Source: Candidatus Daviesbacteria bacterium RIFCSPHIGHO2_12_FULL_37_16
Lineage (GTDB): Bacteria > Patescibacteriota > Microgenomatia > Daviesbacterales > UBA10151
Direction: 5' to 3'
Length of the DNA: 52,849 nucleotides
Assembly: GCA_001776785.1 (NCBI GenBank)
Contig: MFDF01000008.1
Span: 167,097 to 219,945, forward strand
Part shown: positions 1 through 52,849 of the stretch, piece after piece
Layout of the letters: the number at the start of each line of letters is the position of its first letter
Position numbering within the stretch: position 1 is the first letter of the stretch
Position numbers and translations under genes: made by a program
Notes under the pieces: generated by a model
Databases searched by the model: none
The model's input: the letters and a program-made list of their open reading frames with translations, nothing else
What the model was told of the DNA's origin: nothing

Positions 1-657
1 ATTGAAGACCCGGTTGAGTATCACATAGAAGGGGCAAACCAGGTTCAGGTTAATCCAACCATAGGCCTTACCTTTGCTGCAGCTTTAAGGACCTTTTTGA
101 GGCAGGATCCTAACATTATTTTAGTTGGAGAGATTAGGGATACTGAAACTGCAGAACTGGCTATTCAGGCAGCACTAACTGGCCACCAGGTCTATTCAAC
201 CCTCCACACCAACTCTGCAGCAGGGGCTCTCCCCAGGCTTTTGGATATGGGAATGGAGCCATTTTTGTTAGCTTCTGCAGTCAATGCCATAGAAGGTCAA
301 AGAATCTTAAGAAAAATCTGCTCCCACTGCAAATATTCATATACCCCCCCTCCTGAAGTTATGGAAAATCTAAAGTCTGTCTTAGGCCCATTAATGCCAC
401 AAGGCCAGGTAAATCTTTACAAAGGTAAAGGATGTGGAGAATGCGGCAACTTAGGCTACCTGGGCAGGATCGGTATTTATGAGGTTCTTCCTGTTTCTGA
501 AAAAATTATGAGGCTTGTCTTAGAGAGGGCTTCAACTCAGGATATAGAAACCCAGGCAGTATCAGAAGGAATGATGACAATGAAACAGGATGGCTATTTA
601 AAAGTTTTGGAAGGGGTTACAACTTTGGAAGAGGTATTAAGGGTAGCCCAAGACTGA
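1..657 (+). CDS. pilB: Type IV pilus assembly ATPase PilB (GspE family), C-terminal part, cut by window edge
   Basis: The reading frame is open from base 1, so the 5' part lies outside the window. The visible 218 residues begin in the Asp/His box region (IEDPVEY) and contain the Walker B-like segment [12 protein letters not shown] and the box TLHTNSAA. A tetracysteine zinc site follows (CSHC and CGEC) before the GIYEVL segment, which is the usual C-terminus of the extension motor. It powers pilus polymerisation at the inner face of the cytoplasmic membrane. pilT and pilC follow on the same strand, as expected for a type IV pilus locus. The zinc site separates it from PilT, which lacks it. Only the missing N-terminus is uncertain. 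Confidence 0.95.
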
Positions 658-756
658 CTCGTTATGGGTTATGAGTTCATTGTTCATAGAATTATTTGTT
701 TATACTATTAACCATGATCTACAAGTGAGCATAGCGAACGTACTAATAACTAATTT

Positions 757-1824
757 ATGACTATACAACAGCTTTTACAACTTGCCATAGAAAGAAATGC
801 ATCAGACTTACATTTATTGGCAAAATATAAACCCATGCTGCGTATTAACGGAGATTTAGTTTCTGTTGCCCAGGCTCCGGTGCTCACAAATGAATTAATT
901 GAATCTTTGGTGGTCCCCTTAACTAATCCTATCCAAAAAGACATTTTAATAAAAGAGTGGGATCTCGATTTAGGCCTGGAATTTGAAGACAAAGCCCGCT
1001 TCAGGGTCAACCTTTACAGGCAGCGGGGATCACTAGCTGCTGCAATGAGGCTGATTCCTAAGCAAATCAGGAACCTGGAGGAAACAGGACTTCCTCCTGT
1101 TATCTCAAAACTCACAGAGTTGAGACAAGGGTTTGTACTGGTTACTGGACCCACAGGCCATGGAAAATCTACAACCCTGGCAGCATTTATTAATAAGATT
1201 AATCAAACAAGAGGTGCTCACATAGTTACTATTGAAGACCCGGTTGAGTATGTATATCCTGAAGGAAGATCGATCATTTCTCAAAGAGAATTAAACACAG
1301 ACACTAAATCTTGGGATAATGCCCTAAAATCAGCTCTACGTGAAGACCCGGATGTTGTCTTAATTGGAGAAATGAGAGATTTAGAAACTATTGCAACTGC
1401 TATAACAGTTGCCGAAACTGGTCATTTGGTATTTGCGACACTCCATACTAATTCAGCTGCCCAGACTTTAGATAGGATTATCGATGTATTTCCGGCAAAT
1501 CAGCAGCCCCAGATCAGGGTCCAGTTAGCTGCAGTTTTAGAAGCTGTTATCTCTCAAAGACTCATTCCCACTATTAGTCCTGGCAGGGCTTTGGCAGCTG
1601 AAGTTTTATTCAGTTCTCCAGCCTTAAGAGCAATCATCAGGGAAGGTAAAACCCATCTCATAGATAATCTTATCCAGACTTCTGCAGAAGCAGGAATGGT
1701 CAGTCTGGAGATGTCACTTATGCTTTTGGCAAAAGAAGGTATTATATCCATTGAGACTGCCCAGGAGTACTCTCTAAGGCCATCAGTCTTTAATAAACTA
1801 ATGGGCGGAGGCGCTTTAAAATGA
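757..1824 (+). CDS. pilT: Twitching motility retraction ATPase PilT
   Basis: A 355-residue PilT/GspE-family ATPase predicted to drive pilus retraction. Walker A is at residues 131-139 as GPTGHGKST, with His where Ser is usual. The Asp box is IEDPVEYVY, Walker B is around residue 202 (LIGEMRD), and the His box is [14 protein letters not shown]. The tetracysteine motif of PilB is absent and the length is typical of PilT. The first bases of its IEDPVEY stretch match the start of the neighbouring pilB almost exactly, reflecting paralogy. It lies 99 bp after pilB and 24 bp before pilC. I see no clear Shine-Dalgarno sequence in the 99-bp gap, which holds short ATGGGTTATGA-like repeats. Confidence 0.95.
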   Translation: MTIQQLLQLAIERNASDLHLLAKYKPMLRINGDLVSVAQAPVLTNELIESLVVPLTNPIQKDILIKEWDLDLGLEFEDKARFRVNLYRQRGSLAAAMRLIPKQIRNLEETGLPPVISKLTELRQGFVLVTGPTGHGKSTTLAAFINKINQTRGAHIVTIEDPVEYVYPEGRSIISQRELNTDTKSWDNALKSALREDPDVVLIGEMRDLETIATAITVAETGHLVFATLHTNSAAQTLDRIIDVFPANQQPQIRVQLAAVLEAVISQRLIPTISPGRALAAEVLFSSPALRAIIREGKTHLIDNLIQTSAEAGMVSLEMSLMLLAKEGIISIETAQEYSLRPSVFNKLMGGGALK

Positions 1825-1848
1825 ATCATCATTTGATCAATTGAATAT

Positions 1849-3066
1849 ATGCCCATTTATGACTATTCAGCCAGAGACCTTCAAGGGGTCGACCATAAGG
1901 GAACAATTGAAACAATTGATGAAGGACGCGCCGCCCGTATCCTCTCGCGCCGGGGCTTAATAGTTACCTCCCTAAAAGAACAAAAAGAGACTGGTATTAA
2001 ATTTCTGGAAAAGTATTTAAATTTAAACAAGGTTCCTTTTGGTGACATGGTTGTCTCTACCCGTCAGCTGGCAACTATGATAGATTCTGGACTGGTTCTT
2101 TCGGAAGCTTTGGATATTTTAGTTGAGCAGCAGCAAAAAAACAGTAAATTCAAATTAATATTAAGTGATATTTCAAGGGATGTTAAATCGGGAATGGATC
2201 TTGCAACATCCATTAAAAAACATCCGAATGTATTTCCTCCGCTATATTCAAGTCTTGTAAAATCTGGAGAGCAGGCAGGAAATTTAGATGTTGTGCTTAA
2301 CCAGCTTGCAACTAACCTTGAAAAAGACCGGGAATTTAAAGCTAGAATAAAAGGGGCTTTAATTTATCCTATAATGATTATAATTATGATGGTTGTAGTC
2401 GTTGGAATCATGATGTTTTTTGTTATCCCCCGCCTTATAAGCTTATACACTCAGTCTGATATCGAGCTTCCCCTTCCTACTAAAATACTTATTGCTTCAT
2501 CCAATTTTATGACATCTTATTGGTGGCTGCTTTTGATCATGGGGGTTATTACCGGGATAGTCTTTAAAAGGTGGGTTGCAACTCAGGAAGGGAGGTTTAA
2601 ATTTGATAATTTAATGCTCCATACTCCCATTGTTGGCAGAATAGTTAAAGGTACAAACCTCACCTATTTTACCAGAACTTTTGGCCTGCTTGCTACCGCA
2701 GGTGTTCCAATCCTGGACTCCTTAAGAATTATTGAAGATGTTATTGACAATATGGTTTACAAAAAAGCAATAGCTCAAGCCTATATCGGGGTAGAACGGG
2801 GTTTGACTCTTTCCAATCAGCTGGAAGCTTCAGGTGTTTTTCCTAAAATTATCTCCCAAATGTTTAAGGTTGGAGAAGAAACAGGAAAAGTTGACAAAGT
2901 TGCCTATAAATTGGCTGAATATTTTGAATCAGAAGCAGATAATCTAGTTAAGAATCTAACAGTTATCATTGAGCCTGTAATATTAGTCATGTTAGGCATC
3001 GGGGTAGCATTCTTAGTCCTTTCGATAATCTTACCAATCTATAAGTTGACAACCTCATTTACATAA
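1849..3066 (+). CDS. pilC: Type IV pilus inner-membrane platform protein PilC (GspF family)
   Basis: 405 residues with the duplicated GspF domain arrangement. A cytoplasmic N-terminal part (PIYDYSARDLQG) is followed by a first GspF domain with the STRQLATMIDSG motif, hydrophobic segments near residues 170-192 and 223-240, a second domain with TRTFGLLATAGVPILDSL, and a C-terminal membrane segment near 375-399. PilC is the membrane platform that couples the PilB and PilT motors to the growing pilus. It is the third gene of the motor group and ends 73 bp before the major pilin, which has its own promoter. Confidence 0.95.
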   Translation: MPIYDYSARDLQGVDHKGTIETIDEGRAARILSRRGLIVTSLKEQKETGIKFLEKYLNLNKVPFGDMVVSTRQLATMIDSGLVLSEALDILVEQQQKNSKFKLILSDISRDVKSGMDLATSIKKHPNVFPPLYSSLVKSGEQAGNLDVVLNQLATNLEKDREFKARIKGALIYPIMIIIMMVVVVGIMMFFVIPRLISLYTQSDIELPLPTKILIASSNFMTSYWWLLLIMGVITGIVFKRWVATQEGRFKFDNLMLHTPIVGRIVKGTNLTYFTRTFGLLATAGVPILDSLRIIEDVIDNMVYKKAIAQAYIGVERGLTLSNQLEASGVFPKIISQMFKVGEETGKVDKVAYKLAEYFESEADNLVKNLTVIIEPVILVMLGIGVAFLVLSIILPIYKLTTSFT

Positions 3067-3078
3067 TAAATTTACTAC

Positions 3079-3109
3079 TTGACTGTGCATCACAAGATAT
3101 GACTACAAT
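3079..3109 (+). promoter_or_regulatory. Promoter for the major pilin gene
   Basis: TTGACT (3079-3084) and TACAAT (3104-3109) are separated by 19 bp. A strong ribosome binding site, AAGGAGG at 3124-3130, follows. The promoter sits in the only real gap between pilC and the pilin and would let the pilin be expressed more highly than the motor genes. The 19-bp spacing is longer than the usual 17 but recurs elsewhere in this window. Confidence 0.6.
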
Positions 3110-3139
3110 AGTATAGACGTTTTAAGGAGGTGAGATAAT

Positions 3140-3727
3140 TTGAAGAAACTAGCTGCCCAAAGCTTTACTTTAAAGAGGAAGTCCTCTATAACTGGATTTA
3201 CCTTAGTAGAGCTTCTAGTTGTTATCGCAATTATTGCAATTCTTGCAGCAGTTGTGGTACTTATTATCAATCCATTGGAATTAACAAGAAGAGGCCGTGA
3301 TGCAGCCAGACTTACAGATTTGGCAAATTTGCAGCAGGCTATTAATGTTGCAGTCCAGGAAGCTACAACAGCAGGTGCTAACATTGCATGTGCAGGAGCT
3401 GCAGCAGGTTGTATAGACAACAGCCAAGGTGGATCTCGTTTAACAGATGGTACAGGTTGGGTAAGGGTTAATTTAGGTGTGCAAACTAGCGTTTCAGTTC
3501 CTACGCTCCCTGTTGATCCGACAAATACTGCAGGAGCTACCGGACTTCACTATACCTATTGTGGAAGTGGTGACAATTGGGAAATTATTACAGATTTAGA
3601 GTCTCAGCAACAGATAGGTAAAGAAGGGACTGATGGAGGAACAGATGCCGCAAAATATGAGGTTGGATCTGTATTAAACTTATTAGGTACTGCACTTCCA
3701 GGAGGTGCAGGTAACTGTACTTATTAA
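3140..3727 (+). CDS. Type IV prepilin, probable major pilin
   Basis: 195 residues with a 19-residue basic leader, a prepilin peptidase site G19|F20, the conserved Glu at mature position 5 (FTLVE) and a hydrophobic helix (LLVVIAIIAILAAVVVLI). The C-terminal half contains four cysteines spaced as two likely disulfides. The start codon is TTG at 3140, placed 9 nt after AAGGAGG, the best Shine-Dalgarno in the pilus locus. Together with the private promoter this points to the abundant structural subunit. The stop codon overlaps the pilD start (TAATG). Which pilin is truly the major one is inferred from expression signals, not shown. Confidence 0.9.
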   Translation: MKKLAAQSFTLKRKSSITGFTLVELLVVIAIIAILAAVVVLIINPLELTRRGRDAARLTDLANLQQAINVAVQEATTAGANIACAGAAAGCIDNSQGGSRLTDGTGWVRVNLGVQTSVSVPTLPVDPTNTAGATGLHYTYCGSGDNWEIITDLESQQQIGKEGTDGGTDAAKYEVGSVLNLLGTALPGGAGNCTY

Positions 3728-4635
3728 TGTACACTTGGTTTATATTGGGATTAGGTTTACTTTTTGGGTTATTACTTGGAAGCTTAGCCAAGGCCTTAGC
3801 TGATAGAAGTGTAAGTAATAAATCATTCTGGGGAAGGTCATATTGTGAAAGTTGTAAACATAAGCTTTCATGGTATGACCTTTTTCCCATTCTGTCTTTT
3901 GTTTTTACTCAGGGAAAATGCCGCTACTGTCAAAAAAAAATAAGTTTTGAGTATCCTTTAGTTGAAATTATCACAGGAATTTTAATTTCAATACTTTTTT
4001 ACTTTTATTTGCCAACTAATTTCTTAACCCTCCCGGTCTTTCCCTTAACTATTCTAGTCTTTGATCTTATATTTAAAGCCTTTGTGATTGTAGTTTTGGT
4101 TATTGTACTTATAACAGATATAAAAGAGGGTCTTATACCAGACAGAATTACCTATCCTGCCATAGTAATTACCTTCTTTTATCTTTTATTCATATCTTCA
4201 GTTAAAATTTATATGCTTTATTATTCAACAATAAATTCAAGCATTGGCCTATACTTACTCCCCCCACAATCTGATTATTATTTAAGGCATGCACAGGATA
4301 TCATTGTTCCATTTCTACAAAACATCTTAACCTCTTTGGGTATTGGACTTTTTTTTCTTTCATTGATTTTAGCAACAAAAGGTAGAGGTATGGGGGGTGG
4401 TGATATGAAACTAGGCGTCTTCATCGGACTAGTCTTAGGTTTTCCACTGGCAGTAATCTCACTTATGCTGGGATTTTTAACTGGTGCAATTGTCGGAATC
4501 CTCCTCCTTATTATAGGTAAGAAAAAATTTGGGCAAACTATACCCTTTGGTCCATTTCTCTCTCTAGGTGCAATTTTAACAATTTTTTGGGGTGAAAAAA
4601 TCTTAAATTGGTACATAAACTTAAAATTAGGTTAA
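3727..4635 (+). CDS. pilD: Prepilin peptidase / N-methyltransferase PilD
   Basis: 302-residue polytopic membrane protease that cleaves prepilin leaders. The N-terminal zinc-binding cysteines are C40, C43, C65 and C68 in a cytoplasmic loop. The two catalytic aspartates are visible: D131 in the TDIKEGLIPD segment and D226 in the GGGDMKLG motif (GxGD-type aspartic protease). About seven to eight hydrophobic segments are present. The loop between the two aspartates is longer than usual, with an inserted Tyr-rich stretch near residues 150-185. The gene is translationally coupled to the pilin upstream by a 1-bp stop/start overlap. It presumably processes all prepilins of this locus. Confidence 0.95.
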   Translation: MYTWFILGLGLLFGLLLGSLAKALADRSVSNKSFWGRSYCESCKHKLSWYDLFPILSFVFTQGKCRYCQKKISFEYPLVEIITGILISILFYFYLPTNFLTLPVFPLTILVFDLIFKAFVIVVLVIVLITDIKEGLIPDRITYPAIVITFFYLLFISSVKIYMLYYSTINSSIGLYLLPPQSDYYLRHAQDIIVPFLQNILTSLGIGLFFLSLILATKGRGMGGGDMKLGVFIGLVLGFPLAVISLMLGFLTGAIVGILLLIIGKKKFGQTIPFGPFLSLGAILTIFWGEKILNWYINLKLG

Positions 4636-4638
4636 GTG

Positions 4639-4668
4639 TTGACAAGTAAGTTTACTTGCTGAAATACT
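4639..4668 (+). promoter_or_regulatory. Promoter with overlapping palindromic operator, minor pilin operon
   Basis: TTGACA (4639-4644) and AATACT (4663-4668) form a plausible promoter with an 18-bp spacer. A perfect palindrome, CAAGTAAGTTTACTTG, occupies 4643-4658, overlapping the -35 and filling most of the spacer. That is where a repressor dimer would bind. The regulator is not identifiable here. Confidence is moderate because the -10 is imperfect. Confidence 0.45.
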
Positions 4669-4681
4669 AAGTTAGATCCAA

Positions 4682-5191
4682 ATGAAAAATTTTCTGCCAA
4701 CAACTCTTAAAAAAAATTCTTCTGGTTTTACCTTGATTGAACTGATGATCACTATATCAATTATTGCCATACTTGCAGTGACCGGGATTATAATCTATAC
4801 AGGAGCCCAAAAAAGGGCCCGGGACTCAAAAAGAAGACAAGATATAACTTCAATAACTCAAGCTCTGGAAACAAATAAACCCCCAACATCCCCAATATAT
4901 GCACCTCTTGCAAATTCCCATTTTTCAGGAGGAAAAATTCCAAGTGAGGCAAATCCGGAAAAATACTGTTTGGCAAAAAATACAATTGACAAAACACCTC
5001 CTGCAGAACCTGTTACTGCTGGGGATTGGCAGGCAGGCCAGGATTGTCCTGGCGGAGCGGCAAACTACAAAATCGCATCTTCAAGTGCAAGTGCAGTATA
5101 CGAAAATGGGTCAGATGCTCTTTCATGGACTGTTTGTGCATACCTTGAACAAGACTCCCCCAATTACTTCTGCCGCTCAAGCTCTCAGTAA
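4682..5191 (+). CDS. Type IV prepilin / pseudopilin
   Basis: 169 residues with leader MKNFLPTT..., processing site G15|F16, Glu at mature position 5 (FTLIE) and a canonical hydrophobic helix (LMITISIIAILAVTGIIIY). The sequence after the helix (GAQKRARDSKRRQDI) resembles the GspG/PilE-like RGRDxxR pattern also found in the major pilin. The C-terminal domain has four cysteines. It is the first gene after the promoter at 4639 and starts the run of minor pilins. It could be an alternative major pilin; nothing in the sequence decides this. Confidence 0.88.
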   Translation: MKNFLPTTLKKNSSGFTLIELMITISIIAILAVTGIIIYTGAQKRARDSKRRQDITSITQALETNKPPTSPIYAPLANSHFSGGKIPSEANPEKYCLAKNTIDKTPPAEPVTAGDWQAGQDCPGGAANYKIASSSASAVYENGSDALSWTVCAYLEQDSPNYFCRSSSQ

Positions 5192-5231
5192 ATCCTTGAT
5201 TACTTCTTAAATTAATGCAAAAATTATTCTA

Positions 5232-5720
5232 ATGCCCAAAGGTTTTACCCTAATTGAAGTTTTAATTGCAATTACTATTGTCGGAATAGTTTTTGGAGTG
5301 ATTATTACTTCAGGATCAGCACTTCAAAGAAGCTCAAGGGATACCCAAAGGGAAGTAGATCTTAGGAATTTGCAGTCAGCCCTTCAGCAATACTATTCTG
5401 ATCAAAGCTTTTATCCATCTGCTATCACTCTTGCAACTCTTGACAGTTTAACCAGCGGCACTGGCAATCCAACCCCGCCTGCAACTCCAAAAACTTATCT
5501 AAATCAAATTCCTAAAGAACCCAGAACCGGCGATCCTTCCTATTGTTACTCAGCCCAGGCCACAAAAACTATCCAAAGCTGTGAAAATAATTCGGTTAGG
5601 TGTCATTATTATCTTCTTTGCGCAGCCAAAGAGGCAGCATCTTCTGGTCAGGCTCCATCCGCTGAGTGTGAAGCAGCCTGCGGTTCAGCCTACAATCTTC
5701 AGGTTACCCCTATACAATAG
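5232..5720 (+). CDS. Type IV pseudopilin
   Basis: 162 residues with a very short leader (MPKG|F), FTLIE at the mature N-terminus and a hydrophobic helix VLIAITIVGIVFGVIITSG. The amphipathic continuation RSSRDTQREVDLRNLQSALQQYY is typical of pilin alpha-1. Six cysteines in the C-terminal third suggest disulfide stabilisation. It follows the previous pilin by 40 bp and precedes another minor pilin. Product exported and assembled by the Pil machinery; precise role (minor subunit, initiator or tip) not assignable. Confidence 0.87.
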   Translation: MPKGFTLIEVLIAITIVGIVFGVIITSGSALQRSSRDTQREVDLRNLQSALQQYYSDQSFYPSAITLATLDSLTSGTGNPTPPATPKTYLNQIPKEPRTGDPSYCYSAQATKTIQSCENNSVRCHYYLLCAAKEAASSGQAPSAECEAACGSAYNLQVTPIQ

Positions 5721-5763
5721 TTTCCCTAGCAATAAACCCGCAAATTGTGATAATTTAAAGGTA

Positions 5764-6330
5764 ATGCCCGGAAAAAAGCTATCAGCAATCAGCTATCAGC
5801 TATCAGACAGTAGACAAAAAGAGTCTGACGACTTTTCCACTGGTTTTACTCTTATCGAAATACTGGTTGCCATAAGCATAGTAGTGATTGTTTCAGCTGT
5901 AGCTTTGCCAAATCTCAGAAACTTTTCCAATGATCAGGATCTGGATAATAAAATCTCAGAATTAAAAAACATCTTAAGAAAAGGGCAGTCCTCTTCAAAT
6001 TCCAGTGCACTCTGCTCAAACAACAGTGCATCTACCAGCTTTTATGTTTCTATCTCATCTTCCTCAGCCACCCTTTATTCAACCTGTGCTTCAGGTCCTC
6101 TAAATACCCTAAATTCTCTTGAGTTTAATCCGCCAATAGTTTTATCCCAGACAAGTTGTGCATTTACAGATCTTCCTGCAGTGGTCACCTTTACAAATAC
6201 CCAAACTGCTTTTACCTGCAATACTACCCCTCTAAATCAGCCTAATTTATCAATTACTTTGCTAAATCAAAGTAGCGGCGCATCAAAAGTTATCAGTATC
6301 TTAAAAGGAGGTGTAATCAGTGACAATTAA
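5764..6330 (+). CDS. Type IV pseudopilin with repeat-derived leader
   Basis: 188 residues from ATG 5764. An in-frame start at 5581 is possible but would overlap the preceding pilin gene, so I prefer 5764. The leader is long (27 residues) and is partly encoded by a short tandem repeat (AISYQLS-type units, 5778-5807). Processing is expected at G27|F28 followed by FTLIEILVAISI. The mature part resembles GspH/FimT-like minor pilins: a short helix, then a Ser/Thr-rich beta-strand domain with four cysteines. The 3' end overlaps the next gene by 11 bp, implying translational coupling. Confidence 0.82.
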   Translation: MPGKKLSAISYQLSDSRQKESDDFSTGFTLIEILVAISIVVIVSAVALPNLRNFSNDQDLDNKISELKNILRKGQSSSNSSALCSNNSASTSFYVSISSSSATLYSTCASGPLNTLNSLEFNPPIVLSQTSCAFTDLPAVVTFTNTQTAFTCNTTPLNQPNLSITLLNQSSGASKVISILKGGVISDN

Positions 6331-6838
6331 CCAAAAAGGTCAGTCCATCCTCGAAATAACCATTGCGCTTGGGCTTATTCTTATAGTAGTTTCAGGAATT
6401 GCAGTAGCCACACTGAATGGACTTAGAAATAGCCAGTTTTCCAGAAACCAGCTTCAGGCCACTAAATATGCTCAGGAAATGCTTGAAGGAGTTAGGGCCA
6501 CAAGAGAAAGGGATTACACAGTTTGCGGACCAGCCCCAATTATAAAATGGAGTGATTTATGGTCTTCAAATGCCTGTACCCCTACTCTAAGCTGCAATTT
6601 TATTCTCCAGACAAGCGGTACCTGTCCAGACAATGCCAAAGCAGACCCATTTTGGCTGTCTCCTACACTAAATCCAGCCCAGATCACTTTTTCCGGGACA
6701 GTCTTTACAAGAATCATAAATATTCAAGACTACCAGGCAAACCTAAATCAAAAATTAGTTACAGCAACAGTCTCATGGCAGGATGCTTCAGGTTCCCATA
6801 AATCAGAACTAACAACGATTTTGGCTGAAGTCAGATAA
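6320..6838 (+). CDS. Minor pilin, PilV/GspI-like
   Basis: 172 residues starting with GTG at 6320, eight bases after an AGGAGG Shine-Dalgarno at 6306-6311 located inside the preceding gene. The leader MTINQKG is followed by QSILEITIALGLILIV, with Glu at position 5 of the mature protein. The segment LNGLRNSQFSRNQLQATKYAQEMLEGVRA matches the PilV/GspI pattern (AxxLAQEKLE-like). Cysteines cluster in the middle of the protein. The gene sits between FimT-like and PilW-like pilins, the usual minor pilin order. Confidence 0.83.
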   Translation: MTINQKGQSILEITIALGLILIVVSGIAVATLNGLRNSQFSRNQLQATKYAQEMLEGVRATRERDYTVCGPAPIIKWSDLWSSNACTPTLSCNFILQTSGTCPDNAKADPFWLSPTLNPAQITFSGTVFTRIINIQDYQANLNQKLVTATVSWQDASGSHKSELTTILAEVR

Positions 6839-6839
6839 A

Positions 6840-7424
6840 ATGAATAAAAAAGGATTTTCACTGCTGGAAGTTGTCATAGGAATTGCAATCCTTGGACTAA
6901 TAGGATCTTTTTTGGGTGGAATATTAACCAGGGTCTATAAAGGCAACAGCAAAACTACACTAGTCGGCAATATAAAGCAAAACGGGCAAACCGCCCTTAA
7001 TACACTGGACACCGCCATCAGAAATGCCGAAACTGTAGTTTGTCCCCTAAATTCCAGCCTCTCAGATGTGATAGTTCTCCAGGATAAAGGTGGAAACTAT
7101 ATCAGATTTAAGTACTATCCCCAACCTGCAAATAATCTCTATAATGGATTTATAGAACAAGATATGCTGACTCTTTCTGACCCAAACCAGGCACTAACTC
7201 TTTGCAGTGCACCAAATCAGGCACCATTTTCAATTACTGATCAAAATACAAAAAGTGGAGTTTCAGTATTAAGCGGAAGTTTTCAGGTAAATAAAATAAG
7301 GGGACTAAAAGATGTTGTCAGTATCAGTTTTCAGATAGGTTCTCCTGTTGCTGGAGGATCAGGCTTTGAAAATACAATCGAGGGAAATTCAATTGGTTTT
7401 CAAACTTCAGTTCAAATAAGATGA
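6840..7424 (+). CDS. Minor pilin, PilW/GspJ-like
   Basis: 194 residues; leader MNKKG|F, FSLLE and hydrophobic helix VVIGIAILGLIGSFLGGIL. The sequence downstream (GNIKQNGQTALNTLDTAIRNAETV) fits the PilW/GspJ family, in which a long helix is followed by a beta-rich head. ATG is one base after the previous stop. The last bases overlap the start of the next gene (ATGA). Forms part of the proposed minor-pilin complex; assignment rests on position and N-terminal pattern. Confidence 0.82.
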   Translation: MNKKGFSLLEVVIGIAILGLIGSFLGGILTRVYKGNSKTTLVGNIKQNGQTALNTLDTAIRNAETVVCPLNSSLSDVIVLQDKGGNYIRFKYYPQPANNLYNGFIEQDMLTLSDPNQALTLCSAPNQAPFSITDQNTKSGVSVLSGSFQVNKIRGLKDVVSISFQIGSPVAGGSGFENTIEGNSIGFQTSVQIR

Positions 7425-8329
7425 ATAGACAAAAAGGACAAATAGTTATTATTTTACTTTTGATAACCCTGGTTGCCCTTTCTGTGGGTTTAGCTATTAC
7501 CCAAAGGACTCTCACAAATTTAACTACTTCAACCCAAAATGAACAAGCTTCCAGGGCTTTTTCTGCAGCTGATGCAGGAATTGAGAGGGCAATCCAGGCT
7601 TCTGAAAATGATCCAAACTTCTCAAGCCTTTCAACATTTGATGTAGGTCCTGACTCAAAAGCTTCAGTTACCAGAGTAATTCTTCCAAATCCAAACCAGG
7701 CTCTTGAATACCCTCCTTTGGGAAAGGAAACTATTGCACAATTTTGGCTTATAAATCCGGATAACTTTAACGATGCTGCGTTTTTGAATAATGAAGTTGA
7801 TATTTACTTTGGCAAATTCGATGTCTTGCCAGGATCTACAGATACACCGGCTCTAGAAATTAATGCCGTAATTTTAGATATATCTACTAATAGTTATTTA
7901 TCTTCCAGATACTATATAGATTCTGCAAGCTCAACACAGCAAACCGGCAGGTCTCCTGAAAATGGTTTTACTCTATCCAATCAAAACTGCAACGGTAATA
8001 ATCTGATAAACACCTCGAGTTCTAAAGACGCTTCAAGTGACCGCAAATTTAGATGTAAACATCATTTAGTTCTAAGTACTGACAGTAATAAAAAACCAAT
8101 TATACTAAGGATAAGAATTCTTTATAGTAACTTAAATCATCCTATAGCAGTAGCACCATCACCTTTACTAAGTAATTCACTCCCCCCGCAGGCATCTATT
8201 TTTAAATCTACAGGAATTTCAGGCCAAAGCCAAAAGACCCTTCAAGTTTTTAGATTAAAATACGTTGTGCCGAATTTCTTTGAATTTTCTATCTTCTCAG
8301 CAGGAGATATCCAGAAAAACACAAATTAA
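7421..8329 (+). CDS. PilX-like pilus assembly protein
   Basis: 302 residues beginning MNRQKGQIVIILLLITLVAL. It has the KGQ start and hydrophobic helix of PilX-N-like proteins but lacks the Glu at mature position 5 seen in true pilins. The segment TQRTLTNLTTSTQNEQASRAFSAADAGIERA is the characteristic AxxAAxAGIExA motif of PilX/GspK-like proteins. The C-terminal 200 residues are beta-rich with one pair of cysteines. In other systems PilX/GspK caps the pseudopilus tip. It is embedded in the minor pilin run with 4-bp overlap to the previous gene. Confidence 0.75.
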   Translation: MNRQKGQIVIILLLITLVALSVGLAITQRTLTNLTTSTQNEQASRAFSAADAGIERAIQASENDPNFSSLSTFDVGPDSKASVTRVILPNPNQALEYPPLGKETIAQFWLINPDNFNDAAFLNNEVDIYFGKFDVLPGSTDTPALEINAVILDISTNSYLSSRYYIDSASSTQQTGRSPENGFTLSNQNCNGNNLINTSSSKDASSDRKFRCKHHLVLSTDSNKKPIILRIRILYSNLNHPIAVAPSPLLSNSLPPQASIFKSTGISGQSQKTLQVFRLKYVVPNFFEFSIFSAGDIQKNTN

Positions 8330-8330
8330 T

Positions 8331-8723
8331 ATGCAAAAGGGTGTTTCGGTAATTGAAATTGTAATAGTAACTGCAATATCAGGGATGATTGTGCTTCTTT
8401 TGACTAACCTTCCAAACTCACTTTCTTTGATAGGCCAAAGCTCTCATGAATCTTTGGCAAATCAAATACTTTCAGAAAAAATTGAATCCATTAGGGCTTC
8501 TGGGTATGCTATTTTAGCAGATGGGACGGCCCCAATAATTGATTCAAGACTTTCCCAATTAACCCAGGCATCTGGCGATATCATAGTGGAAGGCTGCCTA
8601 CCGGAGGTTTGCACCCAGAGTGAAGAGATGAAAAAAGTAATCCTGAATCTATACTGGCATGAACAAAAAGGAGATAGAAGTATTTCAATAACAACATATA
8701 TATCCAATGGAGGACTAAATTAA
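8331..8723 (+). CDS. Pseudopilin
   Basis: 130 residues from ATG 8331. A longer frame opens at 8265 but would overlap the previous gene by 65 bp and bury the leader, so the internal ATG giving MQKG|VSVIE is preferred. Conserved features are the Glu at mature position 5, the helix IVIVTAISGMIVLLLTNL, and a PilV/GspI-like segment SLANQILSEKIESIRASGYA. Two cysteines lie near residues 87-92. The stop codon overlaps the next ATG (TAATG). Begins a second PilV/PilW/PilX-like set that mirrors 6320-8329. Confidence 0.78.
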   Translation: MQKGVSVIEIVIVTAISGMIVLLLTNLPNSLSLIGQSSHESLANQILSEKIESIRASGYAILADGTAPIIDSRLSQLTQASGDIIVEGCLPEVCTQSEEMKKVILNLYWHEQKGDRSISITTYISNGGLN

Positions 8724-9301
8724 TGAAGAATTCTTTTGGCGCTGGCCTGTTAGAAGTGCTAGTAGCAATAACAATTTCAGCTGCAGCAGGAGTCTTACTT
8801 ATAAAAACTTTTGTTGAAAACCAGGGGTTATATTTTGAGCAGTCATCAAAAATTACCCAGGGATTTTCTATAAACAGCGCATATTCTGAAATTTCAGAGT
8901 CAATAAAAAAAAGTTCAGCAGTTGCCCCGGCCAACCTAATCGGAAGCCCGCAATTTACTACGGATAATAATACTTTGGTACTGGAACTTCCATCAATAGA
9001 TAGCTCAGGAAATGTTATAAATCAGACTTTTGACTACATTGTGATAACCCGTGAGGGTCAAAACTTAAGTTTTCTAAAAAAGAAACTTTTCCCAAACCCT
9101 TTAAGTCAAAGAAGCCCGGAAGACAAGCTTTTGGCTACCAATGTTTCAAGCTTCACACTAAGTTATAAAGATCAGGCTGGAAACCAGGTAAGTCCAACAA
9201 ATGCCCAAAAAGTAAGCTTTAATTTTGAACTTTCCCAAAAGGCAGGTTATGCAAACCAGCAGTCTTCTGCAGCAGGTGAAATTAACTTAAGGAATAACTA
9301 A
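8723..9301 (+). CDS. Minor pilin, PilW-like
   Basis: 192 residues; leader MKNSFG then AGLLEVLVAITISAAAGVLL, so cleavage is expected at G6|A7 with Glu at mature position 5. The residue after the cleavage site is Ala rather than Phe or Met. The helix is followed by a polar, beta-rich domain without cysteines. Both ends overlap neighbouring genes by one base (TAATG), indicating strict translational coupling with the pseudopilin upstream and the large protein downstream. Likely recruited with that large protein to the pilus tip. Confidence 0.76.
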   Translation: MKNSFGAGLLEVLVAITISAAAGVLLIKTFVENQGLYFEQSSKITQGFSINSAYSEISESIKKSSAVAPANLIGSPQFTTDNNTLVLELPSIDSSGNVINQTFDYIVITREGQNLSFLKKKLFPNPLSQRSPEDKLLATNVSSFTLSYKDQAGNQVSPTNAQKVSFNFELSQKAGYANQQSSAAGEINLRNN

Positions 9302-11076
9302 TGTTCGTTCTTTCACTGATTACTCTCACAATTATAACAATCACAACTCTTGGGCTAATTGCAGGCTCACTAACTTTTCACCAGAACTCAAAATATACAA
9401 CCAATGCTCTGCAGGCCAATAACCTGGCAGAAGCAGGTATTGATAAAGCTGTTGCTTTTTTAAACTCCTCAGGCGGGACATATAATGGTGAAGGCGAAAC
9501 CCAGCTTGGTCCAGGTACCTATGAAGTAACAGTTGCAAATATATCTGCATCTAACAAATTGATTAAAGCTACGGGATATATCCCGGATAAAGAAAACGCA
9601 AAAACAAAAAGATCTGTGCAGTTAGAAGTCTCTAAAGGTACTGGTGTAGCCTTTAATTATGGTCTGCAGATAGGAGAAGGAGGATTGGTGATGGGAAACG
9701 GTGCAATTATAGACGGGTCCTTATATTCAAATGGAAATATAACTGCTGGAAATACTAACTCCTTTACTGGGGATGTATATATTGCAGGGGGTATTCAGCC
9801 AACAGCAGACCAGCAAACTGAGTGCATAGACCTAAATTGCCAGGACTACCTATTTGGTAAGAATGTAGCAGGAAGTAACATTTTAGATGTAGCCCAAAGC
9901 TTCAGCCCCTCAGCAACAGGTACCCTTAATAAGGTTTCATTAAAACTAAAAAAAGCAGGCAGCACGCCAAATGTCACAGTCAGAATTTTAACAAACAATA
10001 ATAACTCTCCAACAAAAACAGTTTTAACTTCAGGTACTTTGAATGCAAATCTAGTCACAAATTCTGATCCGCCTAGTTTTGTAGATATTCCGATGTCCCC
10101 GCCAGTTAACTTAAATTCGAGTACAAATTACTGGATTATGGTTGACACATCTTCTGACCCTTCAAATTATTGGTCCTGGTCTGCAGACTCACTTCAGACT
10201 TACACTCCTGGTGCTGCAAAATGGTCACAAAACTGGAATGCTGGATCACCGGTCTGGAATAGCACAACTTATGATCTAGGGTTTAAAACATATACTGGTG
10301 GTGTAGTCACATCTTTTTCAACTGGAAATAGCTCATCTGTTAATGGGGATGTCCATGCGAATACAATTTCAGGCGGAAGCTACACAATTTCAGGCGATGC
10401 CTACTATCAGACTATCTCACAAAGCGTGACAGTTTCCGGGACACTCTACCCTGGTTCCCAGGATCCTGCTGCTACAGTATTTCCAGTTTCAGACTCTAAT
10501 ATCTCTGAGTGGAAAAATGAGGCTGAAACTGCAAATGTTTTCTCTGGAAATATTACAGGCTGCAATATGAATTTAGGACCAGGTAAATATATAGGCAGCC
10601 TAACGCTTGATAATAATTGCACAGTAAATATTACCTCTCCTGTTTGGATTACAGGCAATATAATTACAGGCAACAGCGTAAAATTTAAACTAAGTCCAAG
10701 TGCAGGCAGTTCTTCAGGAATGGTTATAGTTGATGGAACAACTACTCTGGGAAACGGATGTGTTACTAATTCTTGCGGGTTCCTTGGTTCAGGGACCCCA
10801 GGGAGTTATTTAATGCTCCTATCAATATATGATTCTCGCACCAATGGAAACTCAGCATTAGTTACTGGCAATAACTTTTTTAGCGGAATTTATTATTTGC
10901 CATACGGAATTGTCACTTTAGGAAATGATGCCAAATTTACTGAACTTTCAGCCTGGAAGTTAGTTTTGGGAAATAACTTAAGGCTTAATTATGACCAGGG
11001 GCTTGCTAATGTATTTTTCTCTTCTGGTCCTTCAGGCTCGTATTCTGTCATTAAAGGCACTTATCAAAGCAAGTAA
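9301..11076 (+). CDS. Large PilX-like surface or pilus-tip protein
   Basis: 591 residues. The N-terminus (MFVLSLITLTIITITTLGLIAG) enters the hydrophobic helix directly, and NNLAEAGIDKAVAFLNSSGG is a PilX/GspK-type motif. Stops upstream in frame exclude a longer start. After residue ~110 the protein turns into repetitive beta structure: a bactofilin-like stretch of short NG-rich turns (residues ~125-165), an inserted beta-sandwich of about 140 residues (~195-335) with the pattern of a secreted carbohydrate- or cell-binding domain (SFSPSATGTLNKVSLKLKKA...), then more turn-rich beta-helix-like sequence. This resembles a minor pilin carrying an adhesin. Binding specificity is unknown. Confidence 0.6.
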   Translation: MFVLSLITLTIITITTLGLIAGSLTFHQNSKYTTNALQANNLAEAGIDKAVAFLNSSGGTYNGEGETQLGPGTYEVTVANISASNKLIKATGYIPDKENAKTKRSVQLEVSKGTGVAFNYGLQIGEGGLVMGNGAIIDGSLYSNGNITAGNTNSFTGDVYIAGGIQPTADQQTECIDLNCQDYLFGKNVAGSNILDVAQSFSPSATGTLNKVSLKLKKAGSTPNVTVRILTNNNNSPTKTVLTSGTLNANLVTNSDPPSFVDIPMSPPVNLNSSTNYWIMVDTSSDPSNYWSWSADSLQTYTPGAAKWSQNWNAGSPVWNSTTYDLGFKTYTGGVVTSFSTGNSSSVNGDVHANTISGGSYTISGDAYYQTISQSVTVSGTLYPGSQDPAATVFPVSDSNISEWKNEAETANVFSGNITGCNMNLGPGKYIGSLTLDNNCTVNITSPVWITGNIITGNSVKFKLSPSAGSSSGMVIVDGTTTLGNGCVTNSCGFLGSGTPGSYLMLLSIYDSRTNGNSALVTGNNFFSGIYYLPYGIVTLGNDAKFTELSAWKLVLGNNLRLNYDQGLANVFFSSGPSGSYSVIKGTYQSK

Positions 11077-11096
11077 TTTGTTGTACACTCATTCTA

Positions 11097-11122
11097 GGAC
11101 TAGGTTTTAACTAGCCCATTTT
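11097..11122 (+). terminator. Weak hairpin after the pilin operon
   Basis: A GGACTAG / CTAGCCC hairpin (11097-11103 with 11111-11117, one mismatch) is followed by ATTTTG. It lies in the 50-bp gap before pilM. The U-run is short, so termination would be partial and readthrough into pilMNO is plausible. Confidence 0.3.
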
Positions 11123-11126
11123 GCCC

Positions 11127-12167
11127 ATGGCTTCAGGAACAAAAATTGGTTTAGATATTGGATACTCATCAATTAAAGTTGTTGTGCTCTCCCACAAAGA
11201 TAAAGTCCCCCGTCTTTTGTCGCTTGGTCATATTGCAGCACCCCAACCTGGAATAGTTTCTGAAGCTGATTTAGATCTGGATGCTGTCTCTAAATCAATC
11301 AGTACATTGATTGATGAAGTTAAACCTCCAACAAGGGATGTAGTCGTAGGATTGCCTGAATCAAGAATTTTTACTAGGGTGGTATATGATCTCCCTTTTT
11401 TATCAGATGACGAATTAGGTCAGGCTATCCGTTATGCAGCAGAAGAGTTTGTTCCCATGCCGATTAAAGATGTTAACCTTTATTACCAGGTTCTATTCCG
11501 GTCTCCAAAAAAAGATGCTAAATCCAGAACTGTGGTTTTTGTAGTTGCGGCACCTAAACTTTTAATCGCCAAATACCTGAAAGTTTTAACCCAGGCAGAT
11601 TTAAGGCCAGTGGCAATAGAAACAGAGCTTATTGCTGCGAGCAGATCCCTGGTTTCATTTAGCACTTACTCTCCAACAACTCTGATCATCCAGTTGGGGG
11701 CTTCCACCACAGATTTTGCAATAGTTTCTGAAGGATTAATACTTTTAACCCGCTCCATTGCAACTGGCGGGATAGCCCTAACCAGGATTATTGCCCAGAG
11801 TTTTAACTTTGAACTTGTCCAGGCAGAAGAATATAAAAAAGTATATGGGCTATTAGAAGACCAGCTAGAAGGAAAACTATATAGGACTTTAAAGCCAATT
11901 GTTGATGTCATAGTCACGGAAGCTAAAAGGATGATTCAGGCCCATGAAACTCAAAACAAGCAAAGGTTAATCAAAAGGGTTGTTCTTTCAGGAGGAGGTG
12001 CCCAGCTTCCCGGGCTGGTACGCTATTTTACAGACAACCTGGGCCTGGAAGTACAGGAGGCAGATCCCTGGCTTGGCATAACAATAGATCCAAATTTAAA
12101 AAACAAACTGGCAGTAGAAGGGCCCCACTATGCTGTATCAGCAGGACTTGCCTTAAGAGAGGAGTAA
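11127..12167 (+). CDS. pilM: Type IV pilus assembly protein PilM (actin-like ATPase)
   Basis: 346 residues from ATG 11127; a TTG two codons upstream at 11121 is also in frame. The actin-like phosphate 1 motif is TKIGLDIGYSSIKVV, the phosphate 2 region is IIQLGASTTDFAIV, and the adenosine motif is VVLSGGGAQLPGL, all in the usual order. PilM sits in the cytoplasm and recruits the PilN cytoplasmic tail. It is followed by pilN after 3 bp and then pilO. No pilP or pilQ is nearby, as expected if the outer envelope has no secretin, similar to Gram-positive pili. Confidence 0.92.
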   Translation: MASGTKIGLDIGYSSIKVVVLSHKDKVPRLLSLGHIAAPQPGIVSEADLDLDAVSKSISTLIDEVKPPTRDVVVGLPESRIFTRVVYDLPFLSDDELGQAIRYAAEEFVPMPIKDVNLYYQVLFRSPKKDAKSRTVVFVVAAPKLLIAKYLKVLTQADLRPVAIETELIAASRSLVSFSTYSPTTLIIQLGASTTDFAIVSEGLILLTRSIATGGIALTRIIAQSFNFELVQAEEYKKVYGLLEDQLEGKLYRTLKPIVDVIVTEAKRMIQAHETQNKQRLIKRVVLSGGGAQLPGLVRYFTDNLGLEVQEADPWLGITIDPNLKNKLAVEGPHYAVSAGLALREE

Positions 12168-12170
12168 ATT

Positions 12171-12734
12171 ATGAATAAATTGGAAATTAATTTGCTCCCC
12201 CCGGAATTAAATATTTCAAAAAAAGAAAGTTTAAGAAAAAAATTAGTATTCAGAACCAGTTTTGGTTTTTTAGTACTGACAATCTTAGCTACAATTGTCC
12301 TCTTTGCCTTAGTGATTACCAAAAATTTTCAGCTCAACAATAAAACTTCCAGTATTGAAACCCTTGTAAATAGTATAAATTCTCACAAAGAACAAGAATC
12401 CTTAGCCAGTGTTTTGAGGGCAAGAGTCAACTCTATAAATGCACTTTTAAAAAAAGAATCTCCTGAAGTTGAAGCATATAATTTAATTACAATATTGATG
12501 CCTCCTAATGTTAACCTAATAAACCTAAGTTTAGATAAAAATAGAAAGATGCTTTTAACTGGTGAAACCTCAAACTTTGCCCTGCTTGACAGTTTCTTTA
12601 CTAACTTAACAGACCCAAAAATTCATTTAGGCAGGATTAATGGCACATCAATAAACAGTTTAAGTGTCACCCAGGGATCCAGGGTCAAATTTGACCTGAC
12701 GATTAATTTAGCTAGCTCAAATGGAAAAATTTAA
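12171..12734 (+). CDS. pilN: Type IV pilus assembly protein PilN
   Basis: 187 residues. The N-terminal cytoplasmic motif KLEINLLPPEL is the classic PilM-binding sequence (INLLP). One transmembrane helix follows (FGFLVLTILATIVLFALVI, about residues 32-50), then a coiled-coil region and a small ferredoxin-like domain. It starts three bases after pilM and overlaps pilO by 14 bp. It forms the PilM-N-O alignment complex in the membrane. Confidence 0.9.
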   Translation: MNKLEINLLPPELNISKKESLRKKLVFRTSFGFLVLTILATIVLFALVITKNFQLNNKTSSIETLVNSINSHKEQESLASVLRARVNSINALLKKESPEVEAYNLITILMPPNVNLINLSLDKNRKMLLTGETSNFALLDSFFTNLTDPKIHLGRINGTSINSLSVTQGSRVKFDLTINLASSNGKI

Positions 12735-13449
12735 AAAGTTATTAGAAAATCCTAAATTTCAAAAATACCAAACTACTATTTTGGGAGGATTTGCTGTTTT
12801 GCTCTGCACACTGCTTATAGCATTCCTGATAGTCCCGCAAATTTATTCCCTGATAGCTACCAACAACCAAATCAGTGAACTTGAAAGAAAACAGATAAAC
12901 CTTTCCGAAAAATTATCAATCATCGAAACTTTAGATGTGGGCGAGTACAAGAAAGATTTAAATGCCTCTTTTGTAGCTTTGCCGGAAGATAGGGATTTGC
13001 CTGGTACAATTGGTTATATTTTGTCATTAATATCATCTTCAGGCCTAAGCTTAGAAGATTTTGCTTTTTCAAATCCGCAAGCTGATCCTACTGGCGTCCA
13101 AAGTTTTAATGCCAACCTAAATGTTTCAGGAACTAGGGTTTCTATTCAATCTCTTTTTGAAAAGATTAAGCAAAATCCCAGAATTATGCGTGTGGGAAAG
13201 CTTGAGATAAATTCATCTGCCAGCGTATCCAGAAGCCAGGCAGATATAGACATAATTATCTTCTATCAGCCTCTGCCAGCCTCAATCGGTGATATAGAAC
13301 AGCCTCTGGTTTTGCTAAACCCCCAGGAGAAGGAACTCCTGGCAAGTCTTTCAAGAAATTTATCTTCAAATTTATCTTCAGTTTCTATCATTCCTATTGG
13401 AACTGAATCTGCCTCAACTGTTGTAGGAAAATCAGACCCTTTCCAATAA
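12721..13449 (+). CDS. pilO: Type IV pilus assembly protein PilO
   Basis: 242 residues: short cytoplasmic tail, one transmembrane helix (TTILGGFAVLLCTLLIAFLIVP), a coiled-coil segment (ISELERKQINLSEKLSIIE), then the PilO ferredoxin-like fold. Overlap with pilN by 14 bp supports co-translation. The extension after residue ~190 is polar. Its 3' end overlaps the convergent trmD gene by 18 bp; I see no terminator between the two operons. It closes the pilus locus. Confidence 0.85.
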   Translation: MEKFKKLLENPKFQKYQTTILGGFAVLLCTLLIAFLIVPQIYSLIATNNQISELERKQINLSEKLSIIETLDVGEYKKDLNASFVALPEDRDLPGTIGYILSLISSSGLSLEDFAFSNPQADPTGVQSFNANLNVSGTRVSIQSLFEKIKQNPRIMRVGKLEINSSASVSRSQADIDIIIFYQPLPASIGDIEQPLVLLNPQEKELLASLSRNLSSNLSSVSIIPIGTESASTVVGKSDPFQ

Positions 13450-14148
13450 ATCAGGCCTCAACTTCCTAGTTTTTTCTAAAGCTTTCTCTTTTCTCCATTT
13501 TTTTATTTCCAGATGATTTCCTGAAAGTAAAACTTCTGGAACTTTTTCCCCTTCAAACTCTTCAGGCCTTGTAAAGTGGGGGTATTCTAGTTGGTTTTTT
13601 TCAAAACTTTCCTCTAAAGTAGCCTCTTCTTTTTCTAATACTCCGGGTACTAGTCTGGTTACTGCATCAGCTAAAACTAAAGCAGGCAATTCCCCACCTG
13701 TTAAAACATAATCCCCAATTGAGATCTCCTCCGAAACATATTTATCAATAAACCTTTGGTCAACTCCTTCATAATGTCCGCAAATAATAATAATGTGCTC
13801 AAGTTTTGATAATTCCCTAGTCTTTACCTGCTTAAAAGGAATTCCCGAAGCAGATGTCAAAATAATTTTTAATTTTAAATTTTTAATTTTAAATTTACTT
13901 TTTTGCGGGATTAATTCTGGATCTACAACTGACTTTAATGCACTAACTAAAACATCGGGCTTCAAGATCATCCCTGCTCCCCCACCATAAGGCCTGTCAT
14001 CCACAGTTTTGTGTGTGCCCCCACCAAATATCCTTAAATCAACTATCTCAAATTCAACTAATCCCTTATCCTGAGCCCTCTTTAATATGGAAAAATTCAA
14101 AAGTGTTTCAAAAACTTGAGGAAATAAAGTAATAATGGTTATTTTCAA
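13432..14148 (-). CDS. trmD: tRNA (guanine-37-N1)-methyltransferase TrmD
   Basis: 238 residues with the SPOUT signature of TrmD: the N-terminal ITLFPQVFE, GGGAGMILKPD, and the knot region (EGVDQRFIDKYV...IGDYVLTGGELPALVL). It makes m1G37 in tRNAs reading CCN, CUN and CGG and prevents frameshifting. The start is TTG at 14148, two bases after the khpA stop. Residues ~84-94 are encoded by an AATTTTTAATTTT-like tandem repeat (13863-13898), which adds a KFKIKNLKLKI-type insert next to the normal sequence. Last gene of the minus-strand translation operon. rimM, which usually precedes trmD, is absent here. Confidence 0.95.
   Translation of the reverse strand: MKITIITLFPQVFETLLNFSILKRAQDKGLVEFEIVDLRIFGGGTHKTVDDRPYGGGAGMILKPDVLVSALKSVVDPELIPQKSKFKIKNLKLKIILTSASGIPFKQVKTRELSKLEHIIIICGHYEGVDQRFIDKYVSEEISIGDYVLTGGELPALVLADAVTRLVPGVLEKEEATLEESFEKNQLEYPHFTRPEEFEGEKVPEVLLSGNHLEIKKWRKEKALEKTRKLRPDLLERV
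13863..13898. repeat. Short tandem repeat inside trmD
   Basis: Two and a half copies of a unit close to AATTTTTAATTTTAA. It is translated in frame as a Lys/Ile/Leu-rich stretch of TrmD. This belongs to a set of short low-complexity repeats that interrupt genes across the window. Confidence 0.6.
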
Positions 14149-14150
14149 AA

Positions 14151-14528
14151 CTATTTTTCTGGTTCCACTGTTTCTTCTGCCTTTGGTTCTTCAGCATCTT
14201 CTGCTTTCTCTGGATTTTCAATTTCTTCATCCTTCGGCTCCTCAGTCCCCTCCGACTCATTCGACTCTTCTTGATTTCCTGATCGTCTCCCGCCTTCTGG
14301 ATCATTTAACTCTAAATTTACCCTAATATTATCAGCCATTGCTCTTATTAAAACGAGTCTTCTGATAGCCTTAATTGTTTGTCCTGCTTTGCCAATAACC
14401 AGTCCCATGTCCTCAGGGTCAACTTTTAAAAGTAAATTTACACCCTCCTCAGAATTTGTTTCTTCAACTGAAACCCCATCAGGCTTTGTTACTAAGCTTT
14501 TAACAATATATTCTACAAGATCTTTCAT
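14151..14528 (-). CDS. khpA: KhpA-like KH-domain RNA-binding protein with acidic tail
   Basis: 125 residues. Residues 1-78 match the KhpA/YlqC KH domain: MKDLVEYIVKSLV start, the beta strand GVNLLLKV, and the GxxG loop in GLVIGKAGQTIKAIR. The last ~45 residues are an acidic Glu/Pro/Ala/Asn tail of SEGTEEPKDEE type. A related acidic module ends the neighbouring ribosomal protein S16. ATG overlaps the rpsP stop (ATGA). The usual partner gene order rpsP-khpA-trmD is kept. The protein is expected to bind RNA and ribosomes; the tail is not part of the family core. Confidence 0.88.
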   Translation of the reverse strand: MKDLVEYIVKSLVTKPDGVSVEETNSEEGVNLLLKVDPEDMGLVIGKAGQTIKAIRRLVLIRAMADNIRVNLELNDPEGGRRSGNQEESNESEGTEEPKDEEIENPEKAEDAEEPKAEETVEPEK

Positions 14529-15007
14529 GGTTTTTCTTCAGAAGACTCAGAATTGCTCGGTGTTTCAGAAATATCAGGTTGATCAGAAATTTCGGATGGT
14601 TGCTTTGTCTGATCTTCTGGTCCACTGGCATTCTGATTCTCTGAGTTTTCAGAGTTTTCTGGATTCTCTACTTCTTCTGCCTTCGACACTTCAGTCCCTT
14701 CCGAACCCTTCGGCTCTTCCTGAGCTGGGGCTGAAGACTCTTTCTTCTGCTTTTTAGCTGGCCTTGGAGGTCTCTGCTTAGCTTTACCAATTATTCGTAA
14801 AAATCCATCTGAAGGCTGTGCACCTTTTTTAAGCCACGCATCAATTTTTGGCTGATCAAGCTTGATCTCCTTAGGTTCTGTTAAGGGATTATAAGTTCCC
14901 AAAAGTTCTAAGTATCCGCCAGTCCTCTTTTTTCTTTCGTCAACAGCAACCACCCTATAAAAAGGCCTTTTGTTAGTACCTATCCGCATTAATCTTATTT
15001 TAAGCAT
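14525..15007 (-). CDS. rpsP: 30S ribosomal protein S16 with long acidic extension
   Basis: 160 residues from ATG 15007. An upstream in-frame start at 15064 would prepend 19 residues unlike S16 and run into rnc, so it is rejected. Residues 1-83 are standard S16 (MLKIRLMRIGTNKRPFYRVV, LGTYNPL, AQPSDGFLRIIGK). After a Lys/Pro-rich linker, about 60 residues are Glu/Ser/Pro/Asn-rich (SEGTEVSKAEEVENPENSEN). S16 is normally 80-90 residues, so the protein is almost twice the usual length. Stop overlaps khpA start. Confidence 0.93.
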   Translation of the reverse strand: MLKIRLMRIGTNKRPFYRVVAVDERKKRTGGYLELLGTYNPLTEPKEIKLDQPKIDAWLKKGAQPSDGFLRIIGKAKQRPPRPAKKQKKESSAPAQEEPKGSEGTEVSKAEEVENPENSENSENQNASGPEDQTKQPSEISDQPDISETPSNSESSEEKP

Positions 15008-15060
15008 ATTAAATTTTTGATTTTGAATCTGAGTAAGTATAAACGACTCTGAACCTAAAT

Positions 15061-15744
15061 TCAACCCTGCTTTGATAAAACCCCTAAAGCTTTGGATGCA
15101 GCTTCTTCTTCTGCTTCCTGTTTGCTTGAGCCCTGTCCCTGTCCAATCTGCTTGCCCTGTAAAAATACCCCCACCACAAACATCTTTGCATGGTCAGGTC
15201 CCTTGGTTTCTAAAATCTTATATTTTGGTGACTGTTTTGTCTGAAATTGGGTATATTCCTGAAGTAAGGATTTTGCATCTTTGGGCGGCCCTTTCTCAAT
15301 TTCCTCTTCAAAAATAGGTATCAGGGTTTCCTCAACAAACTTTGTTGTCTCCTCCAGGCCAAAGCTTAAAAATATTGCTCCCAAAAGCGCTTCATAAGTA
15401 TTTGCCAAAAGCTGGATATTTTCCCTTCCCCCTGATATTTCCTCCCCTTTTGAAAGTCTAAGAAACTGGCCAATCTTTAATTTTTGTGAAGCTTTAGCAA
15501 GGGAGGGGGTTTTAACAATATATGACCTTAAATTTGTCAGGCTGCCTTCATCGTCTTCTTTTCTTTTTGCAAATATAAATGTGGAAATAATAAGCGATAA
15601 AACTGAATCACCTAAAAACTCAAGCCTCTCATTTGATTCAATTTTTTCAGTGGTTTCATTAAGAAATGACCGGTGGATAAAAGCAGTTTTAAAATTCTGA
15701 TCTTCTGAAATTTTTTTATTTAACCAAGCCTCATCAAAAACCAT
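15061..15744 (-). CDS. rnc: Ribonuclease III
   Basis: 227 residues. The RNase III signature NERLEFLGDSVLSLIIS contains the catalytic Glu and Asp; the second acidic cluster is in LANTYEALLGAIFLS. A C-terminal double-stranded-RNA-binding domain begins near residue 157 (DAKSLLQEYTQ) and ends with EAEEEAASKALGVL. It cleaves double-stranded RNA, including rRNA precursors. It starts one base after the ACP-like gene stop and lies upstream of rpsP, with 53 bp between. Confidence 0.94.
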   Translation of the reverse strand: MVFDEAWLNKKISEDQNFKTAFIHRSFLNETTEKIESNERLEFLGDSVLSLIISTFIFAKRKEDDEGSLTNLRSYIVKTPSLAKASQKLKIGQFLRLSKGEEISGGRENIQLLANTYEALLGAIFLSFGLEETTKFVEETLIPIFEEEIEKGPPKDAKSLLQEYTQFQTKQSPKYKILETKGPDHAKMFVVGVFLQGKQIGQGQGSSKQEAEEEAASKALGVLSKQG

Positions 15745-15745
15745 G

Positions 15746-15979
15746 TCACTCGTCTAAACTCAAATCCTCTATAGCCACTATTAAGTCATGTACAGTTTCT
15801 AAATTCTCAACTTCAGACTGGTCAAAAGTAACATTAAACTTAGAAGATAAGTAAGATAATAAATCTGCAATTTCCACAGGTCCCAGACCCAAATCTTCAG
15901 ACATAGTTGCATTAGGATCAATATCCGCTGGTGTAACTGCTAAATGTTTGGCTATTTCTGCAATAATTTGTTGTTGCAT
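15746..15979 (-). CDS. Acyl-carrier-protein-like protein lacking the phosphopantetheine serine
   Basis: 77 residues with clear ACP fold features: N-terminal helix (IIAEIAKHL), DIDPNATMSEDLG, hydrophobic helix II (VEIADLLSYLSSKF) and the C-terminal VHDLIVAIEDL. Aligned on EDLG, the canonical DSL is GPV here, so the attachment serine is replaced by Pro34. It therefore cannot carry 4'-phosphopantetheine at the normal site. The gene lies between nusB and rnc, in the position where acpP precedes rnc in many bacteria. The role is probably structural or regulatory rather than in fatty acid synthesis, but that is inference. Confidence 0.8.
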   Translation of the reverse strand: MQQQIIAEIAKHLAVTPADIDPNATMSEDLGLGPVEIADLLSYLSSKFNVTFDQSEVENLETVHDLIVAIEDLSLDE

Positions 15980-16024
15980 TTTTTTATGCTGTAATCTCTA
16001 AAGTAAAGGTTAGGAAAATTTTAG

Positions 16025-16393
16025 TCAAGTAGGAATCTTTTGGTCTTCAATCAACTTCCCCAAAGCCCCATTGATGAAAGAAGAGCTTGAGTCAGAACCA
16101 TATTCTTTGGCAATCTCAACTGCCTCGTCAACCACAACTTTGGGGGGGTTATCTTTCTTAATCATTAATTCATAAACAGCCAGTCTAAGGATTGCCAGAT
16201 CCATCCTGTTTATCTTTTCAACCCCCCACTTAGGCGCTGACTTTTCAACATATTTATCAATTTCATCAAGGTTTTTAACAATCTGACTAACTGAATCTAA
16301 TTCTATTGGATTCTCTTTGCTGAATTCCCACGCAAAAAGCTCCTGGATAGTATTAATTCTCTCAATATGCCTTGGATCTTTGCGCGTTTTCAT
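16025..16393 (-). CDS. nusB: Transcription antitermination factor NusB
   Basis: 122 residues of the all-helical NusB fold. Conserved pieces are the N-terminal IQELFAWEF, DLAILRLAVYELM and the C-terminal VVVDEAVEIAKEYGSDSSSSFINGALGKL. NusB binds boxA RNA with S10 in rRNA antitermination. It starts directly after the rpmF stop, with no gap, and is followed by the ACP-like gene after 45 bp. The first residues lack the usual longer helix but the family assignment is secure. Confidence 0.92.
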   Translation of the reverse strand: MKTRKDPRHIERINTIQELFAWEFSKENPIELDSVSQIVKNLDEIDKYVEKSAPKWGVEKINRMDLAILRLAVYELMIKKDNPPKVVVDEAVEIAKEYGSDSSSSFINGALGKLIEDQKIPT

Positions 16394-16594
16394 TTAGCTA
16401 GCGCGTGTAACTTTGACTTGCTCTTTTCCTATCTGTTTACCAGCGTAGAAGCCACAGTTTCTGCAGGCCATGTGGGCCAGGGTTTTTGAGTTGCAGTTTG
16501 GACAAATAAGCAGCCTGACAGAAGCAAGCTTTATAGCTGCCCTTCTGGTTCTTTTTACTGCTTTAGAATGTTTTTTCTTTGGTTCGTGTGGCAC
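16394..16594 (-). CDS. rpmF: 50S ribosomal protein L32
   Basis: 66 residues: basic N-terminal part (PHEPKKKHSKAVKRTRRA) and a four-cysteine zinc ribbon, CPNC and CRNC. The start is GTG at 16594, preceded on the minus strand by AGAAGGAGA about 11 nt upstream. It abuts nusB. The region upstream holds a 14-bp imperfect inverted repeat (16639-16691) that separates it from recG. Confidence 0.93.
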   Translation of the reverse strand: MPHEPKKKHSKAVKRTRRAAIKLASVRLLICPNCNSKTLAHMACRNCGFYAGKQIGKEQVKVTRAS

Positions 16595-16638
16595 CTTTGT
16601 TTTCTCTCCTTCTCTTAATAATAGAACTAGTTGGAACT

Positions 16639-16691
16639 GGACTTTTCGGCAATCTTACTAGGTAACAATTTTAGGTTGTCCGAAAATGTCC
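16639..16691. repeat. Imperfect inverted repeat between recG and rpmF
   Basis: The left arm GGACTTTTCGGCAA (16639-16652) pairs with the right arm TTGTCCGAAAATGTCC (16676-16691), with two one-base bulges. There is no T-run, so it is not an obvious terminator. It may be a processing or regulatory structure in the rpmF leader. Confidence 0.5.
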
Positions 16692-16696
16692 AAATA

Positions 16697-18793
16697 CTAA
16701 TCTGGCATTACACCAGATCCAAACGCAAGTAATTTTACCTTAAGTTTATGGTATTTATCAAGGGTTGGGTCTTTAGAGAGTATTTTCTTGGCAGCTTCTC
16801 TTGTTTTCTCAATCAGACTCAAATCAGAAAAACTGGCAATTTTAAGCTCAAATCTGCCTGATTGCCTGGTCCCAAAAAGTTCTCCTGATCCTCTTATTTT
16901 CAAATCAAGCTCTGCAAGTTTTAAACCATCATAAGTCTTTTCTAAATTTCTAAGCCTGGAAACTGTTTGAGAGTCCTCAATCCCTGGAAATAAAAATGTA
17001 AAAGACTCTTTCTCTCCCCTGCCCACTCTCCCCCTTAGCTGATGAAGCTGGGCCAGTCCAAACCTCTCTGCACCTTCAATTACCATGATTGTGGCATTGG
17101 TTACATCCACTCCTACCTCCACAACTGATGTAGATACTAAAATCTGGGTTTTTTTATCCTTAAAGTCATTTAAAACCTGCTCTTTTTCTTTAGATTTTAA
17201 TCTTCCATGCAAAAGTCCAAGCTTTAATTCAGGAAAAATTTTATCCTTAAGCCTCTCAAACTCAGCCTTTGCAGCTTTTACAGTAATTAAGGTTTCAGAA
17301 AGTTCAATTAAAGGTGTAATAATATAAACCTGGTCCCCCTCTTTAACTTTTTTCCTGATAAATTCATATGCATCAGCCCTTTTTTTAGAAGGGACTACAT
17401 ATGTCTTAACAGGTTTTCTGCCAACTGGCAGTTCATCAATAACTGATAAATCTAAATCTCCATACAAAGTTAGAGCAACAGTCCTTGGGATTGGAGTTGC
17501 AGTCATAGTTAAAAAATGGGGAACCCTGGCTTTTGATCTTAATAACCCTCTTTGTTCCACCCCAAACCTTTGCTGCTCATCAACTATGATTAATCCTACA
17601 TCTTCAACTGCTAATTTATCTGACAATAAAGCGTGAGTGCCTACTACTATATCAGGGAAAGATTGATGATTGATGATTGATGATTGATGATTTTTTTCTT
17701 TAATCATTAATCTTTCATCTTTAATCCTGTTAAATTTTTTCGACCCAGTATATATACCTACTCCAATGCCATAGGGTTCCAGTAACCTATTTAATGTAGA
17801 CTCATGTTGAAAGGCTAAAATTTCAGTAGGAGCCATGTATAAAATTCTCAATCCATTTAAATGGGCAATGTAAGCAATTACTGCAGCTACTACAGTTTTT
17901 CCAGATCCCACCTCTCCTTGCACTAACCTGTTCATAGGCTGCCCCTTCTGCAGGTCCTCCTTAATCTCCTCAATAACTTTTTCTTGTGCTTTGGTTAACT
18001 TAAAAGGCAAGCTTTTAATAAATTCTTCAATTTGTTTCTTGTATCTTGTTACTTGTAACTTTTCTATAGCTGGCTTATCCTTCCACTCCAATCTGGTCTT
18101 CAGTGTTGCCAATTGGATTAAAAATAGTTCATCAAACCCCAATCTCTCCCTTGCATTTTCAACATCTTTATAAGAATCAGGAAAATGAATAAGTTTTATT
18201 GCCTCCCTAAGCTCTAACATCTGCGCTCTAATATCTGAAGGCAAAGGATCTTCAATCTCATCAATTACTTTTGGTAAAACCTGGTCTACTTTCGCTCTGA
18301 TCCATTTAGATGTTAACCCTGCTGTCTCAGGGTAAACTGGAACAAGTCTTCCTGTGTGCAATAATTCTGAATTCTGAATTCTGAATTCTGAATTCATTTT
18401 CTCCCACACAGGTGCCATGATAGAGATCTTATTTTTATATTTAGAAACTTTTCCAGAAACCTGCAGCCTGTCCCCTGTTTTTATCTGGTTAGTCAGCCAG
18501 GACTGGTTAAACCAGGTAAGCTCTATAGGAGATGTCCCATCATTAAAAACAGCCTGGGTTAAAACTTTTCTGGTTCTTGTATAAATATTCCTGATAGACC
18601 AGATCTCCCCCTGCAAAGTAACCTTTTCCCCAACCTGGCTCTCTAAAGCATTAGTGATATTGGAAAAATCATCATACCTAAATGGAAAGTGATAAATCAT
18701 ATCTTCTACAGTATTTAAATTCAAATAAGCTAATCTTTTTCCCAAAGATGGCCCAATCCCTGCAATAGTATAAAGAGATGTGCTTAAGTTCAT
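16697..18793 (-). CDS. recG: ATP-dependent DNA helicase RecG
   Basis: 698 residues with the wedge (OB) domain at the N-terminus, Walker A GEVGSGKTVVA, the DExH-type box DEQQRFGVEQRG, and helicase motif VI in QLRGRVGRGEKES. The GTRQSGRFEL stretch is the C-terminal RecG signature. RecG remodels stalled forks and recombination intermediates. Two short tandem repeats are inserted in frame: a GATTGAT repeat (17661-17691) giving NHQSSII-type residues, and an AATTCTG repeat (18363-18395) giving NSEFRIQ-type residues. Both lie in places where loops are tolerated. ATG 18793 is preceded at 6 nt by TAAAAT, suggesting a leaderless transcript. Confidence 0.95.
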   Translation of the reverse strand: MNLSTSLYTIAGIGPSLGKRLAYLNLNTVEDMIYHFPFRYDDFSNITNALESQVGEKVTLQGEIWSIRNIYTRTRKVLTQAVFNDGTSPIELTWFNQSWLTNQIKTGDRLQVSGKVSKYKNKISIMAPVWEKMNSEFRIQNSELLHTGRLVPVYPETAGLTSKWIRAKVDQVLPKVIDEIEDPLPSDIRAQMLELREAIKLIHFPDSYKDVENARERLGFDELFLIQLATLKTRLEWKDKPAIEKLQVTRYKKQIEEFIKSLPFKLTKAQEKVIEEIKEDLQKGQPMNRLVQGEVGSGKTVVAAVIAYIAHLNGLRILYMAPTEILAFQHESTLNRLLEPYGIGVGIYTGSKKFNRIKDERLMIKEKNHQSSIINHQSFPDIVVGTHALLSDKLAVEDVGLIIVDEQQRFGVEQRGLLRSKARVPHFLTMTATPIPRTVALTLYGDLDLSVIDELPVGRKPVKTYVVPSKKRADAYEFIRKKVKEGDQVYIITPLIELSETLITVKAAKAEFERLKDKIFPELKLGLLHGRLKSKEKEQVLNDFKDKKTQILVSTSVVEVGVDVTNATIMVIEGAERFGLAQLHQLRGRVGRGEKESFTFLFPGIEDSQTVSRLRNLEKTYDGLKLAELDLKIRGSGELFGTRQSGRFELKIASFSDLSLIEKTREAAKKILSKDPTLDKYHKLKVKLLAFGSGVMPD
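17661..17691. repeat. GATTGAT tandem repeat inside recG
   Basis: Four to five copies of a 7-bp GATTGAT/TGATGAT unit. The number of bases is compatible with the recG frame. It encodes Asn/His/Gln/Ser/Ile residues between helicase motifs Ia and II. Confidence 0.75.
18363..18395. repeat. AATTCTG tandem repeat inside recG
   Basis: Four copies of a 7-bp AATTCTG unit plus a partial copy. It is translated in frame in the RecG wedge domain as NSEFRIQ-type residues. Confidence 0.75.
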
Positions 18794-18799
18794 AAGGGG

Positions 18800-18828
18800 A
18801 TTTTAACCCAAAACTAGTAATAGAACAA
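18800..18828 (-). promoter_or_regulatory. Promoter of recG
   Basis: On the minus strand TTGTTC (18828-18823) is followed after 17 bp by TAAAAT (18805-18800), then six bases and the recG ATG. The expected transcription start falls on or next to the start codon. Confidence 0.5.
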
Positions 18829-18918
18829 AGGCAAGATTGAAGTTAATACTAAACCCAATACTGCAATAATAGACAGTACCACCCAAAGGGGTCTGTATTT
18901 CTGAATAAATTTATCCAT
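18814..18918 (-). CDS. Small single-span membrane protein, 34 aa
   Basis: A short frame from ATG 18918 to TAG 18814. It encodes a basic/aromatic start (MDKFIQKYRPLW) followed by a hydrophobic segment of about 18 residues (VVLSIIAVLGLVLTSI...) and ends in LFYY. The charge distribution fits a small inner-membrane protein with the N-terminus inside. The recG promoter overlaps its 3' end. No Shine-Dalgarno is visible. A similar 34-residue frame is present at 40958. I do not recognise the product; the ORF may be real or chance. Confidence 0.4.
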   Translation of the reverse strand: MDKFIQKYRPLWVVLSIIAVLGLVLTSILPLFYY

Positions 18919-18975
18919 GTTTCTAATATTAGTAGATCTGTGTTAAAATTTCACTCATATAATTATATATAGGAT

Positions 18976-19431
18976 ATGATAGAACAAGACATTGAATCTC
19001 ACCTGGTTAGACAGTGTGTACTGATGGGTGGATTAGCAGTCTTAGGATTTGTGGGAGGGCTGCAGCTGGCAAATAACACAGAGCTGCCTTATACCCCTCA
19101 GTCGGCAGAAACAATTATCTACCCTTTTGTAGGCATGTTAGCAGGAGTGACTTCTGGGGGTTCCATTGAGAGTTTAATTAGTAGAGCTTCAGAAATTAAA
19201 GAAAATCTTGTTAATATTTATAATAGGGGTAAGGAAAGATTCAACTGGAAAGGAATTACACTTAGCACACTTGTCCCACCAGCCTTAATAGGAGGAGTGG
19301 GTCTCCCTATAACTATTGCCAAAGCAATTAATCCTGAATCTATAGGTCCAGATCCAGGCCTGGTTCTTGGAAGTATGGCAGCCTTTGGTATTGGAGGATT
19401 TGTTTGGGGACTAAGAAGGTTTAGAAGTTAA
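18976..19431 (+). CDS. Unrecognised membrane protein, 151 aa
   Basis: 151 residues with four likely membrane-embedded hydrophobic stretches (about 14-31, 47-60, 93-113 and 127-145), rich in Gly and Pro, and a soluble loop between (SLISRASEIKENLVNIYNRGKERFNW). The C-terminus WGLRRFRS is basic. TATAAT-like sequence (18958-18963) lies 12 bp before the ATG. The gene overlaps the 3' end of tyrS by 21 bp on the other strand. No family recognised. Confidence 0.65.
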   Translation: MIEQDIESHLVRQCVLMGGLAVLGFVGGLQLANNTELPYTPQSAETIIYPFVGMLAGVTSGGSIESLISRASEIKENLVNIYNRGKERFNWKGITLSTLVPPALIGGVGLPITIAKAINPESIGPDPGLVLGSMAAFGIGGFVWGLRRFRS

Positions 19432-20511
19432 TCTTTCAATCTCTTCTAAAGCAGCTTTTCTTTTAGGGTCTTCAAAATATTTTCTTGCAGGCTCCAATTT
19501 TTCTATCAGCCACTCTGCTACAGCAGCCTTTAAATCCTGTGGATGCAGCTCTTTTTTAGAGTAAGCATCCTCAAGCTCAGAGTATGAATTAAAAGTTAAA
19601 TCCCCTCCCCACTTCTCAGCTCTTTTAATAGTAAGGCTACTTCCTTCTTCAAAAAATACTAAATGCTTTGACCAATCTAATATTGGATTAAACTCTACTT
19701 CTCCCTCAGGGCAAAAAGCATTATTAACTTTTCTCTTAATTTCCTCAGTGGTGTCATGAATAAAAACTGCAGAGTCAGGTTTTGACTTACTCATCTTTAA
19801 AGCCAGTTTTTGAGCTTCTTTATCCTCTGCATCATTTAGGTCTGGTTTTAATAAACCCTGTAAAAGATGGTGATGAATTGCAACAGGTTTTTGTTCACCC
19901 ACTGCTTTTGCAGCATCTCTGGCAACCACATGAACATTCCTTTGGTCAGTTCCTGCATGAGCAATATTTGCCTCTAAGGTAAAAATATCAGCTGCTTGCA
20001 TAGCTGGATAAAGTAAAGTTGCAGCATCAGATGAGTCGCCTGCCTGCCTGCCCATTATTGTTGTAGAACGCATCATTCTCGAAATTGTTGTGGCTTTTGA
20101 AACCTTAACAACCATTGCCCAAAACTCAGGCCTGTCAGAATATAATTCACTCCCCTGCTTAAAAACTAGTGTTTCCGGATCCCCCCCAATACAAAGATAT
20201 GCGGCTTTCATCGCCTCCTCAAAATATTGACGTGCCATCTTTTGTGAAGTTTCCAAGGTTCCATCTAATTTATTGTTTATCCATCCGTGCCAATCAGCCA
20301 GCCAAATTACTGTTTCAGCGCCAGCATCATGTAAATCTTTAACTTTTAAAAGAGTTGCTAAACCTGTCCCTAAATGAACTTTTCCAGAGATTTCAAAACC
20401 AATATAATGCCTTAGTGGTTTCCCAGATTCCAAAAGACTTTTTAATTCTTCCTCAGTCAAAGTCTCTTCTAAATTCCTGGTTATCAATTTTAACTTTTCC
20501 TCATTGGTCAT
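19411..20511 (-). CDS. tyrS: Tyrosyl-tRNA synthetase, archaeal/eukaryotic type
   Basis: 366 residues from ATG 20511, chosen over an in-frame ATG at 20529 because GGAG lies 12 nt upstream and the shorter start matches archaeal homologues. The HIGH-like motif is HLGTG (residues 46-50) in YIGFEISGKVHLG, and the second signature is KMSKSKP. The segments IKRAEKWGGDLTFNSYSEL and KELHPQDLKAAVAEWLIEKL are close to archaeal TyrRS (for example Methanocaldococcus) and unlike the bacterial enzyme. The bacterial C-terminal S4-like domain is missing. It charges tRNA-Tyr. The tRNA-Tyr at 41103 carries the archaeal-type C1:G72 pair, consistent with this enzyme. Confidence 0.93.
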   Translation of the reverse strand: MTNEEKLKLITRNLEETLTEEELKSLLESGKPLRHYIGFEISGKVHLGTGLATLLKVKDLHDAGAETVIWLADWHGWINNKLDGTLETSQKMARQYFEEAMKAAYLCIGGDPETLVFKQGSELYSDRPEFWAMVVKVSKATTISRMMRSTTIMGRQAGDSSDAATLLYPAMQAADIFTLEANIAHAGTDQRNVHVVARDAAKAVGEQKPVAIHHHLLQGLLKPDLNDAEDKEAQKLALKMSKSKPDSAVFIHDTTEEIKRKVNNAFCPEGEVEFNPILDWSKHLVFFEEGSSLTIKRAEKWGGDLTFNSYSELEDAYSKKELHPQDLKAAVAEWLIEKLEPARKYFEDPKRKAALEEIERLTSKPS

Positions 20512-20521
20512 AAATATGCAC

Positions 20522-20573
20522 TTCTCCATGCGCTTCGCTTAGTCGAAGAATATTATTGTTCGAGCGAAGTCGA
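20522..20573. repeat. Inverted-repeat cluster upstream of tyrS
   Basis: The pair CTTCGCT / AGCGAAG and an inner CTTCG / CGAAG palindrome lie in the tyrS leader. Similar TTCGACTAAG-like sequence occurs near 42157. It looks like a dispersed palindromic repeat rather than a terminator, since no T-run follows. Confidence 0.45.
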
Positions 20574-20657
20574 AAACTACAACTTTAGTATACCTTAACT
20601 ACAGGCTCAAAAAAAGTCTTTCTTTTATACCAGCTTAATCTAAAGTATCATTTACAG

Positions 20658-22460
20658 ATGGAAAAGCTAGATCAAATTAAGGATACCTTTAAAACATCCC
20701 TTAGGCTTTTAAAGATTGTCTGGGGTATAGATAAAGGGCTTTTTATAGCCTCAGTTATTGCCATTATAATCCCTGGAATTATCCCTTTTGTAAATATTTA
20801 TATTTATAAACTGGTTATAGATCAGGTTGTTGCAATTATTGGAGGAATCCCTTTTGAACCCTCCTTTTTTTATCTTCTGATAGGAATTAGGGTCTTAACT
20901 TATTTTTTCCAGTCTGCAGCTTTTCAAACCCAGGAACTTGTAGAAAGGCTCCTTTGGACTAAAGTCCCAATTTTTCTAAATCAGATGGCTTTTGAAAAAA
21001 TCTCTAGTCTGGACATCCACTATTATGAAAATGATAAGTTTAGAAATTTACTGGAAAAATTCAGGGAAAGCTATAGCTATCAGCCCCAAAGGTTAATAAG
21101 TAATCTATTTTATTGTCTTCAAAGCTCACTTCAGCTTTCAATAGCTTTTGTGGCACTGGCTAGCCTAAACTGGTTTTTTGTTTTTTTAATTTTAATAATC
21201 TCCATACCGGAATTTCTGCTTCAAAACCAGCAGTCAAAGTTAGCTTATGGAATTTGGAACAAACAATCCCCCCTACAAAAAAGGTTTCACTACCTAACCA
21301 GAATGTTAGAGGGACACAGGGAACACAAAGAAATTAAACTTTTTGACCTTGCCTCAAGGTTTTTAGGGGAACTTAAAAAAATTCAGCTCAACTTCTATAA
21401 AGAAAATACAGGCCTTGCAGTCAGAAACTATAAATTAAACCTGTTTTTTAATATCTTCTCAACTGCTGTTTTTATAGGCATTGAAATATATGTGATTTTT
21501 GAAGCTCTGGCTAAAAGACTAACTGTTGGAGACATTAACTTTTATACAGGGGTTGTTTCTAATTTTCAAAATGGTTTGGGAGGCCTATTAAGAAACCTAA
21601 ATACAGTCTTTGATTCTTCTATGTATGTCAAAACCATTTTTGAGATTATGGACTCAGAACCTATTATTAAAGAAATTAAAAATCCAAAACCCTTAAACCT
21701 TAAAAAAGCTCCTTTAATAGAATTTAAAAATGTCAGCTTCTCTTACCCTGATACTAATAAAAAAATCCTGGATAACTTTTCCCTAAGCATAAACCCTGGA
21801 GAAAAAATAGCTTTTGTGGGAGAAAATGGAGCTGGAAAATCTACCTTAATAAAACTTTTGATAAGGTTTTATGATGTAGATTCTGGTGAGATTTTAATTC
21901 AGGGAATAAATGTTAAAAATTTGAAAATAAAAGATATCTATAAACACATTGGTGTACTGTTTCAGGATTATAATAAGTATGAAGATACAGTTACAGAAAA
22001 TATATATCTTGGTAATGTCACAAGAAATGTAAAGTTACAAAATATTATTAATGCTTCAATCTCAGCAGGTTCTCATGAAATGGTTGAAAAACTTGATAAA
22101 GGTTATAGCCAGATGTTAGGGCGGATGTTTGAAGGCGGGATTGAACTTTCTGGTGGTCAATGGCAAAAGATTGCACTTGCCAGAGCTTTCTTTAGAAACG
22201 CACCAATTCTTGTTTTAGATGAACCAACTGCCTCAATTGATGCTAAAGCAGAATCAGAAATATTTGAAAGGGTGGAAAAACTCTCAAAAGATAAAACTGT
22301 CATTATTATCTCCCACAGGTTCTCTACAGTCAGGAATGCAGATAAAATTTATGTTATAGATCAAGGAAAGATTGTTGAATCAGGTACCCATCAGCAGTTG
22401 ATGGAACTAGATGGCCAATATGCCATACTCTTCAAACTTCAGGCCAGGGGATATCAATAG
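20658..22460 (+). CDS. ABC transporter, fused membrane and ATP-binding domains
   Basis: 600 residues. The first ~330 form a six-helix type IV exporter domain. The nucleotide-binding domain has Walker A GENGAGKST (residues ~388-396), Q-loop LFQDYNKYEDT, signature LSGGQ (near 497), Walker B ILVLDEPTAS, and H-loop SHRFSTV. This is the half-transporter layout of MsbA/MdlB-type exporters and works as a homodimer. Substrate cannot be read from sequence; lipid or peptide export is typical. It stands alone, and its stop abuts the convergent gene at 22461. Confidence 0.9.
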   Translation: MEKLDQIKDTFKTSLRLLKIVWGIDKGLFIASVIAIIIPGIIPFVNIYIYKLVIDQVVAIIGGIPFEPSFFYLLIGIRVLTYFFQSAAFQTQELVERLLWTKVPIFLNQMAFEKISSLDIHYYENDKFRNLLEKFRESYSYQPQRLISNLFYCLQSSLQLSIAFVALASLNWFFVFLILIISIPEFLLQNQQSKLAYGIWNKQSPLQKRFHYLTRMLEGHREHKEIKLFDLASRFLGELKKIQLNFYKENTGLAVRNYKLNLFFNIFSTAVFIGIEIYVIFEALAKRLTVGDINFYTGVVSNFQNGLGGLLRNLNTVFDSSMYVKTIFEIMDSEPIIKEIKNPKPLNLKKAPLIEFKNVSFSYPDTNKKILDNFSLSINPGEKIAFVGENGAGKSTLIKLLIRFYDVDSGEILIQGINVKNLKIKDIYKHIGVLFQDYNKYEDTVTENIYLGNVTRNVKLQNIINASISAGSHEMVEKLDKGYSQMLGRMFEGGIELSGGQWQKIALARAFFRNAPILVLDEPTASIDAKAESEIFERVEKLSKDKTVIIISHRFSTVRNADKIYVIDQGKIVESGTHQQLMELDGQYAILFKLQARGYQ

Positions 22461-22841
22461 TTAGGTTGGACTGGGAGTTGGGCTCGGCGATTCAGTTGGA
22501 CTGGCAGTGGGTGTAGGAGTTGGAGATTCACTGGGACTTGGGGATAAAGATGGGCTGGGTGAAGGACTAGGTGTTGGTGTGGGACTTGGTGTTGGGACAT
22601 ATTTTTCATCCGGGTTTGGCCCTATCCCCAAGTAAGGTTGGTTTTTTACTTGAGGTGGCTGTGTGGACTTTGCAGATAAAACTTCTGCAAAGTTTGCAGC
22701 TGAGGGTGATGGCAAACTGACAGCACTTCCTTCCTCTCCTGAGGATATATATATAATTATTCCAAAAAAAGTCACTACAAATATAGAAATTAAAATAAAA
22801 TAAAGGTATTGAGGAGGTATATTTAACTCAATCTTTTTCAC
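22461..22841 (-). CDS. Membrane-anchored Pro/Ser/Thr-rich protein
   Basis: 126 residues. GTG start at 22841, exactly 6 nt after TATAAT, so probably leaderless. An N-terminal cytoplasmic tail is followed by one transmembrane helix ([19 protein letters not shown]), a linker, and about 45 residues of PTPSPSPS repeats at the C-terminus. The tail resembles cell-wall-spanning or O-glycosylated linkers. No folded domain is seen. Convergent with the ABC transporter, divergent from atpB. No family recognised. Confidence 0.7.
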
Positions 22842-22847
22842 AGCATA

Positions 22848-22853
22848 ATTATA
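22848..22853 (-). promoter_or_regulatory. -10 element for the Pro-rich membrane protein
   Basis: TATAAT on the minus strand, six bases before the GTG start. This supports leaderless transcription and the choice of GTG. Confidence 0.55.
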
Positions 22854-22880
22854 CTACTGTATTTTTAAGGCTATTTCCTT

Positions 22881-22886
22881 TAAAAT
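22881..22886 (+). promoter_or_regulatory. -10 element for the ATP synthase operon
   Basis: TAAAAT lies 11 bases before the atpB ATG in the 56-bp divergent intergenic region. No Shine-Dalgarno sequence is present between. No good -35 is visible. Confidence 0.4.
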
Positions 22887-22897
22887 TAATAAGATTT

Positions 22898-23647
22898 ATG
22901 GAACATGAAATTGTTTTAAAACCAGAGGTTTTAGGTTATCTTGGAGTGCTGCCTGTCACGAATACCCTTTTAGTGGCCTGGATTACTATGGCAATACTGA
23001 TAATTTTGGCACTTTTTATCAAATTTAGGATGAAAACTATACCAGGTAAATTTCAAAACCTGATAGAAATTGTGATTGATACCGGCTATAAAACTGTTGA
23101 AGAAATGGCTCACAACAAAACTAAACTTTTTTTCCCAATAGTTATGACTTTCTTCCTTTATATTTTAATATCAAACTGGTTTGGACTTTTTCCAGGCTTT
23201 GCCACAATTGGATTTTATGAGCAGGGAGAACATGGTCAGACATTTGTACCTCTTCTCAGGTCAATTAACTCAGATTTAAACATGACTTTAGGGTTAGCTC
23301 TGCTTTCTGTAGCAATAACCCATATCTTTGCAATCAAATTTTTAGGTTTGAAAGGTTATCTTAAAAAATGGTTCTCCTTAGAAATGTTCGGGGTGTTTTT
23401 ATTTGTAGGTCTATTGGAACTGGTTGGAGAATTTACAAAAATAGTCTCGCTTTCTTTCAGGCTTTTTGGTAATATATTTGCAGGCGAGGTTGTACTGGCA
23501 ACGATATCTAATATCTTTGCATTCATAGTACCCCTGCCTTTTTATTTTTTGGAACTGATCGTTGGATTTGTTCAGGCAGCAGTGTTTATGATGTTAACAC
23601 TGGTGTTTATGGTGCTTCTCAGTGAAAAACACGGAGATGAACATTAA
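22898..23647 (+). CDS. atpB: ATP synthase F0 subunit a
   Basis: 249 residues, about five to six transmembrane helices. The key Arg is in the SLSFRLFGNIFAGEVVL segment, which lines the proton half-channels facing subunit c. The N-terminal part (LKPEVLGYLGVLPVTNTLL) and the FVQAAVFMMLTLVFM helix are typical of subunit a. First gene of the atpBEFHAG-D operon. The start lies in a region with no Shine-Dalgarno. atpI is not present upstream. Confidence 0.95.
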   Translation: MEHEIVLKPEVLGYLGVLPVTNTLLVAWITMAILIILALFIKFRMKTIPGKFQNLIEIVIDTGYKTVEEMAHNKTKLFFPIVMTFFLYILISNWFGLFPGFATIGFYEQGEHGQTFVPLLRSINSDLNMTLGLALLSVAITHIFAIKFLGLKGYLKKWFSLEMFGVFLFVGLLELVGEFTKIVSLSFRLFGNIFAGEVVLATISNIFAFIVPLPFYFLELIVGFVQAAVFMMLTLVFMVLLSEKHGDEH

Positions 23648-23659
23648 AGAAAGGAGTAA

Positions 23660-23869
<210 letters not shown>

Positions 23870-23873
23870 CTCA

Positions 23874-23938
23874 CCGACTACGGTCTACAGTCTACAGCGG
23901 AAAAAATTGCGGTAGTCGGTAGTCTGTAGACGGTAAGC
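23874..23938. repeat. GTCTACAG/GTAGTCGG-type repeat between atpE and atpF
   Basis: The atpE-atpF gap contains tandem TCTACAG units, then tandem GGTAGTC units, which together form an imperfect inverted repeat around a GCGGAAAAAATTGCG core. A transcript could fold into a long hairpin between the c and b cistrons, perhaps affecting their ratio. It belongs to the short-repeat class seen elsewhere in this window. Confidence 0.6.
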
Positions 23939-23947
23939 ATTTTTATT

Positions 23948-24442
23948 ATGGAAAAAATACTTGCAGATTTTGGTATACAGCCTATCTTACTACTGGCCCA
24001 GGTAGTAAATTTTCTAGTCCTTCTTTTTATTCTAAAAAAATTACTCTACCAGCCAATTCTTAAGGTTTTAGATGAAAGAAAGAAAAAAATTGAACAAAGT
24101 TTAATAGATGCTCAGTCTATAGAACTAAAACTTGTCCAAACAGAGGAAGATAGGGAGAAAAAACTGGCTAAAGCTTCAGAAGAAGCAAAGCAAATCTTAG
24201 ATGAAGCCACAAAGTCAGCAAACCTTGTTATAGAAGAAGCACACCTTAAAGCCTCTAAAGATATGGAGGAGATCCTCCAAAAAGGACAAGAGTCTATTAA
24301 TGCAGAAAGATCTAAAATGCACCAAGAGATCAGGGAGGAGTTGGCAGACCTGATAGAGGTCTCATTAGAAAAAGTTGCAGGAAAAATACTTACAACAAAA
24401 GACCAAAAAGAACTGGTCCAAAAAACAATTAAACAACTATGA
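23948..24442 (+). CDS. atpF: ATP synthase F0 subunit b
   Basis: 164 residues: one N-terminal transmembrane helix (ILLLAQVVNFLVLLFILKKL), the YQPILKVLDERKKKIEQSL boundary, then a long charged helix for the peripheral stalk, ending with the delta-binding VAGKILTTKDQKELVQKTI. Family match is clear from pattern and operon position. Start ATG at 23948 follows the repeat region; no strong Shine-Dalgarno. Confidence 0.94.
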   Translation: MEKILADFGIQPILLLAQVVNFLVLLFILKKLLYQPILKVLDERKKKIEQSLIDAQSIELKLVQTEEDREKKLAKASEEAKQILDEATKSANLVIEEAHLKASKDMEEILQKGQESINAERSKMHQEIREELADLIEVSLEKVAGKILTTKDQKELVQKTIKQL

Positions 24443-24464
24443 AAAATGAGAAGGATCTACTTTT

Positions 24465-24863
24465 ATGAACAAAAGTAAAAAACTAGTTAAATTAATAAAT
24501 AACTTAGTAGAAGCTAGTTTTACTAAAGGTAAGCTGGATGACTTTTTTGTTAAAAAAACTATCTCAAATCTAAAAAAATTAAAATCTAATGAGGCAATTT
24601 TTGCTTTGGAAAAATACAAAAAAGGTTTAGGGAGAAAACTTAATGAAACCACCCTTTCTATAGAATCTTCAGCAAAATTGTCCCCTGATGAAATTAATAA
24701 AATTAAAAAAGACCTGTATACGAAATACTCAATACTTAATACTACTTTCCTGCTTAATCCAAGCATTCTTGGTGGCTTAAGGCTTAGGATTGGCGATTAT
24801 TTACTTGATTATTCCTTAAAAAATAGTATTAAACAGATTGGAGATATTGTCCGTGGCATCTAA
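24465..24863 (+). CDS. atpH: ATP synthase F1 subunit delta, shortened
   Basis: 132 residues; delta is usually 175-180. The C-terminal half is recognisable: [16 protein letters not shown] and the conserved [18 protein letters not shown]. The N-terminal helical domain that binds subunit alpha is reduced to about 55 residues instead of about 105. It links the F1 head to subunit b. Its 3' end overlaps the atpA start by 11 bp. Confidence 0.85.
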
Positions 24864-26367
24864 TGTAATTTTAGACATTGAGAAAGAAATTAAAGGGCTT
24901 AAAACTAAGGCCTCTAAACAGAATATAGGTACAGTGACAGAAGTTGGAGATGGAATTGCCAGGATTGAAGGCCTTTCAGATGTTCAGGCCTCTGAACTTA
25001 TTGAATTCCCGGGTAAAGTCTATGGACTGGCCCTAAACCTTGAGCAATATAATGTAGGAGCAGTTTTATTAGGAGACTTCTCAAAGATTAAAGAAGGTGA
25101 TGAGGTTAAAACCACAGGTCAAATACTGCAGGTCCCAGTTGGTGAAGCACTTTTGGGAAGAGTTGTAGATGCACTTGGTAATCCAATTGATGGCAAAGGC
25201 CCTATTAAGACTGATAAAAAATATCCAGTTGAAAAGATTGCACCTGGTGTTATCACCAGACAATCAGTTTCAGTCCCCCTCCAAACTGGCATTAAAGCCA
25301 TAGATGCCCTCATTCCTATTGGAAGAGGTCAGAGAGAATTAATTATTGGTGATAGGAATACAGGAAAAACAACTATTGCTATAGATACTATTGTTAATCA
25401 AACTCAAACAAATTCTGGTGTCGTCTCTATTTATGTAGCAATTGGTCAAAAAACTTCTAAAGTAGCCCAGCTTGTAGCTAAATTAGAAGAAACTGGAGCT
25501 ATGAAAAACACTATAGTTATTGCAGCTACAGCTTCAGATCCAGCTACTATGCAGTATCTGGCCCCTTACTCTGGCGCAGCAATGGGTGAATATTTTATGG
25601 ATCAGGGCAAAGATGCACTTTTAGTTTTAGATGATCTTTCTAAACATGCAAATGCTTACAGACAGATGTCCCTCTTGCTAAGAAGGCCTTCAGGAAGGGA
25701 AGCCTATCCGGGGGATGTCTTTTATCTTCATTCAAGACTTTTAGAAAGAGCTGCCAGGTTAAATAAAGATTTTGGAGGGGGTTCACTAACAGCACTTCCT
25801 ATTATAGAAACCCAGGCTTCAGATGTTTCTGCCTATATCCCTACTAATGTTATCTCTATTACAGATGGACAGATCTACCTGGAACCAGATCTTTTTTATC
25901 AGGGAGTTAGACCTGCTTTAAATATTGGTATTTCAGTCTCCAGGGTTGGAGGAGCAGCCCAAACTAAAGCTATGAAATCTGTAGCAGGAAGATTAAAACT
26001 TGACCTGGCTCAATTTAGAGAGCTTCAGGCTTTTGCCCAATTTTCATCAGATTTAGATGCAGGCACTAAAGCCCAGATTGAAAGAGGCAGAAGAATTACA
26101 GAAATCTTAAAACAGCCTCCTTTCTCACCAGTCTCAATGGAAGAACAAGTGGTTACTCTTTGGGCAGTAACAAATGGTTACCTGGATGAAGTAGAAGTAG
26201 AAAAAGTTAAAGACTTTGAGGAAGATTTCTTAAAAACCTTGAAACTCAGAAACAAAAAACTCCTGGCAGAAATAGCAGATAAAAAAGTTTTAGATGAAAA
26301 AATGACCAAAGAACTAGAAAAATTCACGACAGATTTTGTCAAAACTTTTAAAAGGAGCAAGAAATAA
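24853..26367 (+). CDS. atpA: ATP synthase F1 subunit alpha
   Basis: 504 residues from GTG 24853. A longer TTG start at 24838 is open, but GGAG at 24840-24843 lies 9 nt before the GTG, and [13 protein letters not shown] fits alpha N-termini. The P-loop is GDRNTGKTT, and the [11 protein letters not shown] and [13 protein letters not shown] segments are typical. The C-terminal helical domain ends in a lysine-rich tail. It is the non-catalytic nucleotide-binding subunit of F1. Confidence 0.95.
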
Positions 26368-26438
26368 TTTAAAATTTGAAATTTACAATTTGAATTCAAA
26401 TTAAAAATTTATAAAAATTTATAATTAAAAATTCTAAA
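26368..26438. repeat. AAATTT-rich repeats between atpA and atpG
   Basis: The 72-bp gap is made of overlapping AATTTAAAATTTGAAATTT-like units. No gene, promoter or terminator is evident. Confidence 0.5.
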
Positions 26439-26439
26439 A

Positions 26440-27360
26440 ATGGCTAATACCAGAGAATTAAGAAGAAGAATCAAATCGGTAAAGAATACAGCTCAGATCA
26501 CTAAAGCTATGCAGATGGTGGCTGCTACTAAGATGAGAAGAGCTCAGAGTCAGGCTTTGTCAGGCAGGCCTTACTCTCAGACTTTAAACCAAGCCCTGAC
26601 TCAGCTTCTCCCCAGAATAGAATCAGGCCTTCATCCTCTTCTTCAATCTAATGATGCCTCAAAAAATGGGATTATTTTACTTTCCACAGATAAAGGTTTG
26701 GCAGGAGCATTGAATACTAATCTTTTTAGGGCAGCTCTAAACTTTTCAAAAGACCACAAAGATATAGATTTTTTTACTCAGGGTAAAAAAGCCAGACAAT
26801 TTGCAGCAAAACTTGGTAAAAACCTGGTAGCAGATTTTGAAAACCCAGACACAGTCACCTTCAGGCAGGCTATTCAAATCTCTAAAGTTGTAGTAGATCC
26901 TTTTCTAAAAGGAGAATTAAAGGAAGTTTATCTAATCTATCCAGACTTTGTCTCTACCCTTAGACAAGAACCCAAAGTAATTAAACTTTTACCAATAGAT
27001 ATAGAAGCCCTCAAATCCTTTATTAACATACAACTAGAAAATACTGCTCACCCCCGAGGTGAAAGTAAGGTTATATCTAAGGACCACCTCGGGGGTGGTC
27101 ATCAGGACTTTCTTTTTGAGCCTAACTTAAATGATCTTTTAGACTTTATCCTAATTCACTTTATTCAAACTAAAATATATCAGGCTCTATTGGAAACCAA
27201 AGCCTCAGAACACTCTGCCAGAATGATGGCCATGCAAAATGCCACAGAAAATGCCAAAGAGCTTGTTGGGGATCTTACCTTAAGCTATAATCAGACACGT
27301 CAGGAAAGCATAACCAGAGAATTATTAGAAATAACCTCTGCCTTGGCAGCCTTGGAGTAA
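26440..27360 (+). CDS. atpG: ATP synthase F1 subunit gamma
   Basis: 306 residues. The N-terminal helix RELRRRIKSVKNTAQITKAMQMVAATKMRRAQ and the C-terminal helix (SEHSARMMAMQNATENAKEL...ITRELLEITSALAALE) form the rotor coiled coil and are complete. The central Rossmann-like domain includes LSTDKGLAGALNTNLF. Residues ~203-221 are encoded by a 13-bp perfect inverted repeat (27049-27097) and look like an insertion in a surface loop. Gamma is normally about 285-290 residues, so the extra length matches that insert. Confidence 0.94.
   Translation: MANTRELRRRIKSVKNTAQITKAMQMVAATKMRRAQSQALSGRPYSQTLNQALTQLLPRIESGLHPLLQSNDASKNGIILLSTDKGLAGALNTNLFRAALNFSKDHKDIDFFTQGKKARQFAAKLGKNLVADFENPDTVTFRQAIQISKVVVDPFLKGELKEVYLIYPDFVSTLRQEPKVIKLLPIDIEALKSFINIQLENTAHPRGESKVISKDHLGGGHQDFLFEPNLNDLLDFILIHFIQTKIYQALLETKASEHSARMMAMQNATENAKELVGDLTLSYNQTRQESITRELLEITSALAALE
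27049..27097. repeat. 13-bp perfect inverted repeat inside atpG
   Basis: CACCCCCGAGGTG (27049-27061) and its exact complement CACCTCGGGGGTG (27085-27097) flank a 23-bp loop. The arms are far richer in G+C than the surrounding gene. The frame is kept, adding a HPRGESK...DHLGGGH-type loop. It resembles a small inserted palindromic element. Confidence 0.75.
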
Positions 27361-27365
27361 AATTT

Positions 27366-28985
<1,620 letters not shown>

Positions 28986-28986
<1 letters not shown>

Positions 28987-29033
28987 CACAATATATTGTG
29001 TCTTGACAGCTATAAGATCACAATTAGTAAAAT
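28986..29033 (+). promoter_or_regulatory. Palindromic operator and promoter after atpD
   Basis: A perfect 16-bp palindrome ACACAATATATTGTGT (28986-29001) abuts TTGACA (29003-29008). TAAAAT follows at 29028-29033, a 19-bp spacer, and the next ATG is 6 bp later. The palindrome is well placed for a repressor. It lacks the GC content and U-run of a terminator. Confidence 0.5.
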
Positions 29034-29039
29034 TAATTC

Positions 29040-29237
29040 ATGCATAGCAAATGTTGGAAAATAGCAGAGGGAATTTTTTTCTGCACACTTATTGGAGCTA
29101 TTGTGTATGAATCTTACTTGGGAGAGTATCACCTACATTTACCTCATAATTCTCAGAATATTAAAGTTCAGGTAACAACATATGTTTCAGGAACAGCAAA
29201 TTCAGGCACCTCTACTTCAACCACAACAACATTTTAA
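29040..29237 (+). CDS. Unrecognised small secreted or membrane protein, 65 aa
   Basis: 65 residues. The N-terminus KCWKIAEGIFFCTLIGAIVYESYL is a likely membrane anchor or signal sequence with two cysteines. The middle is His-rich (YHLHLPHN) and the C-terminus is a Ser/Thr-rich tail (SGTSTSTTTTF). The promoter at 29003-29033 ends six bases before the ATG, which favours a real, leaderless gene. Function unknown. The region to 29331 holds only a 27-bp direct repeat. Confidence 0.5.
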   Translation: MHSKCWKIAEGIFFCTLIGAIVYESYLGEYHLHLPHNSQNIKVQVTTYVSGTANSGTSTSTTTTF

Positions 29238-29264
29238 TTTGCTCCTTTGGTGACTAAAAATCAA
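29238..29264. repeat. 27-bp direct repeat, copy 1 (flanks toxin-antitoxin pair)
   Basis: Matches 30028-30054 at 26 of 27 positions (C/T difference at the eighth base). On the minus strand both copies contain the last codons and TAG stop of the gene at 30044. Confidence 0.85.
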
Positions 29265-29331
29265 ATATGAAAATAAAATAAAGTTGTGTTAATTATTAAT
29301 AAATTTAGGTTGACACCTTCAAGGTGGGAAG

Positions 29332-29736
29332 CTAAACTTTTTTTGAGTGTTCCTTTAGCCATTTTGAAATTTGTTCTACAGAATAATCCTCATTGTGAGC
29401 TTTGAGGGTAAATTGGACTGCTTCTTTTCTATTGAATTTGACAACCCAGCCATTAAGTTCTAAAAATAAAACTGCAGAAAAAAGAGAAGTTCTTTTGTTT
29501 CCATCTAAAAATGGATGATTTTTAATTATTGAATGAAAAAGTGCAGCAGCTTTGTCAAAAATTGTTTTATATGCATCTTTTAAAAAAACAGAAGTTTGCA
29601 TTCTTCCTAAAGCCCCACTCAAAAGCCCTAAATCCCTTACCCCATGCAGCCCCCCATATTTTGAGACCATCTCCTCATTTATAGCAACAACTTCTGCCTC
29701 TGATAAATATTTTATCTGGGATTTTTTAGCAGGCAT
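29332..29736 (-). CDS. doc: Fic/Doc-family toxin
   Basis: 134 residues from ATG 29736; a TTG at 29766 would overlap the antitoxin and add ten residues. The Doc core motif is HPFLDGNKRTS, preceded by the helix AAALFHSIIKN and the N-terminal IKYLSEAEVVAINEEM typical of Doc/death-on-curing proteins. Doc phosphorylates EF-Tu and stops translation. It is five bases downstream of an AbrB-type antitoxin rather than Phd. The pair is enclosed by 27-bp direct repeats. Confidence 0.9.
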   Translation of the reverse strand: MPAKKSQIKYLSEAEVVAINEEMVSKYGGLHGVRDLGLLSGALGRMQTSVFLKDAYKTIFDKAAALFHSIIKNHPFLDGNKRTSLFSAVLFLELNGWVVKFNRKEAVQFTLKAHNEDYSVEQISKWLKEHSKKV

Positions 29737-29741
29737 GGGTT

Positions 29742-29981
29742 CTAAACCTTGGAAAGATCTTCCCAAACTTTGGAATATTTGTTGGATATTTTTTTAATTA
29801 GTCTAGCAACCTCAGGGTCAATCTGTGAAGGTTTTTTAGCCTTTTTTTCTGTTACTAAAAGAAGACCCTCTTCTGTTTTACTCCAGGATATACCTGAGCC
29901 AGTTTGTATTGAAAGCTCATGTGCATAAACTTTTGGAATAGTTACAGCTAAAGAATTTCCATTTTTAAATACTTTTTGCAT
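29742..29981 (-). CDS. AbrB/MazE-type antitoxin
   Basis: 79 residues. The N-terminal swapped-hairpin DNA-binding domain is clear: MQKVFKNGNSLAVTIPKVYAHEL, then a GSGISWSKTEEGLLLV strand pair. The C-terminal 30 residues (DPEVARLIKKISNKYSKVWEDLSKV) are the likely toxin-binding helix. ATG lies six bases after an extended -10 (TGA-TATAAT), so it is probably leaderless. It should repress its own operon. Confidence 0.85.
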   Translation of the reverse strand: MQKVFKNGNSLAVTIPKVYAHELSIQTGSGISWSKTEEGLLLVTEKKAKKPSQIDPEVARLIKKISNKYSKVWEDLSKV

Positions 29982-29987
29982 AAAAAT

Positions 29988-29996
29988 ATTATATCA
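29988..29996 (-). promoter_or_regulatory. Extended -10 promoter of the toxin-antitoxin operon
   Basis: TGATATAAT on the minus strand (extended TGn plus TATAAT at 29993-29988), six bases before the antitoxin ATG. Confidence 0.65.
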
Positions 29997-30027
29997 CAAA
30001 ATGTATAGACAATGTAATGACATAACT

Positions 30028-30054
30028 TTTGCTCTTTTGGTGACTAAAAATCAA
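30028..30054. repeat. 27-bp direct repeat, copy 2
   Basis: Partner of 29238-29264. It covers the 3' end and stop codon (30044-30046) of the gene at 30044-30445. Confidence 0.85.
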
Positions 30055-30445
30055 GGGGATTGGGCTTTAAACTGGTTTTAATCATATCATCAATACTGTC
30101 TTTATTGCCCTGTTGAAAATCTCTAAAACTCCTTAAAACCCCAGGAAATCTAATACTGTATGCTTTCCCATATCTAAGGCGTCCATATTTTAAGCGGTCT
30201 TCAAAAAATTTCCTATTTAGAAAATATTCAAATGCTTCTGCTGCAAATCCCTTGTCAGCTTCTCTTCCTCCATCCCTGATAACATAGGCTTCATTCAAAG
30301 GCATCCTATTCTCCATAAAATCTTCAGCTGCTTTTTTCATCCTGTATAAAACTCCTAACTCTGCAGTAGTGTAGCCAGTTGTAGGAACTAAAATCCTATC
30401 TAAAAATCCTCTTTGTATTGCTCCAGAGGCATTTTCTAAATTCAC
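30044..30445 (-). CDS. Unrecognised protein, 133 aa
   Basis: 133 residues from GTG 30445. An upstream TTG at 30481 is open, but TGG-TATAAT ends seven bases before the GTG, so the GTG is the better (leaderless) start. Sequence features: LDRILVPTTGYTTAELGVLYRMKKAAEDFM, a basic GRLRYGKAYSIRFPGVLRSF stretch, no membrane segment, no cysteine. It may be a four-helix protein of the kind that binds RNA (23S-associated or similar), but I do not recognise it. Its 3' end is duplicated at 29238-29264. Confidence 0.65.
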   Translation of the reverse strand: MNLENASGAIQRGFLDRILVPTTGYTTAELGVLYRMKKAAEDFMENRMPLNEAYVIRDGGREADKGFAAEAFEYFLNRKFFEDRLKYGRLRYGKAYSIRFPGVLRSFRDFQQGNKDSIDDMIKTSLKPNPLDF

Positions 30446-30452
30446 AAACCCA

Positions 30453-30461
30453 ATTATACCA
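30453..30461 (-). promoter_or_regulatory. Extended -10 promoter
   Basis: TGGTATAAT on the minus strand, seven bases before the GTG start of the 133-aa gene. It lies inside the longer in-frame extension, which argues against the upstream start. Confidence 0.6.
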
Positions 30462-30499
30462 TTTTTGAGGCTAATTATCAAATAAAAAGGGACTTGTCC

Positions 30500-30880
30500 T
30501 TACTTTTCCAGAAGTTTTTTTAGGGGACCCAGGAAAGACTCTTTCCAACCTTCTTCTATTTTTTCAAACTCTTCATCAGGAATATCCTCATGGATTAATT
30601 CAATCTCAACTTTATCCCCATCACTAGCTAAACTAAAAGTCACAATAGAAGGCTTTTTCCATTTCCCTCCATACCACTCCTGGACAATTTTTTTATGCTC
30701 CAAAACCATTAAATTTTTACCCTTAATATCCCCTCCCCAAAGTTCAAATTCAAACCCCTCCTCATCACTCATTTTTGCAGGCCCCCCTCCCCAACTCTCT
30801 ATAACCTTAGGGTCCACCAAAGCCTGCCAAACTTCATTTATATTTGCTTTCACTGTATGTTTTTGCTGTAACTTTTTCAT
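30500..30880 (-). CDS. SRPBCC/AHSA1-like protein
   Basis: 126 residues matching the START-like fold of activator of Hsp90 ATPase homologue 1-like proteins: INEVWQALVDPKVIESWGGGPA at the start, the beta-rich core, EWYGGKWKKPSIVTFSL, and a C-terminal helix EEGWKESFLGPLKKLLEK. These bind small hydrophobic ligands or act as stress-related chaperone factors; the ligand is unknown. No clear operon with neighbours, 43 bp from the carbonic-anhydrase-like gene upstream. Confidence 0.85.
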   Translation of the reverse strand: MKKLQQKHTVKANINEVWQALVDPKVIESWGGGPAKMSDEEGFEFELWGGDIKGKNLMVLEHKKIVQEWYGGKWKKPSIVTFSLASDGDKVEIELIHEDIPDEEFEKIEEGWKESFLGPLKKLLEK

Positions 30881-30923
30881 TGGATCTAGCTTAAACTTTT
30901 TAGAAAAAATTTACAATATTAAA

Positions 30924-31289
30924 TCAGGATATGGGCTCAAAGCTTCCATCAAGATGGAGAAAATAAGTTGAAACTTCTAAATTAGGATAAAACTCATTCA
31001 CTTTTTGTTTTGCAGTTTTTAGATCCTCTGCATGTTTCTCAGGTGTGCCTTCTTCCCCATAAGCCCCACAATCCTCATGGTTTACTAAAATTACTTTTGA
31101 GATATGATGCAAATTATTAGCTATCTTAATTTGCTTTAAGATCTGCTCCAGTTCTTTAACTCCTCCGCCAAATGCCGCTCTATCAAAAGTTTTGGGTTCA
31201 AAGTTCTCAGAGATCCATTTATTTATAGCTTCCTGAAGCCTGAAGTCTATACATGTAACAATAATTGCTTCTGCCTTGTGGCTGGACAT
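30924..31289 (-). CDS. Small beta-carbonic-anhydrase-like protein
   Basis: 121 residues. The zinc-site pattern is CxDxR at C13-D15-R17 (TCIDFR) and HxxC at H71 and C74 (NHEDCGAYG), the three ligands plus the Asp-Arg dyad of beta-carbonic anhydrases. It is far shorter than typical enzymes (about 200 residues) because the N-terminal arm and C-terminal helices are missing. It ends with YFLHLDGSFEP; a similar HLDGS is found in the divergent gene at 31383. TAATAT lies seven bases before the ATG, suggesting a leaderless mRNA. Catalytic activity is plausible but not certain. Confidence 0.75.
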   Translation of the reverse strand: MSSHKAEAIIVTCIDFRLQEAINKWISENFEPKTFDRAAFGGGVKELEQILKQIKIANNLHHISKVILVNHEDCGAYGEEGTPEKHAEDLKTAKQKVNEFYPNLEVSTYFLHLDGSFEPIS

Positions 31290-31346
31290 GTAAGAAATAT
31301 TACACTTTCTCTTGCTTTTAGTAAAGAGTAGGTTTAAAATTACATA

Positions 31347-31371
31347 CGACCCAAGAGTGGTCGATTTTTTT
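31347..31371 (+). terminator. Attenuator-like hairpin in the leader of the gene at 31383
   Basis: CGACC (31347-31351) pairs with GGTCG (31359-31363), followed by a run of seven T. It lies between a possible -10 (TAAAAT, 31335-31340) and the ATG at 31383, so it would terminate the gene's own leader. The gene on its other side is transcribed away from it. Confidence 0.5.
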
Positions 31372-31382
31372 GTTCAAAAAAC

Positions 31383-32462
31383 ATGAAAGAATTACTAAAT
31401 CCTCAGCAATTGCTTAATGATCACTATTCAGCTGAAGCTGAGCAAAACATTGAGCGCATTCTAGAACTTAGAGCTAAGGGAGAACTTGAGGTTATTTGGA
31501 GCTGCTCAGATGCCCGGTTGATACTCCCTGATGATGTCTACCAGGTAAAAACTATATCCGGAACCGGTCCAAGAAGTCCCTGGGCAAAGCTCCTAAATTA
31601 TGACAGAACGCTAGGAGTTATAGTTATGGACCATTTTGATTGTGGCGGAATTCAGGCACGATCTCAACTTCCTGAAAAAATTGCAGATGAAGATACAGCT
31701 TTAGGGTTTGTCAGAGACCATGTTTGGGCAAATGATCCTATAATTCAGTCAATCTTAACTGGTTCCTGGACCGCATCCCGCACTAAAAGGACAGTTGTAT
31801 CTGTCGTTCAAAACCATCTGGATGGTTCAGTTTATCCTCAAGGGGTATTTAATAACGGAAGTCAAACAGAACATAAAACTATCCCAACATATAAGCTGAT
31901 GCCTGAAGAGTATCTGCCGGAAGGGTTATATGGAGACGAAATCCCCCAGCTCGATGAATCATTCATTCCTTCCTCAGCCGCACACATATTAAATAAAATT
32001 GCCAAAAAAGTAGAATTCATTAGAACTAAATATCCTGAAGTTATGGATTTACAGCCAGTTCAGGATCCCGAAGTCATTGCAATAACTACAAACTTAAAAC
32101 CCCTTTCAGCCAGATTCCCCAAACATTTTAGTAAACCAAACACAGTGTTTCAGGTGAGTTTAGCAAGACAATCATTTGATAATGAAGGAGAACTAAGTAC
32201 AGATGACGTAAGAGAGGCATTTAGACAGATACATTACCCTATTTCCTATAGTTTAGAACATAGCAGTCTAGCAGAAGAAGCACCTTTTAAAAGTACCAGA
32301 GTGCTATATATTGAAACAGGCGATATGAAGGTCTCGTTAGGGCTTGCTAAACAAGCACAAAGAAGATTGTGGGTGCAAGAATGGCTTGAGTTACCTGATA
32401 GAACAATCATTGCAGCTGAAGCAATCAAGGGGAAAATTCGGGAAATCGAGCAGGTTGTATAA
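31383..32462 (+). CDS. Large beta-carbonic-anhydrase-like protein
   Basis: 359 residues. The N-terminal ~150 residues carry C41-x-D43-x-R45 (CSDAR) and H84-x2-C87 (DHFDCGG), the full beta-class zinc signature. NHLDGSVYPQG parallels the HLDGS of the small homologue at 30924. The C-terminal ~190 residues are a separate soluble part that I do not recognise. It is divergent from the small homologue and is preceded by an attenuator-like hairpin. It may hydrate CO2 or use another substrate, as some carbonic-anhydrase-like families do. Confidence 0.7.
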   Translation: MKELLNPQQLLNDHYSAEAEQNIERILELRAKGELEVIWSCSDARLILPDDVYQVKTISGTGPRSPWAKLLNYDRTLGVIVMDHFDCGGIQARSQLPEKIADEDTALGFVRDHVWANDPIIQSILTGSWTASRTKRTVVSVVQNHLDGSVYPQGVFNNGSQTEHKTIPTYKLMPEEYLPEGLYGDEIPQLDESFIPSSAAHILNKIAKKVEFIRTKYPEVMDLQPVQDPEVIAITTNLKPLSARFPKHFSKPNTVFQVSLARQSFDNEGELSTDDVREAFRQIHYPISYSLEHSSLAEEAPFKSTRVLYIETGDMKVSLGLAKQAQRRLWVQEWLELPDRTIIAAEAIKGKIREIEQVV

Positions 32463-32477
32463 AAATAAATCCATACT

Positions 32478-32486
32478 TGGTATAAT
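32478..32486 (+). promoter_or_regulatory. Extended -10 promoter of atpC
   Basis: TGGTATAAT (extended TGn and TATAAT at 32481-32486) lies eight bases before the atpC ATG. atpC therefore has a private promoter, unlike in a standard atp operon. Confidence 0.65.
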
Positions 32487-32494
32487 TTTGGCGT

Positions 32495-32905
32495 ATGTCC
32501 CAGCTTAATTTAAAAATAGTCACTCCTGATAGTGAGATCTTTAATGAAACAGTTGACGCTGTTAACGCCTTTACTGAACAGGGAGAGATAGGGATACTCC
32601 CAAACCACATTAATTTAATGACCAAACTTACTCCTGGTGAATTAAAAATAAAAAAAGGCAATAAATTAACCTATATGGCAACAGGTGATGGTTTTTTGCA
32701 AGTCTCAGATAACACAGTCACAATCATGACTGATATGGCTGTAGATGAAGACTTAATTAATGAAAAGGCAGTTGAGGAAGCTAAAAAAAGGGCGCAGCAG
32801 GCTTTAGAACAAAAGCTCTCTGATGAAGAATATGCGCAAACTCTATCTGTCTTAGAAAAATCCCTGGCCCAGTTAAAAGTTAAAAGAAGACATAGGGTTA
32901 GGTAA
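32495..32905 (+). CDS. atpC: ATP synthase F1 subunit epsilon
   Basis: 136 residues: N-terminal beta-sandwich (LNLKIVTPDSEIFNETVDAVNA, EIGILPNHINLMTKL) and the C-terminal helical hairpin with AKKRAQQALEQKLSDEEYAQ. It is the inhibitory and coupling subunit of F1. It is separated from atpD by 3.5 kb, has its own promoter and likely a leaderless mRNA. The next gene begins directly after its stop with no gap, so it forms an operon with the Cys/His-module protein. Confidence 0.93.
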   Translation: MSQLNLKIVTPDSEIFNETVDAVNAFTEQGEIGILPNHINLMTKLTPGELKIKKGNKLTYMATGDGFLQVSDNTVTIMTDMAVDEDLINEKAVEEAKKRAQQALEQKLSDEEYAQTLSVLEKSLAQLKVKRRHRVR

Positions 32906-34129
32906 ATGAATTTTAAAAAGTTTTTAAAAAAGATAAAAAAGGCATATCTTAATGATAAGAAATTTTTGGTGGGATTGTTAATCGTAGCAGTAGTAGTTTT
33001 TTTCCTGCAGGAATACAGATATCAAAACAATGGCTCTCTTTTTAGACTCAGTACTCAAAAAGATATATCCCAAGAAGATGTAAAAAAACCCCAGGAATCG
33101 CAGGATGATAATCCTGAGTTAAAAGAAATACTGGAAAGTCCCATCCAGGATGTAAGGCTAAAAGCTGCCAGAAGGCTAGTTGAACGCGTTGATGTTGACA
33201 AGGCTTTGGAAATCCTGGAAAAATCAACCCTTCCGCACACAGGTGAAGGACATCTAGTTGTCCACCAGATTGGTTTCTATGCCTACCAAAAATATGGTGT
33301 AGATTCCATACTAAAATGCAGGGACTATTTCCTCTATGCCTGCTACCATGGTGCAATTATTGAGGCTGCCTCAGACCAGGGGTTTGATGCAATTGCTAAG
33401 ATGACAGACAAGTGTAAAGATTCCCCTACCAGGCATTTCCAATGTGTCCATGCAGCAGGCCATTCTATTTTGGCAATCTGGAATTACGACCTTCCTGAAG
33501 CCTTAAAAACTTGTGATGAGATTTATGAGAGTGACAACAAATTTCCAGAGGCCCTAAGCTCTTGTCACAACGGGGCTTTCATGGAAAACCTGTTTGGCGT
33601 GCACGATTTTGATACCGGCAAACAGCCCAAGAGGGACTGGTTATCTGATGACCCTTATTTTCCATGTAATGCATTCGGGCAAAAATATCAAAAAGGCTGC
33701 TGGTTAAATCAGGCTGCCAGAATTTATCAGATGCAAAATGGCGACCTTGTTAAAACAACTGAGCTTTGTAACCAGGCAGGAGATAATGAGTATGTTGCAT
33801 GGTGTATGGATAATGTAGCAAGGCAGATCCACCCACTTACAAATGGCGACCCTTCAAAAACCTTCTCACTTTGCCAGCAGGTAGGCCCAAACTGGTATAA
33901 CAACTGTGTTTTAATTAATGCAGGTTCTTTCTATTCGGTTGGAGGAAAGGCTCAGGCCGTATATATCTGCCAAAATATACCACCACAAATTAAAAATGAG
34001 TGCTACACTAGGATTATCGGCCAAATTTTATCCGACCCTATTGATAAAAAAGAAAAAAATTCTTTATGCCAAACCATTGAAACACCTTTTAAAAATCAAT
34101 GCCTGTCAGCTCTTTCCTCAGTAAATTAG
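32906..34129 (+). CDS. Membrane-anchored Cys/His-module protein (paralog A)
   Basis: 407 residues. A basic start and one transmembrane helix (FLVGLLIVAVVVFFLQ, about 20-37) put the rest outside the cytoplasm. After an acidic linker comes the module shared with the genes at 37223 and 38404: HLVVH, CRDYFLYACYHGA, CVHAAGHS, CHNGAFMEN, then FPCN, GCWLNQ and four more paired-cysteine helices (ELCNQAGDNEYVAWCMDN-like). Cysteines recur in helical hairpins about 10-14 residues apart, like disulfide-stapled TPR/Sel1-type repeats. The conserved His and Glu suggest metal binding. Translationally joined to atpC. No family name known to me. Confidence 0.75.
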   Translation: MNFKKFLKKIKKAYLNDKKFLVGLLIVAVVVFFLQEYRYQNNGSLFRLSTQKDISQEDVKKPQESQDDNPELKEILESPIQDVRLKAARRLVERVDVDKALEILEKSTLPHTGEGHLVVHQIGFYAYQKYGVDSILKCRDYFLYACYHGAIIEAASDQGFDAIAKMTDKCKDSPTRHFQCVHAAGHSILAIWNYDLPEALKTCDEIYESDNKFPEALSSCHNGAFMENLFGVHDFDTGKQPKRDWLSDDPYFPCNAFGQKYQKGCWLNQAARIYQMQNGDLVKTTELCNQAGDNEYVAWCMDNVARQIHPLTNGDPSKTFSLCQQVGPNWYNNCVLINAGSFYSVGGKAQAVYICQNIPPQIKNECYTRIIGQILSDPIDKKEKNSLCQTIETPFKNQCLSALSSVN

Positions 34130-34145
34130 CCCTAAATTTCCCCTA

Positions 34146-34176
34146 TTGACTTACAATTAAAAGCTGTGCGCATAAT
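34146..34176 (+). promoter_or_regulatory. Promoter for the surface protein operon
   Basis: TTGACT (34146-34151) and CATAAT (34171-34176) with a 19-bp spacer, 17 bp before the GTG of the 82-aa gene. Confidence 0.5.
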
Positions 34177-34193
34177 AGGTAGAAGATCATAGA

Positions 34194-34442
34194 GTGGTTA
34201 ATCAAAAAGGAATAATTCATCTAGCGCTACCACTTATTATTTTACTGCTCATGGCGGGGGCAGTACTTTTTGTCCTCATAAATTTAGGTATAATTAAGAA
34301 TCCTTTCAACAACCTCTCCTTTTTCAACCAGCAGGTCCCTAAAATATCTACCAAAACTGAGTACAAAAACCCTTTTAAGAAGGAAACTCAATATGTAAAC
34401 CCTTTTGATACATATAAAAATCCTTTTGTAGTGAGCAAATAA
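34194..34442 (+). CDS. Small membrane protein with NPF repeats
   Basis: 82 residues from GTG 34194. KGIIHLALPLIILLLMAGAVLFVLINLG is a membrane helix with a pilin-like KG start but no Glu at position 5. The outside part repeats NPF four times (IKNPF, YKNPF, VNPF, YKNPF), spaced by 12-35 residues. It ends three bases before the 926-residue surface protein and shares its promoter, so the two probably work together. It may be an anchor or assembly factor. Not recognised. Confidence 0.65.
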   Translation: MVNQKGIIHLALPLIILLLMAGAVLFVLINLGIIKNPFNNLSFFNQQVPKISTKTEYKNPFKKETQYVNPFDTYKNPFVVSK

Positions 34443-34445
34443 GAA

Positions 34446-37226
34446 ATGAATAAATTAATCACTATAATGCGAAGCAATACAGGAAGCGTAGCGACTATAA
34501 ACTTAACAAAATTCATCTTCCAAATTTTTTCTGTAGCTCTTATCTTGCTTTTTTCTGCAACCTCAGTCTTCTCCCAAGCAGCTTCCCCTGCACCATCAGG
34601 ATCTCCTGCTCAAGATCCAAACCAATCCACTGAAATAAATTTAACATACCCTGTTGATGACCTAGGGGGGTGTAATAATTTGGAAGAATGTACAGACTAT
34701 TGTGAAGACCCTGTAAATTATAATTCCTGCTCAAATTTTGCCAAGAAAAACGGCTTCTACAGAGATGATATAACAGCTTATGCTTCTGATGAAGATTGGG
34801 AGGGTACCCAAAATGAGCTTGGCTGTAATTCAAAAGATTCCTGTTCTGATTTTTGCTCCAAGTCTGAAAACTATGATGCTTGCGAATCCTATGCAAAAAG
34901 GCATGAAATCCCAGGAGGTTATATACAGCAGCCAGATAAACCTGAGTATTTAGAAGTCGCCAAAAATGTTCTGGGCTGTGACAGTACAGATTCTTGTGCC
35001 AATGCCTGTGATGACCCTGCAAACGCAGACAAATGTACAGATTTTGCCAATCAGGTAGGGCTTTTAGGAGGGACTACAACAGAAGGTCCAGGAGGCTGCC
35101 AGACACCAGGGACTTGCGGGGCATATTGTGCAGACCCCAACAACTATATCCAGTGCTCAAATTTTGTGCCTGAAGGAACAACCTTCAGTGGTCCAGGAGG
35201 GTGTGATAGCCAGGAATCATGTAGAAGTTATTGTGAACAAAACCCAGATAGCTGCAGAAGTTATTCTCCTGGTTCAAATGGTGCTTATACCCCAATTGCT
35301 TGCCCTCAGGGAGAGTATCATGGGCCAGGCGGTGCATGTACATCAGTTGGAAATACCCAGACAGCTGTCAGCTGCATAGGTGCAGATAAGTATTGGGATG
35401 GTACTGCCTGCCATGATCAGCCTCCAGTTGGCATCTCAACTGAAATACCAAGCTCCTTTTTCGAACCCAGGTCTGATATGGGAAACTGTCAAACCCCTGG
35501 TGAATGTTATGATTACTGTAAGGAAAATCCAAATGCGCAGTCTTGTCAGGGGTTTGACCCTCAGTATCCCAGGCCAGAAGTTGGTGATGGATACACACCT
35601 TATCTTTACTACACACCAGGATCAGAGGTAGAACATGAACCTGTTGAGGACATGGGAGGCTGTACCTCACCTGCCGACTGTTATGACTACTGTACAGAAA
35701 ATCCCGGAGAATGTGAAGGCTTTAATGAAAATGCTCCCAGGCCGCCTGAAGTCTACATACCTGGAACTTACTATACTCCTCCTGCAGATGAAGTATATGT
35801 AACACCTCCAATCACAAACTTCTACACAACCCCAATGTATTACACACCTCCAGAGGGTTCTACTTACACAACCCCCCAGTACTACACACCAGGAACCTAT
35901 TCAACCCCAACCTATTACACTCCCCCTGAAGGATCTAATTACACTACTCCAAACTACTACACACCATGGAGTGATTACCCCACCCCAACAGGACAATATC
36001 CCACCCCAACTTATTCAACACCAACCTATTACACTCCTCCAGGCGGTTCAAATTACACAACTCCTTATTACTACACACCCCCATCCTACACAACACCATA
36101 CTACTACACCCCATCAGACAGAAATTACACTACCCCTACTTACTCAACACCCCCTACATACACAACCCCCCAGTACTACACACCATGGACTGGTGGTGGC
36201 TACACTACCCCTGTCTACTACACTCCACCTACATACACAACCCCTACTTACTACACTCCTCCTGATGGTTCAAATTACACAACACCAAATTACTACACAC
36301 CTCCTCCTCCTTACACAACACCAAGATATTACACGCCTGGAACTTACCCAACCCCCCCTCAGTATTCAACCCCTCCAGCATATACTTCACCATCTTATGG
36401 TTACCCAACCCCTGGCGGAGCTTATACAAGCCCCACTTATAACACACCTGCAAACTATTCAACGCCTACCTATTACACACCTCCTCCTTATTCTACCCCC
36501 TATTACTACACTCCATATACAACTCCTAACTACTATACTCCTGGTGATCCCAACTACTCTACTCCAAGCTACTATACCCCATATACAACTCCTAACTATT
36601 CAACACCTACTTACTATTCACCAGCTTATTACTCTCCTGGCGGAACATACACCTCACCTTACTATACTCCTGGCAGCGGGTATACCTCCCCATCTATAGA
36701 TTACTCAACGCCTGGAACTTACTACAGTCCATATAATTCACCAAATTATTATTACCCAACTCCATCAACATCTACCTATTACTCACCATCAGATTCCAAT
36801 TATTCAACTCCCAGCAACACTTACTATGTTAGCCCAAGTTACTCATACCCAACTCCTGGAGGAAGTGATCAAAGCCCTGTTTATGGCTATCCCACTCCAG
36901 GATCAGGATATACTTATCCAACACCCAATACCTACTACTATCCTACACCTACAGGTAGTTACGCTTCTCCAGGTGACTACCCTTACCCTACACCAAGTTA
37001 TCCAACTCCCTCAGAAAGTTATGGAACCCCACCATATGGTACCCCTAGCTATGACACACCACCATATGGCACCCCTAGCTATGACACACCTTCATATGGT
37101 ACCCCATCCTATGGCACCCCTAGCTATGACACACCTTCATATGGTACCCCAAGCTCAGGAGGAACACTGGGTGTATCTACCTCAAAGGGTATCATCCAGC
37201 AGATCTGGGATTTCTTAACCAACTAA
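34446..37226 (+). CDS. Large secreted Cys-repeat and Tyr/Thr/Pro-rich surface protein
   Basis: 926 residues. A signal peptide (hydrophobic core FIFQIFSVALILLFSATS, likely cleavage near SVFSQA) leads to a Cys-rich region, about residues 72-430. It has seven repeats of C-x5-C-x3-C-x6-8-C (for example GGCNNLEECTDYCEDP). Residues ~436-905 are a low-complexity stalk of YYTPP, YTTP and YGTPSYDTP units. The C-terminus (GGTLGVSTSKGIIQQIWDFL) has no LPxTG or membrane segment. The stalk resembles extensin-like or wall-spanning rods and may be glycosylated or Tyr-crosslinked; this is inference. The upstream 82-aa gene is in the same operon. Confidence 0.8.
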   Translation: MNKLITIMRSNTGSVATINLTKFIFQIFSVALILLFSATSVFSQAASPAPSGSPAQDPNQSTEINLTYPVDDLGGCNNLEECTDYCEDPVNYNSCSNFAKKNGFYRDDITAYASDEDWEGTQNELGCNSKDSCSDFCSKSENYDACESYAKRHEIPGGYIQQPDKPEYLEVAKNVLGCDSTDSCANACDDPANADKCTDFANQVGLLGGTTTEGPGGCQTPGTCGAYCADPNNYIQCSNFVPEGTTFSGPGGCDSQESCRSYCEQNPDSCRSYSPGSNGAYTPIACPQGEYHGPGGACTSVGNTQTAVSCIGADKYWDGTACHDQPPVGISTEIPSSFFEPRSDMGNCQTPGECYDYCKENPNAQSCQGFDPQYPRPEVGDGYTPYLYYTPGSEVEHEPVEDMGGCTSPADCYDYCTENPGECEGFNENAPRPPEVYIPGTYYTPPADEVYVTPPITNFYTTPMYYTPPEGSTYTTPQYYTPGTYSTPTYYTPPEGSNYTTPNYYTPWSDYPTPTGQYPTPTYSTPTYYTPPGGSNYTTPYYYTPPSYTTPYYYTPSDRNYTTPTYSTPPTYTTPQYYTPWTGGGYTTPVYYTPPTYTTPTYYTPPDGSNYTTPNYYTPPPPYTTPRYYTPGTYPTPPQYSTPPAYTSPSYGYPTPGGAYTSPTYNTPANYSTPTYYTPPPYSTPYYYTPYTTPNYYTPGDPNYSTPSYYTPYTTPNYSTPTYYSPAYYSPGGTYTSPYYTPGSGYTSPSIDYSTPGTYYSPYNSPNYYYPTPSTSTYYSPSDSNYSTPSNTYYVSPSYSYPTPGGSDQSPVYGYPTPGSGYTYPTPNTYYYPTPTGSYASPGDYPYPTPSYPTPSESYGTPPYGTPSYDTPPYGTPSYDTPSYGTPSYGTPSYDTPSYGTPSSGGTLGVSTSKGIIQQIWDFLTN
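35770..37155 (+). repeat. Coding tandem repeats of the TTACACACCxxC / TATGGTACCCC type
   Basis: About 1.4 kb of imperfect 9-18-bp units encoding YYTP, YTTP and, at the end (37020-37150), 12-bp TATGGCACCCCT units encoding YGTPSYDTP. The period matches codon triplets. Repeat number is likely to vary among strains, and assembly across it should be viewed with care. Confidence 0.85.
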
Positions 37227-38344
37227 GGAACAAGGCAGCTATTTTTAATCTCAGTTATAGGAATTTTATTGCACATACTATTTTTTTCCTGGGAATTTTT
37301 AGAATACCCTCTAATTGGACCAATCAGTGCAGAATAACAGCTGGATTGCTTCTCAGGTTTTGCTCCCTCACAGATTTTAAATGGCAGCTCCCTCCCACCA
37401 ACTGAAAATTCTGCATTTGCAACAGATATTAAACAGGGGTCAAACCAATCATCAGGCATTAAGTTGCACATCCTTATAACTTCAGGAACACTTCCTTTAG
37501 CAGATGGGTGAATTTGCCTGGCTATAGCATCAAAGCAGGTTGTTTTAAACTCAGTATTTGCAAGCTTGCTGCACTGCTCTGCCACTTTTTGAAAATCACC
37601 TTTATAAAGCTGGAACATCCAGGAAGGCTGGTTAGACCAGCATGCCCTGATATACTTCTGTTCAATTTTAGGGCTATTGCATGGGTAAACTGGGTCGTCA
37701 GTTTTTACCCACCTAAAAGGTGAGGGTTGCCCATCATCATGGACAGCCCAGATATTTTCCATAAACACACCGTCATAACAGTTAAAAGTTGGAAAGTCAG
37801 AAACTTTAGCGGAGATCTCATCACACTTTTCTAAAGCTTTAGTCAAGTACTGATATCCCTCATTTGCCAAAAACCCATGTCCGATAGCATGTGAGCATTG
37901 GGCTGTTACTCCATACCCTCCTTTTTTACAGGAATCCATAACTTTCTCTAAATTAGCAATTCCCCCATCTGCCACAGCTCTTATCACAAACCCATGGTAG
38001 CAGGAAGATAAAAAGTAATCTTTACAATAAACTAACCCCTCAGTTTTATATTTATCATATAACCAGTCTCCAACTGTGTGGTTTAAAAGATGAGTCTGTC
38101 CGTCAAAAGGCAGTCCTGATTTTAGTAGCAAATCTTGAGCCTGTTCTGGTCCAATTCTATCAATAAGTTTTCTATAAAGCTCAACCTGGGCATCTAAATT
38201 AGGGGTATTCTTAATTTTTTCTATTTCCTCTGCTTTAGTTTCAGTTACAATGGGAGAGCTTTGCTTAATGGATATCTGGTCTTTGAAAATATAAACTACT
38301 AAACCAAAAATTATTATGAGTAGAAAGAAAACAATTCCCTTCAT
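37223..38344 (-). CDS. Membrane-anchored Cys/His-module protein (paralog B)
   Basis: 373 residues. One N-terminal transmembrane helix (IVFFLLIIIFGLVVYIF), a linker, then the same module order as at 32906: HLLNH, CKDYFLSSCYHGF, CSHAIGHG, CYDGVFMEN, YPCN, ACWSNQPS, followed by paired-Cys hairpins and RQIHPSAKGS. Similarity to paralog A runs through the whole extracellular part, so they arose by duplication. It is convergent with the 926-aa gene (4-bp overlap) and divergent from the cupredoxin-fused paralog C. Confidence 0.75.
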   Translation of the reverse strand: MKGIVFFLLIIIFGLVVYIFKDQISIKQSSPIVTETKAEEIEKIKNTPNLDAQVELYRKLIDRIGPEQAQDLLLKSGLPFDGQTHLLNHTVGDWLYDKYKTEGLVYCKDYFLSSCYHGFVIRAVADGGIANLEKVMDSCKKGGYGVTAQCSHAIGHGFLANEGYQYLTKALEKCDEISAKVSDFPTFNCYDGVFMENIWAVHDDGQPSPFRWVKTDDPVYPCNSPKIEQKYIRACWSNQPSWMFQLYKGDFQKVAEQCSKLANTEFKTTCFDAIARQIHPSAKGSVPEVIRMCNLMPDDWFDPCLISVANAEFSVGGRELPFKICEGAKPEKQSSCYSALIGPIRGYSKNSQEKNSMCNKIPITEIKNSCLVP

Positions 38345-38387
38345 CTGATTTAAGGATATAATGGAATAGAAGGGTAAAGCAATCCTG

Positions 38388-38393
38388 TATAAT
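38388..38393 (+). promoter_or_regulatory. -10 element of the cupredoxin-fusion gene
   Basis: TATAAT ten bases before the ATG at 38404. No Shine-Dalgarno sequence is present. Confidence 0.5.
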
Positions 38394-38403
38394 AGGCTAG
38401 CTA

Positions 38404-40899
38404 ATGATCCAATTTAAGTTTTCCAAAATTTTTGTTTTTGCTTTAGTAATAATTTGGCTTTTTAACCCCTCAACTTCATTAGCTCACTCACAAATCCAAA
38501 TTATTCAGATGACACAAAATGGATTTGAGCCAGACATAGTCACAATTGATACAAACTCCTCAGTCATCTTTGTAAATAAAGATAAAAATCCCAGGTGGCC
38601 GGCATCAAACCTCCACCCAACACATGGGATTTACCCTGAATTTGACCCTAAACAGCAAATTGAACCAGGTAAAGATTGGACATTTAAACCCCAAAAATCA
38701 GGCACTTTCAAATTCCACGATCACCTCTTCCCTCATTTTAGAGGGACTCTAATTGTAGAGGAAGAACCTGGATCTAAACTGGCTGATAATGAAACTTCCT
38801 ACCCTGCTTTGAACTTAATAGATAAGCTCAAGAACACTTTTTCAAATCTCCTAAAAAATTTAAACCAATTTTTTAATTCAAAAAAGTTTAAAAATGTAGA
38901 ATTAATGGATTTAAACAAGGTATCCTCTGCTCAGCAGTTTAAAGCTTTGGAAGATTATGCAAAAGAAGCTGGGGCCCAAAAAGCCTGGGAAGCAATCCAA
39001 AATAGTTTTAAAGGTCAAGCGGGCTCATCTGGCAACATCCATGACCTTGCACACCTGTCTGGAAGCCTGCTTTATGAAGAAAAAGGTTTTGAAGGCCTGG
39101 CAGTTTGCAGTACTGATTTTGCATTCGGCTGCTACCATGGTTTTTTAGACAAGGCATTTTCTAAAAACCTTGACAATCTTCAGGATGCCCAGGGTGCCTG
39201 CATGAAATTAGGAGAAGGGTTAAATGGGCCAGCTGCAAGCTGTATCCATGGGATTGGCCACGGCATAGCAAGTTTTTACTCAACAAATGATCTGAAATCA
39301 TCCCTTTCAGAGTGCAGGAAGCTGACTTTAGGTAGTGAATATTGCTTTGATGGTGTTTTTATGGAGTTTGTAAGAAATGCTCCTGAAAGCTTTTTTAAAA
39401 AAGATGAACCGCTCTACCCCTGCGATGAACTTGAGAAAAATTATGGACCTGCCTACTCCTTTTCCTGCGGTAGGAATCAACCCTCACTTATGATGGGCAG
39501 GTTTAAAATGGGTTTTGATGAGGTAGTATCCGTTTGCCTTAATGCAGTTTCAAAAAATTTTAAGCAGGCATGCTTTGACTCTCTTGGGTTTTCCCTTGCA
39601 TCAACTCAAGATGAAGCTCAGATTATTCAGGGATGCCAAAGAATTGGAGCAGCTGAGTTTATGTCAAGATGCGCAAAAGCTGCTGCAGGAGAGCTTATTT
39701 TTCAGGAAGTCCCCGGGTGGGAAGGAAAATCAGAAGCTGTTTGTATGGCTTTTCCCAAGGGGCAAGCTGAATGCAAATCCCATCTTGACAGGTTAATTAA
39801 GGAATATGGAAGGGTAAAAAAGCTGACATTCAATTCATTTAAGCCTGGAGAAGATCCTGGAAGTTACTTAAGGCATGAAATAAAAAAATGCTATGAGACT
39901 GGAGGGAGGGATGGCTGCTATAAAGAAGCAGCCAAATTTTTTTACAATCAGTTAGGATTTTCCCAAACTCTTGGGCTACTCAAAGCCAATGAAGGTTTTC
40001 CTGAAGTCTATGCCCGCTGCCATGAAGTAACCCACTACCTGTCGCGTTTCGAGTATGAAAAACAAAAAAATGTTGCCAAAGTGTATGCCCAATGTGACTC
40101 CACCTGCCATGGAGGCTGCTACCATGGCACCATGGAAGCATACTTAAATGAGCAGGTTAATAATCAAGTTAATATAGCTTCCCATTTTCCCAAAATTTGT
40201 GGTCAGATTAAAGATTATGAAAAACCGCTTGAATTTAATGAGTGTCTTCATGGTATTGGCCACGCTGCCATGTTTGTTACAGACATGGAACTTAAGGACT
40301 CCTTAAAGCTTTGCGACAGCTTAATTAAAATAGATCACCAAGAAAGGTGCTATTCGGGTGTATTTATGGAAAATTCCTCATCCTCTACTTCAAATGATCA
40401 TAAAAGCAAATACTTAAAATCAGATGATCCATTCTACCCTTGTAACTCACTGGAAGAAAAACACCAGGCACTTTGCTGGCAATACCAAAGTTCTTATTTT
40501 GCACTTATCTTAAACCAGGACTTTAAAAAAGTTGCAGATTTGTGCCTGCAAATCCCTCAAGCCTTCCATGACAAATGCTTTAAAACAATAGGCACAAATC
40601 AGGTTGGCTTAACATCCTCGTTTCAGGTAATGAAAGATAATTGCGGCAAAATGCCCTCAGCTCACTTCAAAAATGTTTGTATCTCTGGGGTAATCTCCTC
40701 TTTTGCGTATAGGTTTGTAGATGATTTAGAGAGGATGCTTGAGTTTTGTTCACTGGTTGATGCAGAAAATAAAGAGAGTTGTTACAAACAGATTGGAACA
40801 TCTGTTATGGACTGGAACAGTGACAAAAATATTGCCAAAAAACACTGCAGCGAAATCCCTGACAATCAAGCGTCTTCCTGGTGTCTTAGTGTTATATAA
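38404..40899 (+). CDS. Secreted cupredoxin-Cys/His double-module protein (paralog C)
   Basis: 831 residues. Signal peptide (FVFALVIIWLFNPSTSLAHS), then a cupredoxin-like domain (residues ~28-118) with NLHPTHGIYPEF and FKFHDHLFPHFRGTL. The usual copper Cys-x-x-His-x-x-Met loop is His-rich instead. Two Cys/His modules follow. Module 1 (~190-345) has HDLAH, GCYHGF, CIHGIGHG and CFDGVFMEF. Module 2 (~510-690) has HEVTH, GCYHGT, CLHGIGHA and CYSGVFMEN. Each ends in paired-Cys helices. The protein has no membrane anchor except a possibly uncleaved signal. It is the largest member of the family and the best hint that the modules handle a metal. Confidence 0.75.
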   Translation: MIQFKFSKIFVFALVIIWLFNPSTSLAHSQIQIIQMTQNGFEPDIVTIDTNSSVIFVNKDKNPRWPASNLHPTHGIYPEFDPKQQIEPGKDWTFKPQKSGTFKFHDHLFPHFRGTLIVEEEPGSKLADNETSYPALNLIDKLKNTFSNLLKNLNQFFNSKKFKNVELMDLNKVSSAQQFKALEDYAKEAGAQKAWEAIQNSFKGQAGSSGNIHDLAHLSGSLLYEEKGFEGLAVCSTDFAFGCYHGFLDKAFSKNLDNLQDAQGACMKLGEGLNGPAASCIHGIGHGIASFYSTNDLKSSLSECRKLTLGSEYCFDGVFMEFVRNAPESFFKKDEPLYPCDELEKNYGPAYSFSCGRNQPSLMMGRFKMGFDEVVSVCLNAVSKNFKQACFDSLGFSLASTQDEAQIIQGCQRIGAAEFMSRCAKAAAGELIFQEVPGWEGKSEAVCMAFPKGQAECKSHLDRLIKEYGRVKKLTFNSFKPGEDPGSYLRHEIKKCYETGGRDGCYKEAAKFFYNQLGFSQTLGLLKANEGFPEVYARCHEVTHYLSRFEYEKQKNVAKVYAQCDSTCHGGCYHGTMEAYLNEQVNNQVNIASHFPKICGQIKDYEKPLEFNECLHGIGHAAMFVTDMELKDSLKLCDSLIKIDHQERCYSGVFMENSSSSTSNDHKSKYLKSDDPFYPCNSLEEKHQALCWQYQSSYFALILNQDFKKVADLCLQIPQAFHDKCFKTIGTNQVGLTSSFQVMKDNCGKMPSAHFKNVCISGVISSFAYRFVDDLERMLEFCSLVDAENKESCYKQIGTSVMDWNSDKNIAKKHCSEIPDNQASSWCLSVI

Positions 40900-40917
40900 A
40901 AGCCCAAACGGTAAAAT

Positions 40918-40948
40918 TTGACAAAACCTCATCCTTTGTGAGCATAAT
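40918..40948 (+). promoter_or_regulatory. Promoter upstream of a 34-aa ORF
   Basis: TTGACA (40918-40923) and CATAAT (40943-40948) with a 19-bp spacer; ATG nine bases after. Confidence 0.55.
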
Positions 40949-40957
40949 TAACTTCCA

Positions 40958-41062
40958 ATGGCAACTGTAAAAAGAATTGCATTATCTAATCAAAAAATCT
41001 TAATCTTCACAGGGGCATTTATTCTAGCCTTCATCTTCCAGGCTCTCAGAATTATTCTCTAG
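40958..41062 (+). CDS. Small single-span membrane protein, 34 aa
   Basis: ATG 40958 to TAG 41062. A basic, polar start (MATVKRIALSNQK) precedes a hydrophobic helix (ILIFTGAFILAFIFQAL) and a short tail with Arg. A good promoter lies directly upstream and the start is almost leaderless, which favours a real gene. It precedes tRNA-Tyr by 40 bp and could share its transcript. Function unknown; compare the 34-aa ORF at 18814. Confidence 0.5.
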   Translation: MATVKRIALSNQKILIFTGAFILAFIFQALRIIL

Positions 41063-41102
41063 CTTTTGCTAACTTACGCCCAAATTGGTACAATATGACC
41101 AT

Positions 41103-41185
41103 CCGGAGATGGCAGAGTGGCCAATTGCACCAGACTGTAAATCTGGCGGGTTTTCCCTTCGGAGGTTCAAATCCTCCTCTCCGGA
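41103..41185 (+). tRNA. tRNA-Tyr (GUA), class II, with C1:G72
   Basis: Cloverleaf read by eye: acceptor CCGGAGA / TCTCCGG with discriminator A73, U8, D-arm GCAG / TTGC with A14 and G18G19, anticodon stem CCAGA / TCTGG with loop CTGTAAA (anticodon GTA), long variable arm with GGG-TTTT-CCC, T-arm GGAGG / CCTCC with loop TTCAAAT. CCA is not encoded. The first pair is C1:G72, the archaeal/eukaryotic tyrosine identity pair; bacterial tRNA-Tyr normally has G1:C72. The long variable arm is bacterial. Confidence 0.95.
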
Positions 41186-41237
41186 CTTTACAGATCTGTT
41201 AGATGGAAGTCCAAAATTTTAATTATTCTTGAGCTAT

Positions 41238-41246
41238 TGTTATAAT
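41238..41246 (+). promoter_or_regulatory. Extended -10 promoter of the HAD gene
   Basis: TGTTATAAT (TGn plus TATAAT at 41241-41246), seven bases before the ATG at 41254. The predicted start site coincides with the A of ATG. Confidence 0.7.
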
Positions 41247-41253
41247 TCTTTTA

Positions 41254-41907
41254 ATGATAGAGGCCGTAATCTTTGATCATGACGGAGTAATAATTGATAA
41301 CCAACCGTATCAAGGAGCAGCTTGGACAGAGCTTTTTAGAGAGAACGGAATAAATATTTCAGAAGAAGACATATCCACGAAGATCAGGGGTAGACCAACT
41401 CTCGTCGGTCTCAAAAACTTTTTTGAAGACAAGTACACTGAAGACCAACTTAAAGAATTGGCTAGAAGAAAAGAAGAGCTTTACATTTCATTTTTTCTCA
41501 AGGATTTTAAAGAGGTATCCGGATTCTCTAAATTCGCTAGAAAACTTCATGACTTGCGTATTCCGATGGCTATTGCTACCTCAACTACTCTGGATTTGCT
41601 TAACATAACCCTGGATAAACTCCAACTTCAAGGCTTATTTCAAGTCATAGTTTCTTCAGAAGATATTTCAGAAAGTAAACCTAGCCCTCAAATTTACCTA
41701 GTCACTGCTGAAAGACTGGGAGTAACTCCGGACAAATGTGCTATTTTTGAAGATTCTAAGTCTGGAATTGAATCAGCAGTTGCAGCCGGATCGAAAGTAA
41801 TTCTTGTAACTACATCGCATAAACCAAATGAGCTAAACATTTCTGGTATTAACCTGACAATCCCAGACTTCTCTTCGTTGTCGCCCCAACAAGTTCTAAC
41901 TTTATAA
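41254..41907 (+). CDS. HAD-family phosphatase / beta-phosphoglucomutase-like protein
   Basis: 217 residues. Motif I is FDHDGVIID, with the nucleophile Asp and the acid/base Asp two residues later. The cap is helical (type C1). Motif II is ATSTT, the Lys of motif III is in ESKPSPQIY, and motif IV is IFEDSKSGIESA. The ISESKPSPQIYLVTAERLGV pattern is typical of beta-phosphoglucomutase and sugar-phosphate phosphatases. Substrate unknown. Monocistronic with a leaderless start. Confidence 0.9.
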   Translation: MIEAVIFDHDGVIIDNQPYQGAAWTELFRENGINISEEDISTKIRGRPTLVGLKNFFEDKYTEDQLKELARRKEELYISFFLKDFKEVSGFSKFARKLHDLRIPMAIATSTTLDLLNITLDKLQLQGLFQVIVSSEDISESKPSPQIYLVTAERLGVTPDKCAIFEDSKSGIESAVAAGSKVILVTTSHKPNELNISGINLTIPDFSSLSPQQVLTL

Positions 41908-41948
41908 TTATCTATCCTTCGAGCTTTAGATAAGTTTCCACTACTAAC

Positions 41949-41965
41949 CACTTCCGATGTGTCAA
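41949..41965. repeat. 17-bp transposon-flanking repeat, copy 1
   Basis: CACTTCCGATGTGTCAA, identical to 42641-42657. It abuts the stop codon of the transposase gene. CACTTCCGATGTG is a near-palindrome and may form a hairpin. Confidence 0.8.
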
Positions 41966-42622
41966 CTAATCTTCTTCAAATAATAAATCCTCTGGAACAT
42001 TAATTTCATCTGACTCCTGGACAAAAGATTTATAAGACAGACTTGGATTTGTGCTGGAAAAGTATTCATTAATATCATCCATCTCACAAAAATCAAATGT
42101 TCTTTTACTATTTAAATACCCTCCATAAGAAGAAAACGTATAGTCAGACAAGTTCTCTTCGACTAACCACTTCGGAAGTGTCAGGGGATTCCGGTGAATA
42201 TATTTTGATAGCTGAAGCAAATACTCATCAGTTTCTACTATTTTTGCCTTGAACTTACCCTGAAATAATGGGCCAACTCTATCATATTTAGTGTTAAAGT
42301 AACGGGTAAAACTGTCAGAAATTCTGCGCATAAACTCCGAAATCCCGTTATCTTCGCACTGTTGTATTAATAAATGAAAGTGATTTGGCATAAGACAAAA
42401 GCATAGGATTTTAACTAATTGGTTTTGTTTTGTATGGGATAGTATTGGTGGAAAGTTAAAATTAATGTGGGTCGATAATTTCCGAGGGGTTGGAAAAAAT
42501 CTGTAATATCTAATAGTTTCTAAAAATCTATAGTAATCCTTAGGAGATTGAAAAATTGTTCTTTTTTCTACACCTCTATTATAAACATGGTAGTAACTGC
42601 CATTTATCAAATGAGAATTCAT
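41966..42622 (-). CDS. REP-associated tyrosine transposase (Y1/HUH family)
   Basis: 218 residues. The HUH pair is in FCLMPNHFHLLI, and the catalytic Tyr is in LLQLSKYIHRNP. The N-terminus GSYYHVYNRGVEKRTIF and FTRYFNTKYDRVGPLFQGKFKAK are diagnostic of the TnpA_REP/IS200-like family. The C-terminal extension (~50 residues) is acidic. Frame is intact. On the minus strand the flanking repeat gives TTGACA, which with TATCGT 17 bp later and ATG six bases after makes a promoter. A repeat-like palindrome also sits in the coding region (LPKW codons). Confidence 0.92.
   Translation of the reverse strand: MNSHLINGSYYHVYNRGVEKRTIFQSPKDYYRFLETIRYYRFFPTPRKLSTHINFNFPPILSHTKQNQLVKILCFCLMPNHFHLLIQQCEDNGISEFMRRISDSFTRYFNTKYDRVGPLFQGKFKAKIVETDEYLLQLSKYIHRNPLTLPKWLVEENLSDYTFSSYGGYLNSKRTFDFCEMDDINEYFSSTNPSLSYKSFVQESDEINVPEDLLFEED
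42168..42183. repeat. Palindromic relative of the flanking repeats within the transposase gene
   Basis: CACTTCGGAAGTGTCA contains the near-perfect palindrome CACTTCGGAAGTG and shares ACTAACCACTTC context with the 41949 copy. Confidence 0.6.
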
Positions 42623-42640
42623 AAGTTTACGATAACTTTA

Positions 42641-42657
42641 CACTTCCGATGTGTCAA
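42641..42657. repeat. 17-bp transposon-flanking repeat, copy 2
   Basis: CACTTCCGATGTGTCAA, identical to 41949-41965, in the same orientation. Its complement provides TTGACA as the -35 of the transposase promoter. Confidence 0.8.
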
Positions 42658-42684
42658 GTAGATGAAATTCTAACAATCATTGCA

Positions 42685-42690
42685 TATAAT
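42685..42690 (+). promoter_or_regulatory. -10 element of the penicillin-binding protein gene
   Basis: TATAAT eight bases before ATG 42699; no Shine-Dalgarno sequence, so probably leaderless. Confidence 0.55.
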
Positions 42691-42698
42691 TAATACAT

Positions 42699-45266
42699 AT
42701 GCCTTTAAGACGTATAAGGCCCAGTGCTGATTATTCAGATATAAAAAAAGTAAAATTTTTAAAAAGACTTTCCACCTTAGGTTTGACAGGGTTATTCGTA
42801 GGGCTGGTGGGACTTATCATACTTATTATCTTCTTCTTCACCCAGGTCCCCTCTCCAGAGGATTTACAAAACCGCTCAGTTGCCCAATCCACCAAAATCT
42901 ATGACAGGAATGGTGAACTTTTATATGATATCTTCCAAAACCAAAACAGGACCCCTGTAAAATTATCAGATGTACCTGAGGTAGTTAAAAAAGCAACTAT
43001 TGCAATAGAAGATAAGGATTTTTACAAACACCAGGGTTTTGATGTTTTTGGTATTGTTAGATCTTTTTATAAATTAATTATTTCAAGAAGGATTGAAGGT
43101 GGAGGCTCTACTCTCACCCAGCAGCTTGTAAAAAATGCCCTATTAACTTCAGACCAATCCATAATTAGAAAAATTAAAGAGCTTATCTTAGCCATAGAAG
43201 TTGAAAGAACCTACACCAAAGACCAAATTTTGGAAATGTACTTAAATGAGATCCCTTATGGGGGTACTGCTTATGGTATAGAAGCTGCCTCAAATTTATA
43301 CTTTGGAAAACATGCAAGTGAACTAAGTTTAGCAGAAGCCTCACTTTTAGCAGGGCTTCCTCAAAGACCATCAGTTTACTCACCTTATGGTACCCATCCT
43401 GAGCTCGCCAAAGAGCGCCAGGAAGCAGTCCTAAGAAGGATGGTGGAAGATGGTTATATTAAAAAGGATGATGCAGATCTGGCTAAAAATCAGCCCCTAA
43501 CATACAGGACCGCCCAAAATGAAGTTGGATTTAAAGCCCCCCACTTTGTATTGTATGTTAAACAAAAATTAATTGAACAATATGGTGATAAATTAGTTGA
43601 ACAAGGAGGGTTAAAAGTAACAACCACACTTGATTATAAACTCCAGGAAGAATCCCAAAAGATTGTTAAAGATGAGATTGACAAGATCTCCAAATACACA
43701 GTAGGTAATGGTGCTGCGGTAGTTTTGGACCCAAAAACAGGCCAAATCCTGAGTATGGTTGGATCTAAAGATTACTTTGGAAAATCAACCCCGGAAGGTT
43801 GTACAGAAGGGAAAACTTGTTTATTTGAACCAAATGTCAATGTAGCGCTAGGTCTAAGACAGCCTGGTTCTGCCACCAAGCCAATAACCTATTCGGCAGG
43901 TATGATTAAAGGTTTTACTGCATCCCAAGTCCTTGTGGATGTAAAAACAGAGTTTCCTGGAGGAAACAAACCAAGCTATATTCCCGTTAACTATGATGGC
44001 CAATTTAGAGGCCCAGTCCAGGTAAGATATGCCCTGGGTAATTCCTACAATATCCCTGCAGTTAAAATGCTGGCTTTAGTAGGTGTTAAAAATGTCATGG
44101 ATTTAGGCTACAGGATGGGTTTAACAACCTGGGAACCAACTGAAGAAAATGTAAACAATGCAGGGCTTTCTCTTACTTTAGGAGGAAGGGAAGTAAAACT
44201 TTTGGATTTAACCTCAGCTTTTGGGGTTTTAGCTAATAAAGGCCAAAGGCAGGAACCAATCTCCATCTTAAAAGTTACAGACTCCAAAGGTAAAGACCTT
44301 TTTGAATATAAGCAAACTTCTGGTACTAAGGTTTTAGATGAGGGAATTGCTTTTATAATCTCAAACATTCTTTCTGACAATGGTGCCCGTTCTGCTGCCT
44401 TTGGTTCAAACTCAATCCTAAATGTCCCTGGAAAAACAGTTTCAGTAAAAACTGGTACAACTGATGAAAAAAGGGATAACTGGACGGTAGGTTACACCCC
44501 AAGCTTTGTAGTTGGAGTTTGGGTAGGAAATAATAATAATGAGGTAATGAACCCTGCAATTGCATCAGGTGTTACAGGAGCTTCACCAATCTGGCAAAAG
44601 ATCATGGTTGTTGCTCTGCGGGGCAAGCAGGATGAAAAACCCAGCCAGCCTGATGGAGTTACTCTGACTGATGTTGATGGTCTAATGGGTGGTAAGCCCA
44701 AAGATGGCTCCCCAACCAGAAAAGAGTTTTTCTTAAAAGGATCCGAGCCCTCAAATGTTTCATCAGCCTACCAGAGACTAAAAACCTGCAAATCAAATCC
44801 CCACCGCCAGGCAAATGATGGTGAAGATTTAGAGGAAAGGGATGTAATATTGCTAAAAGAGGATGACCCAACTGGTGCTAACAAATGGCAGGCAGGGATT
44901 GATAACTGGGTTTTGACAGCCCCTGATGCCCGCTTTGTAGGTGATGCTAAGGGCTGCAGTGGTATTCCAGGTTTTGCAGGCGGCGGCGGAGGTGGCTCAT
45001 CTCCAATTTCCATTGTGAATGTTTCAAACGGTGCAAATGTGCCAAGGATTTTTGATGTTTTGGCATCAACCAACTCCCCTAATGGTGTTAAAAGAGTTGT
45101 CTGGAGTATAGATAGTGTCCAAAAGGCTTCCCAAACAGGTGAACCATTTGCACTTCATGTAGAATTTCCTCCAGGTGATGGTGGATCCCACACAATTTCA
45201 GCAGAACTTGAAGACAACAATGGAGCCAAATTTTCAACCTCAATAGGTGTGACAGTTGCTCTTTAG
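42699..45266 (+). CDS. Class A penicillin-binding protein (PBP1A-like)
   Basis: 855 residues. A cytoplasmic basic start and transmembrane helix (LGLTGLFVGLVGLIILIIFFF) precede a GT51 glycosyltransferase domain with EDKDFYKHQGFD (~104) and GGGSTLTQQLVKN. The transpeptidase domain has SxxK at S391 (SATK), SYN (NSYNIPAVKML) and KTGT at K584. The last ~80 residues form an Ig-like domain after a glycine-rich linker (GGGGGGSS). It polymerises and crosslinks peptidoglycan outside the membrane. Divergent from the transposase, and ended by a good terminator. Confidence 0.95.
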   Translation: MPLRRIRPSADYSDIKKVKFLKRLSTLGLTGLFVGLVGLIILIIFFFTQVPSPEDLQNRSVAQSTKIYDRNGELLYDIFQNQNRTPVKLSDVPEVVKKATIAIEDKDFYKHQGFDVFGIVRSFYKLIISRRIEGGGSTLTQQLVKNALLTSDQSIIRKIKELILAIEVERTYTKDQILEMYLNEIPYGGTAYGIEAASNLYFGKHASELSLAEASLLAGLPQRPSVYSPYGTHPELAKERQEAVLRRMVEDGYIKKDDADLAKNQPLTYRTAQNEVGFKAPHFVLYVKQKLIEQYGDKLVEQGGLKVTTTLDYKLQEESQKIVKDEIDKISKYTVGNGAAVVLDPKTGQILSMVGSKDYFGKSTPEGCTEGKTCLFEPNVNVALGLRQPGSATKPITYSAGMIKGFTASQVLVDVKTEFPGGNKPSYIPVNYDGQFRGPVQVRYALGNSYNIPAVKMLALVGVKNVMDLGYRMGLTTWEPTEENVNNAGLSLTLGGREVKLLDLTSAFGVLANKGQRQEPISILKVTDSKGKDLFEYKQTSGTKVLDEGIAFIISNILSDNGARSAAFGSNSILNVPGKTVSVKTGTTDEKRDNWTVGYTPSFVVGVWVGNNNNEVMNPAIASGVTGASPIWQKIMVVALRGKQDEKPSQPDGVTLTDVDGLMGGKPKDGSPTRKEFFLKGSEPSNVSSAYQRLKTCKSNPHRQANDGEDLEERDVILLKEDDPTGANKWQAGIDNWVLTAPDARFVGDAKGCSGIPGFAGGGGGGSSPISIVNVSNGANVPRIFDVLASTNSPNGVKRVVWSIDSVQKASQTGEPFALHVEFPPGDGGSHTISAELEDNNGAKFSTSIGVTVAL

Positions 45267-45311
45267 ATTAGTATGTTGCTATTCTTACACAGGTTTGCTA
45301 CTATCTGTTCT

Positions 45312-45334
45312 ACCTGCCAGTAGGCAGGTTTTTT
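45312..45334 (+). terminator. Intrinsic terminator after the penicillin-binding protein
   Basis: ACCTGCC (45312-45318), loop AGTA, GGCAGGT (45323-45329), then a T-run through 45334. The cleanest intrinsic terminator in the window. Confidence 0.85.
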
Positions 45335-45340
45335 AATATT

Positions 45341-45757
45341 ATGAGTCCAGAAAGAAAAGTCAGCAGAAAAAGAGAAGTTATAAAAACCCCAGAGACTGGT
45401 CCTCAGCCAGCTCCTAAAATAAGAAGAATTCATGATGATGTATTAGATATTTTAAAAGGAAAATCTCCTGAAGCTGCTTATGATCATCTTGTAGCTGAGG
45501 TAATAACCAAAAGATCTTTGCATGATTACAGAAATTATGCTCCAGTAAGAATTGCAACATATTGGTTGCAGGCTAGATTAGGTAGAAGAACAGAGAAAGA
45601 AGCTATGAATAAAACACTCCAATACTTGGACCGCCTAGAACACAAGGATCGTGAGATTTTTGAGGCAATAACAGCGAAGGATCTCAGAACTACTGCTACT
45701 CCAATTACAGAAATAAGACATGCAATTTTACCTTATGATCCTTCTAAAAGAAGATAA
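45341..45757 (+). CDS. Unrecognised helical protein, 138 aa
   Basis: 138 residues. A basic, Pro-rich N-terminus (SPERKVSRKREVIKTPETG) leads to a helical domain (DDVLDILKGKSPEAAYDHLVAEV, LGRRTEKEAMNKTLQYLDRL). No cysteine, no membrane segment. ATG is only six bases past the T-run of the terminator, so its promoter must overlap the terminator or it is read by leakage. Possibly nucleic-acid binding from its charge. No family recognised. Confidence 0.6.
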   Translation: MSPERKVSRKREVIKTPETGPQPAPKIRRIHDDVLDILKGKSPEAAYDHLVAEVITKRSLHDYRNYAPVRIATYWLQARLGRRTEKEAMNKTLQYLDRLEHKDREIFEAITAKDLRTTATPITEIRHAILPYDPSKRR

Positions 45758-45784
45758 TAATATTAATTACAATACACGGCAGTA

Positions 45785-47494
45785 TTAAAGTTTAATCACA
45801 AACTCTAATATCCCTACTCTTTTTCCAACTCCAAAATTATCAGCAATCCTTGGATGGATTTCTGCAATTACTCCTATAATCTGGCCATCTTTAGATAAAG
45901 ATATAGCTTTAGTTGGATGAAAGAGTAGTTTGCCAATTCCTTGAGGTTTCTCCTGTTTTATCTCTACATCTAACTTTAACCCCTTAAAAATCTGCAGTAT
46001 CTGCAAAACAGTATTCTCAGTGCCATCTGAAATTAAAATAGCCAGTCTGTATTCTTCTTTGGGCTTATCACCCTCTTGTACTATAAAAACCTTACCCATC
46101 TCAAAGACAGCAACATCTTTAATATTTTGCCTTAAATTTTTATCAGCAGCTTCTAGCAAATTTGGCCAAAGGTCCATCCTTAGATATTCAGTTTCTTGGG
46201 AAATTGGGTTTTGGATTTTTACTAAATGTTTTAAATTATCCTCCTCTAAAAATCCTAAACTTCTTAAAACTTTTGTAGAATAATAAGGGTAAGTCTGAAC
46301 TTCAGTTAATCCAAGCCCTGCTAATTTAACCTTTAAATTATAAAGTGTTTGAAAAAATTTCTGGTCAATTTTTTCTGGCAGCACCCCTTCTAAAGGCCTG
46401 GCATTAATATTTTCATAACCATACATCCTGGCTACCTCTTCAATTAAATCCTCCTCAATATCCACATCCAGCCTAAAATAAGGAGGTGTTACAACCCAGC
46501 CAGGTTTTCCTTCTTGAGTTGCCTGCTTTTCTAATTTAAATCCAAGCTTTGTCAAATAGGTCTCCACCTGGTCTTTGTCTAAATTAACTCCAACTAAACT
46601 ATGGATTTTTGGTAGACCCAAAGGAATTTTTCTTTCCTGTTCTTCTAAGTCACCCTCAATTGTTAATCCAGTCAACTTCCCTCCCAAACTTTCATACATC
46701 CTAATTGCGCCGTCAAGAGCCTGATAAAGCTTCTTTTTAGTTAAACCATGATAAAATCTCTTTGAAGCTTCTGAATTAAGCCCCAACCTGGTTGCAGTTT
46801 TTCTTAAATTTTTTGGATTAAATATTGCAGCTTCCAGTAAAATAGTTGTTGTAGAATCTGATACTTCACTATTTTTACCACCCATAATTCCCGCTATGCC
46901 TAAAACTTTTTTTGGATCTGTAATTAGAAGGTCAGTATTTGAAAATTTTCTCTTTTTTCCATCCAAAGTCTCAAGTTCTTCTCCTTCTTTTGCAGTCCTA
47001 ACAACTATCTTCTCTCCTTCCACCGCTGAAGCATCAAAAGCATGTAAGGGCTGTCCATATTCAACCATTACCAAATTTGTGACATCGGCCACATTATTTA
47101 TACTTCTTATACCTGAGTCTGAAAGTTTTTTTACCCAATTGTTATCAGATGGCTCAACCTTTAATCCTTCAATTTTGGCAATGCAATAGATTGGAGCTAA
47201 ATCTTCATCTTCAACATTAACACCAACTTCATTTAAACTTTTATCAACCCAGATAAATTCAGCTGTATCTTTTTCTTCAAATTTTAATTTTGACTGTGTT
47301 ATTGCTACTACTTCAAAGGCCACTCCTCTTAAAGATAAAAGATCAGCCCTGTTGTAGCCCTTCATATCAAGCTCAATAAAATCGGGGGTTACCTCTTTTA
47401 TTCCAATAGTGCGCAAAGGTAAAAGCCGTACAAGCTCGTCATCAGAAATATTTAAATCAACAAGTTCTTTAAGCCAGTTTTTAGATACTTTCAT
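45785..47494 (-). CDS. pheT: Phenylalanyl-tRNA synthetase beta subunit, minimal form
   Basis: 569 residues, against about 800 in most bacteria. Recognisable parts are the N-terminal VSKNWLKELVDL, the B3/B4 region (ADVTNLVMVEYGQPLHAFDA), the B5 region and the catalytic-like core ending in VGILEFVIKL. The OB-fold tRNA-binding domain that normally follows residue ~40 is missing, as is the C-terminal ferredoxin-like anticodon-binding domain. The B3/B4 editing module is kept. Follows pheS by 16 bp on the minus strand. Confidence 0.93.
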   Translation of the reverse strand: MKVSKNWLKELVDLNISDDELVRLLPLRTIGIKEVTPDFIELDMKGYNRADLLSLRGVAFEVVAITQSKLKFEEKDTAEFIWVDKSLNEVGVNVEDEDLAPIYCIAKIEGLKVEPSDNNWVKKLSDSGIRSINNVADVTNLVMVEYGQPLHAFDASAVEGEKIVVRTAKEGEELETLDGKKRKFSNTDLLITDPKKVLGIAGIMGGKNSEVSDSTTTILLEAAIFNPKNLRKTATRLGLNSEASKRFYHGLTKKKLYQALDGAIRMYESLGGKLTGLTIEGDLEEQERKIPLGLPKIHSLVGVNLDKDQVETYLTKLGFKLEKQATQEGKPGWVVTPPYFRLDVDIEEDLIEEVARMYGYENINARPLEGVLPEKIDQKFFQTLYNLKVKLAGLGLTEVQTYPYYSTKVLRSLGFLEEDNLKHLVKIQNPISQETEYLRMDLWPNLLEAADKNLRQNIKDVAVFEMGKVFIVQEGDKPKEEYRLAILISDGTENTVLQILQIFKGLKLDVEIKQEKPQGIGKLLFHPTKAISLSKDGQIIGVIAEIHPRIADNFGVGKRVGILEFVIKL

Positions 47495-47510
47495 AGTAAT
47501 TCACTATTTA

Positions 47511-48551
47511 CTAAAATTTCTGAAGAAACTTCAGGTCTCCGGACATCAAAAGCCTAATATCTTCAATTTGATTTTGCAGCATCACCATCCTGGCTGGCCC
47601 AAATCCCCAGGCTAGACCAGAATATTTGTATGGATCCAGTCCTGCCATCTTTAAAACAAAAGGATGTACCATCCCAGCTCCAGCCAGCTCCAGCCATCCA
47701 ATCCCCCCACACACTTTGCACCCTTTTCCTTTACAAAACAAACATAGCCCATCAACACCTGCTCCAGGCTCTACAAAAGGATAATATTTAGGTCTCATCC
47801 TAACTTTTATTTCTGGACCAAAAACTTGTTTTAATAAATACTCTGATAGATACTGCAAATTAGCCATGCTTACTTCTTTATCTATATAAATTAAATCAAA
47901 TTGGTCAAAGGTATGTTCATGTCTTGCATCTAAATTCTCATACCTAAAACACCTGCCTATATTTACAAGCCTTATGGGTGGTTTAAATTTTTTCATTGCC
48001 CTGTTTTGAAAATTAGTTGTGTGTGTCCTCAAAAGCAAATTCCCCTCTTTCCTTTCCCCTTTCCCCTCAATATATAAAGTATCCCACATATCCCTGGCTG
48101 GGTGGCCTTCAGGTATATTTAAAGCTTCAAAATTATTATACTCATCATCAATTTCAGGGGATTCAAATTGCTGGAAGCCAATACTCCTAAATAACTCCAC
48201 AATCTGCTGCTCAAACTGGGTTAAGGGATGAAGATGTCCACTCCTTTTTGGTAATTCAACTTTTGCATTAATGTCAAAAGATTCTTTTTCAATCTCTTTA
48301 TAACTCTCTTCCTTAACTTCCTGACGCTTTACCCTTATCTTTTCCTCAAGCTCCTGCTTTGTTTTATTAAACAAAGGCCCAACCTCTTTTAACTCCTCTT
48401 TAGAAACCCCTTTAAAATGCTTTGGTAGTTCAGTAATAACTCCATTTTTTCCAAAAAGCTCCAAAAAAATCTCATCAATTTTTTTTAGGCTGCCAGCATC
48501 CTCAATTTCTTTTAAAAATTTAACTTTAATTTCTGAAATTTTTTCCTGCAT
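47511..48551 (-). CDS. pheS: Phenylalanyl-tRNA synthetase alpha subunit with zinc-ribbon insert
   Basis: 346 residues. Class II motifs include HPARDMWDTLYIE, LLRTHTTNFQNRAM, IGRCFRYENLDARHEHTFDQFD and the C-terminal GLAWGFGPARMVML. A CxxC-x4-CxxC insert (CLFCKGKGCKVC) lies in the catalytic domain where most bacterial PheS have a short loop. It probably binds zinc. The N-terminal coiled coil (~90 residues) is present. First of the pheST pair. Confidence 0.95.
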   Translation of the reverse strand: MQEKISEIKVKFLKEIEDAGSLKKIDEIFLELFGKNGVITELPKHFKGVSKEELKEVGPLFNKTKQELEEKIRVKRQEVKEESYKEIEKESFDINAKVELPKRSGHLHPLTQFEQQIVELFRSIGFQQFESPEIDDEYNNFEALNIPEGHPARDMWDTLYIEGKGERKEGNLLLRTHTTNFQNRAMKKFKPPIRLVNIGRCFRYENLDARHEHTFDQFDLIYIDKEVSMANLQYLSEYLLKQVFGPEIKVRMRPKYYPFVEPGAGVDGLCLFCKGKGCKVCGGIGWLELAGAGMVHPFVLKMAGLDPYKYSGLAWGFGPARMVMLQNQIEDIRLLMSGDLKFLQKF

Positions 48552-48585
48552 TTAGCTCAAATTCTAACAGAAGAGGGATATTTAT

Positions 48586-48933
48586 TTAAGAGGTTACTTG
48601 TGAGACTATCTTTTTGAAATCTTCTGGATGGTTTACTGCCAGTTCTGCCAGCATTTTTCTGTCTAGATTAATATTTTTTATCTTGAGTCCAGAGATAAAT
48701 TTTGAATAGCTTAAACCTTCTGCCCTAACAGCATTTCCAAGCTGGATAATCCAAAGGGATCTCATATCCCTTTTTTTCTGTTTTCTGCCGGCAAAAGCGT
48801 AAGCTCCAGCATGAAGTACAGACTCTTTAGCCCTTCTTACAAGTTTTGACCTTGAACCTATATAGCCTTTAGCTAAATTTAATAATTTTTTATGTTTATG
48901 ATGTGAGGTTACACCTCTTTTAATTCTTGCCAA
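48586..48933 (-). CDS. rplT: 50S ribosomal protein L20
   Basis: 115 residues, with the L20 pattern ARIKRGVTSHHKHKKLLNLAKGY at the start and SYSKFISGLKIKNINLDRKMLAELA at the end. Start codon TTG at 48933, preceded by AAAGGAAG. A hairpin region (48965-49035) lies upstream. It is in the infC-rpmI-(small ORF)-rplT order on the minus strand. Confidence 0.95.
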   Translation of the reverse strand: MARIKRGVTSHHKHKKLLNLAKGYIGSRSKLVRRAKESVLHAGAYAFAGRKQKKRDMRSLWIIQLGNAVRAEGLSYSKFISGLKIKNINLDRKMLAELAVNHPEDFKKIVSQVTS

Positions 48934-48964
48934 GTTTTTAAAACTTCCTTTCTTTTTCTAATAA

Positions 48965-49035
48965 TTGCCTTTGTTTTAAAAAGGCAAGGTTTTGCGAGCA
49001 CGAGTTATAATTTTTCATAACGAAGTGCGAAGCAA
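48965..49035 (-). other. Structured leader upstream of rplT
   Basis: Two hairpins are visible. TTGCCTTT (48965-48972) pairs with AAAGGCAA (48980-48987). A larger imperfect stem runs 48992-49035 (TTGC...GCAA ends with GTTAT/ATAAC inside). L20 often represses its own operon by binding leader RNA, so an autoregulatory role is possible. It may also be another dispersed repeat. Confidence 0.4.
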
Positions 49036-49039
49036 GTCC

Positions 49040-49186
49040 TTATTCTTTTATTTTCCTTTCTAAACTATTAAATACTTTTATAATTTCTTTCTGCCAGCCT
49101 TTAATCTGCAATACTGCCTCTGTCTCTTTCTTTCTCTTTTTTGGGGCAGAAGTTTTTTTAAAAACTCTCTTACCTTTACTACTCAT
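49040..49186 (-). CDS. Small basic protein between rpmI and rplT, 48 aa
   Basis: ATG 49186 to TAA 49040. It starts three bases after the rpmI stop, so it is in the same operon. The N-terminus is Lys/Arg-rich (SSKGKRVFKKTSAPKKRKK), and the C-terminal half is an amphipathic helix (LQIKGWQKEIIKVFNSLERKIKE). Such a charged small protein could bind rRNA. The infC-rpmI-rplT operon usually has no gene here. Not recognised. Confidence 0.5.
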   Translation of the reverse strand: MSSKGKRVFKKTSAPKKRKKETEAVLQIKGWQKEIIKVFNSLERKIKE

Positions 49187-49189
49187 TCT

Positions 49190-49402
49190 CTAAATCCCCA
49201 ATAGTCTTTTTACAGATCTAAGCTGAGTCTTTGATACTAAAACAGGCCTTGCATGTCTCCTCAGTGCACTTTTAGATTTATGCCTTCTTAAATGGCCTGA
49301 CCTTAACTGATGAGATCGCATGACCTTACCAGTACCTGTTATTTTAATCCTTTTAATTAAGGACTTATGTGTTTTCTGCTTGATGCGCTTAGCTTTCTTC
49401 AT
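49190..49402 (-). CDS. rpmI: 50S ribosomal protein L35
   Basis: 70 residues from ATG 49402 (MKKAKRIKQKTHKSLIKRIK). An in-frame start at 49429 is possible, but AAGGTGGA lies before 49402 and the protein then begins like other L35. The conserved ITGTGKVMRSHQLRSGHLRRHKS is present. It overlaps the infC 3' end by 14 bp. Confidence 0.92.
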   Translation of the reverse strand: MKKAKRIKQKTHKSLIKRIKITGTGKVMRSHQLRSGHLRRHKSKSALRRHARPVLVSKTQLRSVKRLLGI

Positions 49403-49943
49403 GGTTTTGTCCACCTTTTCCTTTACCAATTATAACTGTTATGCTTCTTCCCTCCATTTTTGGATCCCGTTCAACTGTAATTTTTTCTCCCATTGTTTCA
49501 AAGATCTTATTTAAAAGCTGAAACCCAAGTTCTGTATGGGCCATCTCCCTGCCTCTAAATTTAACCCTAAACATTATTTTATCCCCATCCTCTAAAAACT
49601 CTTCTGCCCTCTTAAGCCTTACATTTAAATCATGCTCTGCAATTCTTGGTGAAAGCCAAATTTCTTTTAGTTCAACCTCCCTGGCATTCTTCCTGGCAGC
49701 CTGTTCTCTCTTGCTTTCCTCATACAAAAACTTTTTAAAATCTAAAATTTTTGCTACTGGAGGTTTAGCTAAAGGTGCAATCTCTATTAAATCAAGTCCA
49801 GCCTCAATTGCTTTGGACAGGGCTTCACTTTTAGATATTTCACCTAAATTATTACCATCTTGATCAATTACACGCAAGCTTGGAGCTTGAATATTTTGGT
49901 TTAAACGGTAATATTTTCCTCTTTTTTGCTGTGGCCTAGCTAT
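49389..49943 (-). CDS. infC: Translation initiation factor IF-3, predicted AUA start
   Basis: 184 residues if started at ATA 49943. No ATG, GTG or TTG exists between the in-frame stop TAA (49949) and TTG 49877. The TTG would remove KYYRLNQNIQAPSLRVID, which is the conserved IF-3 N-terminal segment. GGAGG at 49957-49953 lies exactly 9 nt before the ATA. The rest is standard: DLIEIAPLAKPPVAKILDFKKF, the linker, and the C-domain VKFRGREMAHTELG and ITVIIGKGKG. IF-3 checks start codons and represses its own mRNA through a poor start codon, as with AUU in Escherichia coli. Confidence 0.9.
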   Translation of the reverse strand: MARPQQKRGKYYRLNQNIQAPSLRVIDQDGNNLGEISKSEALSKAIEAGLDLIEIAPLAKPPVAKILDFKKFLYEESKREQAARKNAREVELKEIWLSPRIAEHDLNVRLKRAEEFLEDGDKIMFRVKFRGREMAHTELGFQLLNKIFETMGEKITVERDPKMEGRSITVIIGKGKGGQNHEES

Positions 49944-49957
49944 CTTTTAATACCTCC
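49941..49957 (-). promoter_or_regulatory. Ribosome binding site and ATA start of infC
   Basis: GGAGG (49957-49953), nine-base spacer, ATA (49943-49941). No standard start codon is available in the frame at a useful distance. Confidence 0.8.
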
Positions 49958-49978
49958 AAGTTGTAAATGATACCAGAT

Positions 49979-51202
49979 TCAGGCACGCTTATCAATCTCT
50001 GAATTTAGTTCATCTAAAAACTTTTTAAAATCTAAATTATTTAAACTTTCACCATCTCTTTTTCTGACAGAAATCATTCCACTTTCCTGTTCTTTATCAC
50101 CAATAATTACCATATAAGGTATTTTCATATTTTGGGCATCTCTTATTTTTGCCTGCATTGTTTCTCCCCGTTCATCAATCTCAGCCCTAATTTTTGAGTC
50201 CTTAAATTGTTCGAGTAACTTTTTTGCATACTCCAGGTTTCTGTCAGTAATGGGTATAATTTTTACCTGGACAGGAGAAAGCCAGGTTGGAAAAGCCCCT
50301 TGATACTGTTCAATCATGAAACCAACCATCCTTTCTAAAGTGGATATTATGCCGCGGTGGACAATAACAATTGGATGTTTTTTCCCATCTTCACCCAAAT
50401 AATTTAAATTAAACTTTTCGGGTAAGTAAAAATCAATTTGAACGGTTGAAACAGTTTCGTCCTTTCCTAAAGCATTTGGGATTTGAACATCAAGTTTTGG
50501 CCCATAAAAAGCTGCATCACCCACACCCTCCTTGTAATCAAGCTCCAGTTCATCTAAGGCTTCTCTAATAGCTCTTTCTGATTCCTCCCACATTTTGGGG
50601 TTATTAACATATTTTTCTTTATCTTTAGGGTCATGCAGAGACAACCTATACCAAAAATTTTTAAGCTTTAGGTCTTTATAAACTTTCTCAATAAGTTTTA
50701 CTGCACTTTTAAACTCATCCTTTAGCTGGCTGGGAGAACAAAATATATGAGCATCATTTAAAGTCATATTTCTTACTCTAATAAGTCCTGATAATTCGCC
50801 TGAATTCTCCCATCTATATAAAGTCCCAAATTCAGCAATTCTTAGCGGTAATTCCCTGTAACTTCTTGGACGGTGATTAAAGAGGTGGATGTGGTGAGGA
50901 CAGTTCATTGGCCTCAAAACATACTCCTCGTTGTCTCTGTTCATGGGGGCAAACATACCATCTCTGTAGTGCTCCCAGTGTCCTGATTTTTTATAAAGAT
51001 CGAGTTTAGCAATATGTGGAGTAATTACATGTTTATAACCCTCTTTAAGCTCTAAATCAGTCATATATCTCTCAAGTTCACGTCGTATCGTTGCTCCATT
51101 TGGAAGCCACATAGGAAGCCCTAACCCAATTTCAGGGTCAATAAAAAACAATTCCTGTGCTTGCCCTATTTCTCTGTGGTCTTTTAAATCATTATCATCC
51201 AT
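49979..51202 (-). CDS. thrS: Threonyl-tRNA synthetase lacking TGS and editing domains
   Basis: 407 residues, against about 640. It begins at the catalytic domain (DHREIGQAQELFFIDPEIG). The zinc ligands are in PMNCPHH, DAHIF and VHRG. Motif 2 is FGTLYRWENSGELSGLIRVR, and motif 3 is in GIISTLERMVGFMIE. The anticodon-binding domain is complete (IIPITDRNLEYAKKLL). The TGS and second (editing) domains are not encoded upstream: that space is a T-box leader. Serine mischarging would need another editor. The ATG follows the terminator T-run directly. Confidence 0.95.
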   Translation of the reverse strand: MDDNDLKDHREIGQAQELFFIDPEIGLGLPMWLPNGATIRRELERYMTDLELKEGYKHVITPHIAKLDLYKKSGHWEHYRDGMFAPMNRDNEEYVLRPMNCPHHIHLFNHRPRSYRELPLRIAEFGTLYRWENSGELSGLIRVRNMTLNDAHIFCSPSQLKDEFKSAVKLIEKVYKDLKLKNFWYRLSLHDPKDKEKYVNNPKMWEESERAIREALDELELDYKEGVGDAAFYGPKLDVQIPNALGKDETVSTVQIDFYLPEKFNLNYLGEDGKKHPIVIVHRGIISTLERMVGFMIEQYQGAFPTWLSPVQVKIIPITDRNLEYAKKLLEQFKDSKIRAEIDERGETMQAKIRDAQNMKIPYMVIIGDKEQESGMISVRKRDGESLNNLDFKKFLDELNSEIDKRA

Positions 51203-51240
51203 AAAAAAATCCCCTCATCAACACTTAAGTTGACTCAGGG
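51203..51240 (-). terminator. T-box terminator hairpin
   Basis: Stem of CCCUGAGUCAAC with GUGUUGAUGAGGGG and a UUUUUUU tail ending at the base before the thrS ATG. It is mutually exclusive with the antiterminator because it uses the same CCCUGAG strand. Confidence 0.85.
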
Positions 51241-51364
51241 ACCTGTGTTCAGGTGGTTCCACTCTGAGATTATACTCTTTGACTTTATTGGAAGTTCTAC
51301 CAGGAAACTCAGAAGTTGGTGAGGCTTCTTCACTGTCTCCTCTCTTATTCTAGTTCAAGTTTTA
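51203..51364 (-). promoter_or_regulatory. T-box riboswitch leader of thrS
   Basis: On the minus strand an antiterminator occupies 51268-51234: CUCAGAG, the 7-nt bulge UGGAACC, helix ACCUG-AACA-CAGGU, then CCCUGAG pairing back to CUCAGAG with one mismatch. The competing terminator (51240-51210) pairs CCCU...GUCAAC with GUUGA...AGGGG and is followed by seven U. AGGGG in its 3' arm is also the only Shine-Dalgarno-like site for thrS, about eight bases before AUG. Stem I is not resolved; GAACUAG near 51355 offers a possible ACU (Thr) specifier. Confidence 0.85.
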
Positions 51365-51601
51365 TTACTTTTCAATAGTTCTGGTATTCCTTATAGGTTG
51401 GACCTGATTCACAATATCACCAACCCCGGGGATAAAATTAAGCTGGCCCAGTAAACCTAATATTATTGCTACCACAACTGTAGCTCCAATAGCAGATCCA
51501 ACTCCCCAGGAAAGCCCCCCTAAAAAATTTCCCAATACAATATCTCTTTTCTTCATATTTTCATTAGCTTTTAAATGTTTTTCAATCTCAGGTGTCACCA
51601 T
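51365..51601 (-). CDS. Small membrane protein resembling DUF5665
   Basis: 78 residues from ATG 51601; a TTG at 51634 is in frame but adds an atypical start. The sequence FLGGLSWGVGSAIGATVVVAIILGLLGQL is a Gly-rich helix of the kind I recall from DUF5665-type proteins, preceded by a charged helix (EIEKHLKANENMKKRDIVLGN). Function unknown. It lies between tRNA-Val and the thrS T-box leader and is likely expressed with one of them. Confidence 0.65.
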   Translation of the reverse strand: MVTPEIEKHLKANENMKKRDIVLGNFLGGLSWGVGSAIGATVVVAIILGLLGQLNFIPGVGDIVNQVQPIRNTRTIEK

Positions 51602-51640
51602 CTTAATTAAACTAAATTTAACAAGATTTTGCAAAGAGTG

Positions 51641-51714
51641 TGAACTCGACTGGATTCGAACCAGTGACCCCTTCTACGTCAAAGAAGTGCTCTAACCAGC
51701 TGAGCTACGAGTTC
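51641..51714 (-). tRNA. tRNA-Val (GAC)
   Basis: 74 nt on the minus strand: acceptor GAACTCG / CGAGTTC with A73, D-arm GCTC / GAGC, anticodon stem CTTCT / AGAAG with loop TTGACGT (anticodon GAC), and T-arm CTGG / CCAG with TTCGAAT. CCA is not encoded. Reads GUC and GUU codons. Confidence 0.95.
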
Positions 51715-51757
51715 ATATGTGTGAATTTTAGCTAAAATAGGAAACTAATTCAATAAA

Positions 51758-52693
51758 TTAACCAGGAAGCTTGGTAAAGTGGTTCATATTCTCTCCGCCC
51801 TTTAACATTTCACCCTCACTCATATTAAATCCTGATTCCCTCTCTTCCACTTCATCAGCTTGCTTCTTTTGCCTTTCCATAAATGCACTAAATGCCCTGG
51901 AAACCTCATGTACTGCAGCAATATTATCAACTTTGGCTGATGCATTCCAATTCTCTCCCATCATTTGGGCTTCAGTGTTATGGTCAACAACTACTCCAAG
52001 TCTATCTTTAAGACCCATAATCTCTTCCTGCTCCTGTTGTACTACTCTGGCTTGAGCATTATCAATCCTGCTTATATTCCCTGCAATAGTATCTCTTTTT
52101 TGTCTTTCTTTAACTTCCTCAGCCTTTTGCTCATCAGTCCTGGTATCTGTTTTAGTGTTTGCCTCTTTGAAAGTCTTTTTAGATGCATTAAATATATCTA
52201 TTCCAAATTTCCCTATCTTGGCTAATCCATCACCCAATCCCTTAACAATAAATCCAAATATTTTTCCTTTAGAACCATCTTTTTTATCTGCGTAGCTTGT
52301 AATAAATGAATTTTTATCAAATGAGGGAGCTTTTGTTTCATTACTGGTGCTGGTAAATGGCAGAACAGCCTCTCCCGCCTGTCTAACTTCCTTCCAATTA
52401 TTTTTAAGTTCTCCTGCTACTTTAAACTCTGCTTTAGAAACTGGTGATTCTGGTGATTGACTCTTAACTAATTCTTGAATAGATGGTTTGTAAAGATCTA
52501 ATGAATTCTCCTTTATCTTATTCCAGTAATCATATGTAACATCAAACTGCTCACCAACATTACTGTAATTTGGGCCATTTTTTGGATCTTCAAGGGCGAA
52601 TCCTGGATCCCTCTCTTCAGAGGCTTCATAGGGGTTTGGTAATGTTGCTGTTGCCCCGCTGCGCTCGTGCGCTTGAGGCTTAAATGTGCTCAT
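51758..52693 (-). CDS. Unrecognised soluble protein, 311 aa
   Basis: 311 residues, mostly polar. A disordered Pro/Glu-rich N-terminus (residues 1-60) is followed by predicted helices. A short Gly/Lys amphipathic stretch (GKIFGFIVKGLGDGLAKIGKFGIDIFNASK) lies near residues 141-170, and a charged coiled-coil region (RTDEQKAEEVKERQKRDTIAGNISRIDNAQARVVQQEQEEI) follows. No signal peptide, cysteine or known motif. It may be a peripheral membrane or filament-like protein. It is upstream of tRNA-Val and faces the same way. Confidence 0.65.
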   Translation of the reverse strand: MSTFKPQAHERSGATATLPNPYEASEERDPGFALEDPKNGPNYSNVGEQFDVTYDYWNKIKENSLDLYKPSIQELVKSQSPESPVSKAEFKVAGELKNNWKEVRQAGEAVLPFTSTSNETKAPSFDKNSFITSYADKKDGSKGKIFGFIVKGLGDGLAKIGKFGIDIFNASKKTFKEANTKTDTRTDEQKAEEVKERQKRDTIAGNISRIDNAQARVVQQEQEEIMGLKDRLGVVVDHNTEAQMMGENWNASAKVDNIAAVHEVSRAFSAFMERQKKQADEVEERESGFNMSEGEMLKGGENMNHFTKLPG

Positions 52694-52849
52694 AAAAGAG
52701 AGCTATTAATATCTGCTCTTACCTGGTAATTTTAACACTTTTAAATCTACAGTCAAATGAATGTACTGGATGAGTACATAGGTGACACTTTTTCTAAGGT
52801 ATGGGTAGTAATATATTCTAGTGGAGTCTGGTAATCAAGGGTTTGGTGA
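52694..52849. other. Right-edge region without a supported gene
   Basis: 156 bp. A 25-codon open frame on the + strand (52757-52834) gives an integrase-like scrap, but it is too short to support. No terminator or repeat is visible. It presumably contains the promoter of the 311-aa gene. Confidence 0.4.

Follow-up and report, generated by a model that had tools for sequence, protein, structure and literature searches.

Three genes in the window (the whole stretch of 52,849 nucleotides that was analysed) encode exported proteins in which one set of histidine and cysteine motifs recurs, raising the question of what this module is and what its histidines do. Two of these, read from their ORFs and translations, encode membrane-anchored proteins with a single module each. 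P0001 (32906..34129, plus strand; 407 aa; module HMM E=5e-88) has a five-His core at 33251..33586 on the plus strand (residues 116-227), comprising H116 and H120, CYHG (H148), CVHAAGH (H182, H186) and CHNGAFME. Similarly, the core of P0002 (37223..38344, minus strand; 373 aa) lies at 37757..38092 on the minus strand (residues 85-196), with H85 and H89, CYHG (H117), CSHAIGH (H152, H156) and CYDGVFME. The third, P0003 (38404..40899, plus strand; 831 aa, exported; module HMM E=4e-163), encodes a cupredoxin domain followed by two modules, whose plus-strand cores are found at 39040..39366 (residues 213-321; H213, H217, CYHG, CIHGIGH, CFDGVFME) and 40021..40371 (residues 540-656; H540, H544, CYHG, CLHGIGH, CYSGVFME). 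A DNA pattern for CxHxxGH...CxxGxFME matched exactly four times in the window (33443-33585, 37758-37897, 39241-39365 and 40243-40370), as compared to no matches in 100 dinucleotide-preserving shuffles. All ORFs and modules were where an earlier note on this DNA had placed its four diverged copies. The constant motif order described there also held, but the constant spacing did not: CYHG and CxHxxGH are separated by 30-43 residues in the window and by 25-60 across the family. The same genome holds nine modules in all, as contig C5 carries three further module genes and contig C4 another two.

Searches of domain and structure databases failed to place the module in any named family, as the earlier note had anticipated. 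Among 131 modules no Pfam family was matched at E<=0.01, and NCBIfam gave nothing credible, its single match (E=0.006, in one member) being spurious. A PDB sequence search found no relative, PDB and viral fold searches gave no significant match despite a confidently predicted fold, and a literature search on the motif strings found no relevant paper. The module is thus a member of an unnamed family that is missing from domain databases. Its distribution is broad yet patchy and spans bacteria and archaea, with members in 19 of 61 Gemmatimonadota genomes, 7 of 61 Nitrososphaeria, 5 of 61 Nitrospirota, 21 of 380 in the window's own phylum, Patescibacteriota, 1 of 150 Pseudomonadota, and further phyla. 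Since no match was found among the viral contigs and phages searched, and only one among plasmids (in Gemmatirosa), we do not regard the family as a mobile or phage trait. Gene neighbours revealed no partner recurring across the family, and none outside Patescibacteria. A simple hydropathy test detected an N-terminal hydrophobic stretch in 115 of 138 family ORFs; together with the disulfide pattern described below, this supports export of the module proteins. Several of the ORFs failing the test are truncated or mis-started. Two members from ammonia-oxidising archaea (L280 and L281) carry calcium-type repeats ahead of the module.

We then asked which residues are kept, using an alignment of 202 modules that includes 52 missed by the search pattern. 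The five histidines are present in 199, 202, 201, 202 and 201 of these, and the invariant core (P0002 numbering) further includes G155, G192 and the cysteines C139, C150, C174 and C189. Outside this core the motifs are looser: C115 and Y116 of CYHG vary, and in the FME motif M195 is kept in 185 modules and E196 in 167, the latter being replaced by Q (16 modules), A, S, V or G in the remaining 35. Five conserved histidines had been proposed alongside one conserved glutamate; the histidines are borne out, whereas the variation of E196 rules out a strict role for the FME glutamate. An HExxH metallopeptidase can likewise be rejected, as only the HEVTH copy of P0003 fits that motif and its x positions vary freely. 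Several members (L050, L070, L120 and L052) contain His-rich inserts.

The fold is predicted with confidence. An AlphaFold2 model of P0002 is all-helical (pLDDT 95.8, pTM 0.92), as is its core modelled alone (pLDDT 94.8). Cysteines are lost in exact pairs, with no discordant sequences for 84-111, 107-115, 293-304, 325-336 and a single one for 258-270, and the paired residues bridge neighbouring helices of the model, from which we conclude that disulfides staple the helices together. The cysteine pairs 10-14 residues apart remarked on earlier are thus real and more telling than claimed, since the two members of a pair are nearly always kept or lost together; the proposal of a helical, disulfide-held fold agrees with both model and co-loss. 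Couplings were computed by a mean-field method on variable columns only, those of invariant columns being discarded as pseudocount artefacts. Besides the disulfides, the top couplings join His-proximal positions of the four helices, namely G92-A153 (z=6.1), A148-D191, S114-A153, S114-M195, Y116-N197, T84-G118 and D93-I121. Disulfide co-loss and coupled positions are indirect evidence, and they suggest that the His-bearing helix ends adjoin one another. A probable metal site built on the five conserved histidines, as the earlier note had suspected, is well supported, with the clustering of the histidines inferred from this indirect evidence.

Which metal might be bound is suggested by partner domains. 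The N terminus of P0003 is indeed a cupredoxin (PF13473, Cupredoxin_1, E=1.8e-9, residues 11-118), encoded at 38434..38757 on the plus strand with the motifs WPASNLHPTH and FHDH and without a Cys ligand. Of the 112 pattern loci (828 kb), 29 have a His-only cupredoxin fused or adjacent to the module, as compared to two in 1266 kb of background DNA, and an unfused counterpart is encoded elsewhere in the same genome (L009:6159-6572). The argument that the fused cupredoxin supports a metal role thus extends to the family. In 20 aligned domains the histidines of HPTH and H[DN]H are kept and no cysteine occupies the type 1 copper site; the fused domain is therefore not a blue cupredoxin and need not bind copper. 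Two single cases add other partners: an Acidimicrobiales protein (L101) in which the module is fused to CopC and CopD, which are its partners in this one case and not its relatives, and another protein (L059) in which it is joined to a cytochrome c of the cbb3 type. Copper transporters do not recur in the gene neighbourhoods. We consider copper the most likely metal.

A second clue lies between the module genes of the window. Downstream of P0001, and following a gene for an 82-aa anchored protein (34194..34442, plus strand) with equivalents in the same position in two other loci (77 aa in L047, 75 aa in L133), is P0004 (34446..37226, plus strand), encoding an exported protein of 926 aa. Its Cys-rich N-terminal half, delimited by cysteine positions (C76-C423; 34671..35714, plus strand), is built of C-x5-C-x3-C-x8-C repeats, and is followed by Tyr-Thr-Pro repeats of the forms YxTP, YYTP and YGTP (approximately 35733..37160, plus strand). 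A tyrosine scan gave 16 Tyr per 50 aa and 21 copies of YTP, and Pfam gave no match. P0004 is a candidate substrate or partner of the modules. Ten of the 112 loci, nine of them independent, have Tyr-rich repeat ORFs near the modules, as compared to one such ORF in 1266 kb of background DNA, which makes them about 15-fold commoner per kb, within one part of the tree; beyond these loci they also occur in the window, in another cluster of this genome, and in two further genomes (G178 and G181). A Methylocystis member (L052, from the cultured M. rosea SV97) bears Tyr-rich repeats as its own tail. A YYxQ pattern run against 380 genomes formed an array only in G181 (31 matches, the others being single), a module genome; this is one case, and weak. 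No Tyr-rich neighbour was found in the 77-row clade that holds Gemmatimonadota and Nitrospirota, nor at 17 further patescibacterial module regions, so tyrosine modification is rejected as a role shared by all members. Where such neighbours do occur, they suggest oxidative modification of cell-surface tyrosines.

Taken together, we propose, at a probability of roughly one half, that the module is an unnamed extracytoplasmic, all-helical metalloprotein whose five-His site likely performs copper redox chemistry, with tyrosine oxidation as its likeliest job in Patescibacteria. In this proposal, helical hairpins stapled by disulfides form the scaffold, and, of the four helices bearing the CxH, CYHG, CxHxxGH and CxxG motifs, the first three carry the five histidines. 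Variable neighbours (E/Q, M/N and E/Q) may complete the site, and copper may be received from, or shared with, the His-only cupredoxin fused or encoded next to it. Met/Glu positions that vary, together with partner domains of the redox type, favour redox chemistry over mere storage. The patescibacterial tandem copies beside Tyr-rich proteins might oxidise, and possibly cross-link, the tyrosines of the latter, a guess from circumstantial evidence.

The same copper could instead simply be held, and of the alternatives we take most seriously, while still thinking it unlikely, a non-catalytic binder that captures copper at the surface, buffers it or hands it over, with the cupredoxin, and once CopC-CopD, as a relay. 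Those associations, the His-rich inserts and the variable E/Q/M positions near the histidines, which suit binding as well as catalysis, would all accord with such a role, but five strict histidines with kept glycine positions exceed what a buffer needs, as do the dedicated Tyr-rich partnerships in one part of the tree, and the neighbouring genes show no recurring copper transporter.

A bolder form of the copper redox proposal is suggested by the BURP-domain peptide cyclases of plants, which are extracytoplasmic, carry CH-type motifs and use four conserved histidines for two type 2 copper ions (PMC12186524). These burpitide cyclases have an aromatic, repeat-bearing substrate either within the same protein or as a separate one (PMC12186524), much as the Tyr-rich partner of the module is either fused (L052) or separate. 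Unlike them, the module has five histidines, another motif set and an all-helical fold, no sequence relation was found, and no BURP profile matched among the 131 modules (Pfam); the likeness would be one of shared logic, not of membership. It is a speculative and rather doubtful idea that the module founds a class of secreted copper enzymes of its own, which oxidise or cross-link tyrosines of dedicated patescibacterial Tyr-rich surface proteins and of one methanotroph's own tail; these would be bacterial counterparts of the BURP cyclases, but with a five-His helical site unrelated to theirs.

Iron in place of copper seems improbable, whether as a di-iron centre borne by helical repeats, as in deoxyhypusine hydroxylase (DOHH), or in EfeO-like iron handling. 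DOHH, in which four His-Glu motifs bind di-iron (PMC3306375), resembles the module in being an all-helical repeat protein whose ligands take corresponding places from one repeat to the next, and the module's repeated helical motifs with His at i/i+4 and carboxylates nearby recall it. EfeO likewise joins an N-terminal Cupredoxin_1 domain to an all-helical, metal-binding HxxE domain (PMC9174327), as P0003 places PF13473 before a helical metal-binding candidate. However, DOHH is a cytoplasmic HEAT-repeat protein without disulfides whose His-Glu pairs are invariant and whose carboxylate is essential, whereas the module has five histidines, no adjacent His-Glu, and variable, dispensable Glu positions; the M75/imelysin domain of EfeO has HxxE and GxxE-type sites. 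Neither protein was matched by sequence or fold: the module matched no HEAT PBS-lyase/DOHH profile or fold, none of the 131 modules matched M75 (PF09375) with its HxxE, and no EfeU or EfeB homologues were noticed among the listed neighbours.

Sel1-like and cysteine-rich Hcp repeats are also disulfide-linked helical hairpins of exported proteins, and an Hcp-type disulfide in each hairpin fits both the paired cysteine loss and the model. They differ in repeat length and lack the five-His core; the 131 modules gave no Pfam match to Sel1, and the fold search brought up the SLR structure 4bwr only as a weak match (E=0.015, TM 0.16), no more specific than one between helical repeats in general. An adhesin-like surface scaffold, purely structural or stabilised by a metal such as zinc in a structural His site, would suit exported, disulfide-rich, repetitive proteins and the calcium-type repeats, a surface-protein trait, of L280 and L281, but is very improbable, as the fold is already held by disulfides, structural zinc sites usually need three or four ligands, and five histidines conserved from phylum to phylum alongside partner domains of the redox type would be unusual for a purely structural site.

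Without a Pfam or NCBIfam entry, this five-His domain spans ammonia oxidisers, nitrite oxidisers, a methanotroph, Gemmatimonadota and the ultra-small Patescibacteria. If the site binds copper, it would be of a kind not seen before, in organisms that play a central part in the nitrogen and methane cycles. Cell-surface building in Patescibacteria is poorly understood; if the modules act on their Tyr-rich neighbours, this would explain how some of these bacteria build or harden their cell surface, and would add a second way of cross-linking peptides with copper, unrelated to the first.

Four copies of a helical domain with five histidines are encoded by three open reading frames of the window, one each in P0001 (32906-34129, +) and P0002 (37223-38344, -) and two, following a cupredoxin, in P0003 (38404-40899, +). 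In P0002 numbering its motifs run H85xxxH89, C115-Y-H117-G, C150-x-H152-xx-G155-H156 and C189-xx-G192-x-F194-M195-E196, after which come helical hairpins with paired Cys. A DNA pattern for the second half of the module matched the window four times, against 0 matches in 100 shuffles, in agreement with the four copies in three genes counted by the earlier note. The source genome, 1.02 Mb in 27 contigs, carries five further copies outside the window: on contig C5 a separate cupredoxin gene is followed immediately downstream by three module genes in tandem, and contig C4 has another two, also in tandem. The module belongs to no named family, as the note had supposed: none of 131 modules matched Pfam at E<=0.01, NCBIfam gave a single spurious match, and a profile search of PDB sequences gave no credible one. 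An AlphaFold2 model of P0002 predicts a confident, all-helical fold (pLDDT 95.8, pTM 0.92), likewise for the core alone (94.8 and 0.90). The whole model retrieved only generic helical repeats in a fold search (best E 1e-3, TM about 0.2) and the core nothing better than E=0.3, and open-licence full text yielded no measured activity or metal for the family.

Because the pattern itself fixes H152, H156, the cysteines and FME, conservation was recounted on a set of 202 modules derived by profile, including 52 that fall outside the pattern. The histidines are nearly invariant (H85 in 199, H89 in 202, H117 in 201, H152 in 202, H156 in 201), as are G155 (202), G192 (201) and C139, C150, C174 and C189 (202 each). 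The glutamate of the proposed "five His and one Glu" site fared less well, since E196 is kept in only 167 of 202 (Q in 16); M195 is kept in 185 (N in 11), and four residues beyond H117 there is E in 101 modules and Q in 35. The conserved core is therefore five histidines with variable E/Q/M/N neighbours.

Cysteine columns 84-111, 107-115, 293-304 and 325-336 are kept or lost jointly without exception in the 202 sequences (one exception for 258-270, five for 358-370). Such exact co-loss identifies the paired cysteines as disulfide partners and places them in an oxidising environment outside the cytoplasm, bearing out the disulfide-held fold that had been proposed; export-type disulfides are characteristic of these proteins, whose export was judged from hydropathy. 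Through pair 84-111, the H85/H89 helix begins next to the residues immediately before H117. In a mean-field coupling analysis, limited to variable columns and of only moderate power (effective 177 sequences), the top couplings after the disulfides (G92-A153, A148-D191, S114-A153, S114-M195, Y116-N197, T84-G118 and D93-I121) all adjoin His motifs and tie the four helices together, and V124-V135 is consistent with the second motif helix and its successor forming a hairpin. From this pair and these couplings, the His-bearing helix ends probably meet, and would form a single metal site; alternatively, the His site could be structural.

The module is associated with a cupredoxin (WPASxxHPTH ... H[DN]H) in 29 of 112 pattern loci among the matches listed, fused in 22 and separate and nearby in 9, as compared to 2 occurrences in 67 module-free background stretches (1266 kb, patescibacterial only). 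Where blue copper sites have a Cys, this cupredoxin has His, so its site may be type 2-like or bind another metal. It also stands alone (L197:10865-11425) in G006, a genome where the module was not found. Elsewhere, an 818-aa Acidimicrobiales protein fuses module, CopC and CopD (L101:5359-7812, -), stretch L059 fuses the module to a cbb3-type cytochrome c, and His-rich stretches are inserted in the module at L050, L070, L120 and L052. Together, these partners and inserts suggest copper, or at least an extracytoplasmic redox metal. We infer copper, with redox chemistry at the site; the module might instead buffer or deliver copper, or hold iron in a DOHH-like or EfeO-like manner.

Upstream, in the stretch 32495-32906, the last base of the gene for the ATP synthase epsilon subunit (PF02823/PF00401) is 32905 and P0001 begins on the very next base, 32906, so P0001 may share a transcript with the F-ATPase genes. 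Nearby are a putative carbonic-anhydrase-like protein (30924-31289, -; Pro_CA_2, E=3e-18) and, beside it, a longer ORF whose Pro_CA match is only weak (31383-32462, +).

Between P0001 and P0002 lies P0004 (34446-37226), in which a Cys-rich half precedes a long YxTP repeat. The N-terminal half (34671-35714) holds seven-fold Cys repeats of the C-x5-C-x3-C-x8-C type (GGCxxxxxCxxYC...C) with no Pfam match, and has homologues in L047, L087, L133 and L153. The order P0001-like gene, about 80-aa protein, P0004-like gene, cupredoxin-module gene(s) recurs in Daviesbacteria (L047/L144), Gottesmanbacteria (L087), Blackburnbacteria (L133) and genome G178 (L153); L144 adds a weak PMT_2-type mannosyltransferase match lying between these genes. 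Other loci carry Tyr repeats of the same kind and different sequence: YYQG (L074, L142), YYSQ (L042, L104, G181), YYYGQA (L053), YDP (L126) and YGD (L009, the second cluster of the source genome). A module protein of Methylocystis rosea SV97 has its own C-terminal YxTP tail (L052:2852-4120, -). By one fixed criterion, Tyr-rich ORFs occur at 10 of 112 pattern loci among the matches listed (828 kb), or nine independent loci since L047 and L144 adjoin on one contig, and once in the 1266 kb of background, in module-rich G181. That genome encodes a TPYATPY repeat protein (L190:3709-5136, -) whose 20-kb stretch contains no module. No Tyr-rich ORF was found in 17 further patescibacterial module regions or in any row of a 77-row clade with Gemmatimonadota and Nitrospirota; the link is real and limited to part of the tree, mainly clusters of tandem copies. 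A tRNA-Tyr gene (41103-41186) lies just downstream of the window's cluster, possibly by coincidence.

The pattern occurs in at least 112 stretches of GTDB contigs, all such locus counts being lower bounds, many from Patescibacteria and others from Gemmatimonadota, Nitrospirota, Nitrososphaerota, Actinomycetota, Chloroflexota, Acidobacteriota, Binatia, Manganitrophaceae, DPANN archaea and Methylocystis rosea. By profile search of whole genomes, the module is present in 21 of 380 from the window's phylum, and in 7/61 Nitrososphaeria, 19/61 Gemmatimonadota, 5/61 Nitrospirota and 1/150 Pseudomonadota genomes, the last being the seed genome itself; none of the viral contigs and phage records searched carries it. 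Two Nitrososphaeria stretches (L280, L281) encode ammonia-oxidiser-class proteins in which Asp-rich calcium-type repeats precede a divergent module with MMQ in place of FME. In a FastTree phylogeny with many weak forks the Methylocystis copy clusters with patescibacterial ones, a candidate case of horizontal transfer involving an organism in culture, and the patchy distribution is as for an accessory trait moving between lineages.

Plant BURP cyclases work with two coppers and four His, on substrates that are either fused to them or separate (PMC12186524). The Tyr-rich partners could be glycosylated stalks with which the module is merely co-displayed. For the patescibacterial clusters, we speculate instead that the module would oxidise or cross-link the tyrosines of these partners, in the manner of the BURP enzymes (PMC12186524).
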